NCBI GenBank assembly: GCA_002868945.1 | Contig: PKTX01000004.1 | Coordinates: 127,425 to 190,795, forward strand | DNA length: 63,371 bases | Direction of reading: 5' to 3' | Origin: Desulfobulbaceae bacterium | GTDB lineage: Bacteria; Desulfobacterota; Desulfobulbia; Desulfobulbales; SURF-16 | Shown here: positions 1 through 63,371 of the stretch, in pieces | How the letters are laid out: every line of letters starts with the position of its first letter | Numbering within the stretch: position 1 is the stretch's first letter | Notes under the pieces: generated by a model | The model's database searches: none | The model's input: only the letters and a program-made list of their open reading frames with translations | What the model was told of the DNA's origin: nothing | Program-made: the position numbers and the translations under genes

Positions 1-96
1 TATATGCCTGCACCCCAAGGGCACTTCTTTCAGGGCGCGCTTATTTTTCTCGCAGTCCTTGATCTCGAACGAAATGACCTATTTCTGGACAGACAC
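1..96 (-). repeat. R1 MITE-like repeat, partial copy cut by window start
   Basis: Reverse-complement copy of the element seen complete at 48590-48757. It ends on the right with ATTTCTGGACAGACAC, the inverted terminal repeat. The next six bases (TAACTA, 97-102) overlap the yedF stop codon at 100-102 and would be the target duplication, but the left flank lies outside the window. It includes the internal 27-bp segment that the 6593-6733 copy lacks. Confidence 0.8.
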
Positions 97-99
97 TAA

Positions 100-711
100 C
101 TACGGCCGCAGGATGAGATCCGCCTCCTTATGGGCGGCAAGAATAGAGTACATATTGGAGATAATGCCCACCTTGACCTTGTCATCCAGGCCGAAATGCT
201 TGAGGCAAACACCGCAGGCCACAAACTGGACACCGAGTTTTTCCAATTCGTGAGCCTCGGCCAGCACCGGTGAGCCGTGGGCAATAAGCTTGACGCCGCT
301 GTTAACCAGGGTGACATGGGTGACCTTGTCGGCAAACTGGGCCAGGGTGTCAAAATAGGCGGCCATGAGGCGGGCCCCCAGACCATCATCGCCGCGGCCC
401 ATGAACTCGGAGGAGATATGCACGGCAATACGCTTTTCATCGCCGGGCACCGGGCAGACAATCTCCGGTTCGTCACCGGCCTGGCCTCCCTTGCAGACCG
501 CTATGGAGAGTTTAAAGGTGGCGCCGACCTGCTTGACAATGACGCTGTGTCCCTGGCTCTCGGCAAAGCGTTTGACATTATCGCGGGCCGCCTCGTTGTC
601 CACCACCACCACAAGCTCATCACCTTCGTTCAGTGTGGCAAGGCTCTCCTTGCTGCGGATCACCGGTTGCGGGCACGGCAGCCCCTGACACTCAAGAATT
701 TCCTTCGTCAT
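100..711 (-). CDS. yedF: YedF-like sulfurtransferase-like selenium metabolism protein
   Basis: 203 aa. The N-terminal 75 residues are a TusA/SirA-type fold with the sulfur-carrier motif CPQP (in LECQGLPCPQPV). The C-terminal part is a DsrE/DsrF-like domain with conserved cysteines in FVACGVCLKHFG. This two-domain layout is the YedF family that tracks with selenium use in bacteria; its exact reaction is not settled. The start is the ATG at 711, which has GGGAGAGG just upstream; a longer frame reaching 768 lacks such a site. The catalytic-type Cys is encoded by a Cys codon, not TGA. An R1 repeat abuts the stop codon. The gene fits with the selenoprotein candidate at 39773. Confidence 0.85.
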   Translation of the reverse strand: MTKEILECQGLPCPQPVIRSKESLATLNEGDELVVVVDNEAARDNVKRFAESQGHSVIVKQVGATFKLSIAVCKGGQAGDEPEIVCPVPGDEKRIAVHISSEFMGRGDDGLGARLMAAYFDTLAQFADKVTHVTLVNSGVKLIAHGSPVLAEAHELEKLGVQFVACGVCLKHFGLDDKVKVGIISNMYSILAAHKEADLILRP

Positions 712-924
712 AATGCCTCTCCCTTGCAGATACGTTAACAGCCGGGCCGTTGGAACCCGGGCCGCCATGCTGCCAACCTAGTCGATAAAGACAAACAATA
801 ACAATAGGTAAAGCCAATGGGATTGGTTCATTCTATTTGCTTTTCAAAAGATCCTTTCGTATCGTAGGGTGAATTGCCCTGCCGGGCGCTTCATCTTCAG
901 CGTATCCTGAACAATTACTCACCA

Positions 925-966
925 TTCCGAGTTGTTGTATCATACCGTCATGGCACAATAGCTTCG
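925..966 (+). repeat. R4 repeat copy
   Basis: Shares the core TATCATACCGTCATGG with close variants at 27242-27285 and 37690-37730. All three copies lie between genes. Confidence 0.6.
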
Positions 967-984
967 GGCGGCACCGCCAGGGCA

Positions 985-1069
985 TGCTTATTTTTCTCGC
1001 ACTCCTTTGTTCGCCAGCAGGCAGGCGAGAGGTGCGAGACTCCGGAATGACCTCTTTCGGGACAGGCAC
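985..1069 (-). repeat. Diverged R1 repeat copy
   Basis: Contains CTTATTTTTCTCGCA and ends GAATGACCTCTTTCGGGACAGGCAC-like, matching the right half of the 1-96 copy in the same orientation. The middle is replaced by unrelated sequence, and no target duplication is recognisable. Confidence 0.6.
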
Positions 1070-1101
1070 TACCAAATTTAAAAAGTTGAGAAAGGATATT
1101 T

Positions 1102-2406
1102 ATGGCCATGCTTCAACCCCTCACCACCTGGCTGCAGCAGCAGGGCATCAACCCTTTTTTTGTGGAGCTCATCACCTTTGTGGTGGCCGTCGGCCTGCTC
1201 CTTGCTCTCGGGCTCCTCCTCGCCTGGGTCAGTCGTCGCTTTCTCGCCCCCTGGGTTGAAAAACTTGTCATAAAGACCAAGATGTCCTGGGACGACACCC
1301 TGTCCGAACTCAACTTCTTCCGCCACCTTGCCCTGCTGGTGCCGCTGCTGGGCTGCTACGCCACCGCCGACCTCTTCTTCCTCGACCACCCGACTATCCT
1401 GCCCCTTGTCAAACGCCTCCTTATTGTCCTGCTGGTCATCACCATGGTGCGCATTATCAACACCATCATGCAGGCCACCCATATCATCTACAACCAGACA
1501 AGTCGGGCCCGCAACCGGCCCATCCGCGGCTATCTCGATGCCCTGCGCATTGTCATTTACATCCTGGCCACCATCTTTATCATTGCCGTTATCGCCGACC
1601 AGTCACCATGGGGCATTCTCAGTGTCCTGGGTGGCCTCACCGCCGTTTTCCTGCTCATCTTCCGCACCTCGCTGCTCGGCTTTGCCGCCAATCTGCAGCT
1701 CACCGGCAACAACATGATGCAGGTGGGCGATTGGATCACCATGGATAAATACCAGGCAGACGGTACGGTGGAAGACATCTCCCTGCATACGGTACGGGTC
1801 CGTAACTGGGACAAGACCTACTCCTCCATTCCGACCTATGCCTTTATGGAGGATTCCTTTCAGAACTGGCGCGGCATGGCCGAATCAGGCGGCCGGCGTA
1901 TCAAAAGGGCCCTCTATATTGATATGAACTCCGTGACCTTCTGCAGCGCCGACATGCTTGATCACCTCAAAAAGTTCAGGCTGCTGCACGACTATATCAA
2001 CAACAAGGAGCAGGAGATTGCCGAGGATAACGCCCGCAAAGAGGGGGACGGCCACTACTACGGCAGACGACAGACCAACCTCGGCATCTTCCGGGCCTAT
2101 GTGGAGAGCTACCTGCGCCACAACGACAATATCAAGACCGACCTCACCTTTTTGATCCGCCATCTGGCCCCGACACCCCAGGGTCTGCCCCTGGAGATCT
2201 ATGTCTTCAGTCGTGACCAGGTCTGGGCCAACTACGAACGGATCCAGGCCGATATCTTTGACCACCTGCTCGCCATTATTCCGGAATTCGGCCTGCGCGT
2301 CTTTCAGTATCCCAGCGGCGCCGATCTGCAGCTCCTGCCCCGTGAGCAAACCGCCGGCAAACAGCCCGCCGAGGCTGCCCCTGCCCCGCCCGGCAGCACC
2401 AGCTGA
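1102..2406 (+). CDS. MscS-family mechanosensitive channel, YbdG-like
   Basis: 434 aa inner-membrane protein. About five membrane segments lie in residues 20-200 and are followed by the conserved MscS pore/beta region (AVFLLIFRTSLLGFAANL, then GDWITM and TVEDISLHTVRVRNWD). The cytosolic domain includes the long YbdG-type insertion around residues 250-340. Channels of this family release osmolytes on hypo-osmotic shock, and YbdG types have small conductance. The start ATG at 1102 has GAGAAAGG ahead of it. A second in-frame ATG follows two codons later. The kinase gene begins 74 bases downstream on the same strand, so co-transcription is possible. Confidence 0.9.
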   Translation: MAMLQPLTTWLQQQGINPFFVELITFVVAVGLLLALGLLLAWVSRRFLAPWVEKLVIKTKMSWDDTLSELNFFRHLALLVPLLGCYATADLFFLDHPTILPLVKRLLIVLLVITMVRIINTIMQATHIIYNQTSRARNRPIRGYLDALRIVIYILATIFIIAVIADQSPWGILSVLGGLTAVFLLIFRTSLLGFAANLQLTGNNMMQVGDWITMDKYQADGTVEDISLHTVRVRNWDKTYSSIPTYAFMEDSFQNWRGMAESGGRRIKRALYIDMNSVTFCSADMLDHLKKFRLLHDYINNKEQEIAEDNARKEGDGHYYGRRQTNLGIFRAYVESYLRHNDNIKTDLTFLIRHLAPTPQGLPLEIYVFSRDQVWANYERIQADIFDHLLAIIPEFGLRVFQYPSGADLQLLPREQTAGKQPAEAAPAPPGSTS

Positions 2407-2479
2407 AAATGGCCGACAGACCCTTTTTAATTTTTGCATCCCGCGCCCTCAAAGGGTCGGGAGGGCGGATAGCCGAACC

Positions 2480-3754
2480 ATGACCGACCAAAAGCTTCCA
2501 GAGCAGATCGGCAAATACCGGATCCAGGCCATCCTGGGGCGCGGCGCCATGGGCGTTGTCTATCAGGGCCTTGACCCCCATATTGAACGCCGCGTCGCCA
2601 TCAAGGTCATCCGCAAGGGTGCCTTTGCCGAGGACGAACTGCACGAGGCACTGCAGCGCTTCCGGCGCGAGGCCCAAGCAGCCGGGCGCCTCCTTCATCC
2701 CAACATCGTTACAATCTATGAATATGGCGAGGAAAAGGATACCGCCTTTATTGCCATGGAGTATGTGGAGGGAGACACCCTCAAGGACCGTCTTGCCGGG
2801 CGCCGTCCCTTTACCCTGGCCGAAATTGCCGACATCCTCGACCAGCTCCTCACCGGCCTGGGCTATGCCCATGCCGGCGGCATCGTCCACCGCGACATCA
2901 AACCGGACAACCTGATCTTCGGGCCGGACAACACCCTGAAGATCATGGATTTCGGCGTAGCCCGCCTGGAATCATCCAGCCTGACCATGGCCGGCAGCGT
3001 CATGGGCACCCCCTCTTATATGGCACCGGAGATGTTCACCGGTGAGGCCATTGACCAGCGCAGCGACCTCTTCTCGGCCGGGATTATTCTCTACCAGCTT
3101 CTCACCGGCAGCAAACCCTTTGCCGGTCCTTCCATGACCGTTATTATGCATCAGGTGGTCAATGTCATGCCCCCCGGCCCCTCTCAGATTAACAGCCGTC
3201 TGGCCAAGCCGTTGGATAAATTGATCGCCACCTGCCTGGCCAAGAATCCGGCCGAGCGCTTCCAAAACGCCGCGGATTTCCGCACCGCCTTGCAACAGGC
3301 CTTTGCCAGGCTCGATGGCAGCCTGTCCGTCACCCCCGACGACCCGGCCGCTGCCAGCCATAACGAGGCCACCTGCTTTGCCCCAGGCCAGGCCCAACAG
3401 CGCCCCCAAGGCGGCCGGTTCCGGCAAGGGCGCCTGCCCCTCATCCTTGGTGCCGCCGCCCTGCTGCTGGCCCTCATTATCGGCCTGCTTCTCCTGCAAG
3501 ACGATACAACACCGCTCTCTCCGCCGCCCCGGGAACCGGCAGCAATCAGCTCCGGCCCGACAAAGGAACCGGTCGTTAATGCGCCGCCCAGGACCATCAC
3601 TCCGGCGGCCACAAAAAAAGAGACGCCCCACCGTCGCGAAACAGCACCCACCGGCATCCGCATCACCAGCCCCACGACCGAGCCGCAGCAGGACAGGCGA
3701 CAGGACGAGCCCGCCTCCCGTAACGCCATTACCATCACCGTGCCGCAGCGCTAA
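2480..3754 (+). CDS. Membrane-anchored Ser/Thr protein kinase (Hanks type)
   Basis: 424 aa. The kinase domain covers residues 10-275. It has the glycine loop GRGAMG (about 20), the lysine in VAIKVIRKG (about 43), HRDIKPDN (about 137) and DFG (about 157), so it should be active. An Ala/Pro-rich linker leads to one membrane segment (about 319-339, LPLILGAAALLLALIIGLLL) and a short Pro/Thr-rich extracytoplasmic tail without PASTA repeats. The frame is open upstream to 2201, but ATG 2480 starts just before the conserved domain and after the MscS stop. Its substrates are unknown. Confidence 0.88.
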   Translation: MTDQKLPEQIGKYRIQAILGRGAMGVVYQGLDPHIERRVAIKVIRKGAFAEDELHEALQRFRREAQAAGRLLHPNIVTIYEYGEEKDTAFIAMEYVEGDTLKDRLAGRRPFTLAEIADILDQLLTGLGYAHAGGIVHRDIKPDNLIFGPDNTLKIMDFGVARLESSSLTMAGSVMGTPSYMAPEMFTGEAIDQRSDLFSAGIILYQLLTGSKPFAGPSMTVIMHQVVNVMPPGPSQINSRLAKPLDKLIATCLAKNPAERFQNAADFRTALQQAFARLDGSLSVTPDDPAAASHNEATCFAPGQAQQRPQGGRFRQGRLPLILGAAALLLALIIGLLLLQDDTTPLSPPPREPAAISSGPTKEPVVNAPPRTITPAATKKETPHRRETAPTGIRITSPTTEPQQDRRQDEPASRNAITITVPQR

Positions 3755-3944
3755 ACATTTTGCTGTCAGCGGAGCCGGCCGGCAAGGGAGTGCCTCGTGG
3801 CTTTTCCGACACGAATCCGCCGGCAAACCGAGAAGTCATAGCACGGCCCGGCCGGCGGGCACTTCAATGTTTGCGGCCCGGGACAGAAATGGTATGGTGC
3901 CGAACAAACAAACCTCTCATCGTCCAGCACAGACAACAAAGACC

Positions 3945-5831
3945 ATGAAACCGAACATAATAGACTACATGCGCGACAAGGTCCTGCTCGGTGACGGTGC
4001 CATCGGCACCTACCTCTACAGCAAGGGATTGGAACTGGGTAAGGATACCGAGCGCCTCAACCTCAGCGAACCGGAGTTGATCTACTCCATCCACGAGGAG
4101 TATATCCGGGCCGGCAGCCAACTTATTGAAACAAATACCTTTGGCGCCAACCGCTACAAGCTCTCGGAGTCTGGCCTTGATGCCAAGATCCGCGACATTA
4201 ATCTGGCCGGCGCTCAACTTGCCAAGCGGGCGGCAGGCAAGGATGTTTACGTGGCCGGCTCCATCGGCCCCTCCGGCATCGACTTCCCGCTCTCCACCGG
4301 CGACCTCAGCAGAGAGGGCCTCCAGGAGATCTTCGGCGAACAGATCGAGGTGCTGCTTGAGGGCGGCGTTGACCTGCTGCTCTTTGAAACATTCACCCAT
4401 CTGGATGAACTGGTGCTGGCCATTGAGACGGCCCGCACCATCAGCGATATCGCCATTGTCGCCCAGATGGCCTACCCCTCCGGCGGCAAGACCGCGGCCG
4501 GTGTCGATGCCCTGACCTGCGGCAAGGCGGCCATTGCCGCGGGCGCCGACGTGGTGGGCGGCAATTGCGGTCGTGGTGTCTCCTCCCTCTACACCGCCAT
4601 TGAGCACCTGGCCCCCCTGCATGACCAGGTGCCGCTCTCCGCCTTTCCCAATGCCGGTTTTCCGGAGATTGTCGGCCACCGCATGGTCTACCCGGCCGAA
4701 CCGGCCTACATGGTCAAGGCCCTGGCCGACATGATCAAGCTGGGGGCCCGTCTGGTGGGCGGTTGTTGCGGCACCACCCCCGTCCATATCCATGAATTTC
4801 AACAACATCTGAAGATCAAACGCCGTCCCCTGGTACGCTCCGCCGACATCCAGGGCGACGACAGCACCGCAACCAAGGCCCAACAGGACAACCACATCAA
4901 CGGCGCCCTGCTTGAGAGTCTGCCCGCCCACCGCCTGCCGGTTATTGTTGAACTGGATCCACCCACCCACCTGGCCGTGGATGGCGTCATTGAGGGGGCC
5001 AACGAGCTGAAAAAAAGCGGCGCCGACGCCATCTCCCTGGGGGAGAACCCCTTGGCCATCCTGCGGGCCGACAACCTGTCGCTTGCCCACCTCATCCACG
5101 AGAAGCTGGACATTCAGACCATCATCCACCTGACCTGCCGGGACCGCAACATCCTCGGCCTGCAATCGCAGATTATGGGTGCCCACCTGTTAGGGATCAG
5201 CGGCATCCTGGCCATCACCGGCGACCCGGCCACCTCCAGCGATCAGCCCGGCACCAGCGGCGTCTTTGACGTCAAGTCCTTTGGCCTGATCCGCATGATC
5301 GAGCTCTTCAACCAGGGCCGCAACCTGGCAGGCAAGGCCATGAAGGCCCGGACCAACTTCTCCATCGGCGGTGCTTTTTCCTTTCGACCCTCCCGGCCCG
5401 ATGTGCAGATCAGACGCCTGGAACGCAAGGCGGAACTGGGCCTGAAGTTTGTCATGACCCAGCCCATCTTTGATTCGGCCGAGATCGAAGAGATGATGGA
5501 GGCGGTGAGCCATCTCGACCTGCTCATCCTGCCCGGCATCTTCCCGCTCATCTCGGCCCGCAACGCCGACTTCCTCCACAACGAGGTGCCGGGCATCTCC
5601 ATTCCGGCTGCCTTGCGCAAAAAGCTGTGGCAGTATGACAAGGTGGAGGATCAGCGAAAATGCGCCCTGGACTACACCAGGCAGCTTATGGACAACGTCT
5701 CTGACTATGTGGATGGGCTCTACCTGATCAGCCCCTTGAACAAATGGGAGGTCACTGCCGAGCTCACCCGCGAGATTCGCGCGGCAAACTGGCAGGGCAG
5801 CGGCAGGGTCGGAAAATTTGTGAAGACATGA
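3945..5831 (+). CDS. Bifunctional homocysteine S-methyltransferase / methylenetetrahydrofolate reductase
   Basis: 628 aa fusion. Residues 1-300 are a Pfam S-methyl_trans (MetH N-terminal type) domain. Its zinc-binding cysteines are in GGNCGRG (about 205) and GGCCGTTP (about 271). From about residue 330 a MetF-type TIM barrel follows (IVELDPPTHL, ITGDPA, TQPIFD). The family links 5,10-methylene-THF reduction to methyl transfer, but the cobalamin-binding and activation domains of full MetH are absent. I chose ATG 3945 because it begins the conserved domain; the upstream open frame is low-complexity. The gene ends 123 bases from a convergent gene. Confidence 0.9.
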   Translation: MKPNIIDYMRDKVLLGDGAIGTYLYSKGLELGKDTERLNLSEPELIYSIHEEYIRAGSQLIETNTFGANRYKLSESGLDAKIRDINLAGAQLAKRAAGKDVYVAGSIGPSGIDFPLSTGDLSREGLQEIFGEQIEVLLEGGVDLLLFETFTHLDELVLAIETARTISDIAIVAQMAYPSGGKTAAGVDALTCGKAAIAAGADVVGGNCGRGVSSLYTAIEHLAPLHDQVPLSAFPNAGFPEIVGHRMVYPAEPAYMVKALADMIKLGARLVGGCCGTTPVHIHEFQQHLKIKRRPLVRSADIQGDDSTATKAQQDNHINGALLESLPAHRLPVIVELDPPTHLAVDGVIEGANELKKSGADAISLGENPLAILRADNLSLAHLIHEKLDIQTIIHLTCRDRNILGLQSQIMGAHLLGISGILAITGDPATSSDQPGTSGVFDVKSFGLIRMIELFNQGRNLAGKAMKARTNFSIGGAFSFRPSRPDVQIRRLERKAELGLKFVMTQPIFDSAEIEEMMEAVSHLDLLILPGIFPLISARNADFLHNEVPGISIPAALRKKLWQYDKVEDQRKCALDYTRQLMDNVSDYVDGLYLISPLNKWEVTAELTREIRAANWQGSGRVGKFVKT

Positions 5832-5832
5832 G

Positions 5833-5947
5833 GATTCAGGATTCAGAATGCAGAATACAGAATCGAAAAGGAGAGTTGTTAGCCAGCGCTCCATTGATGC
5901 GAGGCTTACCTTCTAAATTCTGACTTCTGCATTCTGAATCCTGAATT
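5833..5947. repeat. Inverted repeat between convergent genes
   Basis: The arm at 5833-5855 and the arm at 5925-5947 are reverse complements over 22 of 23 bases (core GATTCAGGATTCAGAATGC). They are separated by about 69 bases. The repeat fills the space between the MetH-MetF stop and the stop of the opposing gene. A GAATTC-like relative occurs at 59079-59117. It could act as a bidirectional terminator, although no T-tract is evident. Confidence 0.6.
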
Positions 5948-5954
5948 CTGATTT

Positions 5955-6239
5955 CTACTTTTCCAGCCACCCCTCAAGGGCGGCGATAATCTTGCGGGCC
6001 TGATCAGCGCTGGAGATATTGAACTTGCCCTGCGGTTTATACTCGCCGCTCATCTTGCGATAGCGTCTGATGGTGTAGCGATCCGGGCCATACTCCTCTT
6101 TTTTTTTGTCCCACTGCTGGTAGCGAAAAATAATGGTACTCCAGGCCCCTTTGGAGAGCACGACCTTGTCGATCTCCTTACAGACCAGCACACCGTCTTC
6201 TTCCCAGTTAATGGTCAATTCATCTATGGTTTCAGCCAT
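5955..6239 (-). CDS. Small conserved protein, possibly PC4/YdbC-like
   Basis: 94 aa, cytosolic, no signal peptide. The middle (SKGAWSTIIFRYQQWD, then YTIRRYRKM) followed by KFNISSADQARKIIAALEGW resembles the beta-sheet plus helix plan of PC4/YdbC-like single-strand nucleic-acid binders. That is a fold guess from pattern only. GGAAG lies 8 bases before the ATG. The gene is convergent with the MetH-MetF gene and appears to be a single-gene unit. Confidence 0.6.
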   Translation of the reverse strand: MAETIDELTINWEEDGVLVCKEIDKVVLSKGAWSTIIFRYQQWDKKKEEYGPDRYTIRRYRKMSGEYKPQGKFNISSADQARKIIAALEGWLEK

Positions 6240-6335
6240 TTTTCTTCCTTTGTCAAGTATTGCCCGGCACGGTGGGCGGCAACCTCACCGCAGTTACTTC
6301 CTTTAAAACAGAGCACCACCATACAAAATACCAAC

Positions 6336-6368
6336 AAAAAAGCCAGGGCAAAATGCCCCGGCTTTTTT
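6336..6368 (-). terminator. Intrinsic terminator, A/T flanked on both sides
   Basis: Hairpin built from AGCC(A)GGGC and GCCCCGGCT with AAAAAA on one side and TTTTTT on the other, so it could terminate in either direction. On the minus strand it is the first strong terminator downstream of the octaheme cytochrome, before the 6240-6736 repeats. No plus-strand gene precedes it. Confidence 0.75.
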
Positions 6369-6473
6369 GTTTCATGCTTTTCATCCTGCCTGGGCAGGTA
6401 CTATCTGTTACAGAGAGTTTGCTTTATCAATTCAGGCAACCTCTCTGCCGGTGACTCGGTAAAAATGAGGGAT

Positions 6474-6568
6474 CTTGGCCAAGATCAAGGAGCAGGAACA
6501 TGAAAAAACGCAGCGTATAGACATACGTGAGTATTTTTCATGTTCCTGCGACGCAGAGATTGGCCAAG
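6474..6568. repeat. Nested inverted repeat, possible structured element
   Basis: Three nested arms: TTGGCCAA near 6475 pairs with TTGGCCAA near 6560; CAGGAACATGAAAAA (6493-6507) pairs with TTTTTCATGTTCCTG (6534-6548), perfect over 15 bp; and CGTAT (6514-6518) pairs with ATACG (6523-6527). It sits between the terminator and the R1 copy downstream of the cytochrome gene and has no coding potential. Confidence 0.65.
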
Positions 6569-6592
6569 AGAACCATTTTTAACAGTCACTTA

Positions 6593-6733
6593 GTGTCTGT
6601 CCAGAAATAGGTCATTTCGTTCGAGATCAAGGACTGCGAGAAAAATAAGCGCAGGCATATATCTGATATTCCGAGCATTATTTTTTGAGCATGACGCCGA
6701 GATCGGATGAAAGGGCCATTTCTGGACAGGCAC
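6593..6733 (+). mobile_element. R1 MITE-like element with 6-bp target duplication
   Basis: 141 bp. The ends are GTGTCTGTCCAGAAAT and ATTTCTGGACAGGCAC-type inverted repeats. It is flanked on both sides by CACTTA (6587-6592 and 6734-6739). The right-hand CACTTA contains the reverse-strand stop codon of the cytochrome gene (6737-6739), so insertion duplicated and kept the stop. Relative to the 48590 copy it lacks 27 internal bases. It encodes no protein. Confidence 0.85.
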
Positions 6734-6736
6734 CAC

Positions 6737-8155
6737 TTAGTTGCGGGCAGCCCCCTTCACCTTACGGGGATCACCCTTGTAGCCCAGACCCTGCCAATCC
6801 AGACGACCATTGTCACCATGGCAGTCGTTGCACTTCAGGGCATCGCCCTTCTCGGCAACCATATGGTTGATGGGCCAGTAGGTCTCGGTGGCGGCAAAAC
6901 CGTACTCACCGGAATAGGCAAGACCGGAGGCCTTCATGCCTGCCTCGGCAGCCTTGTCCCAGTCAAAGTTGACCCAGAAGGCCTCGGGATCACCCTTGAA
7001 GCCGAAAACCTTGGGGGTGATGAAGTAGTTATTCTTGACGTCATAGATCTGTTTGCCGGTATGGACCTTGAAAGGCATGATCTTGGCGTTCTTGTCGTTG
7101 ATGTCGCCCAAGGGGTAGTTCAGCTTGGTGACCTGGGTCGGATCAATCTTGTCGCCAAGCTGATAGGAGCCGGCCACGCCGTTGTACCAGCGGTACTCGG
7201 GGGTGACATTCTGCTCATAGGTGAAGCGCCCCTTTTTGGCGATATAGACCTTATGACCATGCTCCTCTTCGGTGGGCTTACCCTTCTCGGCCTTGGACCA
7301 GTCCCAGCTCATCTTGGTGGCATCCTTCTTGGCAAAGGTGGGGATATGGCAGGTCTGACAGGCGACAGTTGCCGTATGCTTATTGATGATGCCGCTCTTG
7401 TGCTCGCCGTCATGGCAGTTCTCACAGCTCACCGGAGTGGTGCCCATGGGCGAGACAATAAGAGAGTTACCGCTGATCTTATGCTCGCTGGTCTGATGAC
7501 ATTCCTGGCAGGTGAAGTTGTTGCCCTCGGCCGCCATATGGATGTCGATACCCTTGTCCGGGTTGAGCAATGACATGTCGATATCGCCGTGCTTGACGTT
7601 ATTGCCGCCACCACCGTTGGCATGACAGGCCAGACAGTCGTCACGCTGGGGGATGCCGACATTCTGGGCAACCTTGACCAGGTCCACGGGATTTTTGTCA
7701 AATGAGGCCTTACCGGTATAACCGGGCGGCATGCCGGCCCCGGCAGGAGCGCCCTTGGCCTTCTTGTAGTCGCCGCTGGTGTCATGGCAGACCAGGCAGT
7801 CCACCCGGCTCTCGTCGCTAAAATCAAAAGAGGCGTCCTGCCAGCCGTAGCCGACATGACAGCTCGTACAGCGCGGCCAGTTGCTGTTGATGGAAACACA
7901 GAAGTTATTTATGGCATTCTTTTTGCCGCGCTTTACCTTTTTGCCGTCGATTTCCTGCTCCAACTCCCAGGTCCAATGGCTGGTGGCCATGACCTCTTTG
8001 GAGGCATCCTCATGACACTCAAGGCATTTCCTGGTCACATCCATCGGTGTGGCAAAGGGACCGGTGATACCCTTATGGTCTTCATTGGCGCTGGCCAGAG
8101 ATGTCCCGGCCAGCAAGGCCAGGGCAGCTGTGGACACGATCATACACTTTTTCAT
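6737..8155 (-). CDS. Octaheme c-type cytochrome, tetrathionate reductase (OTR) family
   Basis: 472 aa periplasmic protein with a Sec signal peptide (residues 1-23, ending ASA). Eight CXXCH motifs are visible: CLECH, CTSCH, CLVCH, CLACH, CQECH, CENCH, CQTCH and CNDCH. The segment NNFCVSINSNWPRCTSCH is typical of octaheme tetrathionate reductases, whose active-site heme carries an unusual lysine ligand. OTR proteins reduce tetrathionate and also nitrite or hydroxylamine in vitro; the in vivo substrate here is unknown. A sigma-54 promoter lies at 8311-8325 and a sigma-54 activator is divergently encoded. No dedicated quinol oxidase is adjacent. Confidence 0.92.
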   Translation of the reverse strand: MKKCMIVSTAALALLAGTSLASANEDHKGITGPFATPMDVTRKCLECHEDASKEVMATSHWTWELEQEIDGKKVKRGKKNAINNFCVSINSNWPRCTSCHVGYGWQDASFDFSDESRVDCLVCHDTSGDYKKAKGAPAGAGMPPGYTGKASFDKNPVDLVKVAQNVGIPQRDDCLACHANGGGGNNVKHGDIDMSLLNPDKGIDIHMAAEGNNFTCQECHQTSEHKISGNSLIVSPMGTTPVSCENCHDGEHKSGIINKHTATVACQTCHIPTFAKKDATKMSWDWSKAEKGKPTEEEHGHKVYIAKKGRFTYEQNVTPEYRWYNGVAGSYQLGDKIDPTQVTKLNYPLGDINDKNAKIMPFKVHTGKQIYDVKNNYFITPKVFGFKGDPEAFWVNFDWDKAAEAGMKASGLAYSGEYGFAATETYWPINHMVAEKGDALKCNDCHGDNGRLDWQGLGYKGDPRKVKGAARN

Positions 8156-8310
8156 ACTTCTCTCCCAAAGTAGTTCATTGCTCTTGCGGTCTGCCGGCAG
8201 GACCCAAGAGTGTTAATCCATCTTCCACCCCGCACAGGGGAAACAGTCGGCGCATTCCACGTCTTTTCTGCAGGACAGAGAAACCCGACACCAGCAACGC
8301 TCCTTTATTT

Positions 8311-8325
8311 GCAAGGAAGGTGCCA
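8311..8325 (-). promoter_or_regulatory. Sigma-54 (-24/-12) promoter of octaheme cytochrome
   Basis: The minus strand reads TGGCACCTTCCTTGCA, with GG and GC separated by exactly 10 bases and matching the sigma-54 consensus at nearly every position. Transcription would start near 8299 and give a leader of roughly 145 bases before the ATG at 8155. Confidence 0.85.
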
Positions 8326-8371
8326 GAAGACCAACACCTTGTTGTTACGTCTTTTCAGACAAAGCCGGTCC

Positions 8372-8446
8372 GTTAACGCTTAACACAACAGGCAACAAAA
8401 ACGTTAACAATGTTAACCTGAAAAGTAACATTAGCATTTTGTTAAC
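8372..8446. promoter_or_regulatory. Repeated GTTAAC-type sites, likely enhancer for the sigma-54 activator
   Basis: GTTAAC occurs at 8372, 8403, 8412 and 8441. One pair forms GTTAACAATGTTAAC (8403-8417) and another dyad is GTTAACGCTTAAC (8372-8384). They lie about 45-120 bases upstream of the -24 element, the usual place for enhancer-binding-protein sites, and just before the activator gene, so autoregulation is also possible. Confidence 0.6.
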
Positions 8447-8506
8447 GTTTGTTTTACATTGTCCCTGTTCACCTAACAGTCCCAGGAAACCAGCCGGAGC
8501 TCCCCG

Positions 8507-9889
8507 ATGCCCCAAGAAGCCATCTTTGAAAACTATTTCTGCGACAACTGGAAGGATGTCATCGACAGGATGACCGAAGGCCTGATGCTGGTGGACACCA
8601 CCGGCAAAATCCTTTTTGTCAATTCCGCCATGGAAAACCTCCTCCTCTACTCCCGCCACGAGCTGGTGGGCCGGCGCTGCGATTTTCTGGAATGCGACGC
8701 CTGCCTGGACCAGCGTCAACAAAAGGGCAACAAGCATTGTGCCCTGTTTCGCAATGGTGATGTCCGCAACCTCAAATGCTCCTTCAAGCGCAAGGATGGC
8801 TCCCGGATCAATGTTCTTAAAAACGCCACCGTCCTTACCGACCCCAGCGGCAAGATGGTGGCCGGTGTCGAGAACCTCACCGACATGACGGACATCCTCA
8901 CCAAGGATCAAATGATCACTGATCTGCGCAACCACTTGAACCGGGATGACAGCTTCCTCGGCATCATCGGCAAAAGCCAGGCCATGAGCAAGGTCTTTGA
9001 CCTGGCAAAAAGCGCGGCACTCTCCGAGGCGCCGGTGGTTATTTACGGCGAAAGCGGCACCGGCAAGGAGCTGGTGGCCAGCGCCATCCACAACCTCAGC
9101 ACCAGAAAAGACAACTCCTTTATCAAGGTAAACTGCGCCGCCCTCAACGAGAACCTCCTGGAGAGCGAACTCTTCGGCCATGTCAAGGGGGCCTTTACCG
9201 GCGCCGAGCGTACCCGCATGGGACGCTTCGAGGCCGCCCACAACGGCTCCATCTTTCTCGATGAAATCGGCGACTTGCCCCTTTCCACCCAAACCAAGCT
9301 GCTGCGGGTCCTCCAGGAACAAGAGATTGAACGGGTCGGCGATCACCAGCCCATTGCCATTGATGTGCGGATCATTGCCGCCACCAACAAGGATCTCGGC
9401 AAACTGATGAAAGAGGGGAAATTCCGCGAGGATCTCTACTACCGCATCGGCGTTATTCCCATCACTCTACCGCCTCTGCGTGAACGCCATGCCGACGTGC
9501 CGCTGCTCATCGAGACCTTTATCGAACGGGCCCGCCTGAAAACCGGCAAGGAGATTAACGCCATTGACAAGGCGGCCCTTGACCTGATGATCTCCTACCC
9601 ATGGCCCGGCAATATCAGGGAACTGATCAACGTTATCGAGTACGCCTTTGTCATCTGCCCCGGCGGCACCATCACCCCGGAGCACCTCCCCCTCCACTTT
9701 ACCAATCCGCCCAGCAAAACAGACGACAGTTCATCGCCCGACAATGATCGGCGCCAGCTGCTGCTTGACACCCTGAAAAAGACCGGCGGCAACAAGTCCA
9801 AGGCGGCCCGCATCCTCGGTATCAGCCGTGTCACTTTGTGGAAACAACTCAAGAAATATGAGATTACCGTGGGCAAGGCCATCCACTGA
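8507..9889 (+). CDS. PAS-domain sigma-54-dependent transcriptional activator
   Basis: 460 aa. A PAS domain spans about residues 15-125 and carries an unusual cysteine set, CDFLECDACLDQ followed by HCALF, which might hold a metal, heme or redox switch. The AAA+ domain (145-385) has GESGTGKE, GAFTGAE, the Walker B motif IFLDEIGD and the FREDLYYRIGV arginine region, so it should activate sigma-54 polymerase. A Fis-type helix-turn-helix closes the protein (GNKSKAARILGISRVTLWKQL). It is divergent from the octaheme cytochrome across 350 bases containing a sigma-54 promoter and repeated sites, so that gene is the likely target. Confidence 0.9.
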   Translation: MPQEAIFENYFCDNWKDVIDRMTEGLMLVDTTGKILFVNSAMENLLLYSRHELVGRRCDFLECDACLDQRQQKGNKHCALFRNGDVRNLKCSFKRKDGSRINVLKNATVLTDPSGKMVAGVENLTDMTDILTKDQMITDLRNHLNRDDSFLGIIGKSQAMSKVFDLAKSAALSEAPVVIYGESGTGKELVASAIHNLSTRKDNSFIKVNCAALNENLLESELFGHVKGAFTGAERTRMGRFEAAHNGSIFLDEIGDLPLSTQTKLLRVLQEQEIERVGDHQPIAIDVRIIAATNKDLGKLMKEGKFREDLYYRIGVIPITLPPLRERHADVPLLIETFIERARLKTGKEINAIDKAALDLMISYPWPGNIRELINVIEYAFVICPGGTITPEHLPLHFTNPPSKTDDSSSPDNDRRQLLLDTLKKTGGNKSKAARILGISRVTLWKQLKKYEITVGKAIH

Positions 9890-9920
9890 GCGGAGGCGGC
9901 AACCCCATACGAGGTGAAGG

Positions 9921-10067
9921 ATGCTTGACTGGATATTACGCCACACCGGCGGCCTGCTCGACTGGCTGCTGGTCTTTCTCTTTGTGGCCGGCCTGGTTTT
10001 CGGTTGCCAGCTGCTGATCAACTTCCTGAAAGAGCCGGACCACGACGCCGATGGCAACGAGGACTGA
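9921..10067 (+). CDS. Small single-pass membrane protein
   Basis: 48 aa: a short amphipathic start (MLDWILRHTGGLLDW), one hydrophobic segment (LLVFLFVAGLVFGCQLLINFL) and an acidic tail (EPDHDADGNED). GAGGTGAAGG lies directly before the ATG. It starts 31 bases after the sigma-54 activator on the same strand and is probably co-transcribed. Its stop codon is the first unit of the GGGCTGA tandem repeat that follows. I do not recognise a family. Confidence 0.6.
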   Translation: MLDWILRHTGGLLDWLLVFLFVAGLVFGCQLLINFLKEPDHDADGNED

Positions 10068-10133
10068 GGGCTGAGGGCTGAGGGCTGAGGGCTGAGGGCT
10101 GAGGGCTGAGGGCTGAGGGCTGAGGGCTGAGGG
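10065..10133 (+). repeat. Tandem 7-bp repeat (GGGCTGA)n
   Basis: About ten near-perfect copies of the heptamer GGGCTGA directly after the small membrane protein. Every reading direction of the unit is free of start signals, so it is most likely non-coding and subject to slippage. Confidence 0.85.
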
Positions 10134-10244
10134 CATATTAATTCAACTTACCGATCAGAGATAACTATTTGTTATCAAACGAATTGAAAGCCGTTTTAGA
10201 GCTGTAACCCCACGGGAATTCAGGAGTCAGAAAACCGAACCACC

Positions 10245-12866
10245 TCAGGCCCGGCGACCCGCCTGAAAGAGCACGGCCTGCTGCTTCAAGGGATCGGTAT
10301 GGATGATCAACTCCTGTTGATCATCGACCATATCGACCAGGTGGATGACCTCCGCCATCCCTGCCCGGGCGGCCGCCTCGCCCGCCAACTGGTTGGGGCG
10401 ACCAAGAAGCAGGGCTTCGCTGAAGAGATAGCCCTGTCGCTGCGGCTCCGGATATACCCCCAGATAGACGATACCCATCTCCACTATGTCGTTGAAGAAG
10501 TGGGTCCCCAGGGAGATGTCCGGACTCAGATTCGCATGCATGGTGGCCAGCTCACAGAGCACCTTGACGTTTTTCACATCACTGCAGGCCACCGGCACCC
10601 CAAGTTCCGGCATCGTGCTGCCCCAACGGCCCGGGCCGATCAGCATGATGCCGCCTGCTGTCGGCTGCCTGACAAGCTCACCAATGAGCCGCGCCACCCC
10701 ATAGCGTTCCGTAGTGGCCAGGGCATGGTATTTTTCCGGCCTGACATAGATGACCCGGCTAATCCGGCCACTGACGGCCTCGCCGATGATTGGTCCGGCA
10801 CTCTTCAGCACAATATCCTCCGTGGCGATATGCCGGGGCGGCGGCACAGCGGCCCTGCCCTCCATGCGCACCTGAAAGGGACGACACTGCAGGAGATTGA
10901 TACGGTAGTGGTCCGGCCCGGCAAAATTGACGGCAAATTCAATATCCACCGGATAGGCATAGGCCGCGGCCAAGGTGGCGAGCATCTCGCGCATATCAGT
11001 GATAAAGGCGGTATCGCGAAAGAGTTTTTCGAAGGTAAGTACCCAGGAGAACACCTTGGTCACACCATGCCGGGCGGCGCGCTCCTCCATGGTCAGATCG
11101 CGATCGGCAAAAAGCTCCAGCGGCAGATCCGGCGCCTTGGCCACCACCTCCTCAAAGGTGGCGCTGCCCTCGGCATTACGGGCCAGATCAATGAGATCGA
11201 CCTTGTGCTGGCTATACCTGTACACCTGGTCTGTGCCCACCTCCGGTCTTTTATGGGGCGCGTTCAGGGCAACGATGCGGGTGTAGTCGTCATCGTGCCG
11301 ATCAACGGCCCGCGTGCCGAGGCCAAAGACCAGACGCAGCAGACCGGCCTGCGGATCAATATCCGGACTCCAGGCAAAGGGATTAAAGGAGTAGCCCACT
11401 CCGGCCAGGTGGGGCAGGTAGATGTCTTGGTAAAAGGCCCCTGAGACGCGCTGCACCAGCAGGGCCATCTCCTCGTAACGGCTCCACAGCCCCCTGTCGG
11501 CCCGATAGGAGAGAACCTCCTGACTCATGGTGCTGGCATAGACGGTGCGCACCGCATTTTTAAACTGTTCGAGCCGCTCTTCCGGCGTGCCACGGTTGGC
11601 GCAAAAGACACTTTCATACTTGCCGGAAAAGGCATTGCCATAGGCATCCTCCAGCAGACTGCTGGAACGGACAATGATCGGCGACTGGCCGAAATAGTTG
11701 AGCATCTCCCGAAACTGCTCCACCGTATCGCGCTGAAACTTACCGGCCAGCAGTTTTTTGCGGATGGCGGCTGCCGCTTTCAGGGGCTCGGCAGCACTCT
11801 TCATTTTATAGCGCTCCCACCAACACTTGTTGTTGATGACAAAGGAGTAAAAGACATCAGAGCCGATAAAAAACGAATCGTGGGTCTCCAGCAGATCCTG
11901 CCACTTATCATCCGTCTTGTTGAGAATGGCACGGGCCAGCAGCATGCCGGTGGCCTTACCGCCGATCAGGCCGGTGCCCACCATACGCTTGCCGATGGCC
12001 ACCAGGTCGCACAGATCAAAATAGCGTTCACAGAGGCGGGCAAGCCGGCTGTCGCGGCTGACGACCATCTTGACCATCTTGCCGAGAAAGGCGCGCTCCC
12101 CGGCGATAGAGCCTTCGCGGCGCCCGGCATCGCAAGCCTGCTGGGCCTCGCGCAGGGTGCGCGACCAGGTATCGGTGAGGGTTATCTTGCCGTCAAGCCA
12201 GGGCTGCGGCGTGGTGGCAAGAATCTCCGAGATTATCATGCTGCTGGTCACCGGCCTAAAGCAGTCACCCTGCCTGGCATGGAGCATATACATGGTGGGA
12301 GTATGCCGGCCCAGCACCTTGAGGGGCAGAATATAATCGCATCCCTTGCTGCGATAGAGATCAAGCACCACCTGGGCGGTGGCATGGATCGTCTTTACCG
12401 ACAAGGGGGTATGGGTGTTGCGCAGCAGGGAAAAGTAGGCCACCGTGTCGGCGGCATAGAGATAGGGACAGGCCAGCTTGAAAAAATTGCCAAGCATGCG
12501 GTCACTGTACCAGTCCACGGCCAGCTCGGAGAGACAGTCAAAGACATAGCAGGCCCCCTTGCCGCAGGCATTTATGACATCAAGGATACGGGTGATGAAC
12601 TGCTCAAAGCCGGCCCGCGGTTCCAGGACATGGGTTTCAGCAGCCCAAGACTCCTCCACCAGGGGAGGATGCCGGGCAAAACGGAAGTAAACCAGTTTTT
12701 TGCCGTCCTGTCGGGCCCTCCCACAGAAGGCTCGAACAAAGGGCACCTGGTGCAGGGCGTCATCCACCTGCCAGACAACATTATCGCCGGCCAGCACCCC
12801 TTGTAGAACATGGTCCAGGGAGTCGATTCCGGAACCAAAGGAAGGCTTCGGGGATAAGTGCGCCAT
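10245..12866 (-). CDS. RecA/KaiC-like plus PEP/pyruvate-binding (PPDK_N) fusion protein
   Basis: 873 aa. The first 230 residues look like a KaiC/RecA-type ATPase (FGSGIDSLDHVLQGVLAGDN at the start, ACYVFDCLSEL as a Walker B-like strand), but the GKT of Walker A is missing. From about residue 310 a PPDK_N domain follows, with features such as GGKATGMLLAR, SPIIVRSSSLLED and FSGKYESVF. The TSHAAI phosphohistidine motif and the PEP-binding barrel of PEP synthase/PPDK are absent, so the full dikinase reaction is unlikely. ATG 12866 has GGAGAAG ahead; an in-frame start 11 codons upstream does not. It lies 106 bases after gdhA and may belong to the same transcript. Confidence 0.75.
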   Translation of the reverse strand: MAHLSPKPSFGSGIDSLDHVLQGVLAGDNVVWQVDDALHQVPFVRAFCGRARQDGKKLVYFRFARHPPLVEESWAAETHVLEPRAGFEQFITRILDVINACGKGACYVFDCLSELAVDWYSDRMLGNFFKLACPYLYAADTVAYFSLLRNTHTPLSVKTIHATAQVVLDLYRSKGCDYILPLKVLGRHTPTMYMLHARQGDCFRPVTSSMIISEILATTPQPWLDGKITLTDTWSRTLREAQQACDAGRREGSIAGERAFLGKMVKMVVSRDSRLARLCERYFDLCDLVAIGKRMVGTGLIGGKATGMLLARAILNKTDDKWQDLLETHDSFFIGSDVFYSFVINNKCWWERYKMKSAAEPLKAAAAIRKKLLAGKFQRDTVEQFREMLNYFGQSPIIVRSSSLLEDAYGNAFSGKYESVFCANRGTPEERLEQFKNAVRTVYASTMSQEVLSYRADRGLWSRYEEMALLVQRVSGAFYQDIYLPHLAGVGYSFNPFAWSPDIDPQAGLLRLVFGLGTRAVDRHDDDYTRIVALNAPHKRPEVGTDQVYRYSQHKVDLIDLARNAEGSATFEEVVAKAPDLPLELFADRDLTMEERAARHGVTKVFSWVLTFEKLFRDTAFITDMREMLATLAAAYAYPVDIEFAVNFAGPDHYRINLLQCRPFQVRMEGRAAVPPPRHIATEDIVLKSAGPIIGEAVSGRISRVIYVRPEKYHALATTERYGVARLIGELVRQPTAGGIMLIGPGRWGSTMPELGVPVACSDVKNVKVLCELATMHANLSPDISLGTHFFNDIVEMGIVYLGVYPEPQRQGYLFSEALLLGRPNQLAGEAAARAGMAEVIHLVDMVDDQQELIIHTDPLKQQAVLFQAGRRA

Positions 12867-12913
12867 ATTCTTCTCCGTTGCAAAGGGGGACAGCGGCATG
12901 ACGGCTCATGATG

Positions 12914-12949
12914 TCGCGCCCCGCCGCCCGGCGAGCGACAGGGGCGCGA
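12914..12949 (-). other. Hairpin between gdhA and the PPDK_N gene
   Basis: TCGCGCCCC (12914-12922) pairs with GGGGCGCGA (12941-12949) across an 18-base loop. There is no T-tract, so it may attenuate, stabilise or process a gdhA-PPDK_N transcript rather than end it. Confidence 0.45.
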
Positions 12950-12972
12950 GTGACCGACGCAGGAGCGTGGAA

Positions 12973-14313
12973 TCAGACCACGCCCTGATCCATCATGGCA
13001 TCCGCCACCTTGACGAAGCCGGCAATGTTGGCGCCGTTCACATAATCAACATAACCATCCTCCTGCTTGCCGTAAGCAACGCAGGCCTCATGGATATTAA
13101 CCTTAATCTGACGCAGCTTTTCGTCGACCTCCTCACGGGCCCAGGCGGTCCTGATGCTGTTTTGGCTCATCTCCAGGCCCGAGGTGGAGACACCACCGGC
13201 ATTGGCCGCCTTGCCGGGCGCATAGAGAATCTTGGCCTTCTGGAAGATCTTCACCGCCTCGGGAACAGTGGGCATATTGGCCCCTTCACCGATGGCATAG
13301 CAGCCATTCTTAACCAGGGTCTGGGCGTCGTTCTCATAAATTTCATTCTGGGTGGCACTGGGAAAGGCGATGTCACAGGGGACCTCCCACGGCTTCTTGC
13401 CCTCAAAATAGGTGCAGCCCTCAAGCTTCTCGGCACACTCCTTGATACGGCCGCGCCGGACATTTTTCAGCTCGAAGACAAACTGCAGGTCCTCGCTGGT
13501 CAGCCCCGTTTCCTTGTAGATATAGCCGCCGGAGTCGGACAGGGTGACAACCGTGGCACCCAGCTCAAGCAATTTTTCAGTGGTATACTGGGCGACGTTG
13601 CCGGAACCGGACACGGTGCACACCTTGCCCTCAAAGCCCTCCCCCCTGGTCTTGAGCATCTCTTGAACAAAATAGACACAGCCATAACCGGTGGCTTCGG
13701 GCCGGATCAGGCTGCCGCCCCAATTGACACCCTTACCGGTGAGAACACCGGTGAATTCATTCTTGAGACGCTTGTACTGGCCGAAAAGAAAACCGATCTC
13801 CCTGGAGCCGACGCCGATATCACCAGCCGGTACGTCGGTATTCTCACCGATATGGCGGAAAAGCTCGGTCATGAAACTCTGACAGAACTTCATCACCTCC
13901 GTGTCCGATTTACCCTTGGGATCAAAGTCGGAACCACCCTTACCGCCGCCCAGAGGCAGGGTGGTCAGGCTGTTCTTGAAGACCTGCTCAAAGGCGAGAA
14001 ACTTGAGAATACCCAGGTTGACACTGGGATGAAAGCGCAGTCCGCCCTTGTAGGGACCGATGGCGCTGTTCATCTCAACCCGGTAGCCCGAGTTGATCTG
14101 CACCTCCTGGTTGTCGTCGAGCCACGGCACCCTGAAGATGAGCACGCGCTCCGGCATGACCATCCTCTCCAGAATTTTCGCCTTGGCATATCGGGGATTC
14201 TTCTCAAGGAAAGGCAAAATAGACTCCGCAACCTCCTGAACCGCCTGATGAAACTCCAGCTCACCCGGATTCTTGCGAATAACATCTTCCATAAATTCCT
14301 GCACACTTTTCAT
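12973..14313 (-). CDS. gdhA: NADP-type glutamate dehydrogenase
   Basis: 446 aa, the usual length of hexameric bacterial GDH. The motif PLGGGKGGSDFDPKGKSD holds the catalytic-site lysine, and a Rossmann motif appears as VSGSGNVAQY. It makes glutamate from 2-oxoglutarate and ammonium. ATG 14313 is chosen because GAGGAAG precedes it and it matches GDH N-termini; the frame extends ten codons further without a site. It is divergent from nrpR, whose product senses 2-oxoglutarate in characterised members, and dyads at 14601-14911 suggest direct repression. The PPDK_N gene follows. Confidence 0.93.
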   Translation of the reverse strand: MKSVQEFMEDVIRKNPGELEFHQAVQEVAESILPFLEKNPRYAKAKILERMVMPERVLIFRVPWLDDNQEVQINSGYRVEMNSAIGPYKGGLRFHPSVNLGILKFLAFEQVFKNSLTTLPLGGGKGGSDFDPKGKSDTEVMKFCQSFMTELFRHIGENTDVPAGDIGVGSREIGFLFGQYKRLKNEFTGVLTGKGVNWGGSLIRPEATGYGCVYFVQEMLKTRGEGFEGKVCTVSGSGNVAQYTTEKLLELGATVVTLSDSGGYIYKETGLTSEDLQFVFELKNVRRGRIKECAEKLEGCTYFEGKKPWEVPCDIAFPSATQNEIYENDAQTLVKNGCYAIGEGANMPTVPEAVKIFQKAKILYAPGKAANAGGVSTSGLEMSQNSIRTAWAREEVDEKLRQIKVNIHEACVAYGKQEDGYVDYVNGANIAGFVKVADAMMDQGVV

Positions 14314-14459
14314 CTGTTTCTTCCTCTTCGCGTAGTTTTTCAATCACCCCCCACCTGCAACAACAAGAGGCGAACAAGGGGGGGCGCACATTGCCGTTCC
14401 CCAGGGAGCGGGGCGCATGATGCGGCAACGGTATGCCGCTCAAGGCGCCACAGCATTAG

Positions 14460-14594
14460 GGCGCCGGCGAGCTGGTCGGAGACAACAATCACGCCACCTG
14501 CTTGGCCGTTGCCGCAATGCTGCTGCGCCTCGACAAAGCCAAACCTCTGCGCCGACTGCCAACAGCGGCCGTGTCACCCTCCAGGAGCACGTAA
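14460..14594 (+). pseudogene. Possible gene remnant between gdhA and nrpR
   Basis: A stretch without start or upstream frame reads GAGELVGDNNHATCLAVAAM then LLRLDKAKPL in the only open plus frame, closed by TAG before 14460 and TAA at 14592-14594. The composition looks protein-like, but I cannot name a family. It may simply be leader sequence. Confidence 0.25.
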
Positions 14595-14600
14595 AAGCCA

Positions 14601-14644
14601 CAAGGCCAGCTTATCGGCAACAAGTTGCCGATAAGCTGGCCTTG
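14601..14644. promoter_or_regulatory. Perfect 21-bp inverted repeat, candidate NrpR operator at gdhA
   Basis: Two 21-bp arms, perfect reverse complements, surround a 2-base AA centre. The inner core is TCGGC and GCCGA separated by 8 bases. On the minus strand it begins right after a weak -10-like TAAGAC, where it would cover the gdhA start site and early leader and block transcription when bound. Confidence 0.6.
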
Positions 14645-14673
14645 GTCTTAGTACAAAACAAGGCAGACTTCAA
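14645..14673 (-). promoter_or_regulatory. Candidate gdhA promoter
   Basis: On the minus strand TTGAAG (14668-14673) and TAAGAC (14645-14650) are spaced by 17 bases. The -35 is reasonable and the -10 weak. It would give a leader of about 325 bases before ATG 14313, which is long, so another promoter nearer the gene is possible. Confidence 0.35.
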
Positions 14674-14746
14674 CCCTTAAATTGTTGGTTTTGTGGAGAT
14701 CTGCTTAAGGATACACGCTGCAAAAAACATAATGAGCAGTACTTTT

Positions 14747-14762
14747 TCGGCATTTTTGCCGG
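14747..14762. promoter_or_regulatory. Candidate NrpR dyad (TCGGC-N6-GCCGG)
   Basis: TCGGC, six A/T-rich bases, then GCCGG. The half-sites and 6-base spacing match the inner part of the 14872-14911 dyad. Archaeal NrpR operators are likewise short dyads with a 6-base spacer, although with other half-sites (GGAA/TTCC). Confidence 0.45.
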
Positions 14763-14871
14763 TGCCCGGCTCCCCTCCCCTTGGTGTACCCCGCCCAAGC
14801 CCCCGACTTTAAACACCCTGAAATCATTGACGAGTTCAAGGAGGCCTGCGCCCCTCTTTTTTTTGCCGAAC

Positions 14872-14911
14872 GCCGGGCCATTTTCGGCAAAATTGCCGAA
14901 AATGGCCCGGC
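14872..14911. promoter_or_regulatory. Perfect 19-bp inverted repeat, candidate NrpR operator at nrpR
   Basis: The arms at 14872-14890 and 14893-14911 are perfect reverse complements around an AA centre. The core is TCGGC-AAAATT-GCCGA. It lies about 75 bases upstream of the -35 element of the nrpR promoter. A further GCCGAA half-site is at 14865-14870. Confidence 0.6.
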
Positions 14912-14985
14912 AAGGCGATGGCACGACAGACGGCATGGGCGGCAACGGCTCCGCCCGCAAATATGAACGGCCGCGTCCTGGAGAG

Positions 14986-15014
14986 TTGCCAGGTCATGGC
15001 GTATTGGCTATATT
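14986..15014 (+). promoter_or_regulatory. Sigma-70-type promoter of nrpR, apparently leaderless
   Basis: TTGCCA (14986-14991), a 17-base spacer and TATATT (15009-15014). The expected start of transcription, 15020-15022, falls at the ATG at 15022, and no Shine-Dalgarno sequence precedes that ATG. Confidence 0.6.
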
Positions 15015-15021
15015 CGTGACA

Positions 15022-16032
15022 ATGAGTGACAAGACCGTAAAAAAAGAACTGACCATCCTTCGCATCCTGCAAAAGGCCGAGACCCCCCTTTCCAGCTCAA
15101 AAATCCTGGAAAGCCTGCAAGCCATGGGCCAGGAGTCCAGCGAACGCACCATCCGGCACTATTTCAAAATTCTCGATGACAAGGGCCTTACCGCCAACCT
15201 GGGCAAAAAGGGGCGCATCATCACCCCCCTGGGCCACAAAGAGCTGAGCAAGGCCCGCATCTTTGACAAGGTGGGCTTCCTGCAGACCAAGATCGACCAA
15301 CTGACCTTCCGGATGAACTTTGACCTCAGCTCCCGAAGCGGCACGGTGATCCTCAACATCACCTTGATCAGCCAGGAAATCCTGGCAAGTGCCGAACCAC
15401 TGATCCGCAAGGTCTATGATGCCGGCTATTCCATGGGCAGCATGATGGCCCTCTTTGCTCCTGGTGAGCGGATGGGAGAATTCGTTATCCCGGAAGGCAT
15501 GGTCGGCTTCGGCACGGTATGCTCCATCACCCTGAACGGCGTGCTGCTCGCCCACGGCATTCCCACCCATTCGATATTCGGCGGCCTCCTTGAGCTGCGT
15601 AAGCGGCAGGCCACCCGTTTTGTCGAGATTATCAAGTATGACGGCACCAGCCTTGACCCCCTGGAAATCTTTATCCGCAGCGGCATGACCGATTATCGTG
15701 GTGCAGTCAAGGATGGCAATGGCCGCATCGGCGCCGGCTTTCGGGAGGTACCGGCAGACAGTCGGGACAAGGTTCTGGCCCTGATTAAGAAACTGGAGGA
15801 GGTGGGCCTGGGCGGCTTTCTGCTCATCGGTTGGCCCGGCCAGCCGCTTCTGGAGATTCCGGTTGCTGAGGGCAGAACCGGCATTGTGGTGATCGGCGGC
15901 CTCAACCCGGTGGCCATCCTTGAAGAATCAGGAATCAAGCTGCAATCGCGTGCCATGGCAGGCATGGTGGAGTACGGCAAACTCTTCCACTACAAGGAAA
16001 TGCAGCAACGGATCAAAAAGTTCACCGGCTGA
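15022..16032 (+). CDS. nrpR: NrpR-family transcriptional repressor (wHTH + NrpR domain)
   Basis: 336 aa. Residues 1-75 form a winged helix (ILRILQKAETPLSSSKILES, then SSERTIRHYFKILDDKGL). The rest is one NrpR regulatory domain (former DUF128; SMGSMMALFAPGERM, GLGGFLLIGWPGQPLLEIPV). In methanogens NrpR represses nitrogen-assimilation genes and is released by 2-oxoglutarate. Being divergent from gdhA supports the same role here. The ATG at 15022 begins the conserved winged helix; longer frames upstream run through the operator and lack a ribosome site. Confidence 0.85.
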   Translation: MSDKTVKKELTILRILQKAETPLSSSKILESLQAMGQESSERTIRHYFKILDDKGLTANLGKKGRIITPLGHKELSKARIFDKVGFLQTKIDQLTFRMNFDLSSRSGTVILNITLISQEILASAEPLIRKVYDAGYSMGSMMALFAPGERMGEFVIPEGMVGFGTVCSITLNGVLLAHGIPTHSIFGGLLELRKRQATRFVEIIKYDGTSLDPLEIFIRSGMTDYRGAVKDGNGRIGAGFREVPADSRDKVLALIKKLEEVGLGGFLLIGWPGQPLLEIPVAEGRTGIVVIGGLNPVAILEESGIKLQSRAMAGMVEYGKLFHYKEMQQRIKKFTG

Positions 16033-16099
16033 GGGCCATCCTGAAGCCAAAGGCGCCGGGCACCCGGCCCGCCAACCACCTCCGTCCCCTCACTCCCCT

Positions 16100-17965
16100 T
16101 TACAGCGGCCAGGCCAACAGCAGCAACGGCAAGGCGATGGCGACCACCAGCATCTCCAACGGTACACCCAGCCGCCAGTAATCGCCGAAGCGGAAACCGC
16201 CCGGCCCCAGGATCAAGGTGTTGTTCTGATGGCCGATGGGGGTAAGAAAGGCACAGGAGGCACCGATGGCCACCGCCATCAGGAAGGAGTCGGCACTCAC
16301 CTCCAGCGCCGCGGCGGTGCCGATGGCGACAGGACACATCACCGCTGCCGTGGCGGCATTGTTCATCAGATCGGAGAGGAACATGGTGACAAGCAGAATC
16401 AGCGCCAGACCGGCCACGGCATGCCCCTGGGCCACCCTCTCCAACATGAAGCGGGCGATGAGATCGGCGGTGCCGGTGGAGGCCATGGCCTCGGCCACCG
16501 GAATCAGGGCGGCCAGCAGCACGATGACCGGCCAGTCGATGGCCTCATACACCGCGCGCGGCGGTACCGTGCGCAGCACCATGGAGGCGAGGACGCCGCC
16601 GGCGAAGGCTATTGCCGCCGGCAGCAGACCGAAGGCCGCGGCGCCCACCGCCAGGGCCATGATAACAGTCGCCTCCCAGGCCTTGCGTTTATCGGGGATG
16701 CGCAGCTCGCGCTCGGCCAGCGGCACACAGCCATTGTCGGCCGCGAACTCCAGGATCGCCTCCGGCGGTCCCTGCATCAGCAGCAGGTCCCCCGACTGGA
16801 TCGCCACCGAACGCAGCCTCTTCATGGAGCGCTGCCCCTCGCGCGACAGTGCCAACAGGTTAAGACCATAGCGGGTGCGCAAGAGGATATCGCTGGCAGA
16901 ACGACCACTCAGCGACGAACCCGGCAGTACGGCAAGCTCCATAAGCACGATATCGCCCGAACCTGCCGCATTATCTTCATCCTTCGCCTGCTCCAGGTCT
17001 GTCTTGCCGGCCCGCTCTTCCGCAAGCGCCTTGCCCTCCTCCGGCTTCTCCTCTTCGCCTGCCTCGGTTGAAGCCACCGCCTCCTCAAGCTGCAGGCCCA
17101 GGGTGGAGAGGACACCGGAGAGCCCTTCGGCCTCCGCCTCAATCATCAGGATATCACCGGCCCGCACCCTGCGCCCGAGATGAGGAGCCGTTAGACGCAC
17201 CCCCTGCTGCGCCAGGCCGAGGATCTGCACATCCTCCTCCAACGCCCCCTCTATTTCGCGCAGCGTCATGCCCACCGCCTTGCTCTCATCCGTGACACGC
17301 ACCTCGGTAATGTAGGCGCCCGACTCGAAGCCCTCCAGGTCGGCAGGTTGGCGCTTCGGCACCAGGCGCCACCCGAGCAGGACGACAAAGAGAATGCCTC
17401 CCCCGGCAACCGCCAGACCAACCCGGCTGAAATCGAACATAGCGAAACTGCCGGCACCTGACTGGACACGGAAGCCGGAGACGATGAGATTAGGCGGCGT
17501 GCCGATCAGGGTGGTCATGCCGCCGAGGATGGTGCCGTAGGCCAGCGGCATCAGCACCTGGCCCGGCGTCAGCTCCAGACGGCGCGACAGCTGGATGGCC
17601 ACCGGCATCAGCAGAGCCATGGCCCCGACGTTGTTCATGAAGCCTGACAACAGCGCCCCCAACGCCACCAGAGAGGTGATACTCAGGGTAACGCCCGCCT
17701 TGGCGGGCAATACGATACGAATCAACGCATCCACGGCCCCCGAGCTCTGCAGGCCGCGGCTCAAAACCAAAACACAGGCCACGGTGATCACCGCCGGGTG
17801 GCTGAAGCCGGCAAAGGCCTCGGCCGGGTCCACCAGTCCGACCATCACCGTGGCCAGCAGGGCGCCGGCAGCGACCATGTCGTGACGCCAGCGGCCCCAC
17901 AAAAACATGGCAATGGTGGCCGCCAGGATGGCAAGAATGAGAAGCTGATCATTTGTCATGGCCAT
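16100..17965 (-). CDS. SLC13/DASS-type permease with two RCK_C (TrkA-C) domains
   Basis: 621 aa inner-membrane protein. Two hydrophobic halves (residues 5-200 and 420-621) carry the paired motifs FMNNVGAMALLMPVA and LMNNAATAAVMCPVA, with GTPPNLIVSGF in between. Two regulatory TrkA-C-like domains sit in the cytosolic middle, separated by an acidic Glu/Lys-rich linker (about 295-335). Members carry dicarboxylates, sulfate or other anions; the substrate cannot be read from sequence. Two in-frame ATGs lie at 17965 and 17959. The AGGGG site fits the second better. The hybrid kinase gene upstream is 143 bases away on the same strand. Confidence 0.88.
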   Translation of the reverse strand: MAMTNDQLLILAILAATIAMFLWGRWRHDMVAAGALLATVMVGLVDPAEAFAGFSHPAVITVACVLVLSRGLQSSGAVDALIRIVLPAKAGVTLSITSLVALGALLSGFMNNVGAMALLMPVAIQLSRRLELTPGQVLMPLAYGTILGGMTTLIGTPPNLIVSGFRVQSGAGSFAMFDFSRVGLAVAGGGILFVVLLGWRLVPKRQPADLEGFESGAYITEVRVTDESKAVGMTLREIEGALEEDVQILGLAQQGVRLTAPHLGRRVRAGDILMIEAEAEGLSGVLSTLGLQLEEAVASTEAGEEEKPEEGKALAEERAGKTDLEQAKDEDNAAGSGDIVLMELAVLPGSSLSGRSASDILLRTRYGLNLLALSREGQRSMKRLRSVAIQSGDLLLMQGPPEAILEFAADNGCVPLAERELRIPDKRKAWEATVIMALAVGAAAFGLLPAAIAFAGGVLASMVLRTVPPRAVYEAIDWPVIVLLAALIPVAEAMASTGTADLIARFMLERVAQGHAVAGLALILLVTMFLSDLMNNAATAAVMCPVAIGTAAALEVSADSFLMAVAIGASCAFLTPIGHQNNTLILGPGGFRFGDYWRLGVPLEMLVVAIALPLLLLAWPL

Positions 17966-18108
17966 ACCCCTTTGTTACCCTGTATCGACGGGCATTGGCC
18001 GGCATGACTGCCGCCCGACCGCAACAGAAGCCTCACAGCGTCGAAATCCAAGCCTCAATGGCCTCGTAAAAAGTCCATTGCAGCGCTGGAGATGGCGTCG
18101 CCACCTCC

Positions 18109-20307
18109 TCAAAGAATATCCCGCAAAACCCGACTGAGACCTTCAATATGATACGGCTTGGGCACAACGCCGACAAAGCCATAGTCGGCAAAGTTGGCCA
18201 TGACCGGATCATTGGAATAACCACTGCTCACCAGCACCCTGGCCTGCGCATCATACTCCAGGAGTTTGGCGGCCGCCTCCTTGCCTCCCATACCGCCGGG
18301 AATGGTGAGATCCATAATAACGGCGGCAAAGGGCCGACCCGCTTCCCTGGCCCGGCCATAGAGCTCCAGGGCCTCTTGTCCGTCCCTGGCCGTTTCCACC
18401 TCATAACCGAGCAACATCAAGGCCTCCCGGGCTATCTCCAGAATAATCTCTTCGTCATCAACCACCAGGATACGGCCACTCCCGTAGAGCAGATCAGCCG
18501 CTGTGGCAGCAGGTTGCGGCGCCGTTACAGCTGCCGGCAAGTGGATAAAAAAGGTTGTGCCCCCACCAACACGGCTCTCCACGGTCAGCAAACCCCGGTG
18601 CCGCTTTATTATGGTATGACAAATGGCCAAGCCCAGGCCGTTGCCGCTCTTTTTCGTGGTGAAGTAGGGATCAAAGATATGGGGCAGATGTTCGGCGGCA
18701 ATGCCGGGACCGTCATCGGCATAGGAGAGGCGGACATAGCGGCCGGCTGCCAGGGGACTTGCCTCATGGTCACCAATGGTGACATTCTCGGCCGAAACCG
18801 CAATGGTGCCGCCCTCGGGCATGGCCTGCACGGCATTGAATGCCAGGTTCTGGACAACCTGACTTATCTGGCCGCTGTCGATATCCGCAGGCCACAGATC
18901 ATCAGGCAGGTCATACTCGGCCCTGACCCTGGAGCCGCTCAGGACAAAATCAGAGGCCTCCCGTACCAGTGCGGCCACACTTGCCGAACGCCGGACGGGC
19001 TCCCCGCCTCTGGAAAAGGTAAGGAGTTGCTGGGTCAGGTCCCGGGCCCGCAGGGCGGCATATTCCGTCTCCCGCAACTTGTCGTAGACCTTGTCGTGCG
19101 GCTGACAATAAATCTTGGCCAGTGAAATATTGCCGAGAACGCCGGTGAGAATGTTGTTGAAGTCATGGGCGATGCCGCCGGCCAGGATACCCACCGACTC
19201 TATTCTGGCAATGCGCTGCAGATTTTCCTCCATCTTCTTGATCTCGGTAATGTCATTGAACACCGTGAGCACAAAGCGATTATCCTGCAATTCGATAATC
19301 CTGGAAAACATCAGGGCATGGCGCGGCTGCCCCTTCACCATGAAGGTTTTCTCCAGGCCGTTCACCTCACCTTTCTGCTGCAGGGCCACGAGCAGGTCCT
19401 GCCGATCACTTTCACTGTAAAAACCAAGCTCAACCACGCTCCTGCCCAACACATCCCGGCAGCTCACCCCGGTGGTGCGGCAGAACTCCATGTTGACATC
19501 AATGAGCCGACCGCTCTGCAGATCGGTCAGGGCGACCGCCATGGGCGCCAGATCGAAAAGGGCCCGAAACTTGGCCTCATTTTCGCGCAGGGCCTGCTCG
19601 GTCTGCAAACGGATGGTGACGTCCTCCACCAGCTCGATAAAGCCGTCCGTCTCACCCGCCGCATCAAGCAACGGAAAGGCGCGGATCCGGACATCGAAGC
19701 GGCTGCCGTCACCCCGCACCCCCTGGGTAATCTCCTCCTGTGCCTTACCGCTTGCCATGGCGCGCACGCCGGGGCAATGGCCGCATACCTCTTTGCGCCC
19801 CTCAAATTCCTGGTAGCAGAGCTTGCCGACAAAGGTGGCCGGATCACGACGAAACAAGCGGCCCTGGGTGGCATTGGTCATTCGTATACGATGATCCTTG
19901 CCAATCAGGGTCACCCCCAGGTCGATATTGTCCACCAGGGTTCTGTAGAGCTTTTCGCTGGCCGAGAGCGCCTCTTCGGTGCGGTTACGTCGGTTGATCT
20001 CCAGGCGCGCATCATAGGCAAAGAGAAAAAACATGAAACAGGGCAGAAAGAGAATCTCGAAATAATCCTCAAGCCCATCGAAATAGGCGGTGATGCCGGC
20101 GTACTCCAGGACATTGGCCCCTGACACAAAAAAATAGATGGCTAGACAGATTACCAGCAGATACCTGCTGAAATTATCGAGCCGCCCTGCAGGAATGAGC
20201 AGGGCCCGGTAGATGGCAAATGCGAAAAAAAGGGTGGCCAGGCCGTCAAAGACGACAATCATCAAATTCTGCACAGCATTGCCGCTCCCGGAAAGTTGTC
20301 CGGCCAC
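18109..20307 (-). CDS. Hybrid sensor histidine kinase / response regulator
   Basis: 732 aa from GTG 20307, or 717 aa from ATG 20262; neither has a clear ribosome site. Three membrane segments (about 15-115) form the sensor, followed by a PAS domain with cysteines (CYQEF, VCGHCPG), a second PAS, a HisKA domain with the active His in GGIAHDFNNILTG, a HATPase domain (YADDGPGIAAEHLPHIFDPY) and a receiver with its Asp in AVIMDLTIPGG. The class is like the NtrB/HisKA-with-REC hybrids of deltaproteobacteria. The sensor segment is homologous to the small protein encoded just upstream at 20339-20611. No output domain is present. Confidence 0.88.
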   Translation of the reverse strand: MAGQLSGSGNAVQNLMIVVFDGLATLFFAFAIYRALLIPAGRLDNFSRYLLVICLAIYFFVSGANVLEYAGITAYFDGLEDYFEILFLPCFMFFLFAYDARLEINRRNRTEEALSASEKLYRTLVDNIDLGVTLIGKDHRIRMTNATQGRLFRRDPATFVGKLCYQEFEGRKEVCGHCPGVRAMASGKAQEEITQGVRGDGSRFDVRIRAFPLLDAAGETDGFIELVEDVTIRLQTEQALRENEAKFRALFDLAPMAVALTDLQSGRLIDVNMEFCRTTGVSCRDVLGRSVVELGFYSESDRQDLLVALQQKGEVNGLEKTFMVKGQPRHALMFSRIIELQDNRFVLTVFNDITEIKKMEENLQRIARIESVGILAGGIAHDFNNILTGVLGNISLAKIYCQPHDKVYDKLRETEYAALRARDLTQQLLTFSRGGEPVRRSASVAALVREASDFVLSGSRVRAEYDLPDDLWPADIDSGQISQVVQNLAFNAVQAMPEGGTIAVSAENVTIGDHEASPLAAGRYVRLSYADDGPGIAAEHLPHIFDPYFTTKKSGNGLGLAICHTIIKRHRGLLTVESRVGGGTTFFIHLPAAVTAPQPAATAADLLYGSGRILVVDDEEIILEIAREALMLLGYEVETARDGQEALELYGRAREAGRPFAAVIMDLTIPGGMGGKEAAAKLLEYDAQARVLVSSGYSNDPVMANFADYGFVGVVPKPYHIEGLSRVLRDIL

Positions 20308-20338
20308 AAGCTGTTAACCGCATCCAGTCGATCCGGCA

Positions 20339-20611
20339 TCAGAGGGCCCTCCTGCTGCTCAGCCGATAGCAACCCACGGCAAAAGACAATCCTGCCGCGG
20401 CATAGCATAAGTGCTCCAGACCATTAAAAAATCCCCCCCAGAAAACCCCTTCCAGGACGGTAAAGACAAAGGCGCCGACAAGGGAGAAAAACCCGGTATA
20501 AAAAAAGGATAATTCCGACAGACGACGCCTGCGAAACACCACCTCGACAATCACCAGGGCAAAAAAGGCAACAAGCAGATTGACGATCTCACTCTCCTGC
20601 ACAACGACCAT
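20339..20611 (-). CDS. Small three-helix membrane protein homologous to the adjacent kinase sensor
   Basis: 90 aa with three hydrophobic helices. It shares VLE followed by FF/YF-N/D-GLE with the membrane sensor of the neighbouring hybrid kinase (VLEGVFWGGFFNGLEH here, VLEYAGITAYFDGLED there), at the same distance from the N-terminus. It looks like a free copy of the sensor domain. ATG 20611 has AGGAG at good spacing; the longer frame to 20719 does not. The kinase starts 31 bases downstream, so the two are probably co-expressed. Confidence 0.7.
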   Translation of the reverse strand: MVVVQESEIVNLLVAFFALVIVEVVFRRRRLSELSFFYTGFFSLVGAFVFTVLEGVFWGGFFNGLEHLCYAAAGLSFAVGCYRLSSRRAL

Positions 20612-21037
20612 AGAGCACACTCCTTTGGCACACCGGGATGGTGACACCATCGCCCCCAACACACCATTCGCCCAAAAGATTACAGAAACGCTCCTGCCGG
20701 GCCGGCAGTCGGAGCGCAAGCGCCATCAAGCAAGAAAATATTACTACACAGGGGAATAAAAAGGCAAACATCCGCTACCGTTTGCCGCCACAAATCACAG
20801 ATACGACAAAAATGCGGGATCATTTCCCTCCTCTCTTGACGGACGCCCAAAAAGCCGATCCTGGTAGTGGCCAAGCAAAAATGGGAGGCGTGAGACGACA
20901 CAAACGAGTCGCGCACATTGCAGGGAAGAAGACGAAGGAGGAGTGACGAGATAGTGCCCAACGACAAGGCAGGTGGCGACTTTTTACGATGCCATTCTTC
21001 CGGCATCTTGGCCACCTGCTGTCGGCACCGCCGCACC
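20612..21037. other. Intergenic, no feature supported
   Basis: 426 bases between the small membrane protein and the CLC gene. Open frames on either strand lack ribosome sites and family resemblance. I see no repeat of the R1-R4 families and no convincing promoter. Confidence 0.4.
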
Positions 21038-22810
21038 TCAACTCTTTCTGCGGACGGGCAGGCGGCAGACCATGGAGGAGACCGGTTGCACCTGGTCGTG
21101 GAGGACATGCTGGTTATAGGCGGTGACCAGATCATCCTTTTTCAGACAGCCCACCACCTGCCGGGGATTATCTCTGGCCACCACCGGCAGAAACGAGAAG
21201 TGTTGACTGGCAAAGAGGTGAAAGGCATCTTCAAGATTCTCGTCCTCTCTGACCGTGGTAACCTTACTCTGCATAAGATCGCGGGCCAGGACCGCATCCC
21301 CGTTGTAGTTGGGATCCGCCAAGGGGGCCCGCACATCGCGCAGGGTCAGAACTCCGGCCAGCAGGCCCGCCTCATCCAGCACAACGAAATGGGGAAAGGG
21401 ACTGGCCAGAACCTCTTCCACCACCTTGCAGAAAGGGCTCGTATCGGCCAGGGGCGTAAAGTCACGGCAGAGATAATCAGCCACCTTCATGGCGCGCAGG
21501 CGATTGGCGTCATGACCTCGGACAATGCGGATACCTGCCATGAGCAGCTTGGTCTCATAGATGGAATAGCCGTGCAGAAGACGGACCACGATGATACTGG
21601 GGATACAGGCAACCATCAGGGGCAACACCACCTCGTAATTATAGGTAAGCTCGAAGATGGTCAGGATGGCGGTGATGGGCGCCAGGGTGGTGCCGGCCAC
21701 CACCGCCCCCATCCCCACCAGCCCATAGTGCACGGGAGCCAGCTGGGCCTCGGGCCAAATAAGCTGGGCGCCATGACCGAAAACAAGCCCCAGCATGGCA
21801 CCGAGAAAAAGGGAGGGCGCAAAAATGCCGCCACTCATGCCGGAGCCGACACAGGCGGAGGTGGCAACGAGCTTGGCCACCAGCAGGATAGCGGCTGTCG
21901 CCAGCAGGACATTGCCCTGCAGGGCCTGATTTACCGTTTCATAGCCGACGCTGAGGGCCTGGGGATAGAAGAGACCGACAACACCCACCACCACACCGCC
22001 CAGGGTCGGCGCAAACCAGGCCGGCACCCTGCCTCTTTCCAGCAAGCCGGAGACGGCAAAGACAATGGCCATGAAGAGCAGACTGAACAGGCCGGCCGCC
22101 AGGCCAAGGAGACCATAAAGCACCAGTTCGCCCGAGTGGTCCAAGACAAAGGTGTGGGCCTGAAAAAGCGCCTCGCCGGAGCCGAAGAACTTGGCAACCA
22201 CGGTGCCGGTAACCGCGGCAATAACAATATTGGCAAGAAAGGCGATTTCCAGGTCAAAGAGCAGGATCTCCACCACAAAGAGGGTGCCGGCCATGGGAGC
22301 ATGGAAGGTGGCGGCAATGCCTGCCGCCGCCCCGCAGGCCACAGCCATGCGGCGATGCACGGGACCAAGGCGAAAAAACTGGGTCAGCGACGAACCGATG
22401 GAGGCGCCGATCTGGACGATGGGTCCCTCCCGGCCCAGCGAGCAACCAGCGGCAATAAAGGTGGCGGTGGCCAAGCTCTTGGCCACTGTGACGCGATGCC
22501 TGATGATGCCGTCACGCATTGCCAGGGCGGCCATGACCTCGGGGACTCCGGGCCCCTTGATTTCCGGGGCCACATAGGCCAGCAGCGGCCCCAGCATGAG
22601 GCCGGCCAATACCGGCATGATCAGGCGCAGATACCAGGGCGCCTGCTGATAGGAAGAGAGGAAATCGGTACCGCCTGGCCAGAAGAGCGCGGTTTCCAGG
22701 CCGATGAGCCAGCGGAAGAAAAGGGCGCCGAAACCGGCCAGAACGCCGATCACCAGGGCCAACAGCAGGGGAAAGACTATCTGGAAAAAGGCAGGACGCG
22801 GCGCGGCCAT
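21038..22810 (-). CDS. CLC-family chloride channel/transporter with CBS pair
   Basis: 590 aa. CLC signature segments are present: GPGVPEV (about 86), GREGPIVQIGASIGSSL (about 127, with the gating glutamate) and GSGMSGGIFAPSLFLG (about 330). The gating Glu suggests H+/Cl- exchange rather than a pure channel, but that is inference. The last 130 residues hold two CBS domains, which in this family bind adenine nucleotides and modulate flux. AAGGAG lies before the ATG. It is a single-gene unit. Confidence 0.92.
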   Translation of the reverse strand: MAAPRPAFFQIVFPLLLALVIGVLAGFGALFFRWLIGLETALFWPGGTDFLSSYQQAPWYLRLIMPVLAGLMLGPLLAYVAPEIKGPGVPEVMAALAMRDGIIRHRVTVAKSLATATFIAAGCSLGREGPIVQIGASIGSSLTQFFRLGPVHRRMAVACGAAAGIAATFHAPMAGTLFVVEILLFDLEIAFLANIVIAAVTGTVVAKFFGSGEALFQAHTFVLDHSGELVLYGLLGLAAGLFSLLFMAIVFAVSGLLERGRVPAWFAPTLGGVVVGVVGLFYPQALSVGYETVNQALQGNVLLATAAILLVAKLVATSACVGSGMSGGIFAPSLFLGAMLGLVFGHGAQLIWPEAQLAPVHYGLVGMGAVVAGTTLAPITAILTIFELTYNYEVVLPLMVACIPSIIVVRLLHGYSIYETKLLMAGIRIVRGHDANRLRAMKVADYLCRDFTPLADTSPFCKVVEEVLASPFPHFVVLDEAGLLAGVLTLRDVRAPLADPNYNGDAVLARDLMQSKVTTVREDENLEDAFHLFASQHFSFLPVVARDNPRQVVGCLKKDDLVTAYNQHVLHDQVQPVSSMVCRLPVRRKS

Positions 22811-22949
22811 GGCTCTCCTTGCTCATTATTTCCGGTTTATTGCCGCCTCACCGTCACGCCGTCACGGCTGTGGGCCATCGGCAAGCAGACAGAGGGCAGC
22901 TCTGTCTGCCTCTCAGTATAGGAGATGACCGGCAAAAAAACCAGGCACG

Positions 22950-24275
22950 TCACTCTTTCTTGAGCTTGTGTTTTGCCATCTTGTAGCGCAGGACCCGTTC
23001 ACTGATCCCCAGGGCCTCGGCCGCCCTGGTCTGCACCCAATCATACCTCTCCAGGGCATCCATGATCAGGCGGCGTTCCACCTCGTCAAGGCGCGTCCCC
23101 AGGTCACCGGTGCCGCTCTCCTGGCCCAGACGAATCTCCCGAGGCAGATCCCCCGGCACAATGGTGGTGGAGCGGGTCAGGGCCACCAGGCGCTGGATCA
23201 GGTGCTCAAGCTCCCTGATATTGCCGGGCCAGGGATATTTGACCAGCACATCGAGGGTCTGCCGATTCATGGTCACCGGCTGAAAGCTGTACTTCTCCAG
23301 AAAGAAGTCCACCAGCAGCGGGATATCCTCCTTGCGGCGTCGCAAGGGCGGGACCTCAAGCTCCAGGACATTCAAGCGATAAAAGAGATCCTCGCGGAAA
23401 TCACCCTTTTCCACCATGGTTTTCAGATCGCGGTTGGTGGCGGCAATCACCCGGACATCCACCTCAATATCCGCCTCGCTGCCCACCCGGCTGATGCGAT
23501 TCTCCTGCAGGGCCCGCAACAGCTTGGCCTGCAGGTGGAGGGGCAGCTCACCCACCTCATCCAGAAAGAGACTGCCGCCCTGGGCCAATTCAAAACGGCC
23601 CTTCCGCCTGCTGTCGGCACCGGTAAAGGCACCCTTTTCGTGGCCAAACAGCTCAGACTCAAAGAGGTTTTCCGGCACAGCGGCGCAGTTGAGCTCCACA
23701 AAGGGGCTGCTGCGCCGTGGGCTCAGGAGATGCAACAGCCTGCCGATGAGTTCCTTGCCCGTCCCGGTTTCGCCGCGGACAAGAACCGTCCAGGGCGTTC
23801 TGGCCATGCGCCGCACCAGAGAGAGAAGCTCCTTCATGGCCGGTCCTTCGCCGATGACCTGCAGGGGAAGCTCCTCATCCAGCATGGCGGTGATCTCACC
23901 CGCCTCCTGATCAACAGCCAGCTGATCGGCGATGGCCTCTATTTTTTCCTGCAGCCGCCTGAGATCCACCGGTTTTTCGAGAAAATCATCCGCACCGAGA
24001 CGCATGATTTTCACGGCCATGTCCACACTGGCATAGGCGGTGATCATGATAACCCGTACCAGGGGATTCTTTTTTTTCAGCCGGGCCAGCACTTCATCGC
24101 CGCCCATGCCCTCCATCTTCAGATCAAGGAGGACAAGATCAATGGCGCTCTGCTCGAAAATCTCCAAGGCCTGCCGTCCCGAGGCGGCGCTCAGGACGCT
24201 ATGTGCCTGGCGATCAAGAAAACCGCGCAGCATATCTCGCTGCATTTCCTCATCATCAACTATCAAAATATTCAT
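22950..24275 (-). CDS. Sigma-54-dependent response regulator (ZraR/AtoC type)
   Basis: 441 aa. The receiver (1-118) has DDEE at 7-10, the phospho-acceptor Asp at 51 (LVLLDLKM) and Lys in FLEKPVDL. The AAA+ domain has GETGTGKE, GAFTGAD and LFLDEVGE. The Fis helix-turn-helix is at the C-terminus (TRAAEALGISERVLRYKM). ATG 24275 gives the canonical receiver start; GGTGAG precedes it. Its partner kinase is probably 25259-26755. A likely target is the sigma-54 promoter at 27959-27974. Confidence 0.9.
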   Translation of the reverse strand: MNILIVDDEEMQRDMLRGFLDRQAHSVLSAASGRQALEIFEQSAIDLVLLDLKMEGMGGDEVLARLKKKNPLVRVIMITAYASVDMAVKIMRLGADDFLEKPVDLRRLQEKIEAIADQLAVDQEAGEITAMLDEELPLQVIGEGPAMKELLSLVRRMARTPWTVLVRGETGTGKELIGRLLHLLSPRRSSPFVELNCAAVPENLFESELFGHEKGAFTGADSRRKGRFELAQGGSLFLDEVGELPLHLQAKLLRALQENRISRVGSEADIEVDVRVIAATNRDLKTMVEKGDFREDLFYRLNVLELEVPPLRRRKEDIPLLVDFFLEKYSFQPVTMNRQTLDVLVKYPWPGNIRELEHLIQRLVALTRSTTIVPGDLPREIRLGQESGTGDLGTRLDEVERRLIMDALERYDWVQTRAAEALGISERVLRYKMAKHKLKKE

Positions 24276-24351
24276 CGCTGTCTCACCCGGCAGAACCACT
24301 CGTCCAGTCCCGGTTGTTGCCTCCTGAAAAAGAAGGGGACTCTACTTTCAT

Positions 24352-24381
24352 TTGAGTTTCATGATTTTTTCCAGCTATACT
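24352..24381 (+). promoter_or_regulatory. Sigma-70-type promoter of the receiver-domain gene
   Basis: TTGAGT (24352-24357), 18-base spacer, TATACT (24376-24381). It lies 73 bases upstream of the ATG at 24454 and just outside the response-regulator gene on the other strand. Confidence 0.5.
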
Positions 24382-24453
24382 CTTACTGAGGCGGCAGCAA
24401 AACCACACCTCCACCGTAAACATTTTCAGTTTAAAAACCAGGAGAACAGCGGC

Positions 24454-25317
24454 ATGGCCTATCACCACCTCACCTTTCAGGATGATGCAGCGCCCTTTAT
24501 TGAAGATGTGGAGCAGCATCTTGTGGCCGCCCGGCAAAGCCCCGACGACCTCAAGCTGATCCGCAACAGCGCCAACTCCCTGCGCACCCTGCACGGTGTG
24601 GCAAACCTCTTTAATCTCGACAACATGAGCCGCCTGGCCTCCCTGGCGGCAGACGGCCTGGACCGCATCTGCAAAGCCGGCCTGCAGGCAGATCCAGCCT
24701 TTCTCAAAACAATTCTGGAGCTTCTTGCCGAATTGCGGCAGGCCGGCGACCACGACATGGGCGACCGAGTCACCCACAACCTGAGCGCCACCCTGGCCCC
24801 CTTTGCCGGCCAATCGCTCACCCAGCTCTCTGAAGCGTCGCCAGCCACTGAAACCAGAATCATGGTGGTGGATGATGAGGATATCAATCGTATCCTCCTG
24901 GAAGAGTTCATCCGCAGCTTCAGTCAGGAGATCAAGATCACCTCGGTGGCCACGGCGGCCGAGGCCATCTATCACTATCTCACTGAAGATTTTGACCTGG
25001 TCTTTCTCGACATCATGATGCCGGAGGTGGACGGCAATCACTTCCTGACCATTGTTGAAAAAAATCGGCAGCTCGAAAATATCGGCGGTGATGCCAACAT
25101 CGTCGTGCAGACGGCTGTCCAGTCCCTGGCCGAGCTTCTTGCCATTGTCCACAAGGAGAGCGTCCTTGAGGTGATCCGCAAACCCTTTCCCAGGGAACGC
25201 ATCTGCACCTGTATCGAGCGCTACTGCCCGGCCTTTCGCCACACGCAGCCCGGCAACGTCAACCGACGCCAGGCAGCCACACACCGACCTGCAACACCCC
25301 CGGCCGAATCTCTTTAA
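24454..25317 (+). CDS. Hpt-like plus receiver-domain protein
   Basis: 287 aa. The first 115 residues form helices like an Hpt/CheA-P1 bundle, but the phospho-histidine position reads SLRTLHGVANLF: Arg44 where Hpt proteins have His, and His47 where they have Lys/Gly-preceding residue. A receiver domain follows from about 134 (MVVDDEDINRILLEEF, Asp in LVFLDIMMPEVDG, Lys in VIRKPF). There is no DNA-binding or enzyme output. The ATG has AGGAG at good distance. The gene lies opposite and between a sigma-54 regulator and its kinase, and its 3' end overlaps the kinase 3' end by 59 bases. Confidence 0.75.
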   Translation: MAYHHLTFQDDAAPFIEDVEQHLVAARQSPDDLKLIRNSANSLRTLHGVANLFNLDNMSRLASLAADGLDRICKAGLQADPAFLKTILELLAELRQAGDHDMGDRVTHNLSATLAPFAGQSLTQLSEASPATETRIMVVDDEDINRILLEEFIRSFSQEIKITSVATAAEAIYHYLTEDFDLVFLDIMMPEVDGNHFLTIVEKNRQLENIGGDANIVVQTAVQSLAELLAIVHKESVLEVIRKPFPRERICTCIERYCPAFRHTQPGNVNRRQAATHRPATPPAESL

Positions 25318-26755
25318 AGTCCAAGATGCCGCGGTGGCTCTCAACGATTTTGGCGCAAATGGCAAGGCCCAGGCCGCTTCCCCTCACCTTACCGCTGAAA
25401 TAAGGCTCAGCCAAACGATCAATATCCGCTGATTTTTGAAAACCAGGGTTGGCAAAGCTGACCAGCACGCCGTCATCATGGGAGCGGGTCTCGACATGCA
25501 GCCAGCCGCCGGCGGGCTGCGCCTCAATACCATTCTTGATGATATTGTCAAAGAGCTGGGCGAGCAGATCCGCATCCGCCTCAATGCGGCCGACAAAGGC
25601 GCCGTCATACTCTACCTCGATATTGGCCTGGGTACACTGCGGCTTGCGCAGCAGCAGCTGCTGCTGCAGGAGTCGATCAAGATCAACCGCGTCAAAATGT
25701 GGCTCAACCGGCCGCGAGTAGCGCAGCAGGCCCTCGACAATGGTATTGGTTCGGCGCATGGCCTTTTCCATGGCCGCCAACAGGGCCTTATGTTCATCCT
25801 CCAGATTCGCCTCCATCTCTACCCTCTGCAGTCCAAGGCCGATGGCGTTTAAGGGATTCCGCACCTCATGGGCAATGGTGGCCGCTGCCCTGCCCAACAC
25901 GGCATCCTCCTGTTGCCGGGCAAGCTCCCGTTCATAGCGGGTAATCTCGGCAATATGCTGCTGCTGGAGGCGGTAGAGGATAAAGGTGAGCAGCAGACCG
26001 AAACCGGCAAAAAATGAGGCGTAGAGAATAAAATTCTGCCATATGCGACGCACCTGTTGCCTGTAGAGCCGTGTATCAAAACCGACCACCACCTGCCGGC
26101 CATCCACCACCAGGGTCTCCAGGACCGTATCGGCCCGGCCGTCACCATAGTCCCGGCCGGGCTCGGCAACTTCAAGCAGACTGATTTGCGGGGACGAGGC
26201 CAGAAAGGTGAGAATAGAGGTCAGGGAGAACTGTTCCTGCACCTTGCGCAAGGGCCGGTCCGGATAACCGATGAGTATACAGCCCCCCTGGGGCCGGGGC
26301 CAGGAGAGCAGAAAGTAGCCTGACTTCTTGCTTAACAGATCCCTGTTGCCGACACAGCTGATCACCTCCGCCCAGCCGGCCGGACCGCTGACGGCCCGGC
26401 CCTCCGGACCCAGCACGGCAACTCCGGTGAGGCCGTTTTCATCGGCAAAACTGGCCAGCTCCTGTTGGTCAAAGGCCTCAACATCATTAAGAAAATTGAG
26501 AAAACGGGCGCTATTGCTCAAAAAGAGCAGGATGGTCTCATTAAGGGCCTCTTCGGCCAGGGTGCCCAGCTCAATCTGATGATTGATGGCCGCCAGGATC
26601 ATCTGCCGGTTATCGGCAAGGTGGCCCTTCAGGGTCTGGCGCAGATAATAGACCTGGCCGAGAGAATAGAGCAGGACCGCCACGGTAACCAGGCCAAAGG
26701 CCAACAGATTCATCTTCCAGGACCATGCCCGACTGACCGGCCGCGCCTCACTCAT
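25259..26755 (-). CDS. Membrane sensor histidine kinase (ZraS-like)
   Basis: 498 aa. Two membrane helices (about 13-35 and 238-260) flank a periplasmic domain of about 200 residues. HisKA follows, with the active His in ATIAHEVRNPLNAIG, and then HATPase with DNIIKNGIEAQ and GSGLGLAICAKIV. There is no receiver. The start codon overlaps the stop of the upstream periplasmic protein gene by 8 bases, so translation is coupled. The likely partner is the sigma-54 response regulator at 22950-24275, although a plus-strand gene now lies between them. Confidence 0.88.
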   Translation of the reverse strand: MSEARPVSRAWSWKMNLLAFGLVTVAVLLYSLGQVYYLRQTLKGHLADNRQMILAAINHQIELGTLAEEALNETILLFLSNSARFLNFLNDVEAFDQQELASFADENGLTGVAVLGPEGRAVSGPAGWAEVISCVGNRDLLSKKSGYFLLSWPRPQGGCILIGYPDRPLRKVQEQFSLTSILTFLASSPQISLLEVAEPGRDYGDGRADTVLETLVVDGRQVVVGFDTRLYRQQVRRIWQNFILYASFFAGFGLLLTFILYRLQQQHIAEITRYERELARQQEDAVLGRAAATIAHEVRNPLNAIGLGLQRVEMEANLEDEHKALLAAMEKAMRRTNTIVEGLLRYSRPVEPHFDAVDLDRLLQQQLLLRKPQCTQANIEVEYDGAFVGRIEADADLLAQLFDNIIKNGIEAQPAGGWLHVETRSHDDGVLVSFANPGFQKSADIDRLAEPYFSGKVRGSGLGLAICAKIVESHRGILDFKEIRPGVLQVGVWLPGVG

Positions 26756-27182
26756 GCATGCCCCCCCGGTTATGGCGCATCTTCATCTGCCGACGATGAT
26801 GTTGAAAACGGGAACGCACACCGGTGGGATCATGGCCGCCCCGCCGCCGGCAGGCAAAGACCTCCTCGGCGGCAAAGAGGTCCTGCTGTTCGGCGACAAA
26901 TTCACCCCGGGCATAGACCTGATCGCCCACCTCCAGACAGCGCGGGAACCAGGCGGCCCGCACCAGAACAGGCTGCTCTGCCGCCGCCCCCGACAGCTCG
27001 GCGTCCTCTGCCGGCAGAGAATCATTGCCGGCGGAGCAGCGGCCCTGCCGGGACGGAACAATCTCCATCTGCCCCTGCCGCCGGTCGATGTCCACCACCC
27101 TGCCCTGCAGATACTCGGCCAGGACCGGAGCGGCCGCAACCAGAAGAAACAGCAGGGCAAGGATGGAAAAAAGAGGTTTCAT
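26748..27182 (-). CDS. Secreted small protein coupled to the sensor kinase
   Basis: 144 aa with a signal peptide (LFSILALLFLLVAAAPVLAE). The mature part starts with a beta-type segment (LQGRVVDIDRRQGQMEIVP) and a second one (VLVRAAWFPRCLEVGDQVYARGEF), resembling OB/DUF5666-like small periplasmic folds. The basic C-terminus is His/Arg-rich (FQHHRRQMKMRHNRGGMHE) and could bind metal. I cannot name the family with confidence. It may modulate or be sensed with the kinase that starts inside its stop codon. Confidence 0.65.
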   Translation of the reverse strand: MKPLFSILALLFLLVAAAPVLAEYLQGRVVDIDRRQGQMEIVPSRQGRCSAGNDSLPAEDAELSGAAAEQPVLVRAAWFPRCLEVGDQVYARGEFVAEQQDLFAAEEVFACRRRGGHDPTGVRSRFQHHRRQMKMRHNRGGMHE

Positions 27183-27200
27183 AGGTTGCTTCACACGATG

Positions 27201-27231
27201 CAAGGGGAAGGGCCGCAGCACCTTCCCCTTG
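27201..27231. other. Hairpin upstream of the kinase operon
   Basis: CAAGGGGAAGG (27201-27211) pairs perfectly with CCTTCCCCTTG (27221-27231) across a 9-base loop. On the minus strand it lies in the leader of the secreted-protein/kinase operon, 19 bases before its ATG, where it could affect translation. Confidence 0.5.
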
Positions 27232-27241
27232 AGCTTTTCAT

Positions 27242-27285
27242 TCAACTTTCCGAGTTGTCTTATCATACCGTAATGGCGTAATAGC
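27242..27285 (+). repeat. R4 repeat copy
   Basis: Variant of the 925-966 repeat (TATCATACCGTAATGGCG core), followed by GGGCGGCACCGCCC as in the first copy. It lies between the EF-hand protein gene and the kinase operon. Confidence 0.6.
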
Positions 27286-27483
27286 AGTGGGCGGCACCGC
27301 CCTTTTTTGTCAGTGCAGGGTGAGGCGTTAGCAGTGAGGAGGAAAAAGACTGTCACTCAGCGTTTTTTTATCCCCCTGCCGCCTTACACCTCTCTCCTCA
27401 CCCACTCCATCGTTGAAACAAACGAGAAATATTGGAGAAAAGACGAAATCTTAACATATTAACCAATCCGGGAAGTTGAAGTT

Positions 27484-27516
27484 TTAATAAAACGGCGGCC
27501 GGCTTTTTAACCGGCC
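27484..27516 (-). terminator. Probable terminator after the EF-hand protein gene
   Basis: GGCCGG (27497-27502) pairs with CCGGCC (27511-27516). On the minus strand the stem is followed by CGTTTTATT. It lies 9 bases beyond the stop of the gene ending at 27525. Confidence 0.55.
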
Positions 27517-27524
27517 TTCAGGTC

Positions 27525-27872
27525 TCAGGATACCGGTTCAGCGGCCTTGCCGTTGTCCGGATGGTAATCACAGATGCCGTCACCATCCTTGTCGACAAAG
27601 CCACCGCGCCCGGCGCCCGGCCCATAGCCATGATGATAGCCACCTCGGCCGCCGGGGCCGTTACAGACACGATACCGTTTACCGCAGCCACCCCGTCCCT
27701 GGCCCGGGCCGTAGCAGGGGCCATAGGCACCGTCCTGACCCTGGAGCTGCCGAGGCGTACCGGGCGCCGGCCCGGTGCCGTCACCGCCGGCCGCACCGGC
27801 AATGGGTAGACTTAAAAGGGCAACAAAACCAAAGGTAACTGCAGCTGTAGCGATTTTTGATACCTTGTTCAT
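27525..27872 (-). CDS. Periplasmic Gly-rich protein with EF-hand-like motif
   Basis: 115 aa with a signal peptide (MNKVSKIATAAVTFGFVALL, cleavage near AGA). The mature protein is rich in Gly, Tyr and Cys (CYGPGQGRGGCGKRYRVC) and ends with DKDGDGICDYH, a calcium-type EF-hand/dockerin-like loop. GGAGGA precedes the ATG. A near-consensus sigma-54 promoter lies at 27959-27974. It resembles the small metal-binding periplasmic proteins (such as ZraP) that ZraSR-type systems control, by context rather than by sequence. Confidence 0.72.
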   Translation of the reverse strand: MNKVSKIATAAVTFGFVALLSLPIAGAAGGDGTGPAPGTPRQLQGQDGAYGPCYGPGQGRGGCGKRYRVCNGPGGRGGYHHGYGPGAGRGGFVDKDGDGICDYHPDNGKAAEPVS

Positions 27873-27958
27873 GATAATCCTCCATAACTTAAGAAATGAT
27901 AAACTATGTCTCCTGCTTTTGCCAGACCAGGAGTCATTGCGGTTATCAGCCTCTTATT

Positions 27959-27974
27959 GCAGCGCCCGTGCCAC
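27959..27974 (-). promoter_or_regulatory. Sigma-54 promoter of the EF-hand protein gene
   Basis: The minus strand reads TGGCACGGGCGCTGCA: GG-N10-GC with a perfect -24 half and a good -12 half. The start would be near 27949, about 77 bases before the ATG. The nearby sigma-54 response regulator (22950-24275) is the candidate activator. Confidence 0.75.
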
Positions 27975-28177
27975 GTCTGGAGGAAAAGCGGCCATGCTGC
28001 CCATAACCATCACAACAACTTGATTTCATTTACTAAAAAATATTAAGGGGTGGCCAGAAAAACGGCCCGGACAGGCTGGCTGCTTTCGACAATGACCGCT
28101 GCGGCTCGACAATTTTGTCGAAAACGCCTGCCGCCCAGAGGGATGCGCCCCGGCAAAACAGGCCATGGCCGGCGGCC

Positions 28178-28813
28178 TTAGTGCTGTCGCTTCCCGGCCT
28201 GCCCCAGCTTCCGCAGGGCCCTGTCGTGCCTGGTTGACAAAAGGAGCAGGGAAACAACGGCACCGAGCAAGGCCAGAAACATATCCCACTGGGTATCCCA
28301 CTCATCCCCCTGGCTGCCGAGGAACTCCGCAGAGGATTGCCCCGAGTCAAGGAGCGCCACCCACCACTCGACAAGCTCATAGAAGGCGCTGAAGGCCAGA
28401 CAGACGCAGAGCACCAGAAAAAAAAGCCACCTGCCCGCCACCAGGGGTGAACGACGCAACAAGATTTCCCGGGCGGCAATGGCCGGGATAAAGCCCTGGG
28501 CCAGATGACCGAGGCGATCATAATGATTGCGACTCAGATCAAAAAGCTCCTGAAACCACAAACCCGGCGGCACCCTGGCATAGGCATAATGGGCCCCAAC
28601 CAGAAGAATAACGGCATGCAGGGCAATAAGACGATAGAGCAGCATGGTCAACGGCAGCGAGCGACGACTGGCCAGCAGCAGTACAGCCACGACAATCACC
28701 GGAAAAGCTTCCAGAAACCAGACAAGCCGGTCAAAGGGTCGAATGGCCGACCAGACAAAAACCAGCACCACCGCTGCACTCAAAAAAACAAGCTCCCAAC
28801 GTTTCATATCCAT
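28178..28813 (-). CDS. YjdF-like (DUF2238) membrane protein
   Basis: 211 aa with about six membrane helices. The segments HYDRLGHLAQGFIPAIAARE and AFYELVEWW plus GDEWDTQWDM are the signature of the DUF2238/YjdF family, whose function is unknown. ATG 28813 is preferred; a longer TTG start would place it at 28846, and another ATG is at 28807. No partner gene is evident. Confidence 0.82.
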   Translation of the reverse strand: MDMKRWELVFLSAAVVLVFVWSAIRPFDRLVWFLEAFPVIVVAVLLLASRRSLPLTMLLYRLIALHAVILLVGAHYAYARVPPGLWFQELFDLSRNHYDRLGHLAQGFIPAIAAREILLRRSPLVAGRWLFFLVLCVCLAFSAFYELVEWWVALLDSGQSSAEFLGSQGDEWDTQWDMFLALLGAVVSLLLLSTRHDRALRKLGQAGKRQH

Positions 28814-29329
28814 GTCCCGGCAATCCAAGAGAGCCTCAACTTTCAAGAAATTTTTTAGCCTGCCGTAATGGTCTGATCATTTTATTCGACAGTGCCCTGT
28901 TTTGCCAACAATGCAGGGTGTAGCGCAGCAGGTGCACGACGATGCAGGGTGAGACTGTGGCAACTGCCGTGCCGCCCATTTTTCCTGCAAGAGCTGCCCT
29001 GAGCTTGTCAAAGGGGCGGAACAGCAAGATCTCCATGGTCAATGATGCCTCTTCCTGCTCTCTGGAGACGCTCAACGCATCCCCTTGCCATGTCGCGCGA
29101 CAAAAGGGCCAGTTGCTGGCTACTGCCTGCCCAGAAAATGGCTGATTTTACGCCCACGCCCCAAGGCCACAACAACAATTCTTCTTTTATTACAGAATGT
29201 TAGCAAACAAGGACTCCATGGCGCCATTCTTGCTTTCTTTCTATGGTAGATTTGGAGAAGAAATTCAGGCCGCAACTCAGAACCGGGGTGCCGGCAGTTT
29301 TGGGCGCCACAATCTTCACAAGGGTGTTT
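28814..29329. other. Intergenic with short repeats and a sigma-54 promoter
   Basis: Divergent spacer. Two AATGCAGGGTG-like direct repeats lie near 28911 and 28940, and a CCCTGAGCTTGTCAAAGGG REP-like palindrome is at about 28997-29015. A sigma-54 promoter at 29219-29234 faces the PilZ gene. No gene is supported. Confidence 0.5.
29219..29234 (+). promoter_or_regulatory. Sigma-54 promoter of the PilZ-PAS-AAA gene
   Basis: TGGCGCCATTCTTGCT has GG and GC separated by 10 bases and TTGC at -12. The start would be near 29245, giving a leader of about 85 bases. The sequence is a near match, but no experimental or clustering support is available. Confidence 0.65.
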
Positions 29330-31114
29330 ATGAAGAACAAAGATGAGCGTCGTCACTTCACAAGAATGCCTTTTCAGCTCAGCTTGAGGCTCCGCGAAAG
29401 TCAGAGCAACCTCACCTTTCCCGCCATCAGTACGGACATCCATGCCGCAGGCATCCAGATTGAAACGGACGCCCCCATGCTGCCGACCATGGATGTTGAT
29501 ATCTGGCCTGAGGATTATGGCCTGGATGCCCACTACGCTCCGGGTAAAATCTGCTGGGTCGTGCCACCCTCAAACGGCAACAGAAAACATCGCTGCGGTA
29601 TCAGTTTTAAACACCGTATCGACTGGCCCATTCCCCTGCAGGTTTTAACGGAAAGATACTCGACCTATCAGGGCGAAATAGCTCCCCCGCAATTCATTCT
29701 CGACAGTATTGTCGACGGTATTTACACCGTTGACAAGAACAAAAGGATTACCTCCTTCAATAAAGCCCTGGAACTGCTCACCGGCTGGTCGGCCAAAGAT
29801 GCCTTGGGCAAGACCTGCAGCGAGGTGTTCAAGACCAACTGCTGCGACAACAACTGTGTGCTGGCCGAGAGCGTTGCCAGCCAGCGGGCCGTTGAAAACC
29901 GCACCCTCTTTATCACCCACGCCAACGGCAAACGCATCGGCGTCACCATCAGCGCCACCCCCCTCTTTGACGAGGACAACAACGTGGTGGGCGGCGTCCA
30001 GGTCTTTCGCGGTGTCCAATCCCTGCTTGATCGCGCTGTGATTCTCGACAATATCAGTGAAGGGGTCTTTACGGTGGACACGGAGTGGCGCATCACCTCC
30101 TTTAACAAGGCGGCGGAACAGATAACCGGTCGCCTCTGTGATGAAGTGGTGGGCAAACCGTGCCATGAAATATTTCAGGCCAGCATCTGCGGCAAGTCAT
30201 GTGCCATTGCCGCAAGCATAAACAAGGGGCTGCCGGACAAGAATCGTTGTATTCACATCAAAAACATCGACGGCATCAACATTCCCATCAGCATCTGCGC
30301 CGCCCCCATGTATGACAGTAGCGGCAACCTGATCGGCGGTGTCGAGACCTTCCGGGACCTGCGCCCCAGCACAGAGCCGCAAAGCCACCAGTACAAACAG
30401 AGACGGGTGGGCGATATCATCACCAAAAGTCCGGCCATGAACATGGTCTTTGATATCCTGCCCAGCCTTGCGGAAAAGGATAAGAACATCCTCATTGTCG
30501 GTGAATCCGGCACCGGTAAACAGCTGGTCAGCCGAGCCATTCACAAGTTGAGCAGCAGAAAGGACGGTCCCTTTGTGGTGATTAAGTGCGGCACACTTAC
30601 CGACCCGCAGCTCAAGGAACAACTCTTTGGCCCCTCCACCATAAAAAACGGCATTGCCATCCCCAAGGGCGGCGAGCTCTTTGACTCCGCCAGAGGCGGC
30701 ATCCTCTTCCTTGACCAGATCGGCAAACCACCCCTGCCCACCCAGGTCAAGCTTCTGCAGCTCATGGAGCATGATCCGAGCGAAACCGATGTGCGAATTA
30801 TCGCCAGCTCGGCAACCGGCAGCGAGGACAAATCTTTTTACAAGCTCAATGTGGCCAAATTTGAAATGCCCCCCCTGCGTGAGCGGATCGATGATATCCA
30901 GCTTCTCATCGAGCATTTTCTGGAGGAGCTCAACCGCGAGAAGAAACGCGATGTCTGGGGCATCTCCGAAGAGGCCTTGCGTATTCTCATGGCCTATGAT
31001 TTTCCCGGCAATATCAGGGAACTGCAAAATATTGTCGAATATGCCTCCATCCTGTGCGGCAGCGGCATGATCCAGAGCCAGCACCTGCCGCCGGCCCTCA
31101 TTGACAACCAGTAA
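29330..31114 (+). CDS. PilZ-PAS-PAS protein with degenerate sigma-54 AAA+ domain
   Basis: 594 aa. The PilZ-like domain (5-105) has RRHFTR for the RxxxR motif and DIHAAG in place of D/NxSxxG, so c-di-GMP binding is plausible. Two PAS domains (about 120-350) carry cysteine clusters (CCDNNC; CGKSC). The AAA+ domain keeps Walker A (GESGTGKQ, about 390). GAFTGA is replaced by PSTIKNGIAIPKG, Walker B reads ILFLDQIG (Gln for Glu), the arginine region reads SFYKLNV, and no helix-turn-helix follows. It should not activate sigma-54 polymerase itself. The start is ATG 29330, just before PilZ, with GGGTG ahead. Confidence 0.8.
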   Translation: MKNKDERRHFTRMPFQLSLRLRESQSNLTFPAISTDIHAAGIQIETDAPMLPTMDVDIWPEDYGLDAHYAPGKICWVVPPSNGNRKHRCGISFKHRIDWPIPLQVLTERYSTYQGEIAPPQFILDSIVDGIYTVDKNKRITSFNKALELLTGWSAKDALGKTCSEVFKTNCCDNNCVLAESVASQRAVENRTLFITHANGKRIGVTISATPLFDEDNNVVGGVQVFRGVQSLLDRAVILDNISEGVFTVDTEWRITSFNKAAEQITGRLCDEVVGKPCHEIFQASICGKSCAIAASINKGLPDKNRCIHIKNIDGINIPISICAAPMYDSSGNLIGGVETFRDLRPSTEPQSHQYKQRRVGDIITKSPAMNMVFDILPSLAEKDKNILIVGESGTGKQLVSRAIHKLSSRKDGPFVVIKCGTLTDPQLKEQLFGPSTIKNGIAIPKGGELFDSARGGILFLDQIGKPPLPTQVKLLQLMEHDPSETDVRIIASSATGSEDKSFYKLNVAKFEMPPLRERIDDIQLLIEHFLEELNREKKRDVWGISEEALRILMAYDFPGNIRELQNIVEYASILCGSGMIQSQHLPPALIDNQ

Positions 31115-31161
31115 CATGGTGTCTTTTCGGCCGCGCAGCAGATCCTGCTGACCATGCGCCC

Positions 31162-32010
31162 TCAAACGGCGGCAAAGGCCTGGCGCACCTTGCCCTGCTC
31201 GTCCAACTTACAAGCCAGGGTGTGGGGATCATGGTAAAAGAGAAACCAGGCATCCCGGGCTGTCGCTTCCTTGAATATCTCCTCCTTGGCCGCCACCGAA
31301 TCCAGCGGAAAATTATCATAGGCCGTGATCCACAGGGGATTGGTATAGGCCGTATTGGGTAAAAGGTCGCCGCAGTGCAGGCCGACCTGACCGACGGAGT
31401 GGAACCACACCACCTGATGGCCGCGGGTATGGCCGCCGCTCAGTCGGCAGCGGATGCCGGGGACAATGTCGGCCTCGCCGTTGATCAGATTGAGATTCCT
31501 GCCCTCCTCAAGGCCCTGAAAGTTGACGGGCCAGTAGGTGCTGGCCGAGCGCCGGTTGGGGTGACGGATGTCGCGCCACTCCTTCTGCTGCATATGATGC
31601 ATGGCCATCGGAAAGGTGAGCTCCACCTCACCCGTCTCATTGTGCATGGTGATGCCACCGGCATGGTCAAAGTCTCCATGGGTGAGGATGACATGGTGGA
31701 TATCGTCACGAGTCAGGCCCAGGCGATCAAGCTCCGCCGGCAGATCCCAGGGTGCGCCCAGGCGAAAGATTTCCTTCTGTTTATCGCTCAGCTTGTTGCC
31801 CAGGCCGGTCTCGATCACGACATTGCCATGCGGGGTCCGAACAAGAATAGCCAGATCGGCAAGGGCCACATAGTTATCATCCGTGCAGGGCCATTTCCGG
31901 CGCCACAGCACCTTGGGCACCACACCGAACATGGAGCCGCCGTCAATCTCGAAACTGCCGCCCTGCAGCCAGTTTATCTGAAAATCGCCAAGGGTAAATG
32001 TCGTTGTCAT
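31162..32010 (-). CDS. Metallo-beta-lactamase-fold hydrolase
   Basis: 282 aa, cytosolic. The metal motif reads THGDFDHAGG, so the second histidine of HxHxDH is Asp. Downstream metal residues are visible in SGGHTRGHQV and LHCGDLLPNTAY. The layout resembles N-acyl homoserine lactonase-like and alkyl-sulfatase-unrelated single-domain hydrolases; the substrate is unknown. ATG 32010 has AGGAGAG upstream; a longer frame to 32115 lacks one. It is convergent with the PilZ gene. Confidence 0.8.
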   Translation of the reverse strand: MTTTFTLGDFQINWLQGGSFEIDGGSMFGVVPKVLWRRKWPCTDDNYVALADLAILVRTPHGNVVIETGLGNKLSDKQKEIFRLGAPWDLPAELDRLGLTRDDIHHVILTHGDFDHAGGITMHNETGEVELTFPMAMHHMQQKEWRDIRHPNRRSASTYWPVNFQGLEEGRNLNLINGEADIVPGIRCRLSGGHTRGHQVVWFHSVGQVGLHCGDLLPNTAYTNPLWITAYDNFPLDSVAAKEEIFKEATARDAWFLFYHDPHTLACKLDEQGKVRQAFAAV

Positions 32011-32296
32011 TGTCTGCTCTCCTGCCCATCTGCCTCTCTCGGCACAGTTTGTTCGCCTGCACGGCCAGATTGTTTTGTAACATAAAGCCAGCACGGCACG
32101 ACGTGGTGATACCATTTTCCCAAACCAGCCGCCATGGTACCAGGCTCCACCGCCGGCACAAGGCGAAAAATCGCCTTACTCCGACATAGCTTTCTGCCAC
32201 CTCTCATCAACCCCCTGCCCCTATCCCCTTGCCTCTTGCACCTTACCCAACGATAAATATTTGCCAAGAAAGCCAAGGTGCCCTATTTTTACAGGG

Positions 32297-33241
32297 ATGA
32301 ATCTCTGGCAAACAACATGGCTGCTCCTGCTCGGGCCGCTCCTGCTGCTTGGCGGCTGCGAGGAGACCAATATCTTCCTGGCCACCGAGGCCGGGGTGGA
32401 GGCGGTCAAGGCCGTTACCTTAAGCGACACCGAGGTGGCGCAGATCGCCCGCCAGGCCGCGGCCCAGACCGATGCCCGCAGTCGGGTGGCGCCGCCGACA
32501 AACAGCTATGCCAGGCGCCTGGCCCGCCTGGTGGACGACCATAACAGCCCGTTGAAAAAGGTAGCGAGCGAAGCTGAGGCTAGGAAAGCAGTAGTTTTTC
32601 AACGGGCTGATAAGCAGGAGCAGGGCATCACCTTCAACTATAAGGTCTACCTGGACCCCACCGTCAATGCCTTTGCCATGGCCGACGGCACCATCCGCAT
32701 CTACAGCGGCCTGATGGACATGATGGATGACGGCGAACTGCGCTTTGTCATCGGCCACGAGATGGGCCACGTGCTGGAAAAACATATCAAGAAAAAACTG
32801 ATGCTGGCCCATGCCGGCCGGGCGGTGCGCAAGGGTGTTGCCGCCCAGCAGGGCACGGTGGGCGACATGGCCCGTTCCAGCCTCGGCGCCCTGGCCGAGA
32901 GCCTGGTGCAGGCCCAGTTCTCCCAGCAGGAGGAGCGCCAGGCCGATGACTACGGCCTCACCTTCCTGCAGTCCAACGGCTATGAGCCGGCCAAGGCGAT
33001 CTCCGCCCTGGAAAAACTGGCTAGCCTGGGCAGCGACCACTCCTTTCTCTCCAGCCACCCGGCCCCGGAGGCCCGGGCCCAGCGCCTGGCCCAGCGCCTG
33101 GCTCATCCCGATGAACCGGAGCCGGGCCCGGACCTGGACAAACAGAGCAACCGGCTCATTGACTTCCTCCTGGGCCTGTGGGAAAAGATACAGGGCCTGC
33201 TGCTCCTGGTGCTGGAGAAAGTGCGCCAGCTCCTCTCGTAA
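32297..33241 (+). CDS. M48-family metallopeptidase lipoprotein, interrupted in frame by repeat R2
   Basis: 314 aa. The lipobox LLGGC puts the lipid-bearing Cys at 21, so it is likely an envelope protease of the BepA/LoiP type. The zinc motif is HEMGH (about 154), and the third ligand region is EERQADDYG. Residues about 82-105 are encoded by a 65-bp R2 element plus a 4-bp target duplication: 69 bases, so the frame stays open. Without it the sequence would run VDDHKQEQGITFNYKVY as in relatives. ATG 32297 is chosen because it opens the signal peptide. umuD starts 25 bases downstream. Confidence 0.85.
   Translation: MNLWQTTWLLLLGPLLLLGGCEETNIFLATEAGVEAVKAVTLSDTEVAQIARQAAAQTDARSRVAPPTNSYARRLARLVDDHNSPLKKVASEAEARKAVVFQRADKQEQGITFNYKVYLDPTVNAFAMADGTIRIYSGLMDMMDDGELRFVIGHEMGHVLEKHIKKKLMLAHAGRAVRKGVAAQQGTVGDMARSSLGALAESLVQAQFSQQEERQADDYGLTFLQSNGYEPAKAISALEKLASLGSDHSFLSSHPAPEARAQRLAQRLAHPDEPEPGPDLDKQSNRLIDFLLGLWEKIQGLLLLVLEKVRQLLS
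32545..32609 (+). mobile_element. R2 short inverted-repeat element inside the M48 gene
   Basis: 65 bp with perfect 15-bp ends CAGCCCGTTGAAAAA and TTTTTCAACGGGCTG. It is flanked by ATAA on both sides (32541-32544 and 32610-32613). The internal GGTAGCGAGC and GCTGAGGC motifs are shared with the 47163 copy. It adds 23 codons without a stop. Confidence 0.85.
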
Positions 33242-33266
33242 CAAAAAAACTGCGGATATCTACCAG

Positions 33267-33704
33267 ATGAAAACCGACTCCTCCATCACCGCCATCTACC
33301 ACATCGACCAGCAGACCAAGGTGGTGCGGCCGCTCTTTTCCTGCCAGGTCTCAGCCGGCTTCCCGTCACCGGCCGACGACTATATCGACCGCCGACTCGA
33401 TCTCAACGAGCTACTCATCGCCCATCCGGCCGCCACTTTTTTCGTGCGGGCCGCCGGTGACTCCATGACCGGCGTCGGCATCAACCATGACGATATCCTG
33501 GTGGTGGACCGCTCGCTTACGGCCGGCAGCGGCAAGATTGTCATTGCTGTCCTGAACGGCGAGCTCACCGTCAAGCGCCTCGTCCACACGGACACCACCT
33601 GCAAACTGGCGGCCGCCAACCCGGCCTATCCGGACCTGGAGATCAGCGCTGAGGCCGACTTTCAGGTCTGGGGCGTGGTCACCTCGGTTATCCATCAATT
33701 TTAA
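33267..33704 (+). CDS. umuD: UmuD-type peptidase S24 family subunit of DNA polymerase V
   Basis: 145 aa. The autocleavage site Ala30-Gly31 (QVSAGFPSP), catalytic Ser66 (GDSMTG) and Lys103 (LTVKRL) are present. After RecA-stimulated self-cleavage UmuD' joins UmuC for translesion synthesis. It lies 21 bases before umuC, with which it forms the usual operon. I could not identify a LexA box; the group uses divergent motifs. Confidence 0.92.
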   Translation: MKTDSSITAIYHIDQQTKVVRPLFSCQVSAGFPSPADDYIDRRLDLNELLIAHPAATFFVRAAGDSMTGVGINHDDILVVDRSLTAGSGKIVIAVLNGELTVKRLVHTDTTCKLAAANPAYPDLEISAEADFQVWGVVTSVIHQF

Positions 33705-33725
33705 GGCCCCTGCCGTACCTCCGCC

Positions 33726-35000
33726 ATGGCCAAACTCTTTGCCCTGATTGACTGCAACAACTTCTACGTCTCCTGCGAACGGCTCTTCAGGCCGGAGCTG
33801 CACGGCAGGCCGGTGGTGGTCCTCTCCAACAATGACGGCTGCATCATTGCCCGCTCCAACGAGGCCAAGGCCCTGGGGATTGCCATGGCCACCCCCTACT
33901 TCAAGGTCAGGGAGGAGCTCCAGCGGCGCGGCGTCACGGTCTTCTCCTCCAACTACGCCCTGTACGGTGACCTGTCCCAACGGGTGATGACCACCCTCCG
34001 GGAGATGGAGCCCCGGGTGGAGGTCTACTCCATTGACGAGGCCTTTGTCTCGCTGGCCGGCTCAGACACCTGTGCCGGTGCCGAGCAGGCCGCCCGGATC
34101 AGAGAGCGGATCGCCCGCCATGTGGGGATAACCGTCTCCATCGGCATCGGGCCCAGCAAGACCCTGGCCAAGATCGCCAACCGCATTGCCAAGAAAGAGG
34201 CCTGCCGCCGGGGCATCTTTGTCTTTCCGGCCGAACCCGACAAGGGCGACATGCTGCTGGCCGACCTGGATGTGGGAGAGGTGTGGGGCATCGGCCGCCG
34301 CTCCCGGGCCAAACTTGCGCGCCACGGCATGACCACGGCCCTGCAACTCAAAAAAGCGGACCAGCAATGGCTGGGCAAGCAGCTCACCGTCACCGGCGCC
34401 CGCACCGCCCTGGAGCTGGCCGGCATCTCCTGCATCAACCTGGAACAGGCGCCGCCGGCCCGCAGATCAATACTCAGCTCGCGTTCCTTTAAAAGACCGG
34501 TGCGCAGCCTGGTGGAGCTCAAAGAGGCGGTGGCCACCTATACGGCCCGGGCCGCGGTCAAGCTGCGGGGCCAGGAACTTACCAGCGGCGCCCTGCAGGT
34601 CTTTATCGCCACCAGCCGCTTTGCCAAGGATCAGCCTGCCCATGCCGACAGCCGGACCATCACCCTGCCGATAGCCACCTGCCACACTCCCACCCTGATC
34701 AGCAGCGCCCTGCAGGCCCTGGCCACCATCTACCGACCCGGTCTCCGCTACCAAAAGGCGGGGGTCATGCTCACCGACCTGGGCAGTCGGGGCCGCAGGC
34801 AGGCCAACCTCTTTATGCGACCCGCCCCACAGGGGCCCGCCCTGATGAGCGCCCTGGACCAGATTAACCGGCGCTGGGGCCGCAACACCCTGCACTACGG
34901 GGCCGAGGGCATCGGCAAGCCATGGTCCATGCGCCGGGACTTCAAGTCACCGGCCTACACCACCTCCTGGCAGGAGCTGCCCGTGGCCCATTGCCGCTAA
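33726..35000 (+). CDS. umuC: UmuC, Y-family DNA polymerase V catalytic subunit
   Basis: 424 aa, full length. It begins with the canonical DCNNFYVSCERLF and has SIDEAFVSL with catalytic acidic residues, GIGPSKTLAKIANRIAK, WGIGRR in the helix-hairpin-helix and a C-terminal DUF4113-type tail (RWGRNTLHYGAEG). It performs error-prone lesion bypass with UmuD'. Nothing suggests damage. Confidence 0.95.
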   Translation: MAKLFALIDCNNFYVSCERLFRPELHGRPVVVLSNNDGCIIARSNEAKALGIAMATPYFKVREELQRRGVTVFSSNYALYGDLSQRVMTTLREMEPRVEVYSIDEAFVSLAGSDTCAGAEQAARIRERIARHVGITVSIGIGPSKTLAKIANRIAKKEACRRGIFVFPAEPDKGDMLLADLDVGEVWGIGRRSRAKLARHGMTTALQLKKADQQWLGKQLTVTGARTALELAGISCINLEQAPPARRSILSSRSFKRPVRSLVELKEAVATYTARAAVKLRGQELTSGALQVFIATSRFAKDQPAHADSRTITLPIATCHTPTLISSALQALATIYRPGLRYQKAGVMLTDLGSRGRRQANLFMRPAPQGPALMSALDQINRRWGRNTLHYGAEGIGKPWSMRRDFKSPAYTTSWQELPVAHCR

Positions 35001-35082
35001 CTCCACACTATTTCCTGGTCGTGCCGCTGATATTTGGTTACCCTGAAAGACGTCAGAACCTATTCTGACCATAAAGGGTATC

Positions 35083-35139
35083 GTAACTATCCAGCAAAGG
35101 GCAAAAAACTTGAAAAACCCCGGACTGTAACTGTCCAGC
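35083..35139 (+). repeat. R3 repeat copy
   Basis: Shares ACTATCCAGCAAAGGGCAAA and the trailing GTAACTGTCCAG with 52938-52994 (there GTAACTGTTCAG). It lies between umuC and the following lipoprotein gene. Confidence 0.7.
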
Positions 35140-35182
35140 CGCACCCCTGCTGCGGCTCATTTCACCCGGGAGGGAGGCTATC

Positions 35183-35902
35183 ATGCGCTTTCATGACCAG
35201 AAAATCATCCTGCTCATCCTGTTGCTTGTTGCCCTGAGCGCCCTGAGTGGCTGCCGCAGACCACCGCTGCCGGCGCCGGGACCGGTGATCATTGATGATG
35301 GCCACCCGGGCAGGCGGCCGCACCAGCGCTCACGCTACTATCGCTACCGCTACTTCCCGGCCTACGAGATCTACTATGACACGAGCCGGCGCCTCTACTT
35401 CTACTTCAGCGATGGCCGCTGGCTATCCGTGCGCGTGCTGCCGCGCCACTACCATATCGATGCGCGGGACTATGTCATTGTCGAGCTTGAGGGCCTCAAG
35501 CCCCATGTCCATCACCGGCAGATGATCAAGCGCTACCCGCCCCATAAGTACAGGAAAGAGGAACGCCGGGAGAAGCGTCATCAGGACAAGGGGCGCTATG
35601 ACGACCAGGACGACAGAAAGCAGCAGCGCCACGACAAAGAAATGAAGCGCAGCGATTCCCCGAAAAAACGGCAGGAACACGACGATGGCCGGCGCGACGG
35701 CCATTCCTATGACGAGTATGATGACGAGTATGACACCCGGCGCGACCGGGGAAAGCAGCAGCGCCGGGACGATGACCGGGGCCGCCGCGATAATGGCGAC
35801 CAGGATCGCCGTGACGGCGGCCGTGACGATGATGACAAACGGGGTGGCCGGGACAGGGATGGCGACAATGACCGCCGCTGGCGGGGCCATCCGGTCTGGT
35901 AA
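35183..35902 (+). CDS. Lipoprotein with long Arg/Asp-rich low-complexity tail
   Basis: 239 aa. The lipobox is LSALSGC (Cys about 24). Residues 45-120 form a compact domain (YYDTSRRLYFYFSDGRW, VIVELEGLKPHVHH) similar to small cell-envelope lipoproteins. From about 125 to the end it is almost entirely Arg, Asp, Lys, Gly and His, with DDD/RRD repeats, and probably disordered and polyampholytic. It has a strong ribosome site, GGGAGGGAGG. The family is not recognised, and the tail may arise by repeat expansion. Confidence 0.75.
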   Translation: MRFHDQKIILLILLLVALSALSGCRRPPLPAPGPVIIDDGHPGRRPHQRSRYYRYRYFPAYEIYYDTSRRLYFYFSDGRWLSVRVLPRHYHIDARDYVIVELEGLKPHVHHRQMIKRYPPHKYRKEERREKRHQDKGRYDDQDDRKQQRHDKEMKRSDSPKKRQEHDDGRRDGHSYDEYDDEYDTRRDRGKQQRRDDDRGRRDNGDQDRRDGGRDDDDKRGGRDRDGDNDRRWRGHPVW

Positions 35903-35950
35903 GCATGACCTCTTTTGCCGCACCCCTCTGCAGAGAGAGAGCCAACGGCC

Positions 35951-37105
35951 ATGGTCGCAACACGATACATAGTAGCAGGACGCCTTCTTGACGGCAGTGG
36001 TGCCGCGGCACGCAAAAACATCTTTCTAGAGGTGCGGGACACCCTGATCAGCGCCATCGGCAATGCCGCCGATCTGCCCGAGCATAGCACGGCAAGCATC
36101 GACGACCTGTCGCACTGCACCATTGTGCCGGCCCTGGTGGACTGCAGCGTTTCCCTGCAGCAATCAGCCGCCCTGACCGCCACTGCCGCCGATGCTGCTG
36201 AACGAGCCGCCCTGCTGTCCCGACACATGGGCTACTGCCATGCCCACGGCGTGCTGGGGGTGGCCGACCATGGTTCCTGCAGCGGCCTGGAGTCCATCTA
36301 CCAAGAAGGTCTGAGTAGAGGCGGCATGGTGGCCATCCGTGTCGGCGGCCCCCTGACCACCTTGCCGGAACCTGATTTTATCAGAATCGCCTATTCGCCT
36401 CATATCGACGCGGAAATGGCCGCCTCTTCCCGGCTCAGCCCCGAAGACCTGGGCCGCCTGCTGCGGGACCGGGGCGACAAAAAGGCGGTGGTCATAGCCA
36501 ATGGCGACCAGCCGATTGCCGAGGCACTGGCAGCAGGATGCGATGCCATTGAACAGGGCTATGCCATGGGCAGAAATAATCTTCGGGAAATGGCGGACAG
36601 GGGGGTCCTGTGGATCCCCAGTCTCCTGCGGGCCAAGAATGGTCTGGACGGGGCCGGCTCGGGCGGGGCCGTCTGTTGCCGCTTCTCCCAGCGCTATATT
36701 GCGCCGGGCAAAGCCCTGCCGGGCGCCAAGGCCTTCTGGGAAAAGACGCTGCGCCAGCAGCTCCGCCAACTGGGCCTGGCCAGAGAAGCAGGCGTGGCCA
36801 CGGCGCTTGGTACCGGGGCCGGCAGTGTCGGCATACTGCATGGCGAGGCCATGGTAGAGGAGATGAAACTGTTCATCAAGGCAGGCTACCGGCTTGAAGA
36901 GGCCATGCGCTGCGCCTCACACACAGCCGCCTCCTTTTTCAACATGGAGAAGCTGGGCACCCTGAGCGTCGGCAACAAGGCGACCTTTCTGGTCACCAGG
37001 GGCACCGTACAGCAGCTGCCCAGAAAACTCTCCTACCTGGAGGGTATCTACATTGACGGCGCCCCCAGCACCACGTACCACAAGAATCCTGTCAGGAGGA
37101 GCTGA
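35951..37105 (+). CDS. Amidohydrolase-superfamily protein lacking metal ligands
   Basis: 384 aa. The fold is clear: the N-terminal beta region RLLDGSGA, the strand IVPALVDCSVSLQQ, and a C-terminal dihydroorotase/imidazolonepropionase-like end (HTAASFFNMEKLGTLSVGNKATFLV). The HxH metal site reads DCSVS, the usual VHA strand reads VIANGDQ, the IEHG site reads IEQGYA, and the TDAG aspartate reads TGAG. All expected metal and catalytic residues are therefore lost, so it is probably a non-catalytic paralogue. Its 3' end overlaps the opposing gene by 14 bases. Confidence 0.7.
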   Translation: MVATRYIVAGRLLDGSGAAARKNIFLEVRDTLISAIGNAADLPEHSTASIDDLSHCTIVPALVDCSVSLQQSAALTATAADAAERAALLSRHMGYCHAHGVLGVADHGSCSGLESIYQEGLSRGGMVAIRVGGPLTTLPEPDFIRIAYSPHIDAEMAASSRLSPEDLGRLLRDRGDKKAVVIANGDQPIAEALAAGCDAIEQGYAMGRNNLREMADRGVLWIPSLLRAKNGLDGAGSGGAVCCRFSQRYIAPGKALPGAKAFWEKTLRQQLRQLGLAREAGVATALGTGAGSVGILHGEAMVEEMKLFIKAGYRLEEAMRCASHTAASFFNMEKLGTLSVGNKATFLVTRGTVQQLPRKLSYLEGIYIDGAPSTTYHKNPVRRS

Positions 37106-37658
37106 GCAGACGGCGGACCAGAAATTTTTCGGCAAGAACGATGATCAGGAAGCTAAGCGCCAGGGTAAAGGGCAGCGGGCTGAAGTTCTTGCCAAAGGAG
37201 GCAAGGAGCCGATAGGAGCGCGGTATCACCTTGTTCCCCTCAATCCCATAGGTGTAGATGGAGGTGCGCTGGCCGTTGGCCTCGCCGATGGAGACCTCAA
37301 CCTGCTGCCGGCCGCCGGCCCCGGACTCCACCCGGAAGTTGACCGGATCAGCCACATCCAAACGCCCTTGCCCGGGCAACCGGTAAAGGTGCCAGGAGCG
37401 CTCTGCCGCCTTCTGTCGACCACTGTATTCCGCCCGGCCAAGGCTGCGCAACACAAGGCGCTCCTTCTCCTCCTCCGTGCCGACCACAAGCAGAACCGGG
37501 AAATAGTCAGGGCCTTCTCCCGCCTCATACTCACGGCTGTCATGCAGGGCGGGCGGCGCAGCCAGATACACATGCAGAACGCTGAAAATGCCACCGAAAA
37601 TCGCCAGATAGACAATAACCGCAATGGTGCGCACCAGCACCCGCCAGCCTAAACCCAT
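37092..37658 (-). CDS. Membrane protein of unknown function
   Basis: 188 aa with an N-terminal helix (VLVRTIAVIVYLAIFGGIFSV) and a C-terminal helix (LPFTLALSFLIIVLAEKFLV). The periplasmic middle of about 120 residues (YFPVLLVVGTEEEKERLVLR; QQVEVSIGEANGQRTSIYTY) is of mixed beta character. The ATG has GGGGGG/GAGG close before it. I do not recognise the family. It is convergent with the amidohydrolase-like gene. Confidence 0.68.
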   Translation of the reverse strand: MGLGWRVLVRTIAVIVYLAIFGGIFSVLHVYLAAPPALHDSREYEAGEGPDYFPVLLVVGTEEEKERLVLRSLGRAEYSGRQKAAERSWHLYRLPGQGRLDVADPVNFRVESGAGGRQQVEVSIGEANGQRTSIYTYGIEGNKVIPRSYRLLASFGKNFSPLPFTLALSFLIIVLAEKFLVRRLLSSS

Positions 37659-38006
37659 GATTCCCCCCTCTTCACAATCATCTGTAATCAACCTTCTGCG
37701 GTTGTTCTATCATGCCGTCATAACGTAATGTTTTTTTGCTTGAGCACTCTTTTCCTACCGGTGAAGGATGAGCACTTGCAGCAAGTGCAAGATACGGGGC
37801 ATGGACAACCCCCTTGCCAAAGAGTCGCGGGCTCTATATTCTACCAGGCAGAGCAAAAGCGGCAACAGGCCTTTTGCCTGCTGCGCCAATAAAGTAAGCA
37901 CGCCACCTGAAGCCTTCCCGGCCCGGCGCCGAAACCCGCGACCAGGGGGCGCCCTGCCCCCAGGAGAGCTGTTGTCAACCCGGGACCGGAGAGAGACCCT
38001 ATAGCC
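37659..38006. other. Intergenic with R4 repeat
   Basis: Contains an R4 copy at 37690-37730 and the palindrome GCACTTG-CAG-CAAGTGC at about 37769-37787. No supported gene; a 78-codon frame starting at 37768 has no ribosome site and a biased composition. Confidence 0.5.
37690..37730 (+). repeat. R4 repeat copy
   Basis: TTGTTCTATCATGCCGTCAT core, matching 925-966 and 27242-27285 with a few changes. It lies in the spacer upstream of the Na/Pi cotransporter gene. Confidence 0.55.
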
Positions 38007-39725
38007 ATGCACTCCCCCTTAGACATCTGGAAACTGTTGGCCGGCCTGGCTGTTTTTCTCTATGGCATGCATTTGATGGAGGACTCCATCAAGGCCTTGA
38101 GCGGCAAGGCCTTCCGCCGCATGATCCGACAATACACCAATGGCCGCTTACGCTCCATGATCGGCGGCACCCTGGTTACCACCATCCTGCAGAGCAGCTC
38201 TGCCGTCTCACTCATGGTCCTGGCCTTTGTCGGGGCCGGCGTCATGACCATGGAAAACGGTATCGGTGTCATGGTTGGTTCCAATATAGGCACCACCTTT
38301 ACCGTCTGGATTGTTGCCCTGTTCGGCTTCAAACTGAAGATTGAAAGCCTGGCCCTGCCCATGATTGCCGTGGGCGGCATCATCCTGGTGAGCAGCAAAC
38401 CCACTTCACGCATCTTTCAGGCCAGCCGCCTGCTCCTGGGCTTCGGCTTCCTCTTCCTGGGCCTTGACTTCATGAAGGGCAGTGTGGAGAGTTTTGCCCA
38501 GCATCTCGACATCAAGGCCATTGGCCATTATGGCCCCTGGCTCTATGTCCTGTTCGGCATTGTCATCACCGCCCTCATGCAGTCAAGCCTGGCCAGTATC
38601 GCCATTACCTTTACCGCCCTGAACACCGGGCTCATCAGCTTTCCCATGGCCGCGGCCATGGTCATCGGTGCCAACATCGGCACCACGGTCACCGTGCTGC
38701 TGGCCGCCATCGGCGGTATCCAGTCGCAAAAGAGGGTGAGTGCCAGCCACCTCATCTTTAACATGGCCACGGCCCTGGTCGCCTTTATCTGCCTCCAGCC
38801 CCTGATCTGGCTGGTGAGCCATTTCTTTGACCCGGCCATAAACGGCATCATGGCCCTGGCCCTATTCCACACCCTCTTTAATGTGCTGGGTGCCCTGCTC
38901 TTTCTGCCCTTTATCGGCATGCTGTCCCGCTTACTGGTGCGTACCTTTCCGGAGCGCAAGGAAATCCTCACCATCTACCTGGGCAATACGCCCACCGAGG
39001 TACCGGACGCCGCCACCACGGCCCTGCGCCAGGAGATCCTCCATCTGCTGGAGGAGTGCCAACTCTATACCCTGCGAGCCATGGGCATCGACGAACGGCT
39101 GGTCTTTGACCAGGTGTTGCCCTTTGAGAAAAAGGCGCTCAAACGGCTGCTGTTGGACGATCTCTACGACACCGTCAAACTGCTCCACGGTGAGATCTTT
39201 GAATTCTACGCCCGCCTGCTCGCGGAAAAACTGGATAAAAAAGAGAGCCGGGAGCTGGAGCGACTGATCTTTGCCTCGCGCAATATCATGAACGCCATCA
39301 AGAACATCAAGGGCATCCGCCACAACCTGGAGGAGTTTGATGCGGCGGACAATGCCTTTCTCAACAGCCAATACAGATGGTTCCGACGCCGCCTCATGGA
39401 GCTCTACCACGACATCAACCGCATCCGCCAGCTCGGCGGCAGCGAATGCTACCGCGAACTGCTGCGCAGCTTTGTCCACCTGGAACAGGCGGACAAACGT
39501 TTTATCAAGGAAAACATGGCAACCGCCGCCTCCGGCACCATGAAGGAGCTGGACATCGCCTCGCTGCTCATGGTCAACCGCCTCTTCAACCAGGCCTGCC
39601 GCCTGCAGATATTCGCCATCAAAGACCTGCTGCTCAGCGATACACAGATCCACGACTTTGACCACGCCCTGGAAACCAAGGAGTTCCTTGACGAGGAGCA
39701 GGCCAGGGAAACGGAGACGGAGTGA
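38007..39725 (+). CDS. Na/Pi cotransporter family protein with PhoU-like domain
   Basis: 572 aa. It has two repeated membrane units with the QSSSA/QSSLAS signature (TTILQSSSAVSLMV; ALMQSSLASIAITF) and GSNIGTTFTV/GANIGTTVTV, typical of NptA/YjbB transporters. A helical PhoU-like cytosolic domain covers about 350-560. It probably moves phosphate with sodium. ATG 38007 has GGAGAGAG ahead. The small TusA-like gene begins 48 bases downstream. Confidence 0.9.
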   Translation: MHSPLDIWKLLAGLAVFLYGMHLMEDSIKALSGKAFRRMIRQYTNGRLRSMIGGTLVTTILQSSSAVSLMVLAFVGAGVMTMENGIGVMVGSNIGTTFTVWIVALFGFKLKIESLALPMIAVGGIILVSSKPTSRIFQASRLLLGFGFLFLGLDFMKGSVESFAQHLDIKAIGHYGPWLYVLFGIVITALMQSSLASIAITFTALNTGLISFPMAAAMVIGANIGTTVTVLLAAIGGIQSQKRVSASHLIFNMATALVAFICLQPLIWLVSHFFDPAINGIMALALFHTLFNVLGALLFLPFIGMLSRLLVRTFPERKEILTIYLGNTPTEVPDAATTALRQEILHLLEECQLYTLRAMGIDERLVFDQVLPFEKKALKRLLLDDLYDTVKLLHGEIFEFYARLLAEKLDKKESRELERLIFASRNIMNAIKNIKGIRHNLEEFDAADNAFLNSQYRWFRRRLMELYHDINRIRQLGGSECYRELLRSFVHLEQADKRFIKENMATAASGTMKELDIASLLMVNRLFNQACRLQIFAIKDLLLSDTQIHDFDHALETKEFLDEEQARETETE

Positions 39726-39772
39726 GCGGTACGATGGACCTTTTTGGTGAGACGTGCAGAGAGAGAAATGAC

Positions 39773-39994
39773 ATGAACAACCAGGACCCTGTTGACTATC
39801 GGGGGGACTGCTGACGCGGTTTCAAGGACGTCAGGCGACGTCTCAAGCAGAGCCCGACCGGCGGCCGCTTCAGCTTTATCTGTGCCCCGGACATGGCCGG
39901 CAAGATGGAACGGGTCATCGCCTTTGGCGACGGCCGCACCATCAGCAAAAAACAGCAGAACGACCACATCCTCTTTGAGGTGGAAAAGAGCTGA
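39773..39994 (+). CDS. TusA/SirA-like selenoprotein candidate (in-frame TGA = Sec14)
   Basis: 73 codons with TGA at codon 14 (39812-39814). Read through, it begins MNNQDPVDYRGDCU-RGFKDV and continues to VEKS. It aligns without gaps over the first 35 residues with TusA: DYRGDCU falls on LDALGLRC-type sequence, placing Sec exactly on the sulfur-carrier cysteine. GGRFSFICAPD matches the next strand and FGDGRTISK the last helix/strand. A hairpin meeting bacterial SECIS rules follows the TGA. Thirteen codons precede the TGA, and no alternative start gives the downstream part until Met39. The purine-rich GCAGAGAGAGA lies before the ATG. Standard gene callers would miss it. Confidence 0.75.
39826..39843 (+). 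promoter_or_regulatory. bSECIS-like hairpin for selenocysteine insertion
   Basis: GACGTC (39827-39832) pairs with GACGTC (39837-39842), with an extra G-T pair outside. The loop AGGC has G in its second position. Eighteen bases separate the TGA from the loop. These values fall inside the published bacterial SECIS pattern (loop 3-14 nt, early G, 16-37 nt from UGA). Confidence 0.7.
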
Positions 39995-40019
39995 GCCGCC
40001 ATGGCCGGCAGGAGCCTGC

Positions 40020-43000
40020 TCAGGAGTGGTCCGCCTTCACCTCCGGTAAGGCCCCCTCATCGCTCAGGCTGAAGAGCCGGCGAATGTCCTCAAAGATCAG
40101 ATAGAACGAGGGGATAATCAGCAAGGCGATCACGGTGCCGAAGATAATACCAAAGGCCAGGCTGATGGCCATGGGGATGAGGAACTGGGCCTGGGTACTG
40201 GTCTCACCCATGATCGGCACCAGACCGAAAAAGGTGGTGAGCGAGGTGAGCAGAATAGGTCGGAAACGGCGCTGGCCGGCCCTCAGGATGGCTTCCCGCA
40301 GGGCAATACCCCGTTTGCGCAACTGGTTGACATAGTCAATCAGCAGCAGAGAGTCGTTGACCACCACCCCGGCCAGGGCAACAATACCGAAGAGCGACAT
40401 CATGGCCAGGTCGTAGCCCAGCATGAAGTGGCCCCAGATGGCCCCCACCACGCCAAAGGGGATGGTGAGCATAATGAGCAGGGGCTGCGCATAACTGCGC
40501 AGGGGGATGGCCAGCAGGGCATGGATGGCCAGCAGGGAGATGGCAAAGCCCCGCCGCATGCTGGCCATGGACTGCAACCGCTCCTTGCTCTCGCCTTCCA
40601 GGTCAATGGTCAGGCCCGGATAATCATCCTGCAATTTCTGCAGGATGCCCTCCTGCAGACTGCCGATGATCTCTTCGGCATTGGCCACCTTGCTATCCAC
40701 GGAACCGGAGATATTGGTGACCCTCTTCTGGTCGCTGCGGCTGATGGTACTGAAGCCCTCTGACTCGACGACATGGGCCGCCTGGGCCAGGGGGATCTCG
40801 CCGCCACCGGGGGTACGAATGCGCAGGTTCTCCAGGTTCCAGAGATGGCGGCGTTCCTCCTCAGGATAGCGGACCATGACCTTGACCTCGTCACGGCCGC
40901 GCTGCAGACGCAGGGCCTCAGCGCCATAAAAGGCGCCGCGCAGCTGCCTGCCCAGCTCCTCCTCGGTCACTCCCAGGGTGCGGGCCTCGGGCTTGAGGGT
41001 GATCTTCATCTCTGTTTTGCCACGGCTCAGGCTGTTGGCAATATCACTTACGCCGGGATACTCCCGCAGCACAGCCGTCACCCGCGCCGCCGCCTCTTCC
41101 AGGACATGGAAATCCTCATGCCCCAGGCGGATATCGATATTGGCACCCATATGGACCAGATTGTTCTCAAAGGTCAGGCTCTCCACCCCGGGAATCTCGC
41201 CCACGGCCTCACGCCAGTAATCAGCCACGGCATTGGAACTCACCGAGCGCTCCTCGCTGGGGGTCAGATTGAGGGAGAGCGCCGCCAGGTGGGAGCCGCC
41301 ACTGCCCACCGTGGCATAGAGGTGGCGGAGAATGGTCTCCTCGTCCCCGGGCAGATTGGCGTCAAAGTGGGCAATGGCCTCCTCGGCCTTCTGCTCGATA
41401 AAGTCGCGGACCTCCCTGGTCTTGGCCACGGCCGTGCCCGTGGGCATCTCCAGGGAGACCCGAATCGTATCGCTCTCAACCTTGGGCATGAAACGAAACT
41501 TAACCACTCCGCCGGCCACCATGCCGACAGTGACAATCAAAGTGGCAATGGCGACGCTCATGGTCAGGTAGCGATGATGGAGACACCAGCTCAAAAAGGT
41601 GCGGTAAGGTCCGGCGATAAAGCGGTTAAGCCAGGCCCCGAAACGTTGCCGCAGCTTATCCGGCCCTCTGATAATGGCCCACACCTTGTCAGTGCCGGCC
41701 GTGGCTAGGGAGAGATGGGCCGGCAGGACAAAGAGACACTCCACCAGGGAGACCAGCAGGATCAGAATCACTACCTTGGGGATGGTGCTGATAAAGTTGC
41801 CCATTACACCGCTGACAAAAAAGAGCGGTGTAAAGGCGGCCACCGAGGTGAGAATGGCAAAGGTCACGGGCGTGGCCACCTGGATGGCGCCGCGCGCCGC
41901 CGCCTCGTCATAGGGCAGACCGCGGCCGCGATGGGTAAAGGTGTTCTCGCCCACCACAATGGCGTCATCCACCACAATGCCCAGGGCCATGATAAAGGCA
42001 AAGAGGGAAATCATGTTAATGGAGGCGTCCACCATCGGCATGAAGAGAAAGGCCCCGAAAAAGGAGATGGGAATACCCAGCATGACCCAGAGGGCAAGCT
42101 TGACCTCCAGAAAAAGGCCCAGAATAAAGATAACCAGTAACAGGCCCATGAGGCCGTTGCTGGTCAGAAGATCGATCCTGCTGACCAGGGCCTCGGAACG
42201 ATCCTTCCACACCGCCAGCTGCACCGTGTCGGGCAGGCCGGCGTTCTTCTCCGCCACATATTGATAGACGGTGCGCGAGATTTCCTTGGGGGTCTGGTCG
42301 CCGATGCGATAGACCTCGATCATGGCGGCCGGTTTGCCGTCAAAGAAAGAGGTCTCGTCGGTCTCGGCAAAACCGTCGCGTATGGTGGCGATATCAGCAA
42401 GACGTACCTCGCTGCCGTTCTCCTGCTGCACAATAACGATGTCGCCATACTCCGGGCCGAGGTAGCGCCTCTCCTTGGTCCGGATGAGGATCTCACCGCT
42501 TTCGGTCTTGATGGTGCCGCCGGGCAGGTCCAGGGAGGCCTTGCGCACACGCTCCGCCACCTGCCCCAAGGTCAGGTTATAGCGACGCAGGCTATATTCG
42601 GGAATGTCGATGGATATTTCATAGGGCCGCACCCCGGAGAGCTCCACCTGGGTGATGGTGGGCAGGGCCAGCAGATCGTCACGGATGGTGTCGGCCATCT
42701 CCCGCAGGCTGCGTTCCGGCAGGTCGCCGTACACCGCCAGGGTAAGCACCTCCCGCTTACGTAGAACCTTGCTGACAATGGGGCGTTCGGCATTCCCCGG
42801 AAAGGTGGTGATGCGGTCCACCTCGCTCTTGATATCCTGAAGGATAAGGTCATGGTTTTCGCCGGGATAGAGTTCGGCAACCACCTGACCGGAACCCTCC
42901 GAAGCGGTGGAACGCAGCTCCTTGACGCCGTCAATGCCGATGAGGTTCTCCTCGATCTTGAGAATGATGCCCTCTTCCACCTCCTCGGGGCCGGCACCAG

Positions 43001-43157
43001 GATAGGCCACCACCACCTGGACATAGTCCATGGTTATATCAGGGAAGACCTCCTGCTTGATATTGAGACTGACCAGCAGTCCGCCCACCACAAAGAGCAG
43101 CATCAGGAGATTGGCGGCCACATGATTGCCCGCCATCCAGCGAATGGCACTGTTCAT
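40020..43157 (-). CDS. RND-family efflux transporter, inner-membrane pump
   Basis: 1045 aa, full length for the AcrB/MdtBC class. It has twelve membrane helices in two halves with two large periplasmic domains. Landmarks are GILLV-type helix starts, ALGIVVDDAIVVGENT (helix 4 with the acidic relay) and GVVVNDSLLLIDYVNQLRKRG in the second half. It exports drugs, solvents or lipophilic anions using proton motive force; the substrate is not readable. Its start overlaps the adaptor gene stop by 4 bases (ATGA). Confidence 0.93.
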   Translation of the reverse strand: MNSAIRWMAGNHVAANLLMLLFVVGGLLVSLNIKQEVFPDITMDYVQVVVAYPGAGPEEVEEGIILKIEENLIGIDGVKELRSTASEGSGQVVAELYPGENHDLILQDIKSEVDRITTFPGNAERPIVSKVLRKREVLTLAVYGDLPERSLREMADTIRDDLLALPTITQVELSGVRPYEISIDIPEYSLRRYNLTLGQVAERVRKASLDLPGGTIKTESGEILIRTKERRYLGPEYGDIVIVQQENGSEVRLADIATIRDGFAETDETSFFDGKPAAMIEVYRIGDQTPKEISRTVYQYVAEKNAGLPDTVQLAVWKDRSEALVSRIDLLTSNGLMGLLLVIFILGLFLEVKLALWVMLGIPISFFGAFLFMPMVDASINMISLFAFIMALGIVVDDAIVVGENTFTHRGRGLPYDEAAARGAIQVATPVTFAILTSVAAFTPLFFVSGVMGNFISTIPKVVILILLVSLVECLFVLPAHLSLATAGTDKVWAIIRGPDKLRQRFGAWLNRFIAGPYRTFLSWCLHHRYLTMSVAIATLIVTVGMVAGGVVKFRFMPKVESDTIRVSLEMPTGTAVAKTREVRDFIEQKAEEAIAHFDANLPGDEETILRHLYATVGSGGSHLAALSLNLTPSEERSVSSNAVADYWREAVGEIPGVESLTFENNLVHMGANIDIRLGHEDFHVLEEAAARVTAVLREYPGVSDIANSLSRGKTEMKITLKPEARTLGVTEEELGRQLRGAFYGAEALRLQRGRDEVKVMVRYPEEERRHLWNLENLRIRTPGGGEIPLAQAAHVVESEGFSTISRSDQKRVTNISGSVDSKVANAEEIIGSLQEGILQKLQDDYPGLTIDLEGESKERLQSMASMRRGFAISLLAIHALLAIPLRSYAQPLLIMLTIPFGVVGAIWGHFMLGYDLAMMSLFGIVALAGVVVNDSLLLIDYVNQLRKRGIALREAILRAGQRRFRPILLTSLTTFFGLVPIMGETSTQAQFLIPMAISLAFGIIFGTVIALLIIPSFYLIFEDIRRLFSLSDEGALPEVKADHS

Positions 43158-44329
43158 GGCGTATCATCTCCTTGCCGCAACCTGACCACCATACCCTCTG
43201 CCGCACCGTTCACCGAGGTGAGCATGAGGCGCTCACCCTCGGCCAGCCCGCCGGTTATCAACACCATGTCCTTTTCCTTGCGTTTCACCTCCACCGGCCG
43301 CAGGGCAAGCGTGTTGTCGCTTGTCACCAGCCAGACCTGATCATCCATCTTCAGGGCCGAGCGAGGGATGCGGGCCGCCTGCTTGACGTGGCGACCGGCC
43401 ACCTGTACATGGACGAAGCTGCCCACGGCAAGCTCTTGCCCCGGCCCGTTACGGCGCTGCAGGCCATAGGGATCATCAATGACAATCACCACATTGACCA
43501 TCCTGGTCCGGTTATCCACCTCGCCCATGACCCGACTGACAAATCCCTGCCAGCGCAGCTCTTCATCTCCCACCTGCATGGTAACAAGCGCCTCCGATCC
43601 CTGACCGTTCTGGCGACGGGGTACATGAAGCCAGGCCAGATCGTCCTGGGCAAAAGGCACCACCACTTCCACCCGGTCGGTGCCCACCACCTCAAGAATC
43701 ATGGTGCCGGAACGCAGGTATTGGCCCAGATCAACCTCTTTGGTGCGGACAAAACAGTTAAACGGCGCTGTTATCCTGGTGCGCTCAAGATTGACCTCTG
43801 CCAGCCGCACCTTGGCCCGGGCCGAGGCCACCGTGGCCTTGGCGCTGGCCAGCTGCGGTTCATAGACCACCAGGGGCACGGGCTCTTCCTCCTTCTCGTC
43901 GCGCAACATTCGCCACTCTCGTCTGGCAATAGCGGCCTGCCCCTCAACAAGGGCAAGATCAAGCTCGGCCTTGGCCAGGTCGGCTCGGGCCTGCTCAAGG
44001 GCCTGGATATAGTCGGTCTCCTCGATCTTGACCAGGAAATCACCTTGGTCGAAAAAGGCGCCCTGCACCAGGCGGGGCGCCATCTTCGTGACCACGCCAT
44101 TGACCTGGGGGATAATCTCCACCTGGCGGCGGGCCACCACCGTACCGGTGCCGGTCACGGTTACCGGTCGGTCCCCAAGACGCACCAGCATGGTCTCCAC
44201 CATGGGCCCGAGGCTCTCAGGCGTAATACGTTTGGGGGCCTTGCGGCTTTTAATCATTACCAGCGCCACGGTTACGGCAAGGGCGATGACCAGAACGGGC
44301 AGAATATATCGAATGATCTTTTTTCTCAT
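43154..44329 (-). CDS. RND efflux periplasmic adaptor (membrane-fusion protein)
   Basis: 391 aa. An N-terminal membrane anchor (YILPVLVIALAVTVALVMI) is followed by a barrel-sandwich/lipoyl-like domain, a coiled coil (about 115-175, ALEQARADLAKAELDLALVE) and a beta-barrel domain with TRITAPFNCFVRTKEV. It links the RND pump to the outer-membrane channel. Translation is coupled to the pump gene. Confidence 0.92.
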   Translation of the reverse strand: MRKKIIRYILPVLVIALAVTVALVMIKSRKAPKRITPESLGPMVETMLVRLGDRPVTVTGTGTVVARRQVEIIPQVNGVVTKMAPRLVQGAFFDQGDFLVKIEETDYIQALEQARADLAKAELDLALVEGQAAIARREWRMLRDEKEEEPVPLVVYEPQLASAKATVASARAKVRLAEVNLERTRITAPFNCFVRTKEVDLGQYLRSGTMILEVVGTDRVEVVVPFAQDDLAWLHVPRRQNGQGSEALVTMQVGDEELRWQGFVSRVMGEVDNRTRMVNVVIVIDDPYGLQRRNGPGQELAVGSFVHVQVAGRHVKQAARIPRSALKMDDQVWLVTSDNTLALRPVEVKRKEKDMVLITGGLAEGERLMLTSVNGAAEGMVVRLRQGDDTP

Positions 44330-44455
44330 AATTCTTCCAGGTTGCCGAGCCCACCTCTCTCTTTACCCACGCGACCGGTGGAACAAAGGAGAAAGGTGGC
44401 AAAAAAAACGAAATTTCGAAACATTAACCAAGTCGGAAAATTGGGTTCGTTAACT

Positions 44456-45892
44456 TCAGGGATCCGCCACAATAATCTTTGCGGCCGTACGCCGACGCTG
44501 GTCGGCAGCCGCCACCTCGTCATGGACCCAGCTACCGCCCAGGGCCCTGGCCAATTGGATACGACTGCTGATCCGCTGGCGCTGAGCCGCGATCAGGGCC
44601 AGACGCACCGTGACATCACTATTCTGAGCCGTGAGCACCGGCAAAAAATCAGCAAGCCCCTGCTGGTATCTCTCCAGGGCCAGGCGATGGGTGGCGGCCG
44701 TGACCTGCTGCCGTTCCTCCAGCATATCAAGGTTGGCATCAACGCTGTACTCCCGAACGAGGGCGTCTTCCACCTCTTGCAGGGCCTCCAGTACGGTGCG
44801 CCGGTAAAGGGCGGCCCGTTCGGCAAAAAGGGCCTGCTTGTGCTCCACCTCGTAGGCCCGGCGGCCGCCGTCAATAATGGGCAGGGCCATATTGGCCAGC
44901 AGGTTCCAGAAAAGATTGGGCGATTGCAGCAGGGAATGGAGCTCACTGGATTGACCGCCGTAGTCGGCGGTGAGTTTGAAACTGGGGAATCGCTCGGCAA
45001 TGGCGGCCGCCACCTGGGCATCCGCCGCCTGCAGACCGGCATAGGCCGCCTGGATATCAGGACGATTAGTGATCAAGTCAGCCGGCAGCCCCTGGGCAAA
45101 GGAGAGCTGCAGGTCCGGCAGCTCTATGAGTGAGCCGATCTCCTGCCGTCCCGGCCGGACACCGAGAAGAACGGCCAGCCTGTTCTCAGCGGCCTGTAAC
45201 TGTGCCTCCAGAAGCGGCAGCTCCGCCTGGGAGTTGAGCAGCGACTGCCGGGCCTGATAAAGATCAAGGGAGGGAGCCACACCACGCCTATAGCGCCACG
45301 CCACCAGCTCAGCGGTCTTGGCAAAGGAAGCGACCATCTCCCGGTTGAGATCGATGCGCTCCCGCAGCTCCACCACATCATAATAGGCCTCGGCCAACTG
45401 GGCCGCCAGGCTGAGATAAAAGGCCTTGAGTTCATGGTCGGCCGCCTGCCGCTGCAGGGAGGTGGCACGCCGTCGCTGGGCCAGCTTGTGCCAGACATCC
45501 AGCTCATAAGCGGCGGCCAGCGAACCTTGATAGCGCGCCGCATCTGTTGTCGAACCGCTGAAACGACTGAGGCCGCCGCTGCCGGCCAGGTCAAGGCTGG
45601 GCCAGAACGAGGCATTTTCCTTGCCCTCCAGGGCCTCTGCCTGCCTGAGGCGGGCCCAGGCCGCCTCCATCTCAAGGTTGCCGGCAAGCCCCTTGGCAAT
45701 CACCGCATTGAGTTGCGGATCATCAAAGGCCTGCCACCACCGTTCATGATCGGCCAGGGGCAGTCCCCCCTCCGCCTCGGTCATGGCGCTGTATGTTGCC
45801 GGCATATCTGCATAGGGGGTGGCCTGCGGCTTGTGCAGGCTGCAGCCGCCGACAAAGAGCAGCAGGATTAGATAAAAAAGCTTCAACTTCAC
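44456..45892 (-). CDS. NodT-family outer-membrane efflux lipoprotein
   Basis: 478 aa. The lipobox LLFVGGC (Cys16) is followed by two TolC/OEP repeats with conserved features (WWQAFDDPQLNAVI, YRRGVAPSLDLYQARQSL, RYQQGLADFLPVLTAQ). It forms the outer-membrane tunnel of the tripartite pump. The start overlaps the tetR stop by 4 bases. 126 bases separate it from the adaptor gene. Confidence 0.92.
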   Translation of the reverse strand: MKLKLFYLILLLFVGGCSLHKPQATPYADMPATYSAMTEAEGGLPLADHERWWQAFDDPQLNAVIAKGLAGNLEMEAAWARLRQAEALEGKENASFWPSLDLAGSGGLSRFSGSTTDAARYQGSLAAAYELDVWHKLAQRRRATSLQRQAADHELKAFYLSLAAQLAEAYYDVVELRERIDLNREMVASFAKTAELVAWRYRRGVAPSLDLYQARQSLLNSQAELPLLEAQLQAAENRLAVLLGVRPGRQEIGSLIELPDLQLSFAQGLPADLITNRPDIQAAYAGLQAADAQVAAAIAERFPSFKLTADYGGQSSELHSLLQSPNLFWNLLANMALPIIDGGRRAYEVEHKQALFAERAALYRRTVLEALQEVEDALVREYSVDANLDMLEERQQVTAATHRLALERYQQGLADFLPVLTAQNSDVTVRLALIAAQRQRISSRIQLARALGGSWVHDEVAAADQRRRTAAKIIVADP

Positions 45893-46515
45893 GCTTCCAT
45901 GCCCCTGACAATAAAATTAATGAGCATCTCCATGATCTCATCCACGCTCTTATCCTCTTCCACGGCGCCGAAAAAGGCGGCCGGCCCCTGCAGGCAGAGG
46001 ATATGGCCCATGGCGCCCATGGCAAAGTGCGTCTTCCAGGCCACACTGGCCGGCGAGCTCTGCGGCAGGGCCAGACAGAGCAACTGAAAAAGCTGTTGCA
46101 AAACAGCATTCACCTTGTCAAGAAAGAGGCGGCGCACCGTTTCATCCGGATCAGTGAGCGAACGCCCCACCAGCATTCTGAAATGGCCGGTTTCCGCATC
46201 CCTGAGCATCAGGGCCAGGGTGGGTTCGATGAAAGAGCGCAGCACCTCTTCCAGCTGCGGTTTCCGCCTGTTTTTCGCAGCCTGACCGGCCACGCCGCGC
46301 ATGCGACCGGCACGGATCTCGTTCAACGGCAGGAGGTGCTGATCGAAAACAGCCTCCAGCAGGGCCTCCTTGGAACCGAAATGATAATTTACCGCTGCCA
46401 GATTAACACCAGCCTTGGCGGTAATGCTCCGCAGGGATGTATGATGGAACCCATTAACGGCAAAAAGTTCCTCGGCGGCCCTGATTATCTTTATCTTTGT
46501 CTCGGCTTGGCTCAT
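45889..46515 (-). CDS. TetR-family repressor (CerR-type C-terminal) of the efflux operon
   Basis: 208 aa. The helix-turn-helix is in the first 60 residues (FHHTSLRSITAKAGVNLAAVNYHFGSKEALLEAV). The C-terminal ligand-binding part resembles the CerR/TetR_C_15 family. As the first gene of tetR-omf-mfp-rnd, it probably represses its own operon and is released by a pump substrate. ATG 46515 precedes the conserved helix; the frame extends to 46638 without support. Confidence 0.9.
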   Translation of the reverse strand: MSQAETKIKIIRAAEELFAVNGFHHTSLRSITAKAGVNLAAVNYHFGSKEALLEAVFDQHLLPLNEIRAGRMRGVAGQAAKNRRKPQLEEVLRSFIEPTLALMLRDAETGHFRMLVGRSLTDPDETVRRLFLDKVNAVLQQLFQLLCLALPQSSPASVAWKTHFAMGAMGHILCLQGPAAFFGAVEEDKSVDEIMEMLINFIVRGMEA

Positions 46516-46838
46516 GGCATATTCGGATCTCTTTTTCACTCCTCCACTACAGGTGTTTAAAACAACTGTTTGAAAGAGGCAAGATAAAAGCGTCCGCCAA
46601 AGGCGCTCCCCTGGCTGCCAAGCGAGGCTTTGCAGCATTCCGAGACAATAATTTCAGCCAGAATTTTCTTGTCATTGCCAGGACCAGTCGGTAGTATTGA
46701 AAAACATTGAGCAGCGCCAGGCGCAGGCTCTTTATGGCCCAAGCAGCATAAAAAAATTGCGCTCCGCCTGCTTTCCTCTGCGGGAACGGGTTGGATGGCG
46801 ATACGGATTTATTTTTTCCAAAAAAAGGAGCATTTCCA
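46516..46838. other. Divergent tetR-trxA promoter region
   Basis: Holds the promoters of both genes, none clear-cut. Near-direct repeats TGTTTAAAA and TGTTTGAAA lie at about 46553 and 46568, next to tetR, and may be part of an operator. A strong AAAAAAGGAG site serves trxA. No gene is supported. Confidence 0.45.
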
Positions 46839-47162
46839 ATGGCAAGCGACAAAATTATCCAAGTTACTGATTCGGATTTTGAAGAAAAAGTTCTCAAGGC
46901 TGACCTGCCGACCCTGGTGGACTTCTGGGCCCCCTGGTGCGGCCCCTGCAAGGCCATTGGCCCCATGATTGACGAGCTTGCCGGCGAGTATGAGGGCAAG
47001 ATACAGATCTGCAAGATGAACGTTGACGACAGCCCTGAAACCCCTGGCAAGTATGGCATCCGTGCCATCCCCACCCTGATCTTCTTTAAAGACGGAGAAG
47101 TGGCGGACCAGGTAACCGGTGCGGTGGGCAAACCGCAGCTGGTGGCGATGATCGACAAATAA
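46839..47162 (+). CDS. trxA: Thioredoxin
   Basis: 107 aa with the WCGPCK active site in FWAPWCGPCKAIGP and the cis-Pro loop IPTLIFF, i.e. a canonical thioredoxin 1. It reduces protein disulfides and is recharged by TrxB, encoded downstream after an R2 element and a terminator. The stop TAA is part of the ATAA that borders the R2 element. Confidence 0.95.
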   Translation: MASDKIIQVTDSDFEEKVLKADLPTLVDFWAPWCGPCKAIGPMIDELAGEYEGKIQICKMNVDDSPETPGKYGIRAIPTLIFFKDGEVADQVTGAVGKPQLVAMIDK

Positions 47163-47407
47163 CAGCCCGTTGAAAAACGTAGCGAGCACAGCTGAGGCAA
47201 GGAAAAGTGAGGCGAAAAAATGCGCGCCCGCAGGAGGTAAGGGAGCCTGCGACACTCCGAGTACCCTTGGGGTCCTGTTTCCATGGGGTTTAGGAGCATT
47301 TCGGAGTCTCGCTCCGCTCGCTTAGCTCAAGCCGAATTTTGACGACGCATCAGCAGATAGCGAACGAAGAGAGAGACCTTCGAGCGTAGTAGTTTTTCAA
47401 CGGGCTG
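47163..47407 (+). mobile_element. R2 element, long copy, between trxA and trxB
   Basis: 245 bp bounded by CAGCCCGTTGAAAAAC and GTTTTTCAACGGGCTG-type ends (the right arm begins AGTTTTTC). Left flank ATAA, right flank GTAA. The middle carries GCGAGCGGAGCGAGACTCCG-like and GGAGCCTGCGACACTCCG modules that recur, inverted, at 53657-53756. It is probably the parent form of the 65-bp copy. Confidence 0.8.
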
Positions 47408-47523
47408 GTAAGGGTCAAAATCCGGAAGAGAGCACGACTGATTTGCAAGCTTTTCTTCTGTTTCCTGACTCCAGACTCCTGCTTGATCCGGAATAAGGGC
47501 GGCAGACATCCCTGGCAGACCAT

Positions 47524-47560
47524 GAAAGGGAGAGGGTGCGGCAAGGCCTCTCCTTTTTTT
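47524..47560 (+). terminator. Intrinsic terminator downstream of trxA
   Basis: GGAGAGG (47529-47535) pairs with CCTCTCC (47547-47553), followed by seven T. It ends trxA transcripts 74 bases before trxB, so trxB must rely on read-through or on its own promoter. Confidence 0.8.
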
Positions 47561-47633
47561 GCGGGTGACACAACACCTGTGCCACCCCCACCTCCTCTTC
47601 CCCTGCAAATCCTGCCAATCTTGATGGAATAAC

Positions 47634-48566
47634 ATGAGCAACCACGATTACCACCTCATCATTATCGGCGGCGGCCCGGCCGGCCTTACTGCCGGAATAT
47701 ATGCGGCCAGGGCCATGCTGGATGCCGTATTGCTGGAAAAAGGAGCCCAGGGCGGCCAGGTCATGACCACCGATTGGATAGACAACTACCCGGGATTTCC
47801 CAAAGGCGTCTCCGGCTTTGATCTGGCCGAACAGATGGAGGCCCAGGCCAAACGCTTTGACCTGCAGGTAAAGATGGCCACCGTTACCAAGATGGACCTG
47901 GTGGGTCCAACCAAGACCATCTTCCTGGAAGATGGCTCCTCTTTAACCTGCCGGGCCGTACTTATTGCCACCGGTGCCCGTCCCAACCAACTCGGCATTC
48001 CAGGCGAAGCACAACTCACCGGCAGGGGCGTCTCCTACTGCGCCACCTGCGATGCCCCCTTCTACAAGGGTAAAAGCGTGGCGGTTATCGGCGGCGGCAA
48101 TTCCGCCGTGCAGGAGGCGATCTACCTCACCAAATTTGCCGACAAGGTCTTTGTTGTGCACCGACGCGACAGCCTGCGCGCCACCAAGATTGTTCAGGAA
48201 AAGGCCTTTGCCAATGACAAGATCGAATTCATTCTGGACACGGTGCCCACCGAGGTGGTGGGCGACGAAAGCGGGGTCACCGGCCTGGGCTTGCAGAACA
48301 CCAAAACGGAGGAGACCTCATCCCTCAAGCTTGACGGTGTTTTCGTGCTGATCGGTATCCGCCCCAATATGGAGATGCTGCCCCTGGACCAACTTGACAA
48401 TGACCAGGGCTTCATCCACACCAACACCGAGATGGAGACCTCGCAGGCCGGTGTCTTTGCGGCAGGAGACATTATCTATAAGAATTTTCGGCAGGTGGCC
48501 AATGCTGTTGGTGAAGGGTGCACCGCCGCCCTCTCAGCCGAGGAGTATCTCGAAAACAACGAATAA
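47634..48566 (+). CDS. trxB: Thioredoxin reductase
   Basis: 310 aa low-molecular-weight flavoprotein. The FAD motif GGGPAGLTAGIYAARA, redox-active CATC (SYCATCDAPFYKGK), NAD(P)H-binding GGGNSAVQEAIYLTK and GVFAAGDI near the end are all present. It reduces TrxA. The second nucleotide motif is of the general NADPH/NADH type, so the donor is not certain. ATG 47634 follows a purine-poor leader. Confidence 0.95.
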   Translation: MSNHDYHLIIIGGGPAGLTAGIYAARAMLDAVLLEKGAQGGQVMTTDWIDNYPGFPKGVSGFDLAEQMEAQAKRFDLQVKMATVTKMDLVGPTKTIFLEDGSSLTCRAVLIATGARPNQLGIPGEAQLTGRGVSYCATCDAPFYKGKSVAVIGGGNSAVQEAIYLTKFADKVFVVHRRDSLRATKIVQEKAFANDKIEFILDTVPTEVVGDESGVTGLGLQNTKTEETSSLKLDGVFVLIGIRPNMEMLPLDQLDNDQGFIHTNTEMETSQAGVFAAGDIIYKNFRQVANAVGEGCTAALSAEEYLENNE

Positions 48567-48589
48567 TCGAGATCGCTTATCCCGAAAAA

Positions 48590-48757
48590 GTGTCTGTCCA
48601 GAAATAGGTCATTTCGTTCGAGATCAAGGATTGCGAGAAAAATAAGCGCGCCCTGAAAGAAGTGCCCTTGGGGTGCAGGCATATATCTGATATTCCGAGC
48701 ATTATTTTTTGAGCATGACGCCGAGATCGGATGAAAGGGCCATTTCTGGACAGGCAC
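48590..48757 (+). mobile_element. R1 MITE-like element, complete copy with 6-bp duplication
   Basis: 168 bp with GTGTCTGTCCAGAAAT and ATTTCTGGACAGGCAC ends. It is flanked by GAAAAA on both sides (48584-48589 and 48758-48763). It contains the 27-bp internal block missing from the 6593 copy. It lies 23 bases after the trxB stop, with no coding content. Confidence 0.88.
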
Positions 48758-48937
48758 GAAAAAACGCAGCCGGCAGCCGAGCCGCATCCATATCTGCCCC
48801 CGCCAGCCCCCGTGGCAACAGTTTGTTTTGTTGTGGCACGATTGTTATTTTCACGTTAAATGTGGTAAATAGTGTCAAAAATAAAAACAGGGCACTTTTT
48901 TTCACGAACTTTATGTGGCTGAAGGCCATCTTCATAA

Positions 48938-48975
48938 GGACAGGTACGCTCTATTCCTGTCCCCCGTTTTTTTTT
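48938..48975 (+). terminator. Intrinsic terminator or attenuator in the bamD leader
   Basis: GGACAGG (48938-48944) pairs with CCTGTCC (48956-48962), then CCCG and nine T. It ends 17 bases before the bamD ATG. A promoter-like TTGTTA/TAAATA pair upstream (about 48843-48872) would place it inside the bamD leader, allowing attenuation. Confidence 0.75.
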
Positions 48976-48992
48976 GAAAGAGGAACACACCC

Positions 48993-49733
48993 ATGAAGCT
49001 CATCATCCGTATCATCCCCGCCCTGCTTATCATTGCCCTGATCGGCTGCTCGGGCAAGTCCGCCGACCATTTTGCCGACGGACCGGAAGGCCTGGTTAAC
49101 GATGCCATGCAGGCCTTTAACAGCGGGCGCTACATCACTGCCCTTAAACATTTTGAAACTCTGACAGACCGCTTTCCCTTCAGCCAATACAGTCTGATGG
49201 CGGAACTCAAGACCGCTGATTGCCTTTACCATCTCAATCGTTACCAGGAGGCCATTGCCGCCTACCAGGCCTTTGAAGAGAACCACCCAACCAACGAGGC
49301 CATCCCCTACACCATGTTCCAGGTGGGCATGAGTCACTTTAATCAGCTCGACACCATTGACCGGGATCCGGCCAGTGCCGTGCATGCCATCGCGGTATTC
49401 AACAAGCTTGTCCGCAGCTATCCGCAATCATCATATCTGGACGAGGCGCAGAGCCGCATTACGGCAGCGCGCAATTTTCTGGCCAACCACGAGATGTACG
49501 TGGCACAATTCTATATCAAGACCAACAAGCTGAAACAGGCCGAAGAACGCCTGCAATACCTGCTGGACCATTATCCTGAATCATCGGTTGTCAGCGATGC
49601 GGAAAGTAACCTTGCCCTTCTCCGGCAGGGCAAAAAACCGCGCGGCTCCTGGAAGGACTGGTTGCCGGAACTGGGCATGCCGGACTGGCAGACATTCTCC
49701 TCCTTTCAGCAGGGCGTTGCTTCCGACAGTTGA
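48993..49733 (+). CDS. bamD: BamD/ComL-type outer membrane assembly lipoprotein
   Basis: 246 aa with lipobox ALIGC (Cys19) and five TPR-like helical repeats (NSGRYITALKHFETLTDRFP; RYQEAIAAYQAFEENHP). BamD is part of the complex that inserts outer-membrane proteins. Length and repeats match the family. GAGGAA precedes the ATG. The gene stands alone. Confidence 0.88.
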   Translation: MKLIIRIIPALLIIALIGCSGKSADHFADGPEGLVNDAMQAFNSGRYITALKHFETLTDRFPFSQYSLMAELKTADCLYHLNRYQEAIAAYQAFEENHPTNEAIPYTMFQVGMSHFNQLDTIDRDPASAVHAIAVFNKLVRSYPQSSYLDEAQSRITAARNFLANHEMYVAQFYIKTNKLKQAEERLQYLLDHYPESSVVSDAESNLALLRQGKKPRGSWKDWLPELGMPDWQTFSSFQQGVASDS

Positions 49734-49811
49734 TAGAGCGAGGCCGAAAGCAGCAAGCCGCAAGACGGGGCAACAACCTGCCGGAGATGGATTAGGCTGC
49801 CCCCCTCAGCG

Positions 49812-50021
49812 TCAAGGATCGCTTATTTCAATACAGTCGGTGGGGCAGATGGACACCACCCTTTCGAGCTCCGCGCTCAAATCCACCGGTTCGCTGACGG
49901 CCGCGGCCTTACCGGTGCTTTCATCATAATAAAAGAGCTCCGGCATCTCCACCACACAGGCCTCGCACCACTTACAGTGAAAGTAATCCACTGTCACCCG
50001 CACCTTCTTGTCATTCACCAT
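49812..50021 (-). CDS. Small single-cluster ferredoxin
   Basis: 69 aa. The four cysteines HCKWCEAC and CPTDC fit a single [4Fe-4S] (or [3Fe-4S]) cluster of the Fer4_15/Desulfovibrio-type ferredoxins, with CIEISDP at the end. It carries electrons at low potential to unknown partners. ATG 50021 has GAGAGGA; a GTG at 50063 is less likely. queH, which needs Fe-S chemistry, lies upstream on the same strand. Confidence 0.82.
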   Translation of the reverse strand: MVNDKKVRVTVDYFHCKWCEACVVEMPELFYYDESTGKAAAVSEPVDLSAELERVVSICPTDCIEISDP

Positions 50022-50194
50022 TTTGCAGAAATCCTCTCTCGACACGTAAGACACCGCCACCACAACCGCGGCACCGCCAACCTCAGATAATTCGACCTGA
50101 ATGGATAACGTCTTTGCCTGGCCCCGGAAATGACAAAAAACCAGCCAAAGCCTACCTATTTCATTAGGCAGTTCCCCATATTACGAGAACCCGA

Positions 50195-50812
50195 TCACTC
50201 TGTGCCGCTTTCCTGCCCCTCTCCGGTCTCAGCAGCGGCCTTTTGGTTCTCAGTTACCGAAATACCACTTTTCTTTTTACGCATTTTTTTGTCATAGCGC
50301 TCCTGCTCGCTGTAAATACAGCCGCAATAGGGCTGGCGGTAAAGCCCCATGGCAATGGCCTGGCCAATGCCCTCCTGCCACCCACAACGGAAATCCTCAT
50401 AGTAAAAGGTGAGATTGTGTCTGGCTGCCAACTCGTCGCCCTGCCGTCGGATTTCGCCATGATTCTGATAGCGGCTGTAGAGCAGGGTGGTTGAAAAGGC
50501 CTCATAGCCCTCCGCCACTGCCAGGCGGGCCACCTCGGCAAGCCGCATGGCATAGCAGATCCGGCAGCGTTCCTCTTCCCGGTTTACCACCTGACGTAGA
50601 TACTCCCTGAGGCCATAATCGTCGTCATAGATCATATCCAGCTTCTGCCTGTCGGCAAATTCCCGCATGGCGGCCAATCGCCTTTTAAACTCGCGAAAGG
50701 GATGGATATTGGGATTATGGAAATAACCGGAAACCTGATGCCCCTGCCGGCGCAGTTGCGCCAGGGGATAGATGGAACAGGGGCCACAGCAGGCATGGAG
50801 GAGAATCTTCAT
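50195..50812 (-). CDS. queH: Epoxyqueuosine reductase QueH
   Basis: 205 aa. The start MKILLHACCGPCSIYP has the paired cysteines. Further conserved Cys occur in CRICYAMRL and YCGCIYSEQER. QueH (former DUF208) reduces epoxyqueuosine in tRNA to queuosine, using an Fe-S cluster and a diiron-type site. The C-terminus has a basic and Glu-rich extension. It starts 6 bases after the NifA-like gene, so the two are co-transcribed. Confidence 0.9.
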   Translation of the reverse strand: MKILLHACCGPCSIYPLAQLRRQGHQVSGYFHNPNIHPFREFKRRLAAMREFADRQKLDMIYDDDYGLREYLRQVVNREEERCRICYAMRLAEVARLAVAEGYEAFSTTLLYSRYQNHGEIRRQGDELAARHNLTFYYEDFRCGWQEGIGQAIAMGLYRQPYCGCIYSEQERYDKKMRKKKSGISVTENQKAAAETGEGQESGTE

Positions 50813-50818
50813 TGCTAC

Positions 50819-52369
50819 TCAGCGCTCCGTCTTATAGTGACGGGGCTCAATACCGTATTTATGAATCTTATAGTTGATGATGCGCAGCGACGAATCAAGA
50901 TACTTGGCCGCCATGGTTTGATTGCCGTTGGTATGCTTGAGGGCCTCGACAATAAGCTCGCGTTCGAAATTTTCCACTGCCGCGGCAAAGGAGAGGGGGT
51001 TTTTCGCCGAGACATTGTCAGCGGCCTGCAGAGTGGGAGGCAGATGAAAACTTTTGATGGTATCGCCGTCACAGATAAGAACGGCCCGCTCTATACAGTT
51101 TTGCAACTCGCGCACATTGCCGGGCCAGTGATACTGAATAAGCAGATCGATGGCCGGCGTCGATATGCGCGAGATCTTCTTGTTATTCTCGCGGCAAAAT
51201 TCGGCCAGGAAATGTTCGGCCAGCAACAGGATATCAGTACGCCGCTTACGCAGGGGCGGCAGGTAGACCGGAAAGACATTGAGCCGATAGTAGAAGTCAT
51301 CGCGAAAGGTACCCGCCTCAACCGCCTTTTCCAGATCCACATGGGTGGCGGTAACCAGGCGTACATTACACTTTATGGGTGCAACGCCGCCTAAACGCTG
51401 AAACTCCCGATCCTGGATAACATTGAGCAGCTTGATCTGCACGGCCTGGCTCAATTCACCGATCTCATCCAGAAAGAGGGTGCCGCCCTCGGCCATCTCA
51501 AAACGCCCCTTCTTGACCGAGTCGGCGCCGGTAAAGGCGCCCTTCTCATGACCAAACAGCTCACTTTCAAGCAGGGTTTCCGGCAGGGCCGAACAGTTGA
51601 CCACCACAAAGGGCTTTTCAGAGCGATTGCTGTTGTAATGCAGGGCCTTGGCCACCAGAGTCTTGCCGGTACCCGACTCACCGCGCAACAGCACCGTGGC
51701 GTTGGAGTCCGCCACCCGATGGATCATATCAAAGACCTCCAACATCCGGGAACTGTTGCTGACAATATTACTGATCTTGTACTTGCCGGAAAGTTGGCGC
51801 TTCAGGGAGGTGTTCTCCCGAAGCAGGAGGCGCCGCTCCTCGTTTACCGCCTGGATACGCACAACCGCCTGGGCGATCAGACTGGAGAGGATGGTGAGAA
51901 ACTGCAGGTCGTTTTCAAAATTGACAACCAGGTCATACTCCCGATCGACACTGAGCGCACCGATGACTTGGCGGCCATGGGTGATGGGCACACAAAAAAA
52001 CGAAATCTGTTTCTGGGAGATATCACCCCGGGCCCTGGTCCGGTTGAGGAAAAGGGGCTCATCGCTGATGGAAGGCACCACTATGGGGGTGCCGCTGGCC
52101 ACCACGCGGCCGGTGATGCCCTCACCCATCTCATACTTGCCCCGCTTGCGGGCCTCGGCCGTCATGCCCTGGGCCACCTCAATCTCAAGCTGCGAGGTGG
52201 TGGGGTTGATAATAGTGACTGTGCCGTTATGCATACCATGGGTGGCGGCCAGCACCTCCATGATCTGCTCAAGACACTCGCGGAGATCTGTGGCCGAGGC
52301 CAGCACCTTGGTAATCTCATAGAGGCTGGTCACATCGGTAAATTCGTGAGGAGTGGAGTCGGTGGTCAT
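50819..52369 (-). CDS. NifA-like GAF-domain sigma-54 activator
   Basis: 516 aa. The GAF domain (about 15-170) ends in a charged linker. The AAA+ domain has GESGTGKT, GAFTGAD, LFLDEIGE and FRDDFYYRLNVFP, and the Fis-type HTH is LKHTNGNQTMAAKYLDSSLRIINYKI. The CX4C inter-domain motif of oxygen-sensitive NifA is absent, and no nif genes are in view, so the target is unknown. ATG 52369 begins the conserved protein. queH follows directly. Confidence 0.88.
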   Translation of the reverse strand: MTTDSTPHEFTDVTSLYEITKVLASATDLRECLEQIMEVLAATHGMHNGTVTIINPTTSQLEIEVAQGMTAEARKRGKYEMGEGITGRVVASGTPIVVPSISDEPLFLNRTRARGDISQKQISFFCVPITHGRQVIGALSVDREYDLVVNFENDLQFLTILSSLIAQAVVRIQAVNEERRLLLRENTSLKRQLSGKYKISNIVSNSSRMLEVFDMIHRVADSNATVLLRGESGTGKTLVAKALHYNSNRSEKPFVVVNCSALPETLLESELFGHEKGAFTGADSVKKGRFEMAEGGTLFLDEIGELSQAVQIKLLNVIQDREFQRLGGVAPIKCNVRLVTATHVDLEKAVEAGTFRDDFYYRLNVFPVYLPPLRKRRTDILLLAEHFLAEFCRENNKKISRISTPAIDLLIQYHWPGNVRELQNCIERAVLICDGDTIKSFHLPPTLQAADNVSAKNPLSFAAAVENFERELIVEALKHTNGNQTMAAKYLDSSLRIINYKIHKYGIEPRHYKTER

Positions 52370-53090
52370 GCGCTTTTCTTCTTTGGTGGCCACTGGCCCG
52401 AAATAGTGATCATGATCACAGCGGATCACCAACACCGCTGCACAACAAGGACCTGCCGGAAGAACCGATCGGCCCATAAGAGGAGAAACCAGCTCAGAGG
52501 ATCAGGAGTGCGGCCGGCATGCAGATGCCCCTGTTTTTTTCTGATGACCAGCACGTCTCAGTCACAGGAGATCACCTTGCCCCATGCCCCTCCAGTTTGC
52601 CCGGCAGAAGAAGAGAATGAGGAGTGCAGAAATCACAGATGCCTGTCAGTGCACATATCCTGTGGGGGACAGCACCTCCTCCCCACACACCTCACTGGCC
52701 ACCTTGTGCCTTGAACCTGGTATCTCACCCTTTATGAGGAATGGCTGAGATGCAGTGGTAATCAGCTTTTTTACACATCCCTGGACCTGAACAACCGCTT
52801 GCCGGTCAACAGGCCGCTGCTACCTGTATTACAATTTTGAAAAAAAATCGAGCACTTTTGTGCCACAAAAAGAGGTAATATCTTCATGCGCCTGCCCCAT
52901 GTCATCGGCAAGCCGTCGGCGGGATGCTACCGGACAGGTGACTATCCAGCAAAGGGCAAAAAACTTGCACCCCCCCGGGGTGTAACTGTTCAGATGTGCC
53001 TCAGGTTTGGACAAGCAGGCCGACGAGCTGGAATCTCTCTCCAAGAGGAGGCCTGATCGTTCAAAGATGGGGTGCAGCTGGACAGCTACA
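52370..53090. other. Intergenic with R3 repeat
   Basis: About 720 bases. An R3 copy lies at 52938-52994. A short frame from 52866 (MRLPHVIGKPSAGCYRTGDY) runs through it and is not supported. No clear sigma-54 or sigma-70 promoter for the NifA-like gene could be fixed. Confidence 0.45.
52938..52994 (+). repeat. R3 repeat copy
   Basis: Second copy of the family at 35083-35139: ACTATCCAGCAAAGGGCAAA, a variable C/G-rich centre, and GTAACTGTTCAG. It lies in the spacer upstream of the NifA-like gene. Confidence 0.7.
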
Positions 53091-53345
53091 CTACTTCTCG
53101 CACTGGACGGGACAGATAACCATCACTTCATCTTTGTTTAAACTGAGGAAATCGGTCTGATGAAGAATCTCGCCGGTATTGATATTGGTAACAACGGCAT
53201 CGGTTACCGGAATAAAGGTTGTCTCTGATGCGCCCAGATAATCGGTCATCCTCTCTTGGGGCAAAAGATGAATAACTCCCTCTATCTTGAGGCTGTCCGT
53301 GAAAATGACGGCCCGAAACTTTTCCTTTTCCACCTGAATATACAT
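53091..53345 (-). CDS. Small conserved protein of unknown function
   Basis: 84 aa, mostly beta-type: MYIQVEKEKFRAVIFTDSLK, IEGVIHLLPQERMTDYL, FIPVTDAVVTNINTGEILHQ and FLSLNKDEVMVICPVQ. This pattern is like the small single-domain sheet proteins that occur in many deltaproteobacteria; I cannot assign a function. GGAGGTGAGG gives a strong ribosome site. It has no coupled neighbour. Confidence 0.72.
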   Translation of the reverse strand: MYIQVEKEKFRAVIFTDSLKIEGVIHLLPQERMTDYLGASETTFIPVTDAVVTNINTGEILHQTDFLSLNKDEVMVICPVQCEK

Positions 53346-54044
53346 CTCCTCACCTCCCGGCGCCGGGCGCCCAAGAGAAGGCAGGCAAACAATAAGGAGA
53401 AAAAAAGATGCTCCGTTCAGGCTTGATCAGCGCCAAAACACAGGAACACTCCTCCTTGTCACCCACCTCCAGGTCTTCAAACAAATCGATACAACCGGCA
53501 GCGCTCTCCGGTGCACATCCGGAGAACCGCTTTTAACATGTATCCGGAACACAAAAGTCAGGCCATCTTGAATAATTGCTCTTTTACCCGATTTTTTCGT
53601 CGCTACGAAAATAAAAATCCTCACATATGCTCGATATGCTGCACCCCAAGTGCACCCGGAGTGTCGCAGGCTCCCTTACCTCTTTCAGGGCGCGGGTTTT
53701 ATTTTCTATGCTTCTCAAACTCGAACAGGTAAGCGAGCGGAGCGAGACTCCGAAAGGTCTAATTATTCGAGATACCCGTCAGAACGACTGATCATCAAGC
53801 TCTTCTTCTCTTTCATGAATTCTGACCCATGACTCCTGATTTCTCGGCAAACAGCGGCGCCTGGCAATTACAGGCGCCACTACGGCCAGGATATGGCCGG
53901 CGCCTGAAAAAGTCAACGTCTGGCCCCTGGTGACCTGCCAAAATGCACGTCCAGAACCACCCCCATGGGCATACCGACCGCCGACTGGCCAATATCTGTC
54001 CAGCAACAAGCTTTTTGAGAAATGACACGAGGAGCCTGTCGGAC
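53346..54044. other. Intergenic with composite R1/R2-related repeat
   Basis: About 700 bases without a supported gene. 53639-53726 matches R1 in the 1-96 orientation, but its centre is replaced by modules that are the inverse of R2 sequence at 47222-47328. A hairpin GGCGCCTG/CAGGCGCC lies at 53856-53878, downstream of the heptosyltransferase on the minus strand. Confidence 0.5.
53639..53760 (-). repeat. Composite repeat: R1-like ends with inverted R2 modules
   Basis: The edges read GCTGCACCCCAAGTGCAC and CTTTCAGGGCGCGG, as in R1. The inside carries GAGTGTCGCAGGCTCCCTTA and GCGAGCGGAGCGAGACTCCG, the inverse of the 47163-47407 element. This suggests insertion of one repeat into another. Confidence 0.55.
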
Positions 54045-55070
54045 TTAGACCGCAGTGCCAAAACGATCCTGGATCGCCTGGTGTACCATGTCCACGGTGA
54101 TCTCTTCCATACAGCGCCAGTTGGCGCACGGTTTCCAGCGATAGCAGGGCGAGCAGTCCAGCTCGCGGCGAATAACGGTGTGGATGGCGCCGTAGGGCCC
54201 GGTGCGGACCGGGTTAGCCGGTCCGAAAATAGCAAAAACCGGCACCTCTTTGGCTGCGGCTATATGCATGGGGCCGGTATCGTTGGTAACAAAAAAGGCA
54301 GCCTTTTCAATGACCACCACCAGTTCCTTCAGGTTGGTGCCACCGGCAATGGAAAGAGCCTTGTGGCCCGAGGCCGTCACAACCTCACGGGCCAGCTCCT
54401 TTTCGGACTGGCCGGCAATAACCACCACCGGCATATTGAGCCGGCCGGCAAGTTCACCGAAGCGCGCGGCAGGCCAGCGGTTGGCCGCCTTACCGGCCGA
54501 AGGTGCAAACACCGCGTATCGCGCCGGCAGCTCCCGGCAGATGGCCGGCTCATGGTCGTAGGGGGCAAAGGGGTAGACCACCTCGCTGGTATCGCAACCC
54601 AGGAGGGCGGCAAGTTTGAGGTAGCGATCAATGGCATGGATGGCATCGCCGCCCACAACCTTGCTGTTATAAAAGAAGGTGCTGCCCTCGTCGGAATCGG
54701 CAAAGCCGAGCCGCAGCCTGGCGCCGCCCGCCCAGGTCAACAGACCGCTGCGCAGCAGACCGGACAGGTCCACGGACACATCAAAACCCTGGCCGCGCAA
54801 GCCGTGCCAGAGCGCCTTGAGCTCCACCATGGTTCGGCCCATGTTGGCCGCCTTTTTCCAGCGCTGCTTGTCGAAAAGCCAGAGACGCCGGATAAGGGGA
54901 TGCCCCTCCAAAAAGGTGTGCAGGCCGGTGGCCACCAGCCAGTGGACCTCGCAGTGGGGATAGGTCTTTTTTATTGCCGCCAGAAAGGGCAGGCTATGGA
55001 CAATATCACCCAGGGCACTCGGTTTGATGATCAGAAGCTTCTCAATTTTCCTTAAAGAGCCGGGAGGCAT
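54045..55070 (-). CDS. GT9-family lipopolysaccharide heptosyltransferase
   Basis: 341 aa, two Rossmann-like halves. Typical GT9 features are LLIIKPSALGDIVHSLPFL, FAPSAGKAANRWP and VTNDTGPMHIAAA. It transfers heptose (or a related sugar) in lipopolysaccharide core synthesis; WaaC-like is the nearest type. AGGA precedes the ATG. The SGNH-hydrolase gene is 148 bases upstream, with an R2 fragment between. Confidence 0.9.
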   Translation of the reverse strand: MPPGSLRKIEKLLIIKPSALGDIVHSLPFLAAIKKTYPHCEVHWLVATGLHTFLEGHPLIRRLWLFDKQRWKKAANMGRTMVELKALWHGLRGQGFDVSVDLSGLLRSGLLTWAGGARLRLGFADSDEGSTFFYNSKVVGGDAIHAIDRYLKLAALLGCDTSEVVYPFAPYDHEPAICRELPARYAVFAPSAGKAANRWPAARFGELAGRLNMPVVVIAGQSEKELAREVVTASGHKALSIAGGTNLKELVVVIEKAAFFVTNDTGPMHIAAAKEVPVFAIFGPANPVRTGPYGAIHTVIRRELDCSPCYRWKPCANWRCMEEITVDMVHQAIQDRFGTAV

Positions 55071-55132
55071 AACATATCCTTGTTCCGCTGAAATGATGGG
55101 CAGGAGGGTAACAGCCTACAGAGTGGGGATAA

Positions 55133-55160
55133 CAGCCCGTTGAAAAACCTAGCGAGCACA
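55133..55160 (+). repeat. R2 fragment, one end only
   Basis: ATAA-CAGCCCGTTGAAAAA followed by CCTAGCGAGCACA, like the left end of the 47163 copy. No matching right end is seen within the spacer. Confidence 0.65.
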
Positions 55161-55218
55161 AAGGAGAGAGACAGAAACAACAGTGCTGCTGCCCATCCGC
55201 GCCGCTCACGGCAAACCT

Positions 55219-55731
55219 TCAGCCAAGGAGGGCAAGCCGATCTGCCAGAACAGCGGACCAGCGTCGATAGCCTTCGTCGCTGAGATGGACTCCATCATCA
55301 AGAAAACAGGAGGAGGTCTCAGCAGCCTGGAAGGATGCGCAGATATCCAGATACACGGCCCAGTCCTGCTTGGCAAGGGCTTTTACGTAATCATTGAGCC
55401 GGTCAGCCGTATCCGAAGCCAGCCAGGGCAGCTGCAGGGGCAGAAGGCTGCAGACACCGATCACGGCCCCGGCATAGGCGTGGTGCAGTTGGTTAAGTAA
55501 TCGTTCATAGAGGCCGACAAAGGCATAGTCGCTGTTCACCATGTTATTGGTGCCGATCATCAACACCACCTGCTCGGCACGGGGCTGACGCCGGATGATC
55601 CCGGGCAGACGGGCCAGACAACCGGCAACGCTGTCGCCGGGCAGACCGAGATTGACGCAGTGGCGCTCGGGAAAGCGGGCCTGCCAGTCGTAATAGGCTA
55701 TAAGAGAGTCGCCGATAAAAAGCGTCGCCAC
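55219..55731 (-). CDS. SGNH/GDSL-family hydrolase
   Basis: 170 aa. The blocks are all present: FIGDSL (block I Ser), LGLPGDSVAG, MIGTNNMVNSDY (block III) and DGVHLSDEGYRRW (block V Asp and His). It is probably an esterase or lipase acting on acyl groups or envelope glycans. The start is GTG at 55731 with GGAGGGG at good spacing, one base after the glgX stop, so translation should be coupled. The frame continues upstream within glgX. Confidence 0.82.
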   Translation of the reverse strand: MATLFIGDSLIAYYDWQARFPERHCVNLGLPGDSVAGCLARLPGIIRRQPRAEQVVLMIGTNNMVNSDYAFVGLYERLLNQLHHAYAGAVIGVCSLLPLQLPWLASDTADRLNDYVKALAKQDWAVYLDICASFQAAETSSCFLDDGVHLSDEGYRRWSAVLADRLALLG

Positions 55732-55732
55732 C

Positions 55733-57853
55733 TTAGCCCCTCCGCGTCTTGCTGTGCCTGGAGCGGGCCACAAGGACCACAGCCGCCATGCCGGCCACCT
55801 CCACCCTCTTTTTCCTCATGGGCGGCGCCTCATCCTCGGAGACAATATCGGCGGGTGATGGGGCCGCGGTATCGATGAGTCGCCGCCAGCTGCTCCGGCC
55901 ACCGGCAGGCGGCAGAGTGAAGCGGCAACTCTCCAGGGAGCTGTTGAGCATGACAAAAAAATCATCATCCCGCTCACCCTGCACCATATCGCCATGCAGG
56001 TGAAAGGCAAGACAGTGATTTTCCGGCGACCAGTCCATCTCACCCGGCTGCGTGGTCTGCCAGGTAATCTCCGGCGCATGCTCCAGGTCACTGAAAAACT
56101 CACAGCGGCGGAAGATATGATGACGGCGTCGCAGGGCAATGAGCATCCGGAAAAAACGGAGCTGCTCCTTGTTCTCCTCAGCCAGTTGCCAGTTGAGCCA
56201 GCTCAGCTCATTATCCTGGCACCATGCATTATTGTTGCCGAGCTGGGTGCGGCCGAACTCGTCGCCCGCCACCAGCATGGGCACGCCCTGGGAGAGCATA
56301 AGGATCACGGCCATGGTCCGCAGCCTGGTGCGGCGCAGAGCATTGACGACAGGGTCCGAGGTGGGGCCCTCCTCGCCACTGTTCCAGCTGATGTTATGAT
56401 TGTCTCCGTCCCGATTATCCTCGCCGTTGCGCAGATTATGCTTGTCGTTATAGCTGACCAGGTCCAGGAGGGTGAAGCCGTCGTGGCTGGTGATAAAGTT
56501 GATGGAGTTGTAAGGCGTCCGCTCACTCCACTTGTAGAGATCTGAGCTGCCGGCAATGCGGGTGGCCAGGGCGGCCACACTGTTATCGTAGCCGCACATG
56601 AAGCTGCGGACATCGTCCCGAAAGCGCCCGTTCCATTCGGCCCAGCGCCGGTGGGTGGAGAAGCTGCCCACCTGATAAACGCCGGCGGCATCCCAGGCCT
56701 CGGCAATAATCTTGGTATTGGCCAGCACCGGATCCTCGGCGATCTGCTCCACCATGGGCGGGTTGCTGAGGATCTCACCGTCCGGGCCACGCCCCAGGAT
56801 GGAGGCCAGGTCAAAACGAAAGCCGTCCACGTGCATATCCACCACCCAGTAGCGCAGGCAGTCCATGATAAAGTTGCGCACCAGGGGATGATTACAGTTA
56901 AAGGTGTTGCCGCAGCCGGAGAAGTTGAGATATTGGTTATTATCGTCAAGCAGGTAGTAAATGGGGTTATCCAGGCCGCGAAAGGAAAACATGTTGCCCT
57001 GATAATCGCCCTCGCCGGTATGGTTGAAAACCACGTCAAGGATAACCTCTATGCCGGCCTGATGAAAGGCCTTGACCATCTCCTTGAACTCGCGGATCTG
57101 GCCGTTGCTGGTGCCGCTGGCCGCATAGGCGGCCTTGGGGGCAAAAAAGGCAATGGGATTATAGCCCCAGTAATTCTTAAGAAAATCACCTGTTTCAGGA
57201 TCGCGAAAGAACTGTTCGTTCTCCACGAACTCAAAAACAGGCATGATCTCCACTGCGGTTACCCCCAATTCCAACAGATAGGGAATTTTCTGCACCAGGC
57301 CCAGATAGGTACCGGGATGCTCGACTGCGGCGCTTTCATGACAGGTAAACCCCCTGACATGCAGCTCATAAATAATGGAGTCCTTCAGCGGGATATTGAG
57401 GGGCCGGTCAACGCCCCAGTCAAAATCATCATGGCTGACAATGCCGCGCCGCACAAAATCGCGCTCCGTCTCATTGCCGGCCTTCAGCTCGAATAATTCG
57501 CCCCAGGAGCCGCCATTGCTCAGTCCCTTGGCATAGGGATCAAGGAGCAGGCGCTTGTGGTCATAGCAGTGACCGCTCCCCTCCGGATCATAGGGGCCGA
57601 CAACCCGAAAGCCGTAATCAATAACGGCCGGCAGTCCCCAGATCTGGATATGCCAGATATCACCGGTACGATTGACGGTCTGGTCCAGGACAAGCTCCTG
57701 CCATTTTTTGGTGTGGCCGGGCAGAAACAGGAGAAGGGAGACCTGCTCCCCATGCCGGCAAAAGAGGGAGAAGTTGACCCAATCTTCATGGAAACTGACA
57801 CCAAGGGGCAACGGCACTCCGGGACCAAGGGCGATGGGGGACGTTTTTTTCAT
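55733..57853 (-). CDS. glgX: Glycogen debranching enzyme GlgX
   Basis: 706 aa. An N-terminal CBM48 domain (about 10-130) and a GH13 catalytic domain follow. Catalytic residues are in VVDMHVDGFRFDLAS, KIIAEAWDAAG and NFITSHDGFTLLDLVSYN. It cuts alpha-1,6 branches of glycogen or amylopectin. The basic C-terminal tail (ARSRHSKTRRG) is unusual. Translation seems coupled to the SGNH hydrolase. No other glycogen genes are in the window. Confidence 0.93.
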   Translation of the reverse strand: MKKTSPIALGPGVPLPLGVSFHEDWVNFSLFCRHGEQVSLLLFLPGHTKKWQELVLDQTVNRTGDIWHIQIWGLPAVIDYGFRVVGPYDPEGSGHCYDHKRLLLDPYAKGLSNGGSWGELFELKAGNETERDFVRRGIVSHDDFDWGVDRPLNIPLKDSIIYELHVRGFTCHESAAVEHPGTYLGLVQKIPYLLELGVTAVEIMPVFEFVENEQFFRDPETGDFLKNYWGYNPIAFFAPKAAYAASGTSNGQIREFKEMVKAFHQAGIEVILDVVFNHTGEGDYQGNMFSFRGLDNPIYYLLDDNNQYLNFSGCGNTFNCNHPLVRNFIMDCLRYWVVDMHVDGFRFDLASILGRGPDGEILSNPPMVEQIAEDPVLANTKIIAEAWDAAGVYQVGSFSTHRRWAEWNGRFRDDVRSFMCGYDNSVAALATRIAGSSDLYKWSERTPYNSINFITSHDGFTLLDLVSYNDKHNLRNGEDNRDGDNHNISWNSGEEGPTSDPVVNALRRTRLRTMAVILMLSQGVPMLVAGDEFGRTQLGNNNAWCQDNELSWLNWQLAEENKEQLRFFRMLIALRRRHHIFRRCEFFSDLEHAPEITWQTTQPGEMDWSPENHCLAFHLHGDMVQGERDDDFFVMLNSSLESCRFTLPPAGGRSSWRRLIDTAAPSPADIVSEDEAPPMRKKRVEVAGMAAVVLVARSRHSKTRRG

Positions 57854-57874
57854 CTTACCTAGTAATAATTATTA

Positions 57875-57905
57875 TTGACAATATCTCAAATACTCTTCAT
57901 ATTAT
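57875..57905 (+). promoter_or_regulatory. AT-rich promoter-like pair upstream of the DUF1566 gene
   Basis: TTGACA (57875-57880) and TATTAT (57900-57905) are separated by 19 bases, a slightly long spacing. It would give a leader of about 110 bases that contains a GCCTGTC/GACAGGC hairpin (about 57965-57985). Confidence 0.4.
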
Positions 57906-58021
57906 AACATAGGGTTGCGCTTCTTGATGGGCTTTTCTCGCCGGCCGGAACCTTTATGGCTCGGGCCTGTCTATTTATGACAGGCTGCTATCCGCTAATA
58001 CTTTTACATGGAAGGTGATCT

Positions 58022-58966
58022 ATGGGACTCTTCGACAATCTTGCCATTGACAAAAAAATTACCCCAACCATCTACTGGGACCTGCTGCCGGCCGAGACCT
58101 TTTCCATCTTTGAGAGCTGGGGCGGCAAAGAGCGTATCTCCAATGACCGGGAACGCTTCTATTATTTCTTTATTGACGGCTGGGACGATCCGCCGAGCCT
58201 GCAGCTCATGGAACGGGGCATCAAACACGCCCGGGTGCTGGCCCGCATTGAAGCGCCCCGGGAACTGATCCAACAGGCCATGCGCGACGAGGGCAGATCC
58301 CACAGTCTTGACCGCAACTATGCCATTAATGACGCCCTCAAGCAGTGGCTGCTCACCAATGTGGTGGATGCCGACAACGCCTCCCTGGTCACCCCCCTGT
58401 TTGAGGACAACAGTGGGCCGACCGCCCTGGCCGGCCTGCCGGCGGCCGACACCCCCCTGCCCGCCGACATGCATACCATCTCCCTGCCCAACCAGGCCCG
58501 CCATGTGCAAGAGGAGGACATTCCCCATATTGTCAAAAACTACAACTTTTATGATGCGGTCCGCAATCCGCAGGGCCTCTTCAGAAACTTTCTGGTGGAC
58601 AGCGGCGACAACATCACGGCCACGGACAAGAGCACCGGCCTCATGTGGCAGCGGCACGGCATAGATATCACCTCCATCCGTAAGATGCGTAAACATGTTG
58701 AGGAGATGAACCGGGCCCGTTTCGCCGGTTATGACGACTGGCGACTGCCCACCATCGAGGAGGCCCTCTCCCTGATGACGCCGCAGAAAAATAGTGCCGG
58801 CCTCCACCTGGACCCCGCCTTTTCCGAGGATATCCCCTTCATCTTTGTGGCGGAGGAACGTACTCCGGGCGGCTACTGGTTCTGCGACTACAAGCAGGGC
58901 ACCGCCTTCTGGGCCTCCGGCACCATCCCCGGCGGCTTCGGCAGGGTCTGTCGAACGGCACGATAA
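58022..58966 (+). CDS. DUF1566-domain protein
   Basis: 314 aa, cytosolic by lack of a signal. The first 190 residues are unassigned. From about 195 the C-terminal part shows the Lcl/DUF1566 pattern: ITATDKSTGLMWQRHG, FAGYDDWRLPTIEEALSLM, YWFCDYKQGTAFWASGT and FGRVCRTAR. Such domains are often found in envelope or surface proteins of unknown function. GGAAGGTG precedes the ATG. It is a single-gene unit. Confidence 0.78.
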   Translation: MGLFDNLAIDKKITPTIYWDLLPAETFSIFESWGGKERISNDRERFYYFFIDGWDDPPSLQLMERGIKHARVLARIEAPRELIQQAMRDEGRSHSLDRNYAINDALKQWLLTNVVDADNASLVTPLFEDNSGPTALAGLPAADTPLPADMHTISLPNQARHVQEEDIPHIVKNYNFYDAVRNPQGLFRNFLVDSGDNITATDKSTGLMWQRHGIDITSIRKMRKHVEEMNRARFAGYDDWRLPTIEEALSLMTPQKNSAGLHLDPAFSEDIPFIFVAEERTPGGYWFCDYKQGTAFWASGTIPGGFGRVCRTAR

Positions 58967-59222
58967 GCAGAAAAAATCCCCCCTGTGCCTGGCTGTCCGA
59001 CCAGGAATCCAGCAATATATCAAGAGCGAAGGTGAGGAGAAAAGAGAGGCAACACCTCTTTTCTTCTCACCCCCCCCACTTCTGAATCCTGAATCCTGAA
59101 TTCTGAATTCTGGTTGTTACATTCGCTGCAAGGCAGTCCTTAAGCGCTGCCCTATCCGTAAAACTACCGAGAAACAACCCTTTCCCTTTGACATCATTCC
59201 ACCCGCGTGCTAGGTTACCCTG

Positions 59223-59345
59223 CTGGTGTCTGTCCAACCCGGAAAAGGTTTCTTGCATCCAAGAAATAAAAAACTGCGAAAAAATACGTAGAGGCATATA
59301 GTATATTCTCTGAGCATTGTCTTTTGAAGATGATGCAAAGAGGGG
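59223..59345 (+). repeat. Diverged R1 copy
   Basis: Starts TGTCTGTCCA and keeps AGGCATATA, TATTC and TGAGCATT in R1 order, with many changes between. The right terminal repeat is no longer recognisable. Confidence 0.55.
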
Positions 59346-59373
59346 GGCAGTCGCTCATCAACGGGGAACCCGT

Positions 59374-59423
59374 ATCCCACACAAAGATTATTCCAGCAAC
59401 CGCCCATGGCGGTTTTGCGGGAT
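59374..59423 (+). other. Hairpin-rich leader upstream of the polysaccharide export gene
   Basis: AACCGCC (59398-59404) pairs with GGCGGTT (59408-59414) over a CAT loop. Outside it, ATCCC (59374-59378) can pair with GGGAT (59419-59423). It lies 36-86 bases before the ATG. It does not match the c-di-GMP-I riboswitch core, so the role is open. Confidence 0.4.
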
Positions 59424-59459
59424 GGTGTAGCTTAAGCAATCATCGTTTGAGGGGGCGAG

Positions 59460-60065
59460 ATGATGCAAAAGATTCCATTCTCGATTCTGGCGCTGTCAAT
59501 CCTGACGCTGCTGGCACTTCTCGGCAGCCCATCAGCATGGGCCGAAGAGCAAAGCACGCCAGGCGCCGGTCCAGACCAATCCGGACAAGAATACCTCCTA
59601 GGCCCCGGCGACCTGATCCAGGTCCAGGTCTGGGATGAACCGGAGCTGTCCGGGCCACTGCGTATCCGCATGGATGGCCGCATCTCCCTGCCGCTCATCG
59701 GTGAGATAACCGCCGCCGGCCAATCCCCGCAAGCCCTTGCCAAACAATTGTCGGAACGTTTTGGCGCGGTTCTGGCCGAAGCATCGGTCAACGTAAGCCT
59801 CACGGAAAGCAACCAGCGTTACTATGTCCTCGGCAAAGTCAGTCAGCCTGGCGAATTCCCGATGAACACCCCTATCAATGTCCTCCAGGCCCTGGCCCGC
59901 AGCGGCGGCTTCCTTGAGTGGGCCAAGACCTCCGACATCCGGATTATCCGCTCCACCAGCAATCAGAACAAACTCCTGAACTTCGATTACGATTCAGTCA
60001 GCAAAGACGGGGATCTTGAGAATTTACCGTTGCTTGCCCCCGGCGACACCATAATTGTTCCCTAG
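59460..60065 (+). CDS. Wza-like polysaccharide export protein
   Basis: 201 aa with a signal peptide ending ...SPSAWAEE. The Poly_export domain (YLLGPGDLIQVQVWDEPELS) is followed by one SLBB region (VLGKVSQPGEFPMNTPINVL). It is shorter than Wza (about 380 aa), so it lacks the extra SLBB units and the outer-membrane helix of that protein. GAGGGGGCGAG precedes the ATG. It is the first gene of an exopolysaccharide locus. Confidence 0.88.
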   Translation: MMQKIPFSILALSILTLLALLGSPSAWAEEQSTPGAGPDQSGQEYLLGPGDLIQVQVWDEPELSGPLRIRMDGRISLPLIGEITAAGQSPQALAKQLSERFGAVLAEASVNVSLTESNQRYYVLGKVSQPGEFPMNTPINVLQALARSGGFLEWAKTSDIRIIRSTSNQNKLLNFDYDSVSKDGDLENLPLLAPGDTIIVP

Positions 60066-60103
60066 GGCCTCTCATTGTTTTTACTCTCGGTTTTCATCCT
60101 CCT

Positions 60104-61411
60104 ATGAATAGAAGTTTTTCTATCCTCTCCCTGCTCCGTTGGCAACGCCGATCAGGACTCGCTTTCGCCACACTCCTCTTATGCCTGCTGCCTAACATCG
60201 TCATGGGGCGAGAAAATCTGGTGAGCGGCAGCCTAACACTGCGCCAGGAGTATGACTCCAACCAGGATCTCACCGAGACCGATCGGCGCGACGCCTGGCT
60301 CACCACCCTGTTGCCCGGTGTGGAATGGAGCTCCCGCGGCCCTCGTGACCAGTGGCTCCTCAAATACCAGGCCGGCCTCAAAAAAAACCATGAGTCCGGC
60401 GAGAACAAGCTGGACCACGACCTGCTGCTGCAGGCCTACAAACAGTTCTCATCACGCTGGCAGGCAGGGCTGACAAATCGTTTCTATCATTCCGATGATC
60501 CCGACTACGGCGGTACAGCCATTGAAGATGTGGAGGAGCCCATCTCGGACCGCCAAACCAGGGGCCGCTTCCGAACCAACAACCTGGGGGTGAACACGAC
60601 CTATCAATATGGCCACGACAGCAACCTGGGCATGGGCTACAACAATGTCTTTCTCAAAAGCAGCGGCACGGACCGCGATGACTTTGTGCGCCACAACCCC
60701 TATCTGGACCTGGCACATCAGTTTAACAAGAACTGGCGGACAGAGGTCGGCTACGCCTTTATCCGGGGCCAATTTGACGAAAGCGACGACCTGAAAACCC
60801 ACCAGGGCAGCCTGCGCCTTCTCCTCCGGGCCACTCCCCACAGTCAACTCTTTGTCGACTACACCATTAACGAGACCCGTTACCAGGGGCTGAGCACAGA
60901 CTACCTGCTGCATACGGGCAACACCGGCACCATAACCGACCTGGGCCCCCATACGACCCTGGAGGCCAATGTCGGCCTGACCGCGGTGGAGCGCCGGGGC
61001 CTGGACAACCTGAGCACCTTTTCCTATGCCGCGGACCTTGTCCACCTGTTAGAGCAGGGCCGGCTCAGCTTCGGCGGCCAGGGGGGTATTGATGAAATGC
61101 AGTTTTCCAGCAACGGCGATTCCCTTGTCCGCTACTGGCAGGTGGAAGGCAGCGCCAGCCGCCAACTGATGCAAGGAGTGCATGCCGACCTTGCCCTGGC
61201 CGTGCGCCACAATAAATATATCGATCGGCCCACCACAGAGCTGGAAAAAATCTACCAGTCAAACCTCGGCTTGACATACACTTTTGCACGATGGTACCAG
61301 GTTTCGCTTCGCTATCTTTTCAAGCAACTGGACGGTGAAAGTGATAATGACTATGATCGCCACCACATCTTCCTGGAGCTCCGCCTGAACAGGGACCTGT
61401 TTAACTGGTAA
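60104..61411 (+). CDS. Outer-membrane beta-barrel protein of the exopolysaccharide locus
   Basis: 435 aa with a signal peptide (about 1-35). The mature protein has alternating beta-strand patterns (LVSGSLTLRQEYDSNQDLTE, LLKYQAGLKKNHESGE, SQLFVDYTINETRYQGLSTD) and ends in an aromatic residue, as barrels do (LFNW). It resembles the BBP2_2/TIGR03016 group linked to polysaccharide export with Wza- and Wzz-like genes. It may be the outer-membrane pore or a barrel partner. Confidence 0.78.
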   Translation: MNRSFSILSLLRWQRRSGLAFATLLLCLLPNIVMGRENLVSGSLTLRQEYDSNQDLTETDRRDAWLTTLLPGVEWSSRGPRDQWLLKYQAGLKKNHESGENKLDHDLLLQAYKQFSSRWQAGLTNRFYHSDDPDYGGTAIEDVEEPISDRQTRGRFRTNNLGVNTTYQYGHDSNLGMGYNNVFLKSSGTDRDDFVRHNPYLDLAHQFNKNWRTEVGYAFIRGQFDESDDLKTHQGSLRLLLRATPHSQLFVDYTINETRYQGLSTDYLLHTGNTGTITDLGPHTTLEANVGLTAVERRGLDNLSTFSYAADLVHLLEQGRLSFGGQGGIDEMQFSSNGDSLVRYWQVEGSASRQLMQGVHADLALAVRHNKYIDRPTTELEKIYQSNLGLTYTFARWYQVSLRYLFKQLDGESDNDYDRHHIFLELRLNRDLFNW

Positions 61412-61432
61412 AAAAGGGGACACAACGCAACC

Positions 61433-62986
61433 ATGACCAGCGAGCAACAACAGCTCAAAAAAATATTCAAATTCGCCTCACGTAATCTGCGGCTTATCCT
61501 GATCCTGCTGCTCTGCGTCACGGCTGCGGGGCTGGCCCTCTACTTGCAGAGCCCCAAGGTCTATCAGGCCACGGCCCTGATCATGTACCAGCAGCAACAG
61601 ATCAACCCCACCCGCCTGTCGCCGGACGTAGAGACCGAACTGCAGGAGATGGTCAACACCGTGGGTCAGCAGGTCGCCAGCCGCGCCAATCTGGAAGACA
61701 TCATCCTCTCCCACAACCTCTACCCTGACATGCGCAAACAACTGCCCATGGAAGACGTGGTGGTTGCCATGCGGCGCCAGATCACCTTTGAACCCCAACG
61801 GCGCGCCAACATCTTCCAGGTTTCCTTTTCAGGTGACTCGCCCGGTCAAATCTCCCGGGTGGCCAATACCCTGGCCTCCAAGTTTATCGAAGAAAACATC
61901 CGCTTTCGCGAACAGCGGGTAACGGAGACCTCCGCCTATATTAAGGATGAACTGGCCATCGCCAAAGCGGCACTGGACGAGCAGGAAAAGGGCATGCGAG
62001 ACTACAAGCTCCGTTATTACAACGAGATGCCCGCCCAGCGAGACGCCAACATTGCCCGGCTCAACACCTTGCAGACCCAGGACCAGAGCATCCAGAACAA
62101 CCTCCAGGATCTTAAAAGAACCAAACTACTCGTTCAGGAACAGATCAGCCTGCGCAAGGATATTCTGACACGCTTCTCCGAGGGCAAAATTGAGGCGCTT
62201 GGCGACAGCCAGGGCCTCTCCGAGCCAGCTCGTCTCCGTCAGGAGCTGGAAACGCTCCGGAGCCGATACACAGACAGCCATCCTGATGTCAAACGGCTGC
62301 AAAACCGGCTGCAAAAACTCCTTGAGACGGAAAACCAGGAGGGCAACACACCTGAACAGGCAATTCCACCTTCGGCCGCACAAGGCCCCCTGGACAGCCA
62401 GCTCGCCCAGCTTGAGCTGCAACTCAAAGAGATCGACATCAGTGTTGCCCGACTGCTCAGGGAACAGGAGGTCGTACGCCAACAGATGGAGCGGCTCCAG
62501 GGCTGGGTGGAAGCAGCGCCGATCCGGGAGGCGGAATGGGCCGCCCTCACCAGGGATTACGGCCAGCTGCAACAACATTATGAAGACCTGGTAACCCGCA
62601 ACCTGGAGGCTGAATCGGCAGAGCTGCTTGAACGCCGTCAGCGAGGCAGTCAGTTCAAGATCATTGAACCGGCCCTGCCGCCGAGCAAACCCTTCAAGCC
62701 TAATTTCCGTAAAATCATGCTCCTGGCCGTGGCCCTGGGCCTGGGCCTGGGCGTTGGCTTGTCCTACGCCCAGGAATTTATGGACAGCTCCTTCAAAGAC
62801 ATAAATGATCTGGAAGAGTATCTCGGCCTGCCGGTAACCTGCGCCCTGCCGCTACTGCCCACCGCCAGGGAAAAAAAGGCGCACCGCCTGCGCACCATAG
62901 GCTGGACCATTGTTCTGACTGTCGGCTTTCTGACCTTGCTCGTCGGCATAGTGATATTATGGATTAAAGGAATAATTGTTTTTTAA
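61433..62986 (+). CDS. Wzz-type polysaccharide chain-length determinant
   Basis: 517 aa inner-membrane protein. The N-terminal helix (LRLILILLLCVTAAGLALYL) is followed by a long coiled-coil periplasmic region (AIAKAALDEQEKGMRDYKLR; LLEDQ-type heptads), the GNVR-like segment PALPPSKPFKPNFRKIML and a second helix. A third hydrophobic segment lies at the C-terminus (TIVLTVGFLTLLVGIVILWI). It lacks the kinase domain of BY-kinase fusions. A tyrosine kinase is often the next gene, but the window ends first. Confidence 0.9.
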   Translation: MTSEQQQLKKIFKFASRNLRLILILLLCVTAAGLALYLQSPKVYQATALIMYQQQQINPTRLSPDVETELQEMVNTVGQQVASRANLEDIILSHNLYPDMRKQLPMEDVVVAMRRQITFEPQRRANIFQVSFSGDSPGQISRVANTLASKFIEENIRFREQRVTETSAYIKDELAIAKAALDEQEKGMRDYKLRYYNEMPAQRDANIARLNTLQTQDQSIQNNLQDLKRTKLLVQEQISLRKDILTRFSEGKIEALGDSQGLSEPARLRQELETLRSRYTDSHPDVKRLQNRLQKLLETENQEGNTPEQAIPPSAAQGPLDSQLAQLELQLKEIDISVARLLREQEVVRQQMERLQGWVEAAPIREAEWAALTRDYGQLQQHYEDLVTRNLEAESAELLERRQRGSQFKIIEPALPPSKPFKPNFRKIMLLAVALGLGLGVGLSYAQEFMDSSFKDINDLEEYLGLPVTCALPLLPTAREKKAHRLRTIGWTIVLTVGFLTLLVGIVILWIKGIIVF

Positions 62987-63371
62987 GACTTCCGAAGAAT
63001 GAGGGGCCGGGGTGAGGAGTGAGAAATTAGGCGTGAGGAATGAGGTGGCGTCATTGCGAGTGGAGCGAAGCAATCCAGGAAGGTTGTCCTCCCTCGGTGC
63101 CTCACCATGTCTCCTGGACTGCCGCGTCCCTCCGCTCCTCGCAGTGACAGAGGGAGGGGTAAGATACAAGGTGCAAGGTGCAAGGGGCAAGGTTTCAGGG
63201 CCACGGGCGAGGGTTGAGTGGTGTGTAAGCTGCAAGGCCATGTCAGCAGCTTATGTTTTTTTCACCCTCATCCCGACCTTCTCCCTCAAGGGAGAAGGGG
63301 ATTAAGGATGCTCAGGTTGATGGTGTTGAAATGCAAGTTGCAAGGGAATCTGCCGGAATTAAAGATGCTGG
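62987..63371. other. Window end: intergenic with a REP-like inverted repeat
   Basis: 63050-63148 begins GTCATTGCGAGTGGAGCGAA and ends with the imperfect inverse CTCCGCTCCTCGCAGTGAC, a REP/MITE type widespread in bacteria. Direct GTGCAAGG-like repeats follow at about 63160-63193. I see no gene in the remaining bases. Confidence 0.6.
63050..63148 (+). repeat. REP-like element with imperfect inverted ends
   Basis: About 99 bp. TCATTGCGAG at one end and CTCGCAGTGA at the other pair imperfectly. CAATCCAGGA and TCCTGGACTG extend the stem. Similar sequences are scattered through many bacterial genomes. Confidence 0.65.

Follow-up and report, generated by a model that had tools for sequence, protein, structure and literature searches.

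The inverted repeats between gdhA and nrpR in the window (the whole 63-kb stretch of DNA that was analysed) are very probably operators of the adjacent NrpR-family regulator, which would use them to control glutamate synthesis and its own gene. That they are candidate NrpR-like operators for gdhA and nrpR had been proposed from the window alone, and comparison with other genomes supports the proposal: the predicted sites are conserved beside nrpR and absent at unlinked gdhA genes. Bacterial members of the family of NrpR, the archaeal nitrogen repressor, thereby gain a predicted, conserved DNA target, together with a predicted role in the control of glutamate formation by glutamate dehydrogenase (GDH) or a GOGAT-like enzyme.

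Genes and dyads of the gdhA–nrpR spacer

The two genes are divergent. Profile searches confirmed both of the original assignments: gdhA (12973-14343, minus strand) encodes an NADP-type glutamate dehydrogenase (Pfam ELFV_dehydrog, 6.6e-90, and ELFV_dehydrog_N; NCBIfam NF006929, 1.1e-227), probably starting at the ATG at 14313, and nrpR (15022-16032, plus strand) encodes a regulator of 336 aa. The regulator has the domain order of the NrpR family, an N-terminal winged HTH (HTH_12, residues 11-75, 4e-14) followed by a single NRD domain (NRD1_2, residues 84-321, 1.8e-79), and phmmer matched it to structure 3nek (MJ0159, archaeal NrpR-like; 9.7e-28). Judged by these matches it is a clear NrpR homologue. 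It is the one NRD protein in this genome, and its nearest named relatives come from metagenome-assembled Desulfobulbaceae, Desulfurivibrionaceae and similar bacteria. The window GDH is 80-88% identical to the products of the nrpR-linked gdhA genes in most relatives and 70% identical in one. A PPDK_N-domain protein (10245-12899) adjoins gdhA, and a similar protein, recognized by eye in translations, adjoins nrpR in distant families (L162, L164); it is possible that this protein is a third partner of the cluster.

A palindrome search of the window recovered the two long inverted repeats that had been reported, both perfect, at 14601-14644 (21-nt arms, 2-nt gap) and 14872-14911 (19-nt arms, 2-nt gap). 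They are the sole perfect palindromes with arms of at least 12 in the whole window. The longest arm was 9 in 300 Markov (dinucleotide) shuffles of the spacer and 9-11 in five shuffles of the whole window, so that arms of 21 and 19 lie far above chance expectation. The third, shorter dyad is also present, and the TCGGC...GCCGA cores, described as 6-8 bases apart, have measured gaps of 8, 6 and 6; the count of three dyads, however, had overlooked a fourth, weaker copy. All four share the unit (T)CGGCAA-Nx-TTGCC(GA), in which x is exactly 2 or 4. Numbered outward from nrpR, the N2-class sites are O1 (TCGGCAAAATTGCCGA, 14884-14899; 14/14 positions matching), which forms the core of the 14872-14911 palindrome, and O2 (TCGGCATTTTTGCCGG, 14747-14762; 12/14), the short dyad. 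The N4-class sites are O3 (TCGGCAACAAGTTGCCGA, 14614-14631; 14/14), the core of the 14601-14644 palindrome, and the weaker O4 (GCGGCAACGGTATGCCGC, 14422-14439; 11/14, GGCA/TGCC intact), which lies within the gdhA leader.

The sole sigma-70-like promoter returned by the promoter scan in 14300-15060 is that of nrpR (TTGCCA-N17-TATATT, 14986-15014, plus strand). Its -10 element ends 7 nt before the ATG, a distance that is alike in many relatives, so the nrpR mRNA is probably leaderless. The candidate gdhA promoter (14648-14673, minus strand), made up of TTGAAG (14673-14668) and TACTAA (14653-14648), lies just upstream of O3. It aligns with a conserved TTGAAA...TATxxT-like block (-10 TAC/TTAT or TATxxT-like) that precedes O3 in the gdhA/gltB direction in nearly all relatives (20+); the window version is the weakest of the set and was missed by the scan. 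In the relatives O3 starts 0-12 bp after the predicted -10. The earlier remark that this dyad begins right after a candidate gdhA -10 thus extends to the relatives, with the proviso that the window hexamers are weak. On the other side, most relatives have one N2 site just upstream of the nrpR -35 and a second further up. O1 lies 122 bp from the nrpR start in the window, about 80 bp further than in relatives (42-63 bp); across the loci compared, the first N2 site usually ends 37-63 bp from that start.

As RNA, both long palindromes would fold very stably (-38.2 kcal/mol, z -9.9 for O3; -38.3 kcal/mol, z -7.3 for O1). Since the O3 palindrome starts right after the candidate -10, its hairpin would open the gdhA transcript, and the promoter scan gave one weak terminator-like prediction on the minus strand. 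The palindromes might accordingly be mainly RNA hairpins (an attenuator, a terminator or a 5' stabilizer of the gdhA mRNA), their likeness to operators being secondary. We consider this very improbable: a proper U-tract is missing after the palindrome, the relatives have O1 and O2 upstream of both promoters, and what is conserved is a 16-18 bp core with fixed spacing, the long arm being missing in most relatives.

The same comparison bears on the view that the dyads as a whole are operators. The 16-18 bp core is kept in relatives, but the 21- and 19-nt arms, longer than any operator core, appear to be local elaborations around it. The two long dyads of the window have different outer arms, and spacer comparison found no counterpart in relatives for the outer arm sequence of the O3 palindrome. 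Three other loci have arms of 18 (L018), 15 (L028) and 14 (L029) around different sites; their outer sequences are unrelated, which suggests that palindrome extension has occurred repeatedly in this group. The long arms of O3 may be functional or may be a by-product of palindrome growth.

Conservation of the sites beside nrpR

We compared 26 Desulfobulbales nrpR loci, the window and 25 further ones, which are related and hence not fully independent. A site was accepted with at least 11/14 core positions matching and both GGCA/TGCC halves intact. The 12.8 kb upstream of the 26 nrpR genes contain 46 N2 and 23 N4 sites, against 5 N2 and 3 N4 sites in 277 kb of flanking DNA from the same loci, an enrichment of about 200-fold for the N2 class. 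Spacings of 0, 1, 3, 5 and 6 gave no sites upstream of these genes. Sites are present at all 26 loci, and in nearly all of them the order outward from nrpR is O1(N2)-O2(N2)-O3(N4), often with another N4. This extra N4 site, found downstream of O3 in about half of the relatives, usually lies at a distance of about 100-112 bp (192 bp in the window). The middle N2 site is kept in nearly all loci and the nrpR-proximal one is also conserved, the two being separated by 72-78 or roughly 123-146 bp. Outside the sites the spacers vary widely among relatives, and it is against this altered background that the sites persist.

Across the phylum, NRD proteins were found in 81/395 sampled genomes, a fifth. 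Sites were scored within 450 bp upstream of nrpR, and glutamate-synthase-like partners were recognized by the gltB FMN domain (PF01645). All 38 divergent nrpR loci have a site, whether the partner is gdhA-type (17/17), glutamate-synthase-like (19/19) or glnA (2/2), as do all 15 operons in which nrpR comes first (14/14 followed by gdhA, 1/1 by a gltB-like gene). Of 1514 random stretches of 450 bp taken from these loci, 125 (8%) have one. By contrast, none of 24 gdhA genes unlinked to nrpR has a site (one of them with just 173 bp of upstream sequence). The partner of nrpR is a glutamate-synthase-like gene in many genomes and glnA, followed by gdhA, in two (L022, L025), and sites are present there too; they therefore track nrpR rather than gdhA. 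Comparison of nrpR–gdhA spacers from relatives had been suggested as a check on the operators. The dyads recur at 26/26 Desulfobulbales loci and in further families of this phylum, which removes the objection that they might not be conserved.

The two spacing classes are strictly arranged. Wherever a divergent locus has both classes (27/27), its N2 sites all lie closer to nrpR than any of its N4 sites. In other families, operons headed by nrpR have N4 only, directly behind the -10 of a TTGACA promoter. A change of 2 bp would moreover rotate the half-sites by about 70 degrees. One could read this split as two proteins at work, with NrpR confined to the N4 sites and the N2 sites beside nrpR bound by another regulator of similar half-site. 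We regard that as distinctly unlikely. The two classes share identical half-sites (CGGCAA/TTGCCG), always in the spacer of nrpR, the enrichment given above is that of the N2 class itself, and a non-exhaustive search found no second regulator gene accompanying the loci.

When the operon order is gdhA-nrpR, with nrpR second, 4/8 loci have a site, the matches lying inside the gdhA coding sequence. In operons of this order whose NrpR copy is 42-45% identical to that of the window, neither the motif nor an obvious shared palindrome was found upstream of gdhA. This gdhA-linked copy (L249-L255) may read another sequence, given that its operon lacks an upstream GGCAA operator. Several of the same genomes encode another NrpR as well, its gene paired divergently with a gltB-like one. 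In Spirochaetes (L042-L045; L044:2108-6008) an nrpR-like gene is the last in a histidine-utilization-like operon with urocanase-, ftcD- and hutI-like genes, with a glutamate synthase gene close by in L044. From its gene content this operon appears to be another glutamate-forming context for a bacterial NrpR. No motif was found within 450 bp upstream of the Spirochaete nrpR genes, as might be expected from their position inside the operon.

Extent of the regulon

The suggestion that the motif would recur before glnA, amtB and nif was not borne out. Across nine genomes with nrpR, nothing comparable was found upstream of amt (18 genes), nifH (5 genes) or glnA-type genes outside the nrpR cluster; sites at glnA occur solely where it is divergent from nrpR. 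The operators thus lack the distribution of a global nitrogen regulon, and the regulator looks local.

A sigma-54/NtrC-controlled gdhA promoter, with the dyads as NtrC sites, has precedent, since NtrC control of gdhA has been described in deltaproteobacteria (PMC5343134) and GDH is RpoN-dependent in Geobacter (PMC2725144). The target gene and the broad physiology are indeed the same. However, the window spacer has no -24/-12 element (TGGCAC-N5-TTGC), and only scattered weak matches were seen in a few of the 25 relatives. The motif is unrelated, the adjacent regulator belongs to another family, and the dyads are missing from the promoters of amtB, nifH and unlinked glnA, at which one would expect NtrC sites. 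We give this explanation hardly any credence.

Scanning the genome for the core did not define a regulon, because matches in coding sequence swamped it. GGCAA/TTGCC palindromes are common inside genes here, with 62 places at N2-N4 and 138 for N2 with two mismatches. Among the matches listed (50 of 62) for exact GGCAA-N2/4-TTGCC elsewhere, those inspected lie nearly all in long coding frames, for example rplC (ORF length being a crude guide to coding), and one falls in a repeat region between genes. This abundance would be compatible with a dispersed REP-like repeat or with chance palindromes at the gdhA–nrpR spacer. Conservation solely at nrpR, the position of the sites and the unlike outer arms of the two window dyads rule this out for practical purposes. 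Elsewhere in the same genome (L051:1200-1530, contig C10), repeated segments similar to CCGCGTCGCTTTGCTCCTCGCAGTGACGG form an intergenic cluster that does look like a dispersed repeat.

Proposed mechanism and related systems

From the family of the protein, the exact spacings of the sites, their positions relative to the predicted promoters and their conserved association with nrpR and a gene for glutamate formation, we infer that an NrpR dimer binds the dyads and recognizes GGCAA...TTGCC as an inverted repeat. On the gdhA side, where the half-sites are 4 bp apart, O3 would lie directly downstream of the -10 and over the transcription start, so that NrpR, once bound, should prevent transcription of gdhA. 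Towards nrpR, where the half-sites are 2 bp apart, O1 and O2 would set the level of NrpR itself, perhaps with loops joining the sites. If the analogy with the archaeal protein holds, the signal would be 2-oxoglutarate, which is also a substrate of GDH. The direction of the gdhA response is uncertain. In a Geomonas, gdhA was reported not to be induced under nitrogen fixation (PMC10746287), so derepression by 2-oxoglutarate in the archaeal manner may not hold. Two spacing classes for a single protein would be unusual. Speculatively, the classes could be two operator grammars, alike in their half-sites and exactly 2 bp different in spacing, of which one serves the enzyme promoter and the other the nrpR side. 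A ligand that changes the distance between the two DNA-binding heads would then shift NrpR between classes and flip gdhA and nrpR in opposite directions. We think this elaboration unlikely, if somewhat less so than a second regulator. The two-spacing rule itself could show how one regulator discriminates between two targets.

Divergent control of glutamate synthesis by a local regulator is known from Bacillus subtilis, where GltC and gltAB likewise share a spacer with several dyads. GltC differs in being a LysR-type activator (PMC6794564), of unrelated sequence and with other operators. For bacteria, NrpR homologues have been noted merely as present in 'certain Bacteria' (PMC2723118), and we found no described bacterial NrpR operator in the literature searched. 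The comparisons made here strongly support a conserved set of predicted bacterial NrpR operators, novel for its half-site, for its pair of spacings and for targets that are local and centred on glutamate.

Archaeal NrpR (Methanococcus maripaludis) binds GGAA-N6-TTCC (PMC2723118, PMC9765008), is released by 2-oxoglutarate (PMC2723118, PMC11957540) and controls nif, glnK-amtB, glnA and molybdate transport (PMC2723118). The window protein is homologous, with a winged HTH and an NRD domain, and its predicted targets also belong to nitrogen assimilation. As for the archaeal operator, the site lies over or near a promoter, the N4 class abutting the predicted -10 in Desulfobulbales gdhA/gltB and in nrpR-gdhA operons. 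It does so in a bacterial -10/+1 context without a TATA box, however, and beside nrpR itself and gdhA/gltB rather than at nifH, amtB or unlinked glnA. The window protein also differs in having one NRD domain. The original claim of archaeal-like geometry with a different half-site holds for the gdhA side, where O3 and O4 have four-base halves six apart (GGCA-N6-TGCC). It does not hold for O1 and O2, which belong to an extra class two bases shorter (GGCA-N4-TGCC). The half-site throughout the window is GGCA/TGCC rather than GGAA/TTCC. Some other bacterial families (L182, L186, L187, L257) have hybrid operators, ACGGAAAAAGGTTGCCGA / ACGGAAAACGGTTGCCGA, in which one half is of the archaeal GGAA type and the other is the bacterial TGCC.

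Follow-up and report, generated by a model that had tools for sequence, protein, structure and literature searches.

The stretch of DNA analysed here, the window, comprises 63,371 nucleotides of a Desulfobulbaceae genome (contig PKTX01000004.1) and contains a gene for a protein with a PilZ domain, two PAS domains and a degenerate sigma-54-type AAA+ domain, to which we refer as the pseudo-activator. The features of the gene, its product and its upstream region are as follows.

29126-29149, plus strand: second conserved upstream block, a candidate enhancer site or second GG-N10-GC element (by conservation)
29219-29233, plus strand: predicted sigma-54 promoter, -24/-12, TGGC-N7-TTGC, core bases invariant in four species
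29330-31114, plus strand: coding sequence (open frame), 594 aa plus stop, PilZ-PAS-PAS-pseudo-AAA+ with no helix-turn-helix (HTH)
29345-29623, plus strand: PilZ domain, aa 6-98 (Pfam PF07238, 28.9 bits, cut-off 22.5)
29690-30022, plus strand: PAS1, aa 121-231, with C163, C172 and C176 (Pfam; best stretch 121-221)
30035-30367, plus strand: PAS2, aa 236-346, with C278, C287 and C291 (Pfam; best stretch 244-344)
30416-30859, plus strand: sigma-54 AAA+ core in degenerate form, aa 363-510, with Walker A preserved (Pfam, alignments)
30878-31108, plus strand: AAA lid, aa 517-593, with sensor II GNIREL intact (Pfam AAA_lid_14, alignment)

The Pfam matches and the conserved cysteine sets bear out the sequence-only reading of this gene, which had described a PilZ domain and two Cys-rich PAS domains joined to a sigma-54 AAA+ domain. 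The AAA+ core matches Sigma54_activat with 92.5 bits (cut-off 20.2), in a match that extends no further than position 120 of the 168 in the profile; the lid matches AAA_lid_14 with 92.7 bits (cut-off 27); and no HTH or other DNA-binding family is among the Pfam matches of the protein. Alignment of the orthologues from the four genomes of the genus (the genome of the window, G000, and G001, G002 and G003) places a common start at ATG 29330 and shows, in 4/4 orthologues, a C-x8-C-x3-C set in each PAS domain and, as the second motif of PilZ, DIHA[AGS]G, which has His for Ser; RxxxR is present at the PilZ N terminus. We take the c-di-GMP motifs of PilZ domains to be RxxxR and [D/N]xSxxG, and the DIHAAG of the pseudo-activator departs from the second. 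AlphaFold, run on six-row alignments, gave two models with mean pLDDT of 55.9 and 62.4, the confident part being the lid of the second, and we base no structural claim on them. No Rfam match was found in 28800-31300, and an antisense ORF of 322 aa (30197-31165, minus strand) was taken as mechanical, the reverse frame having stops in G003 and G002.

Lesions of the AAA+ core

The lesions were read from alignments with 16 relatives bearing the usual motifs and with three activators encoded in the window. Walker A was described as present in the sequence-only reading, and 4/4 orthologues retain it as GESGTGK. The further claims of that reading, that GAFTGA is absent and that Gln replaces the Walker B Glu, hold as well: the GAFTGA-type L1 loop is gone in 4/4, its place being taken by PSTIKNGIAI and variants (a substitution, not a deletion), and Walker B reads LFLDQ for LFLDE, with DQ in three of the four orthologues and AH in G002. 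Since the Walker B Asp is also lost in G002, ATP binding may be dispensable. Nine residues are missing between Walker B and sensor I, at what we take, from PspF, to be the loop-2 position; a second nine-residue gap lies directly before the FREDLYYR motif; and the ending of sensor I is lost. The FREDLYYR region had been called absent, which is right for its first Arg, lost in 4/4 (the Asp is also lost), and not for the motif as a whole, which is rewritten and ends in Lys in the window's protein and G001 and in Arg in G002 and G003. At the position that we assign, by assumed PspF numbering, to the 'glutamate switch', Asn is replaced by Lys in 4/4 orthologues (N419K). In PspF, this Asn is described as pairing with the Walker B Glu as the 'glutamate switch' (PMC4132715). 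All four orthologues end right behind the lid, with no C-terminal Fis-type HTH in Pfam or in the alignment, in line with the earlier statement that the HTH is missing.

Loop 1, the relay and the residue for hydrolysis were thus lost together, and the nucleotide-pocket residues and the lid were retained. The 11 canonical relatives share 102 invariant AAA/lid positions. All four orthologues preserve 58 of these, including P-loop, sensor II and lid residues; the other 44, including L1, Walker B, sensor I and R-finger positions, differ in one or more orthologues. We conclude that the pseudo-activator, judged by its sequence, descends from the sigma-54 AAA+ family but does not pass as a functional activator. 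With neither HTH nor loop 1, it should not itself drive sigma-54 polymerase, and the earlier claim that it could not remodel this polymerase by a known route is well supported by the lesions. The observation of a disarmed sigma-54 activator relative is thus confirmed, with details corrected.

The finding goes beyond chance, since the pseudo-activator stands alone in its genome. A profile search of the 3.7 Mb genome found 33 full-length sigma-54 AAA+ domains, of which 30 were covered by a motif check; pattern matches there numbered 30/30 for the R-finger motif, 27/30 for L1, 27/30 for Walker A and 28/30 for Walker B. No other uninterrupted gene has a sigma-54 match that is strong yet covers half the length, and four weak matches, at 22-28 bits, were taken to be other AAA+ proteins. 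A further sigma-54 activator gene (G000:C82:23703-24028) is split by a frame break and gives two overlapping partial matches. Likewise, of the 29, 26 and 26 sigma-54 matches in G001, G002 and G003, just one in each genome is of half length, and it is the orthologue.

Orthologues, selection and origin

Searches spanned 22 genomes of the family and 36 further genomes of the order. Orthologues with the same lesions and stop position are found in 4/4 genomes of the genus (those of G001, G002 and G003 are 79-83% identical to the window's protein) and in 0/18 other genomes of the family, by protein searches with thresholds of 1e-60 and 1e-120 and alignment of the PilZ-containing matches of these genomes. 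Two of the orthologues are also in named records, one a Desulfobulbaceae MAG and one a MAG labelled Pseudomonadota. The sequence-only reading had proposed a search for orthologues with the same lesions, and had held that orthologues with intact motifs would point to a recent pseudogene; this condition fails, since no orthologue is free of the lesions and those genes whose motifs are intact proved to be paralogues. Where contigs reach, neighbours are common to the four species: a DUF2238 protein upstream and, downstream, a metallo-beta-lactamase-fold protein, an M48 peptidase and what is presumably a UmuC-type polymerase. In G001 and G003, insertions of unrelated genes directly follow the orthologue (L065 8262-10276; L066, reverse strand, 4485-6266); the window and G002 lack them.

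Whole-protein dN/dS is 0.063-0.142 over six pairs, with dS near saturation and some values undefined. By domain, dN/dS is 0.04-0.10 for PAS1, 0.04-0.09 for PAS2, 0.03-0.17 for the lid, 0.10-0.17 for the AAA core and 0.07-0.29 for PilZ (one pair undefined). We conclude that the pseudo-activator is under purifying selection. The PAS domains and the lid are its best-kept parts, and the AAA core (57/147 variable columns) and PilZ (36/93) are the most variable, in counts that ignore the tree and leave out one C39-type relative that lacks PAS1 (G002_C19). By the same counts, which again ignore the tree, the AAA core is more variable than PAS in the pseudo-activator clade (Fisher p 0.0004); the sister clade, in which 33/148 AAA-core columns vary, shows no such difference (Fisher p 0.23). 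A core that changes faster at low dN/dS is one that is partly relaxed yet still constrained.

In a tree, the pseudo-activator clade is the sister of the C39-type activators, with support of 100/99; these are PilZ-PAS-PAS-AAA+-HTH proteins with intact motifs. The stem of the pseudo-activator clade has 1.06 changes per column and its tips 0.10-0.24, as compared with 0.10-0.32 for the tips of the sister clade; a long stem with ordinary tips is a burst of change followed by constraint. The sister clade takes in two genomes of another genus (g4), and the duplication may therefore predate the split of the two genera. Identity to the C39 type is 49% for PilZ, 65 and 64% for the PAS domains, 47% for the AAA core and 58% for the lid; PAS1 and PAS2 are 55 and 62% identical to those of a C76-type and 44 and 56% identical to those of a C69-type paralogue, paralogue types being assigned by match extent and alignment. 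The sequence-only reading had named as possible partners the activators at 8507 and 50819 of the window, whose AAA domains are 41 and 40% identical to that of the pseudo-activator; by sequence identity they are weaker candidates than the PilZ/PAS paralogues of the C39, C76 and C69 types, which are encoded elsewhere in the genome. The C39-type gene has an in-frame TAG in G000, lacks PAS1 in G002, is intact only in G003 and was not found in G001 (84% complete), and this unsteadiness across the genus means that it cannot be the sole obligate partner. The C69-type activator, which has several PAS domains, was found in 4/4 genomes of the genus, and the C76 type in G000 and G001.

Further observations concern the paralogues themselves. 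In G000 the C39-type gene (C39, minus strand) has a single TAG at the PAS2/AAA junction that splits the sensor half from the AAA+-HTH half; an ATG follows soon after in the downstream half (312-aa ORF), and the split gene may represent two separate proteins, a pseudogene or an error in the assembly. The gene was entered with X or N at the TAG in the alignment, dN/dS, tree and column counts. In G002 (C19:59957-61069), the loss of PAS1 is in frame. The C39-type 5' regions of G000, G003 and G002 share a conserved stem of ~20 bp with a loop pyrimidine run complementary to the downstream AAGGAGAAG ribosome site; the predicted fold as a whole has 8 doubly changed pairs, the reading frame seems to start at CTG, and the stem-loop is a possible RNA switch on translation. 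The C76-type activator of G000 (C76:31000-42000) has a GGDEF gene on one side and, on the other, genes for a multihaem cytochrome and an MtrB/PioB-type barrel, an arrangement that suggests c-di-GMP control of outer-surface electron transfer.

A conserved sigma-54 promoter sequence

Ahead of the gene lies a feature that the sequence-only reading had not described, a predicted sigma-54 promoter whose sequence is conserved. The TGGC-N7-TTGC element stands 111 (G000), 126 (G001), 117 (G003) and 252 (G002) bases upstream of the ATG, and its 8 core bases are invariant (8/8) in the four species against a background upstream column invariance of 26%, for a probability of ~2e-5 that ignores the choice of site. 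Each of the four genomes has one rpoN. The sigma-54 pattern has 13 matches across the window versus 5.5 expected; a single match is weak, and the case for the promoter rests on conservation. By the rule that we assume for the distance from the -12 element, transcription would start near 29245; this agrees with a start codon at 29330 but not with the ATG at 29243, which lies at about that point. Such an element is also present upstream of the C76-type gene; none was seen ahead of the C39-type gene of G000.

The second conserved block, ~80 bp upstream of the promoter, is the best-conserved 15-column upstream stretch (11/15 invariant) and may be an enhancer site or a second -24/-12 element. By eye, GG-N10-GC is present at 29139-29153 of the window in three of the four species. 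With up to 3 mismatches allowed, the block pattern has 42 matches in G000 versus 16 in a backwards control, and its only exact match is the gene's own copy. The block combined with the sigma-54 pattern has 8 matches in the four genomes (control 0), 3 at the pseudo-activator gene (G000, G001, G002) and 5 elsewhere; the copy in G003 differs and is missed by the pattern. We claim no regulon for the block.

A possible role in the sigma-54 network

Conserved lesions, retained sensors and a predicted sigma-54 promoter together indicate that the pseudo-activator is probably a sensing partner or brake, not dead weight. With the architecture, the shared lesions, the selection, the synteny and the conserved promoter sequence as observed, the reading that we prefer, at a probability of roughly 45%, is that a c-di-GMP- and redox-sensing pseudo-activator associates with an active paralogue and probably holds it back, as part of a feedback loop. 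It would have arisen when a gene for a PilZ-PAS-PAS-AAA+-Fis activator of sigma-54 was duplicated: one copy would have given up binding to DNA, contact with sigma-54 and the relay for hydrolysis, and would have been retained for the sensors, the P-loop and the lid. Transcription of the gene by sigma-54 polymerase would mean that the protein is made only when some activator of the genome fires. PilZ would sense c-di-GMP and the Cys-PAS domains redox, metal or another small signal; the protein would bind ATP and join an assembly with an active paralogue (C39-, C76- and C69-type proteins being the best candidates) through PAS and AAA contacts. There it would supply a subunit with neither the sigma-54-contacting loop nor a normal arginine finger, the activator would be restrained, and the outcome would be signal-gated, delayed negative feedback. 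Both the C39- and the C76-type paralogue have GGDEF (diguanylate cyclase) genes close by, which would fit a c-di-GMP link. We infer c-di-GMP binding, ATP binding, the partner, the mixed assembly and the negative sign. Against this reading stand the unsteady C39-type gene, the partly relaxed AAA core with the Walker B Asp lost in G002, the departure of DIHAAG from the second PilZ motif, the low confidence of the structure models and a record of just four species. The interpretation in the sequence-only reading is partly supported, the c-di-GMP-controlled partner or titrator role that it proposed being likewise an inferred one.

The negative sign draws on PspF, in which wild-type subunits alternating with GAFTGA-dead subunits (T86A) are insufficient for activation, and hydrolysis-dead E108Q subunits bind ATP ~30 times tighter and are still usable in mixed rings (PMC4132715). 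By analogy, a subunit with both types of defect and no first arginine finger should restrain a mixed ring. It is possible, though doubtful, that the pseudo-activator is a natural dead-motor subunit of sigma-54 activator rings, fixed in evolution, that senses c-di-GMP and redox or metal signals, is made on demand under sigma-54 and caps or disables the ring of a paralogue, the entire sensor set having become an anti-activator.

Rather unlikely is a stand-alone PilZ/PAS sensor or scaffold whose AAA remnant serves folding or dimerisation and whose partner is not a sigma-54 activator but a kinase, a cyclase or a component of motility or export. Such a role would fit a gene that sits alone among unrelated genes and a protein whose PAS domains and lid are kept better than its AAA core and PilZ; however, the P-loop and sensor II are unchanged in 4/4, the core is still at a dN/dS of 0.10-0.17, and the predicted promoter places the gene within the network of activators.

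As a precedent, FleT of Cereibacter (Rhodobacter) sphaeroides comes closest; it is a sigma-54 activator relative with no DNA-binding domain (PMC11999139), whose gene needs FleQ and RpoN2 and which hetero-oligomerises with FleQ, a DNA-binding paralogue (PMC11999139, PMC7277832). The sigma-54 dependence of that gene (PMC11999139) may have a counterpart here, the promoter sequence being conserved in 4/4. FleT, however, is a co-activator, with no PilZ/PAS and no dead motor relay described in the accessible text of these papers (PMC11999139, PMC7277832), and the pseudo-activator also lacks L1, the L2 position, the Walker B Glu and the first R-finger. A FleT-like co-activator, one that joins an active paralogue and changes its choice of target or activates it, would find a model in the shift of FleQ to class III promoters by this sigma-54-dependent protein that lacks a DNA-binding domain (PMC11999139) and in the tolerance of PspF rings for some E108Q subunits (PMC4132715). 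The pseudo-activator has lost the L1 loop too, and mixed wild-type/L1-dead (T86A) PspF was insufficient for activation (PMC4132715); we consider co-activation unlikely.

A similar loss of the L1 motif is described for NtrC of Caulobacter and Rhodobacter capsulatus, which regulates with no sigma-54 remodelling (PMC10274813). A sigma-70-type regulator of this kind is very improbable here, since GAFTGA-less NtrC acts at DNA, at sigma-70 promoters (PMC10274813), whereas the HTH is absent from every orthologue of the pseudo-activator, leaving no evident route of its own to DNA. A decaying pseudogene, suggested by the lost motifs that define the parent family and by the stop codon in the related C39-type gene of G000, is contradicted by an open frame in 4/4 species at synonymous near-saturation, dN/dS of 0.06-0.14, the same lesions and neighbours, and the conserved promoter.

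Other known systems can be compared with the pseudo-activator. The C39- and C76-type paralogues have the identical domain order, with 47-65% identity per domain for the C39 type, but retain GA[FY]TDA, DE, FREDLFYR and the HTH. Regulation of sigma-54 activators is known mostly from the input domains that they carry or from proteins unrelated to them (PspA, HrpV, FleN). VnfA1/VnfA3 and HrpR/HrpS, paralogous activators that form mixed complexes, offer a proposed likeness; these, however, are discussed as co-activating pairs, neither of which the accessible text of the source describes as catalytically dead (PMC9542535). The literature searched, with most subscription journals outside its coverage, yielded no pseudo-ATPase regulator of sigma-54 activators and no paper on a motor-dead, PilZ-linked activator relative. 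If the preferred reading is true, a paralogue stripped of the motor relay, with sensors and P-loop retained, would show how signals can enter the sigma-54 network with no new DNA-binding protein needed, and would offer a test, set up by nature, of the number of dead subunits that a ring can bear. c-di-GMP would further be connected with sigma-54 control in Desulfobulbaceae, in which an intact relative has a diguanylate cyclase gene and multihaem cytochrome/MtrB-type genes nearby.

Follow-up and report, generated by a model that had tools for sequence, protein, structure and literature searches.

We found that the plus strand between positions 39773 and 39994 of the window (the whole 63,371-nucleotide stretch of DNA analysed here) reads MNNQDPVDYRGDC-TGA-RGFKDVRRRLKQSPTGGRFSFICAPDMAGKMERVIAFGDGRTISKKQQNDHILFEVEKS and almost certainly constitutes a real gene encoding selenocysteine (Sec) in a protein of the TusA fold. 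The gene apparently represents an unreported, always-Sec family of TusA-fold selenoproteins in Desulfobacterota, and its sequence features and gene context suggest that the family probably acts as a selenium/sulfur relay or as a selenium-status protein. Inspection of the reading frame bore out the original prediction of an in-frame TGA at codon 14 with an open frame behind it, as 59 sense codons were found 3′ of this TGA, followed by a TGA stop (Table 1). The UGA of the transcript would be read through as Sec, directed by a hairpin located just 3′ of it. Such an insertion at codon 14 is suggested by the conservation of the UGA and of the hairpin and by the selection acting on the gene.

Table 1 Positions of the selenoprotein gene, its elements and other genes in the window
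Feature	Position	Strand	Evidence
TusA-fold selenoprotein gene, 73 aa, M...DYRGDCU..., terminal TGA stop	39773–39994	+	ORF/translation; homologues; selection in relatives
Sec codon TGA (codon 14), immediately 3′ of a Cys codon	39812–39814	+	TGA in 112/112 motif matches and 32/32 strong profile matches
Bacterial SECIS hairpin: 7-bp stem 39826–39832/39837–39843, loop AGGC 39833–39836, conserved G 39834	39826–39843	+	Pairing/covariation in the family
Na/Pi symporter, upstream neighbour	38007–39725	+	Same gene end upstream in two same-genus genomes
RND-type efflux transporter, downstream neighbour, not thought to belong	40020–43157	−	Read from translation
YedF, sulfurtransferase-like selenium metabolism protein (TusA + DsrE-like domains), non-adjacent	100–768	−	TIGR03527, 177 bits vs. 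cut-off of 110

Results and discussion

Distribution of the family and search for Cys forms

Matches to the gene were present in 15 of 22 genomes of the same taxonomic family (the window's own counted), and almost all of them have a single TGA at the corresponding position. A single-protein search of 395 Desulfobacterota genomes found 34, again nearly all with one TGA. When a profile built from 82 members was searched against 395 Desulfobacterota genomes, 32 genomes matched at E ≤ 2.1e-16 with one TGA in each; these strong matches were followed by a clear gap and then by five TGA-free matches at 20–23 bits. The five were rejected as Cys orthologues because each is a conventional TusA or YedF protein that carries CPxP or a closely similar motif. 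‘No stop’ matches in genomes G214 and G374 and a match in G024 were dismissed as chance matches. To detect Cys forms in an unbiased manner, 84,980 species genomes were furthermore scanned at the DNA level for D-[YS]-R-x-D-C-TGN-x-[GA]-..., a motif in which the third base of the codon was left free. This motif was matched 112 times, a number that includes paralogue pairs from one assembly and thus does not stand for 112 species, and TGA was present in every match. TGC, TGT and TGG were absent from the Sec codon of these matches, the pattern having fixed D, [YS], R and D-C, so that outside Desulfobacterota a Cys form flanked by other residues might have escaped. All matches belonged to Desulfobacterota or to vaguely titled Proteobacteria/bacterium bins that grouped with them, and no family match was found on viral contigs. 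Carriers available in culture include Desulfogranum japonicum, D. mediterraneum, D. marinum, Desulfacinum hydrothermale and Desulforhabdus. The search for homologues with Cys or Sec at codon 14 thus yielded relatives whose strong representatives all carry the TGA. Frames that end there, which the original prediction had named as evidence against itself, were not found as conserved frames among the homologues. Within the family the motif D-x-R-x-D-C-U is conserved and its Cys–Sec pair is invariant.

Four copies appeared broken or degenerate through sequencing error or decay (L013, L111, L122 and L016): L111 and L122, both from metagenome-assembled genomes, have an early stop downstream of the hairpin, and L013 (243–416) is frameshifted at the TGA by an extra base just after it. 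Many Desulfobulbales assemblies contain two divergent paralogues, one of them of the type MRKRVRIDIDYRKDCUWG (e.g., L067/L099, L072/L139, L068/L128, L078/L141, L084/L098, L119/L123 and others). In the DSRxDCU clade, L184, L060 and L054 possess hydrophobic, lipobox-like N-terminal segments ahead of the conserved domain, which suggests that some members of this clade may be exported; in these loci the gene immediately downstream is often dusB-like.

Selection past the TGA and the SECIS hairpin

Between relatives, the median dN/dS beyond the hairpin was 0.14, and the read-through part is therefore under purifying selection as a protein. The expected conservation of homologues past the TGA was confirmed, and an in-frame UGA followed by conserved coding sequence occurs in several genomes, as in bacterial selenoproteins.

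The hairpin had been predicted to have a 6-bp stem and an AGGC loop beginning 18 nt past the TGA. The loop and its distance proved correct, whereas the stem was found to comprise seven pairs, one of them G-U. As a single sequence the hairpin has an ordinary folding energy (z = −1.03), so that the folding check was unremarkable in itself and the case for a SECIS rests on comparison. Pairing at the seven stem positions holds in 98.7% of cells across 112 distinct sequences, vs. 22–61% for stems slid by 1–3 nt. Pair 20/25 occurs as A-U (63), G-C (43) and C-G (3), pair 19/26 as U-A, C-G and U-G, and the distant DSRxDCU clade shows a compensatory change from A-U to G-C. Pair 18/27 alternates between G-C and G-U, which explains the alternation of Arg (CGT) and Cys (TGT) in the protein. 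The corresponding +9 codon is CGT in 81 cases, TGT in 27 and CGC in 4. In the remainder of the same genes CGT makes up only 82 of 565 Arg codons; synonymous codons within the SECIS are thus biased, CGT at +9 being overrepresented. A G occupies loop position 22 in 111 of 113 sequences, and the family accordingly has a hairpin just 3′ of the UGA with the conserved loop G of bacterial selenoproteins. Rfam models gave nothing at the gathering threshold over the whole window.

Selenocysteine machinery

The genome that contains the window (3.7 Mb, 99.99% complete) encodes all components whose presence the original prediction had made a point of checking, each above its family cut-off: SelA (621 bits), SelB (366 bits), tRNA-Sec, the selC product (74 bits), and SelD (365 bits). 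One in-frame TGA lies inside the selD gene itself, as would be anticipated where UGA is decoded as Sec. Co-occurrence with tRNA-Sec says little because this tRNA is found in most Desulfobacterota genomes (344 of 395); two of the 32 family-positive genomes (G225 and G365) were absent from the list of tRNA-Sec matches.

Predicted fold and relation to TusA

An AlphaFold2 model computed from the window and locus sequences only (pLDDT 93.7, pTM 0.81) exhibited the β-α-β-α-β-β topology of the TusA family, with Sec14 at the start of helix 1 (residues 13–26). The six best solved fold matches by Z were all TusA/SirA-type proteins, namely TsuB/YeeD (10.4 and 10.3, two entries), E. coli YhhP/TusA (9.5), SirA-like DSY4693 (9.1) and TusA from IscS complexes (9.1 and 8.7). 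A profile comparison with TusA agreed in register, with an E-value of 7e-4 but a probability of only 26%. The proposed relationship to TusA was thus upheld by predicted fold, fold search and profile comparison. A global profile alignment (hhalign) placed DYRGDCU on DTKGLSC of TusA and Sec14 on the catalytic Cys (the Cys19 position). Together with the location of Sec at the helix start, this puts a reactive chalcogen residue at the carrier site, as had been proposed; the alignment was not gap-free as claimed, since one-residue gaps were needed in helix 1 and after strand 2.

The CPxP motif is absent from the start of helix 1, where its C is replaced by Sec and its prolines by K/R/W/S/A and F/Y/L. 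The window protein did not match Pfam TusA (PF01206) at the gathering score, and the best relative reached 22.2 bits vs. the cut-off of 28.6. With CPxP gone and the cut-off missed, we regard the protein as a TusA-fold relative and not as a member of PF01206 by the curated rule. A sequence search of the PDB with the family profile returned nothing meaningful.

Genomic neighbourhood

At 18 of the 112 loci a LysR gene is located just upstream on the same strand. The LysR-linked clade comprises 24 rows of the tree, and the ends of the LysR and selenoprotein genes often overlap or nearly touch. All eight upstream LysR proteins tested scored above the cut-off of NF040786, the model for a LysR regulator associated with selenium metabolism (LysR_Sec_metab; LysR_Se in the following). 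An MBL-fold hydrolase with weak similarity to GloB and sulfur dioxygenases often precedes the LysR_Se–selenoprotein pair (e.g., L071, L073, L155) and possibly acts in the same pathway. Three loci of another clade have selB upstream, its end 34–43 nt from the family motif, and yedF lies within ~3 kb of the family gene in three loci; selD was not seen beside family genes in the neighbourhoods examined. Neighbours in other clades are varied (YkgJ-like, CreA, ferredoxin-like and polyphosphate kinase-like). Linkage to selenium genes is thus limited to some clades, and the copy in the window sits between the phosphate symporter and the efflux gene.

Elsewhere on the contig, a further TusA gene is situated ~4 kb outside the window. 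The window also encodes an octaheme tetrathionate reductase-family cytochrome (6740–8155, minus strand; TIGR04315, 590 bits) without an in-frame TGA; Sec forms of this family are included in the 2026 catalogue of prokaryotic selenoproteins (PMC13188914).

Proposed function and alternative explanations

A selenium/sulfur relay is suggested by Sec at the carrier position of TusA, by the invariant Cys–Sec pair and by the association with LysR_Se, SelB and YedF. The product would be a small single-domain TusA-fold protein with Sec in place of the sulfur-carrying Cys and next to an invariant Cys. This pair might bind a chalcogen atom in the form of a perselenide/persulfide or selenosulfide and hand it on, closing an internal Se–S bond upon release. 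Chalcogen transfer and the partners are suggested by sequence and gene context, and the protein may work together with SelD, YedF and the LysR_Se regulon. We consider this explanation as a whole, from a hairpin-directed Sec through a TusA-fold product to a chalcogen relay, somewhat probable; that the protein of the window itself relays a chalcogen is a nearly balanced question, on which we lean slightly towards doubt.

A redox role without any carried chalcogen appears rather unlikely. Thioredoxin reductase, with its C-terminal Cys–Sec redox centre, provides the model: the vicinal pair would act as a thiol/selenol centre that reduces or repairs a target, in keeping with its invariance and, given the lipobox-like N-termini of some DSRxDCU copies, possibly with a periplasmic task. 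Redox proteins also make up the majority of selenoproteins (PMC13188914), but the predicted fold belongs to a family of carriers, and selenium genes, not peroxidases or disulfide reductases, are found as neighbours. Less probable still is a protein that reports selenium sufficiency, e.g., as a partner of the LysR_Se that shares its operon in one clade. Its full-length synthesis would require available Sec-tRNA, and Sec at codon 14 comes so early that a selenium-starved cell would make a short peptide only; the directly upstream LysR_Se gene, with stop and start codons that often overlap or come close to it, and selB at the same place in another clade fit such a role. Most clades, including that of the window gene, nevertheless have other neighbours, and the protein is devoid of a DNA-binding part.

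We regard it as highly improbable that the TGA is a real stop, in which case the frame would be a pseudogene or would encode a 13-residue peptide with unrelated sequence behind it. The unexceptional energy of the single hairpin and the four degenerate copies would be compatible with it. They are outweighed by the retention of the TGA in all strong relatives across many families, by purifying selection past it, by SECIS covariation and by the confident fold of the read-through product. Returning to the relay, a dedicated selenium carrier or sensor that exists in the Sec form only, for which Cys could not serve, and that is co-regulated with LysR_Se and SelB is a possibility that we raise tentatively. 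If true, selenium handling would depend on a protein that itself needs selenium. The failure to find a Cys orthologue suggests that the underlying chemistry is beyond the reach of cysteine. As for how SelD is supplied with selenium in the cell, a TusA fold that bears Sec and is linked to selenium genes offers a concrete candidate.

Comparison with known selenoproteins and TusA-like proteins

The 2026 catalogue comprises 119 prokaryotic selenoprotein families and no entry of TusA or SirA type (PMC13188914). The statement in the original prediction that SirA-like selenoproteins had been listed in surveys did not hold, as the ‘SirA-like’ protein of earlier selenium work is YedF, which is devoid of Sec (PMC5322559, PMC2432076). 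In NCBIfam release 20 the window protein was unmatched, and other members gave chance-level matches only, with no selenoprotein model among them. Cys homologues, far commoner than the Sec forms, exist for nearly all selenoproteins and are what most search methods rely on (PMC13188914, PMC12013277), and the authors of deep-Sep warn that families without Cys homologues can be filtered out (PMC12013277). A family without Cys orthologues escapes both Cys-based searches and gene callers, and this would explain why the catalogue does not contain the present one.

Adjacent Cys and Sec likewise occur in the CU-motif selenoproteins (KCU-star/DUF466, SaoL, SaoC, HgcA, MbdU and Csac_0668), but the motif context differs from that of the new family and no NCBIfam match connects them. 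With the TusA/SirA family (PF01206, including TsuB/YeeD) it shares the predicted fold, the length, a reactive residue at the start of helix 1 and a distant but detectable profile similarity, and it differs by Sec in place of Cys, the extra Cys directly before it, the loss of CPxP and scores below the Pfam cut-off. YedF (TIGR03527) resembles it as a TusA-like domain tied to selenium metabolism, which is encoded in the window and near some family members. However, YedF carries Cys and possesses a second domain of DsrE-like type, whereas the 73-residue product lacks that domain and consists of a single one with Sec.
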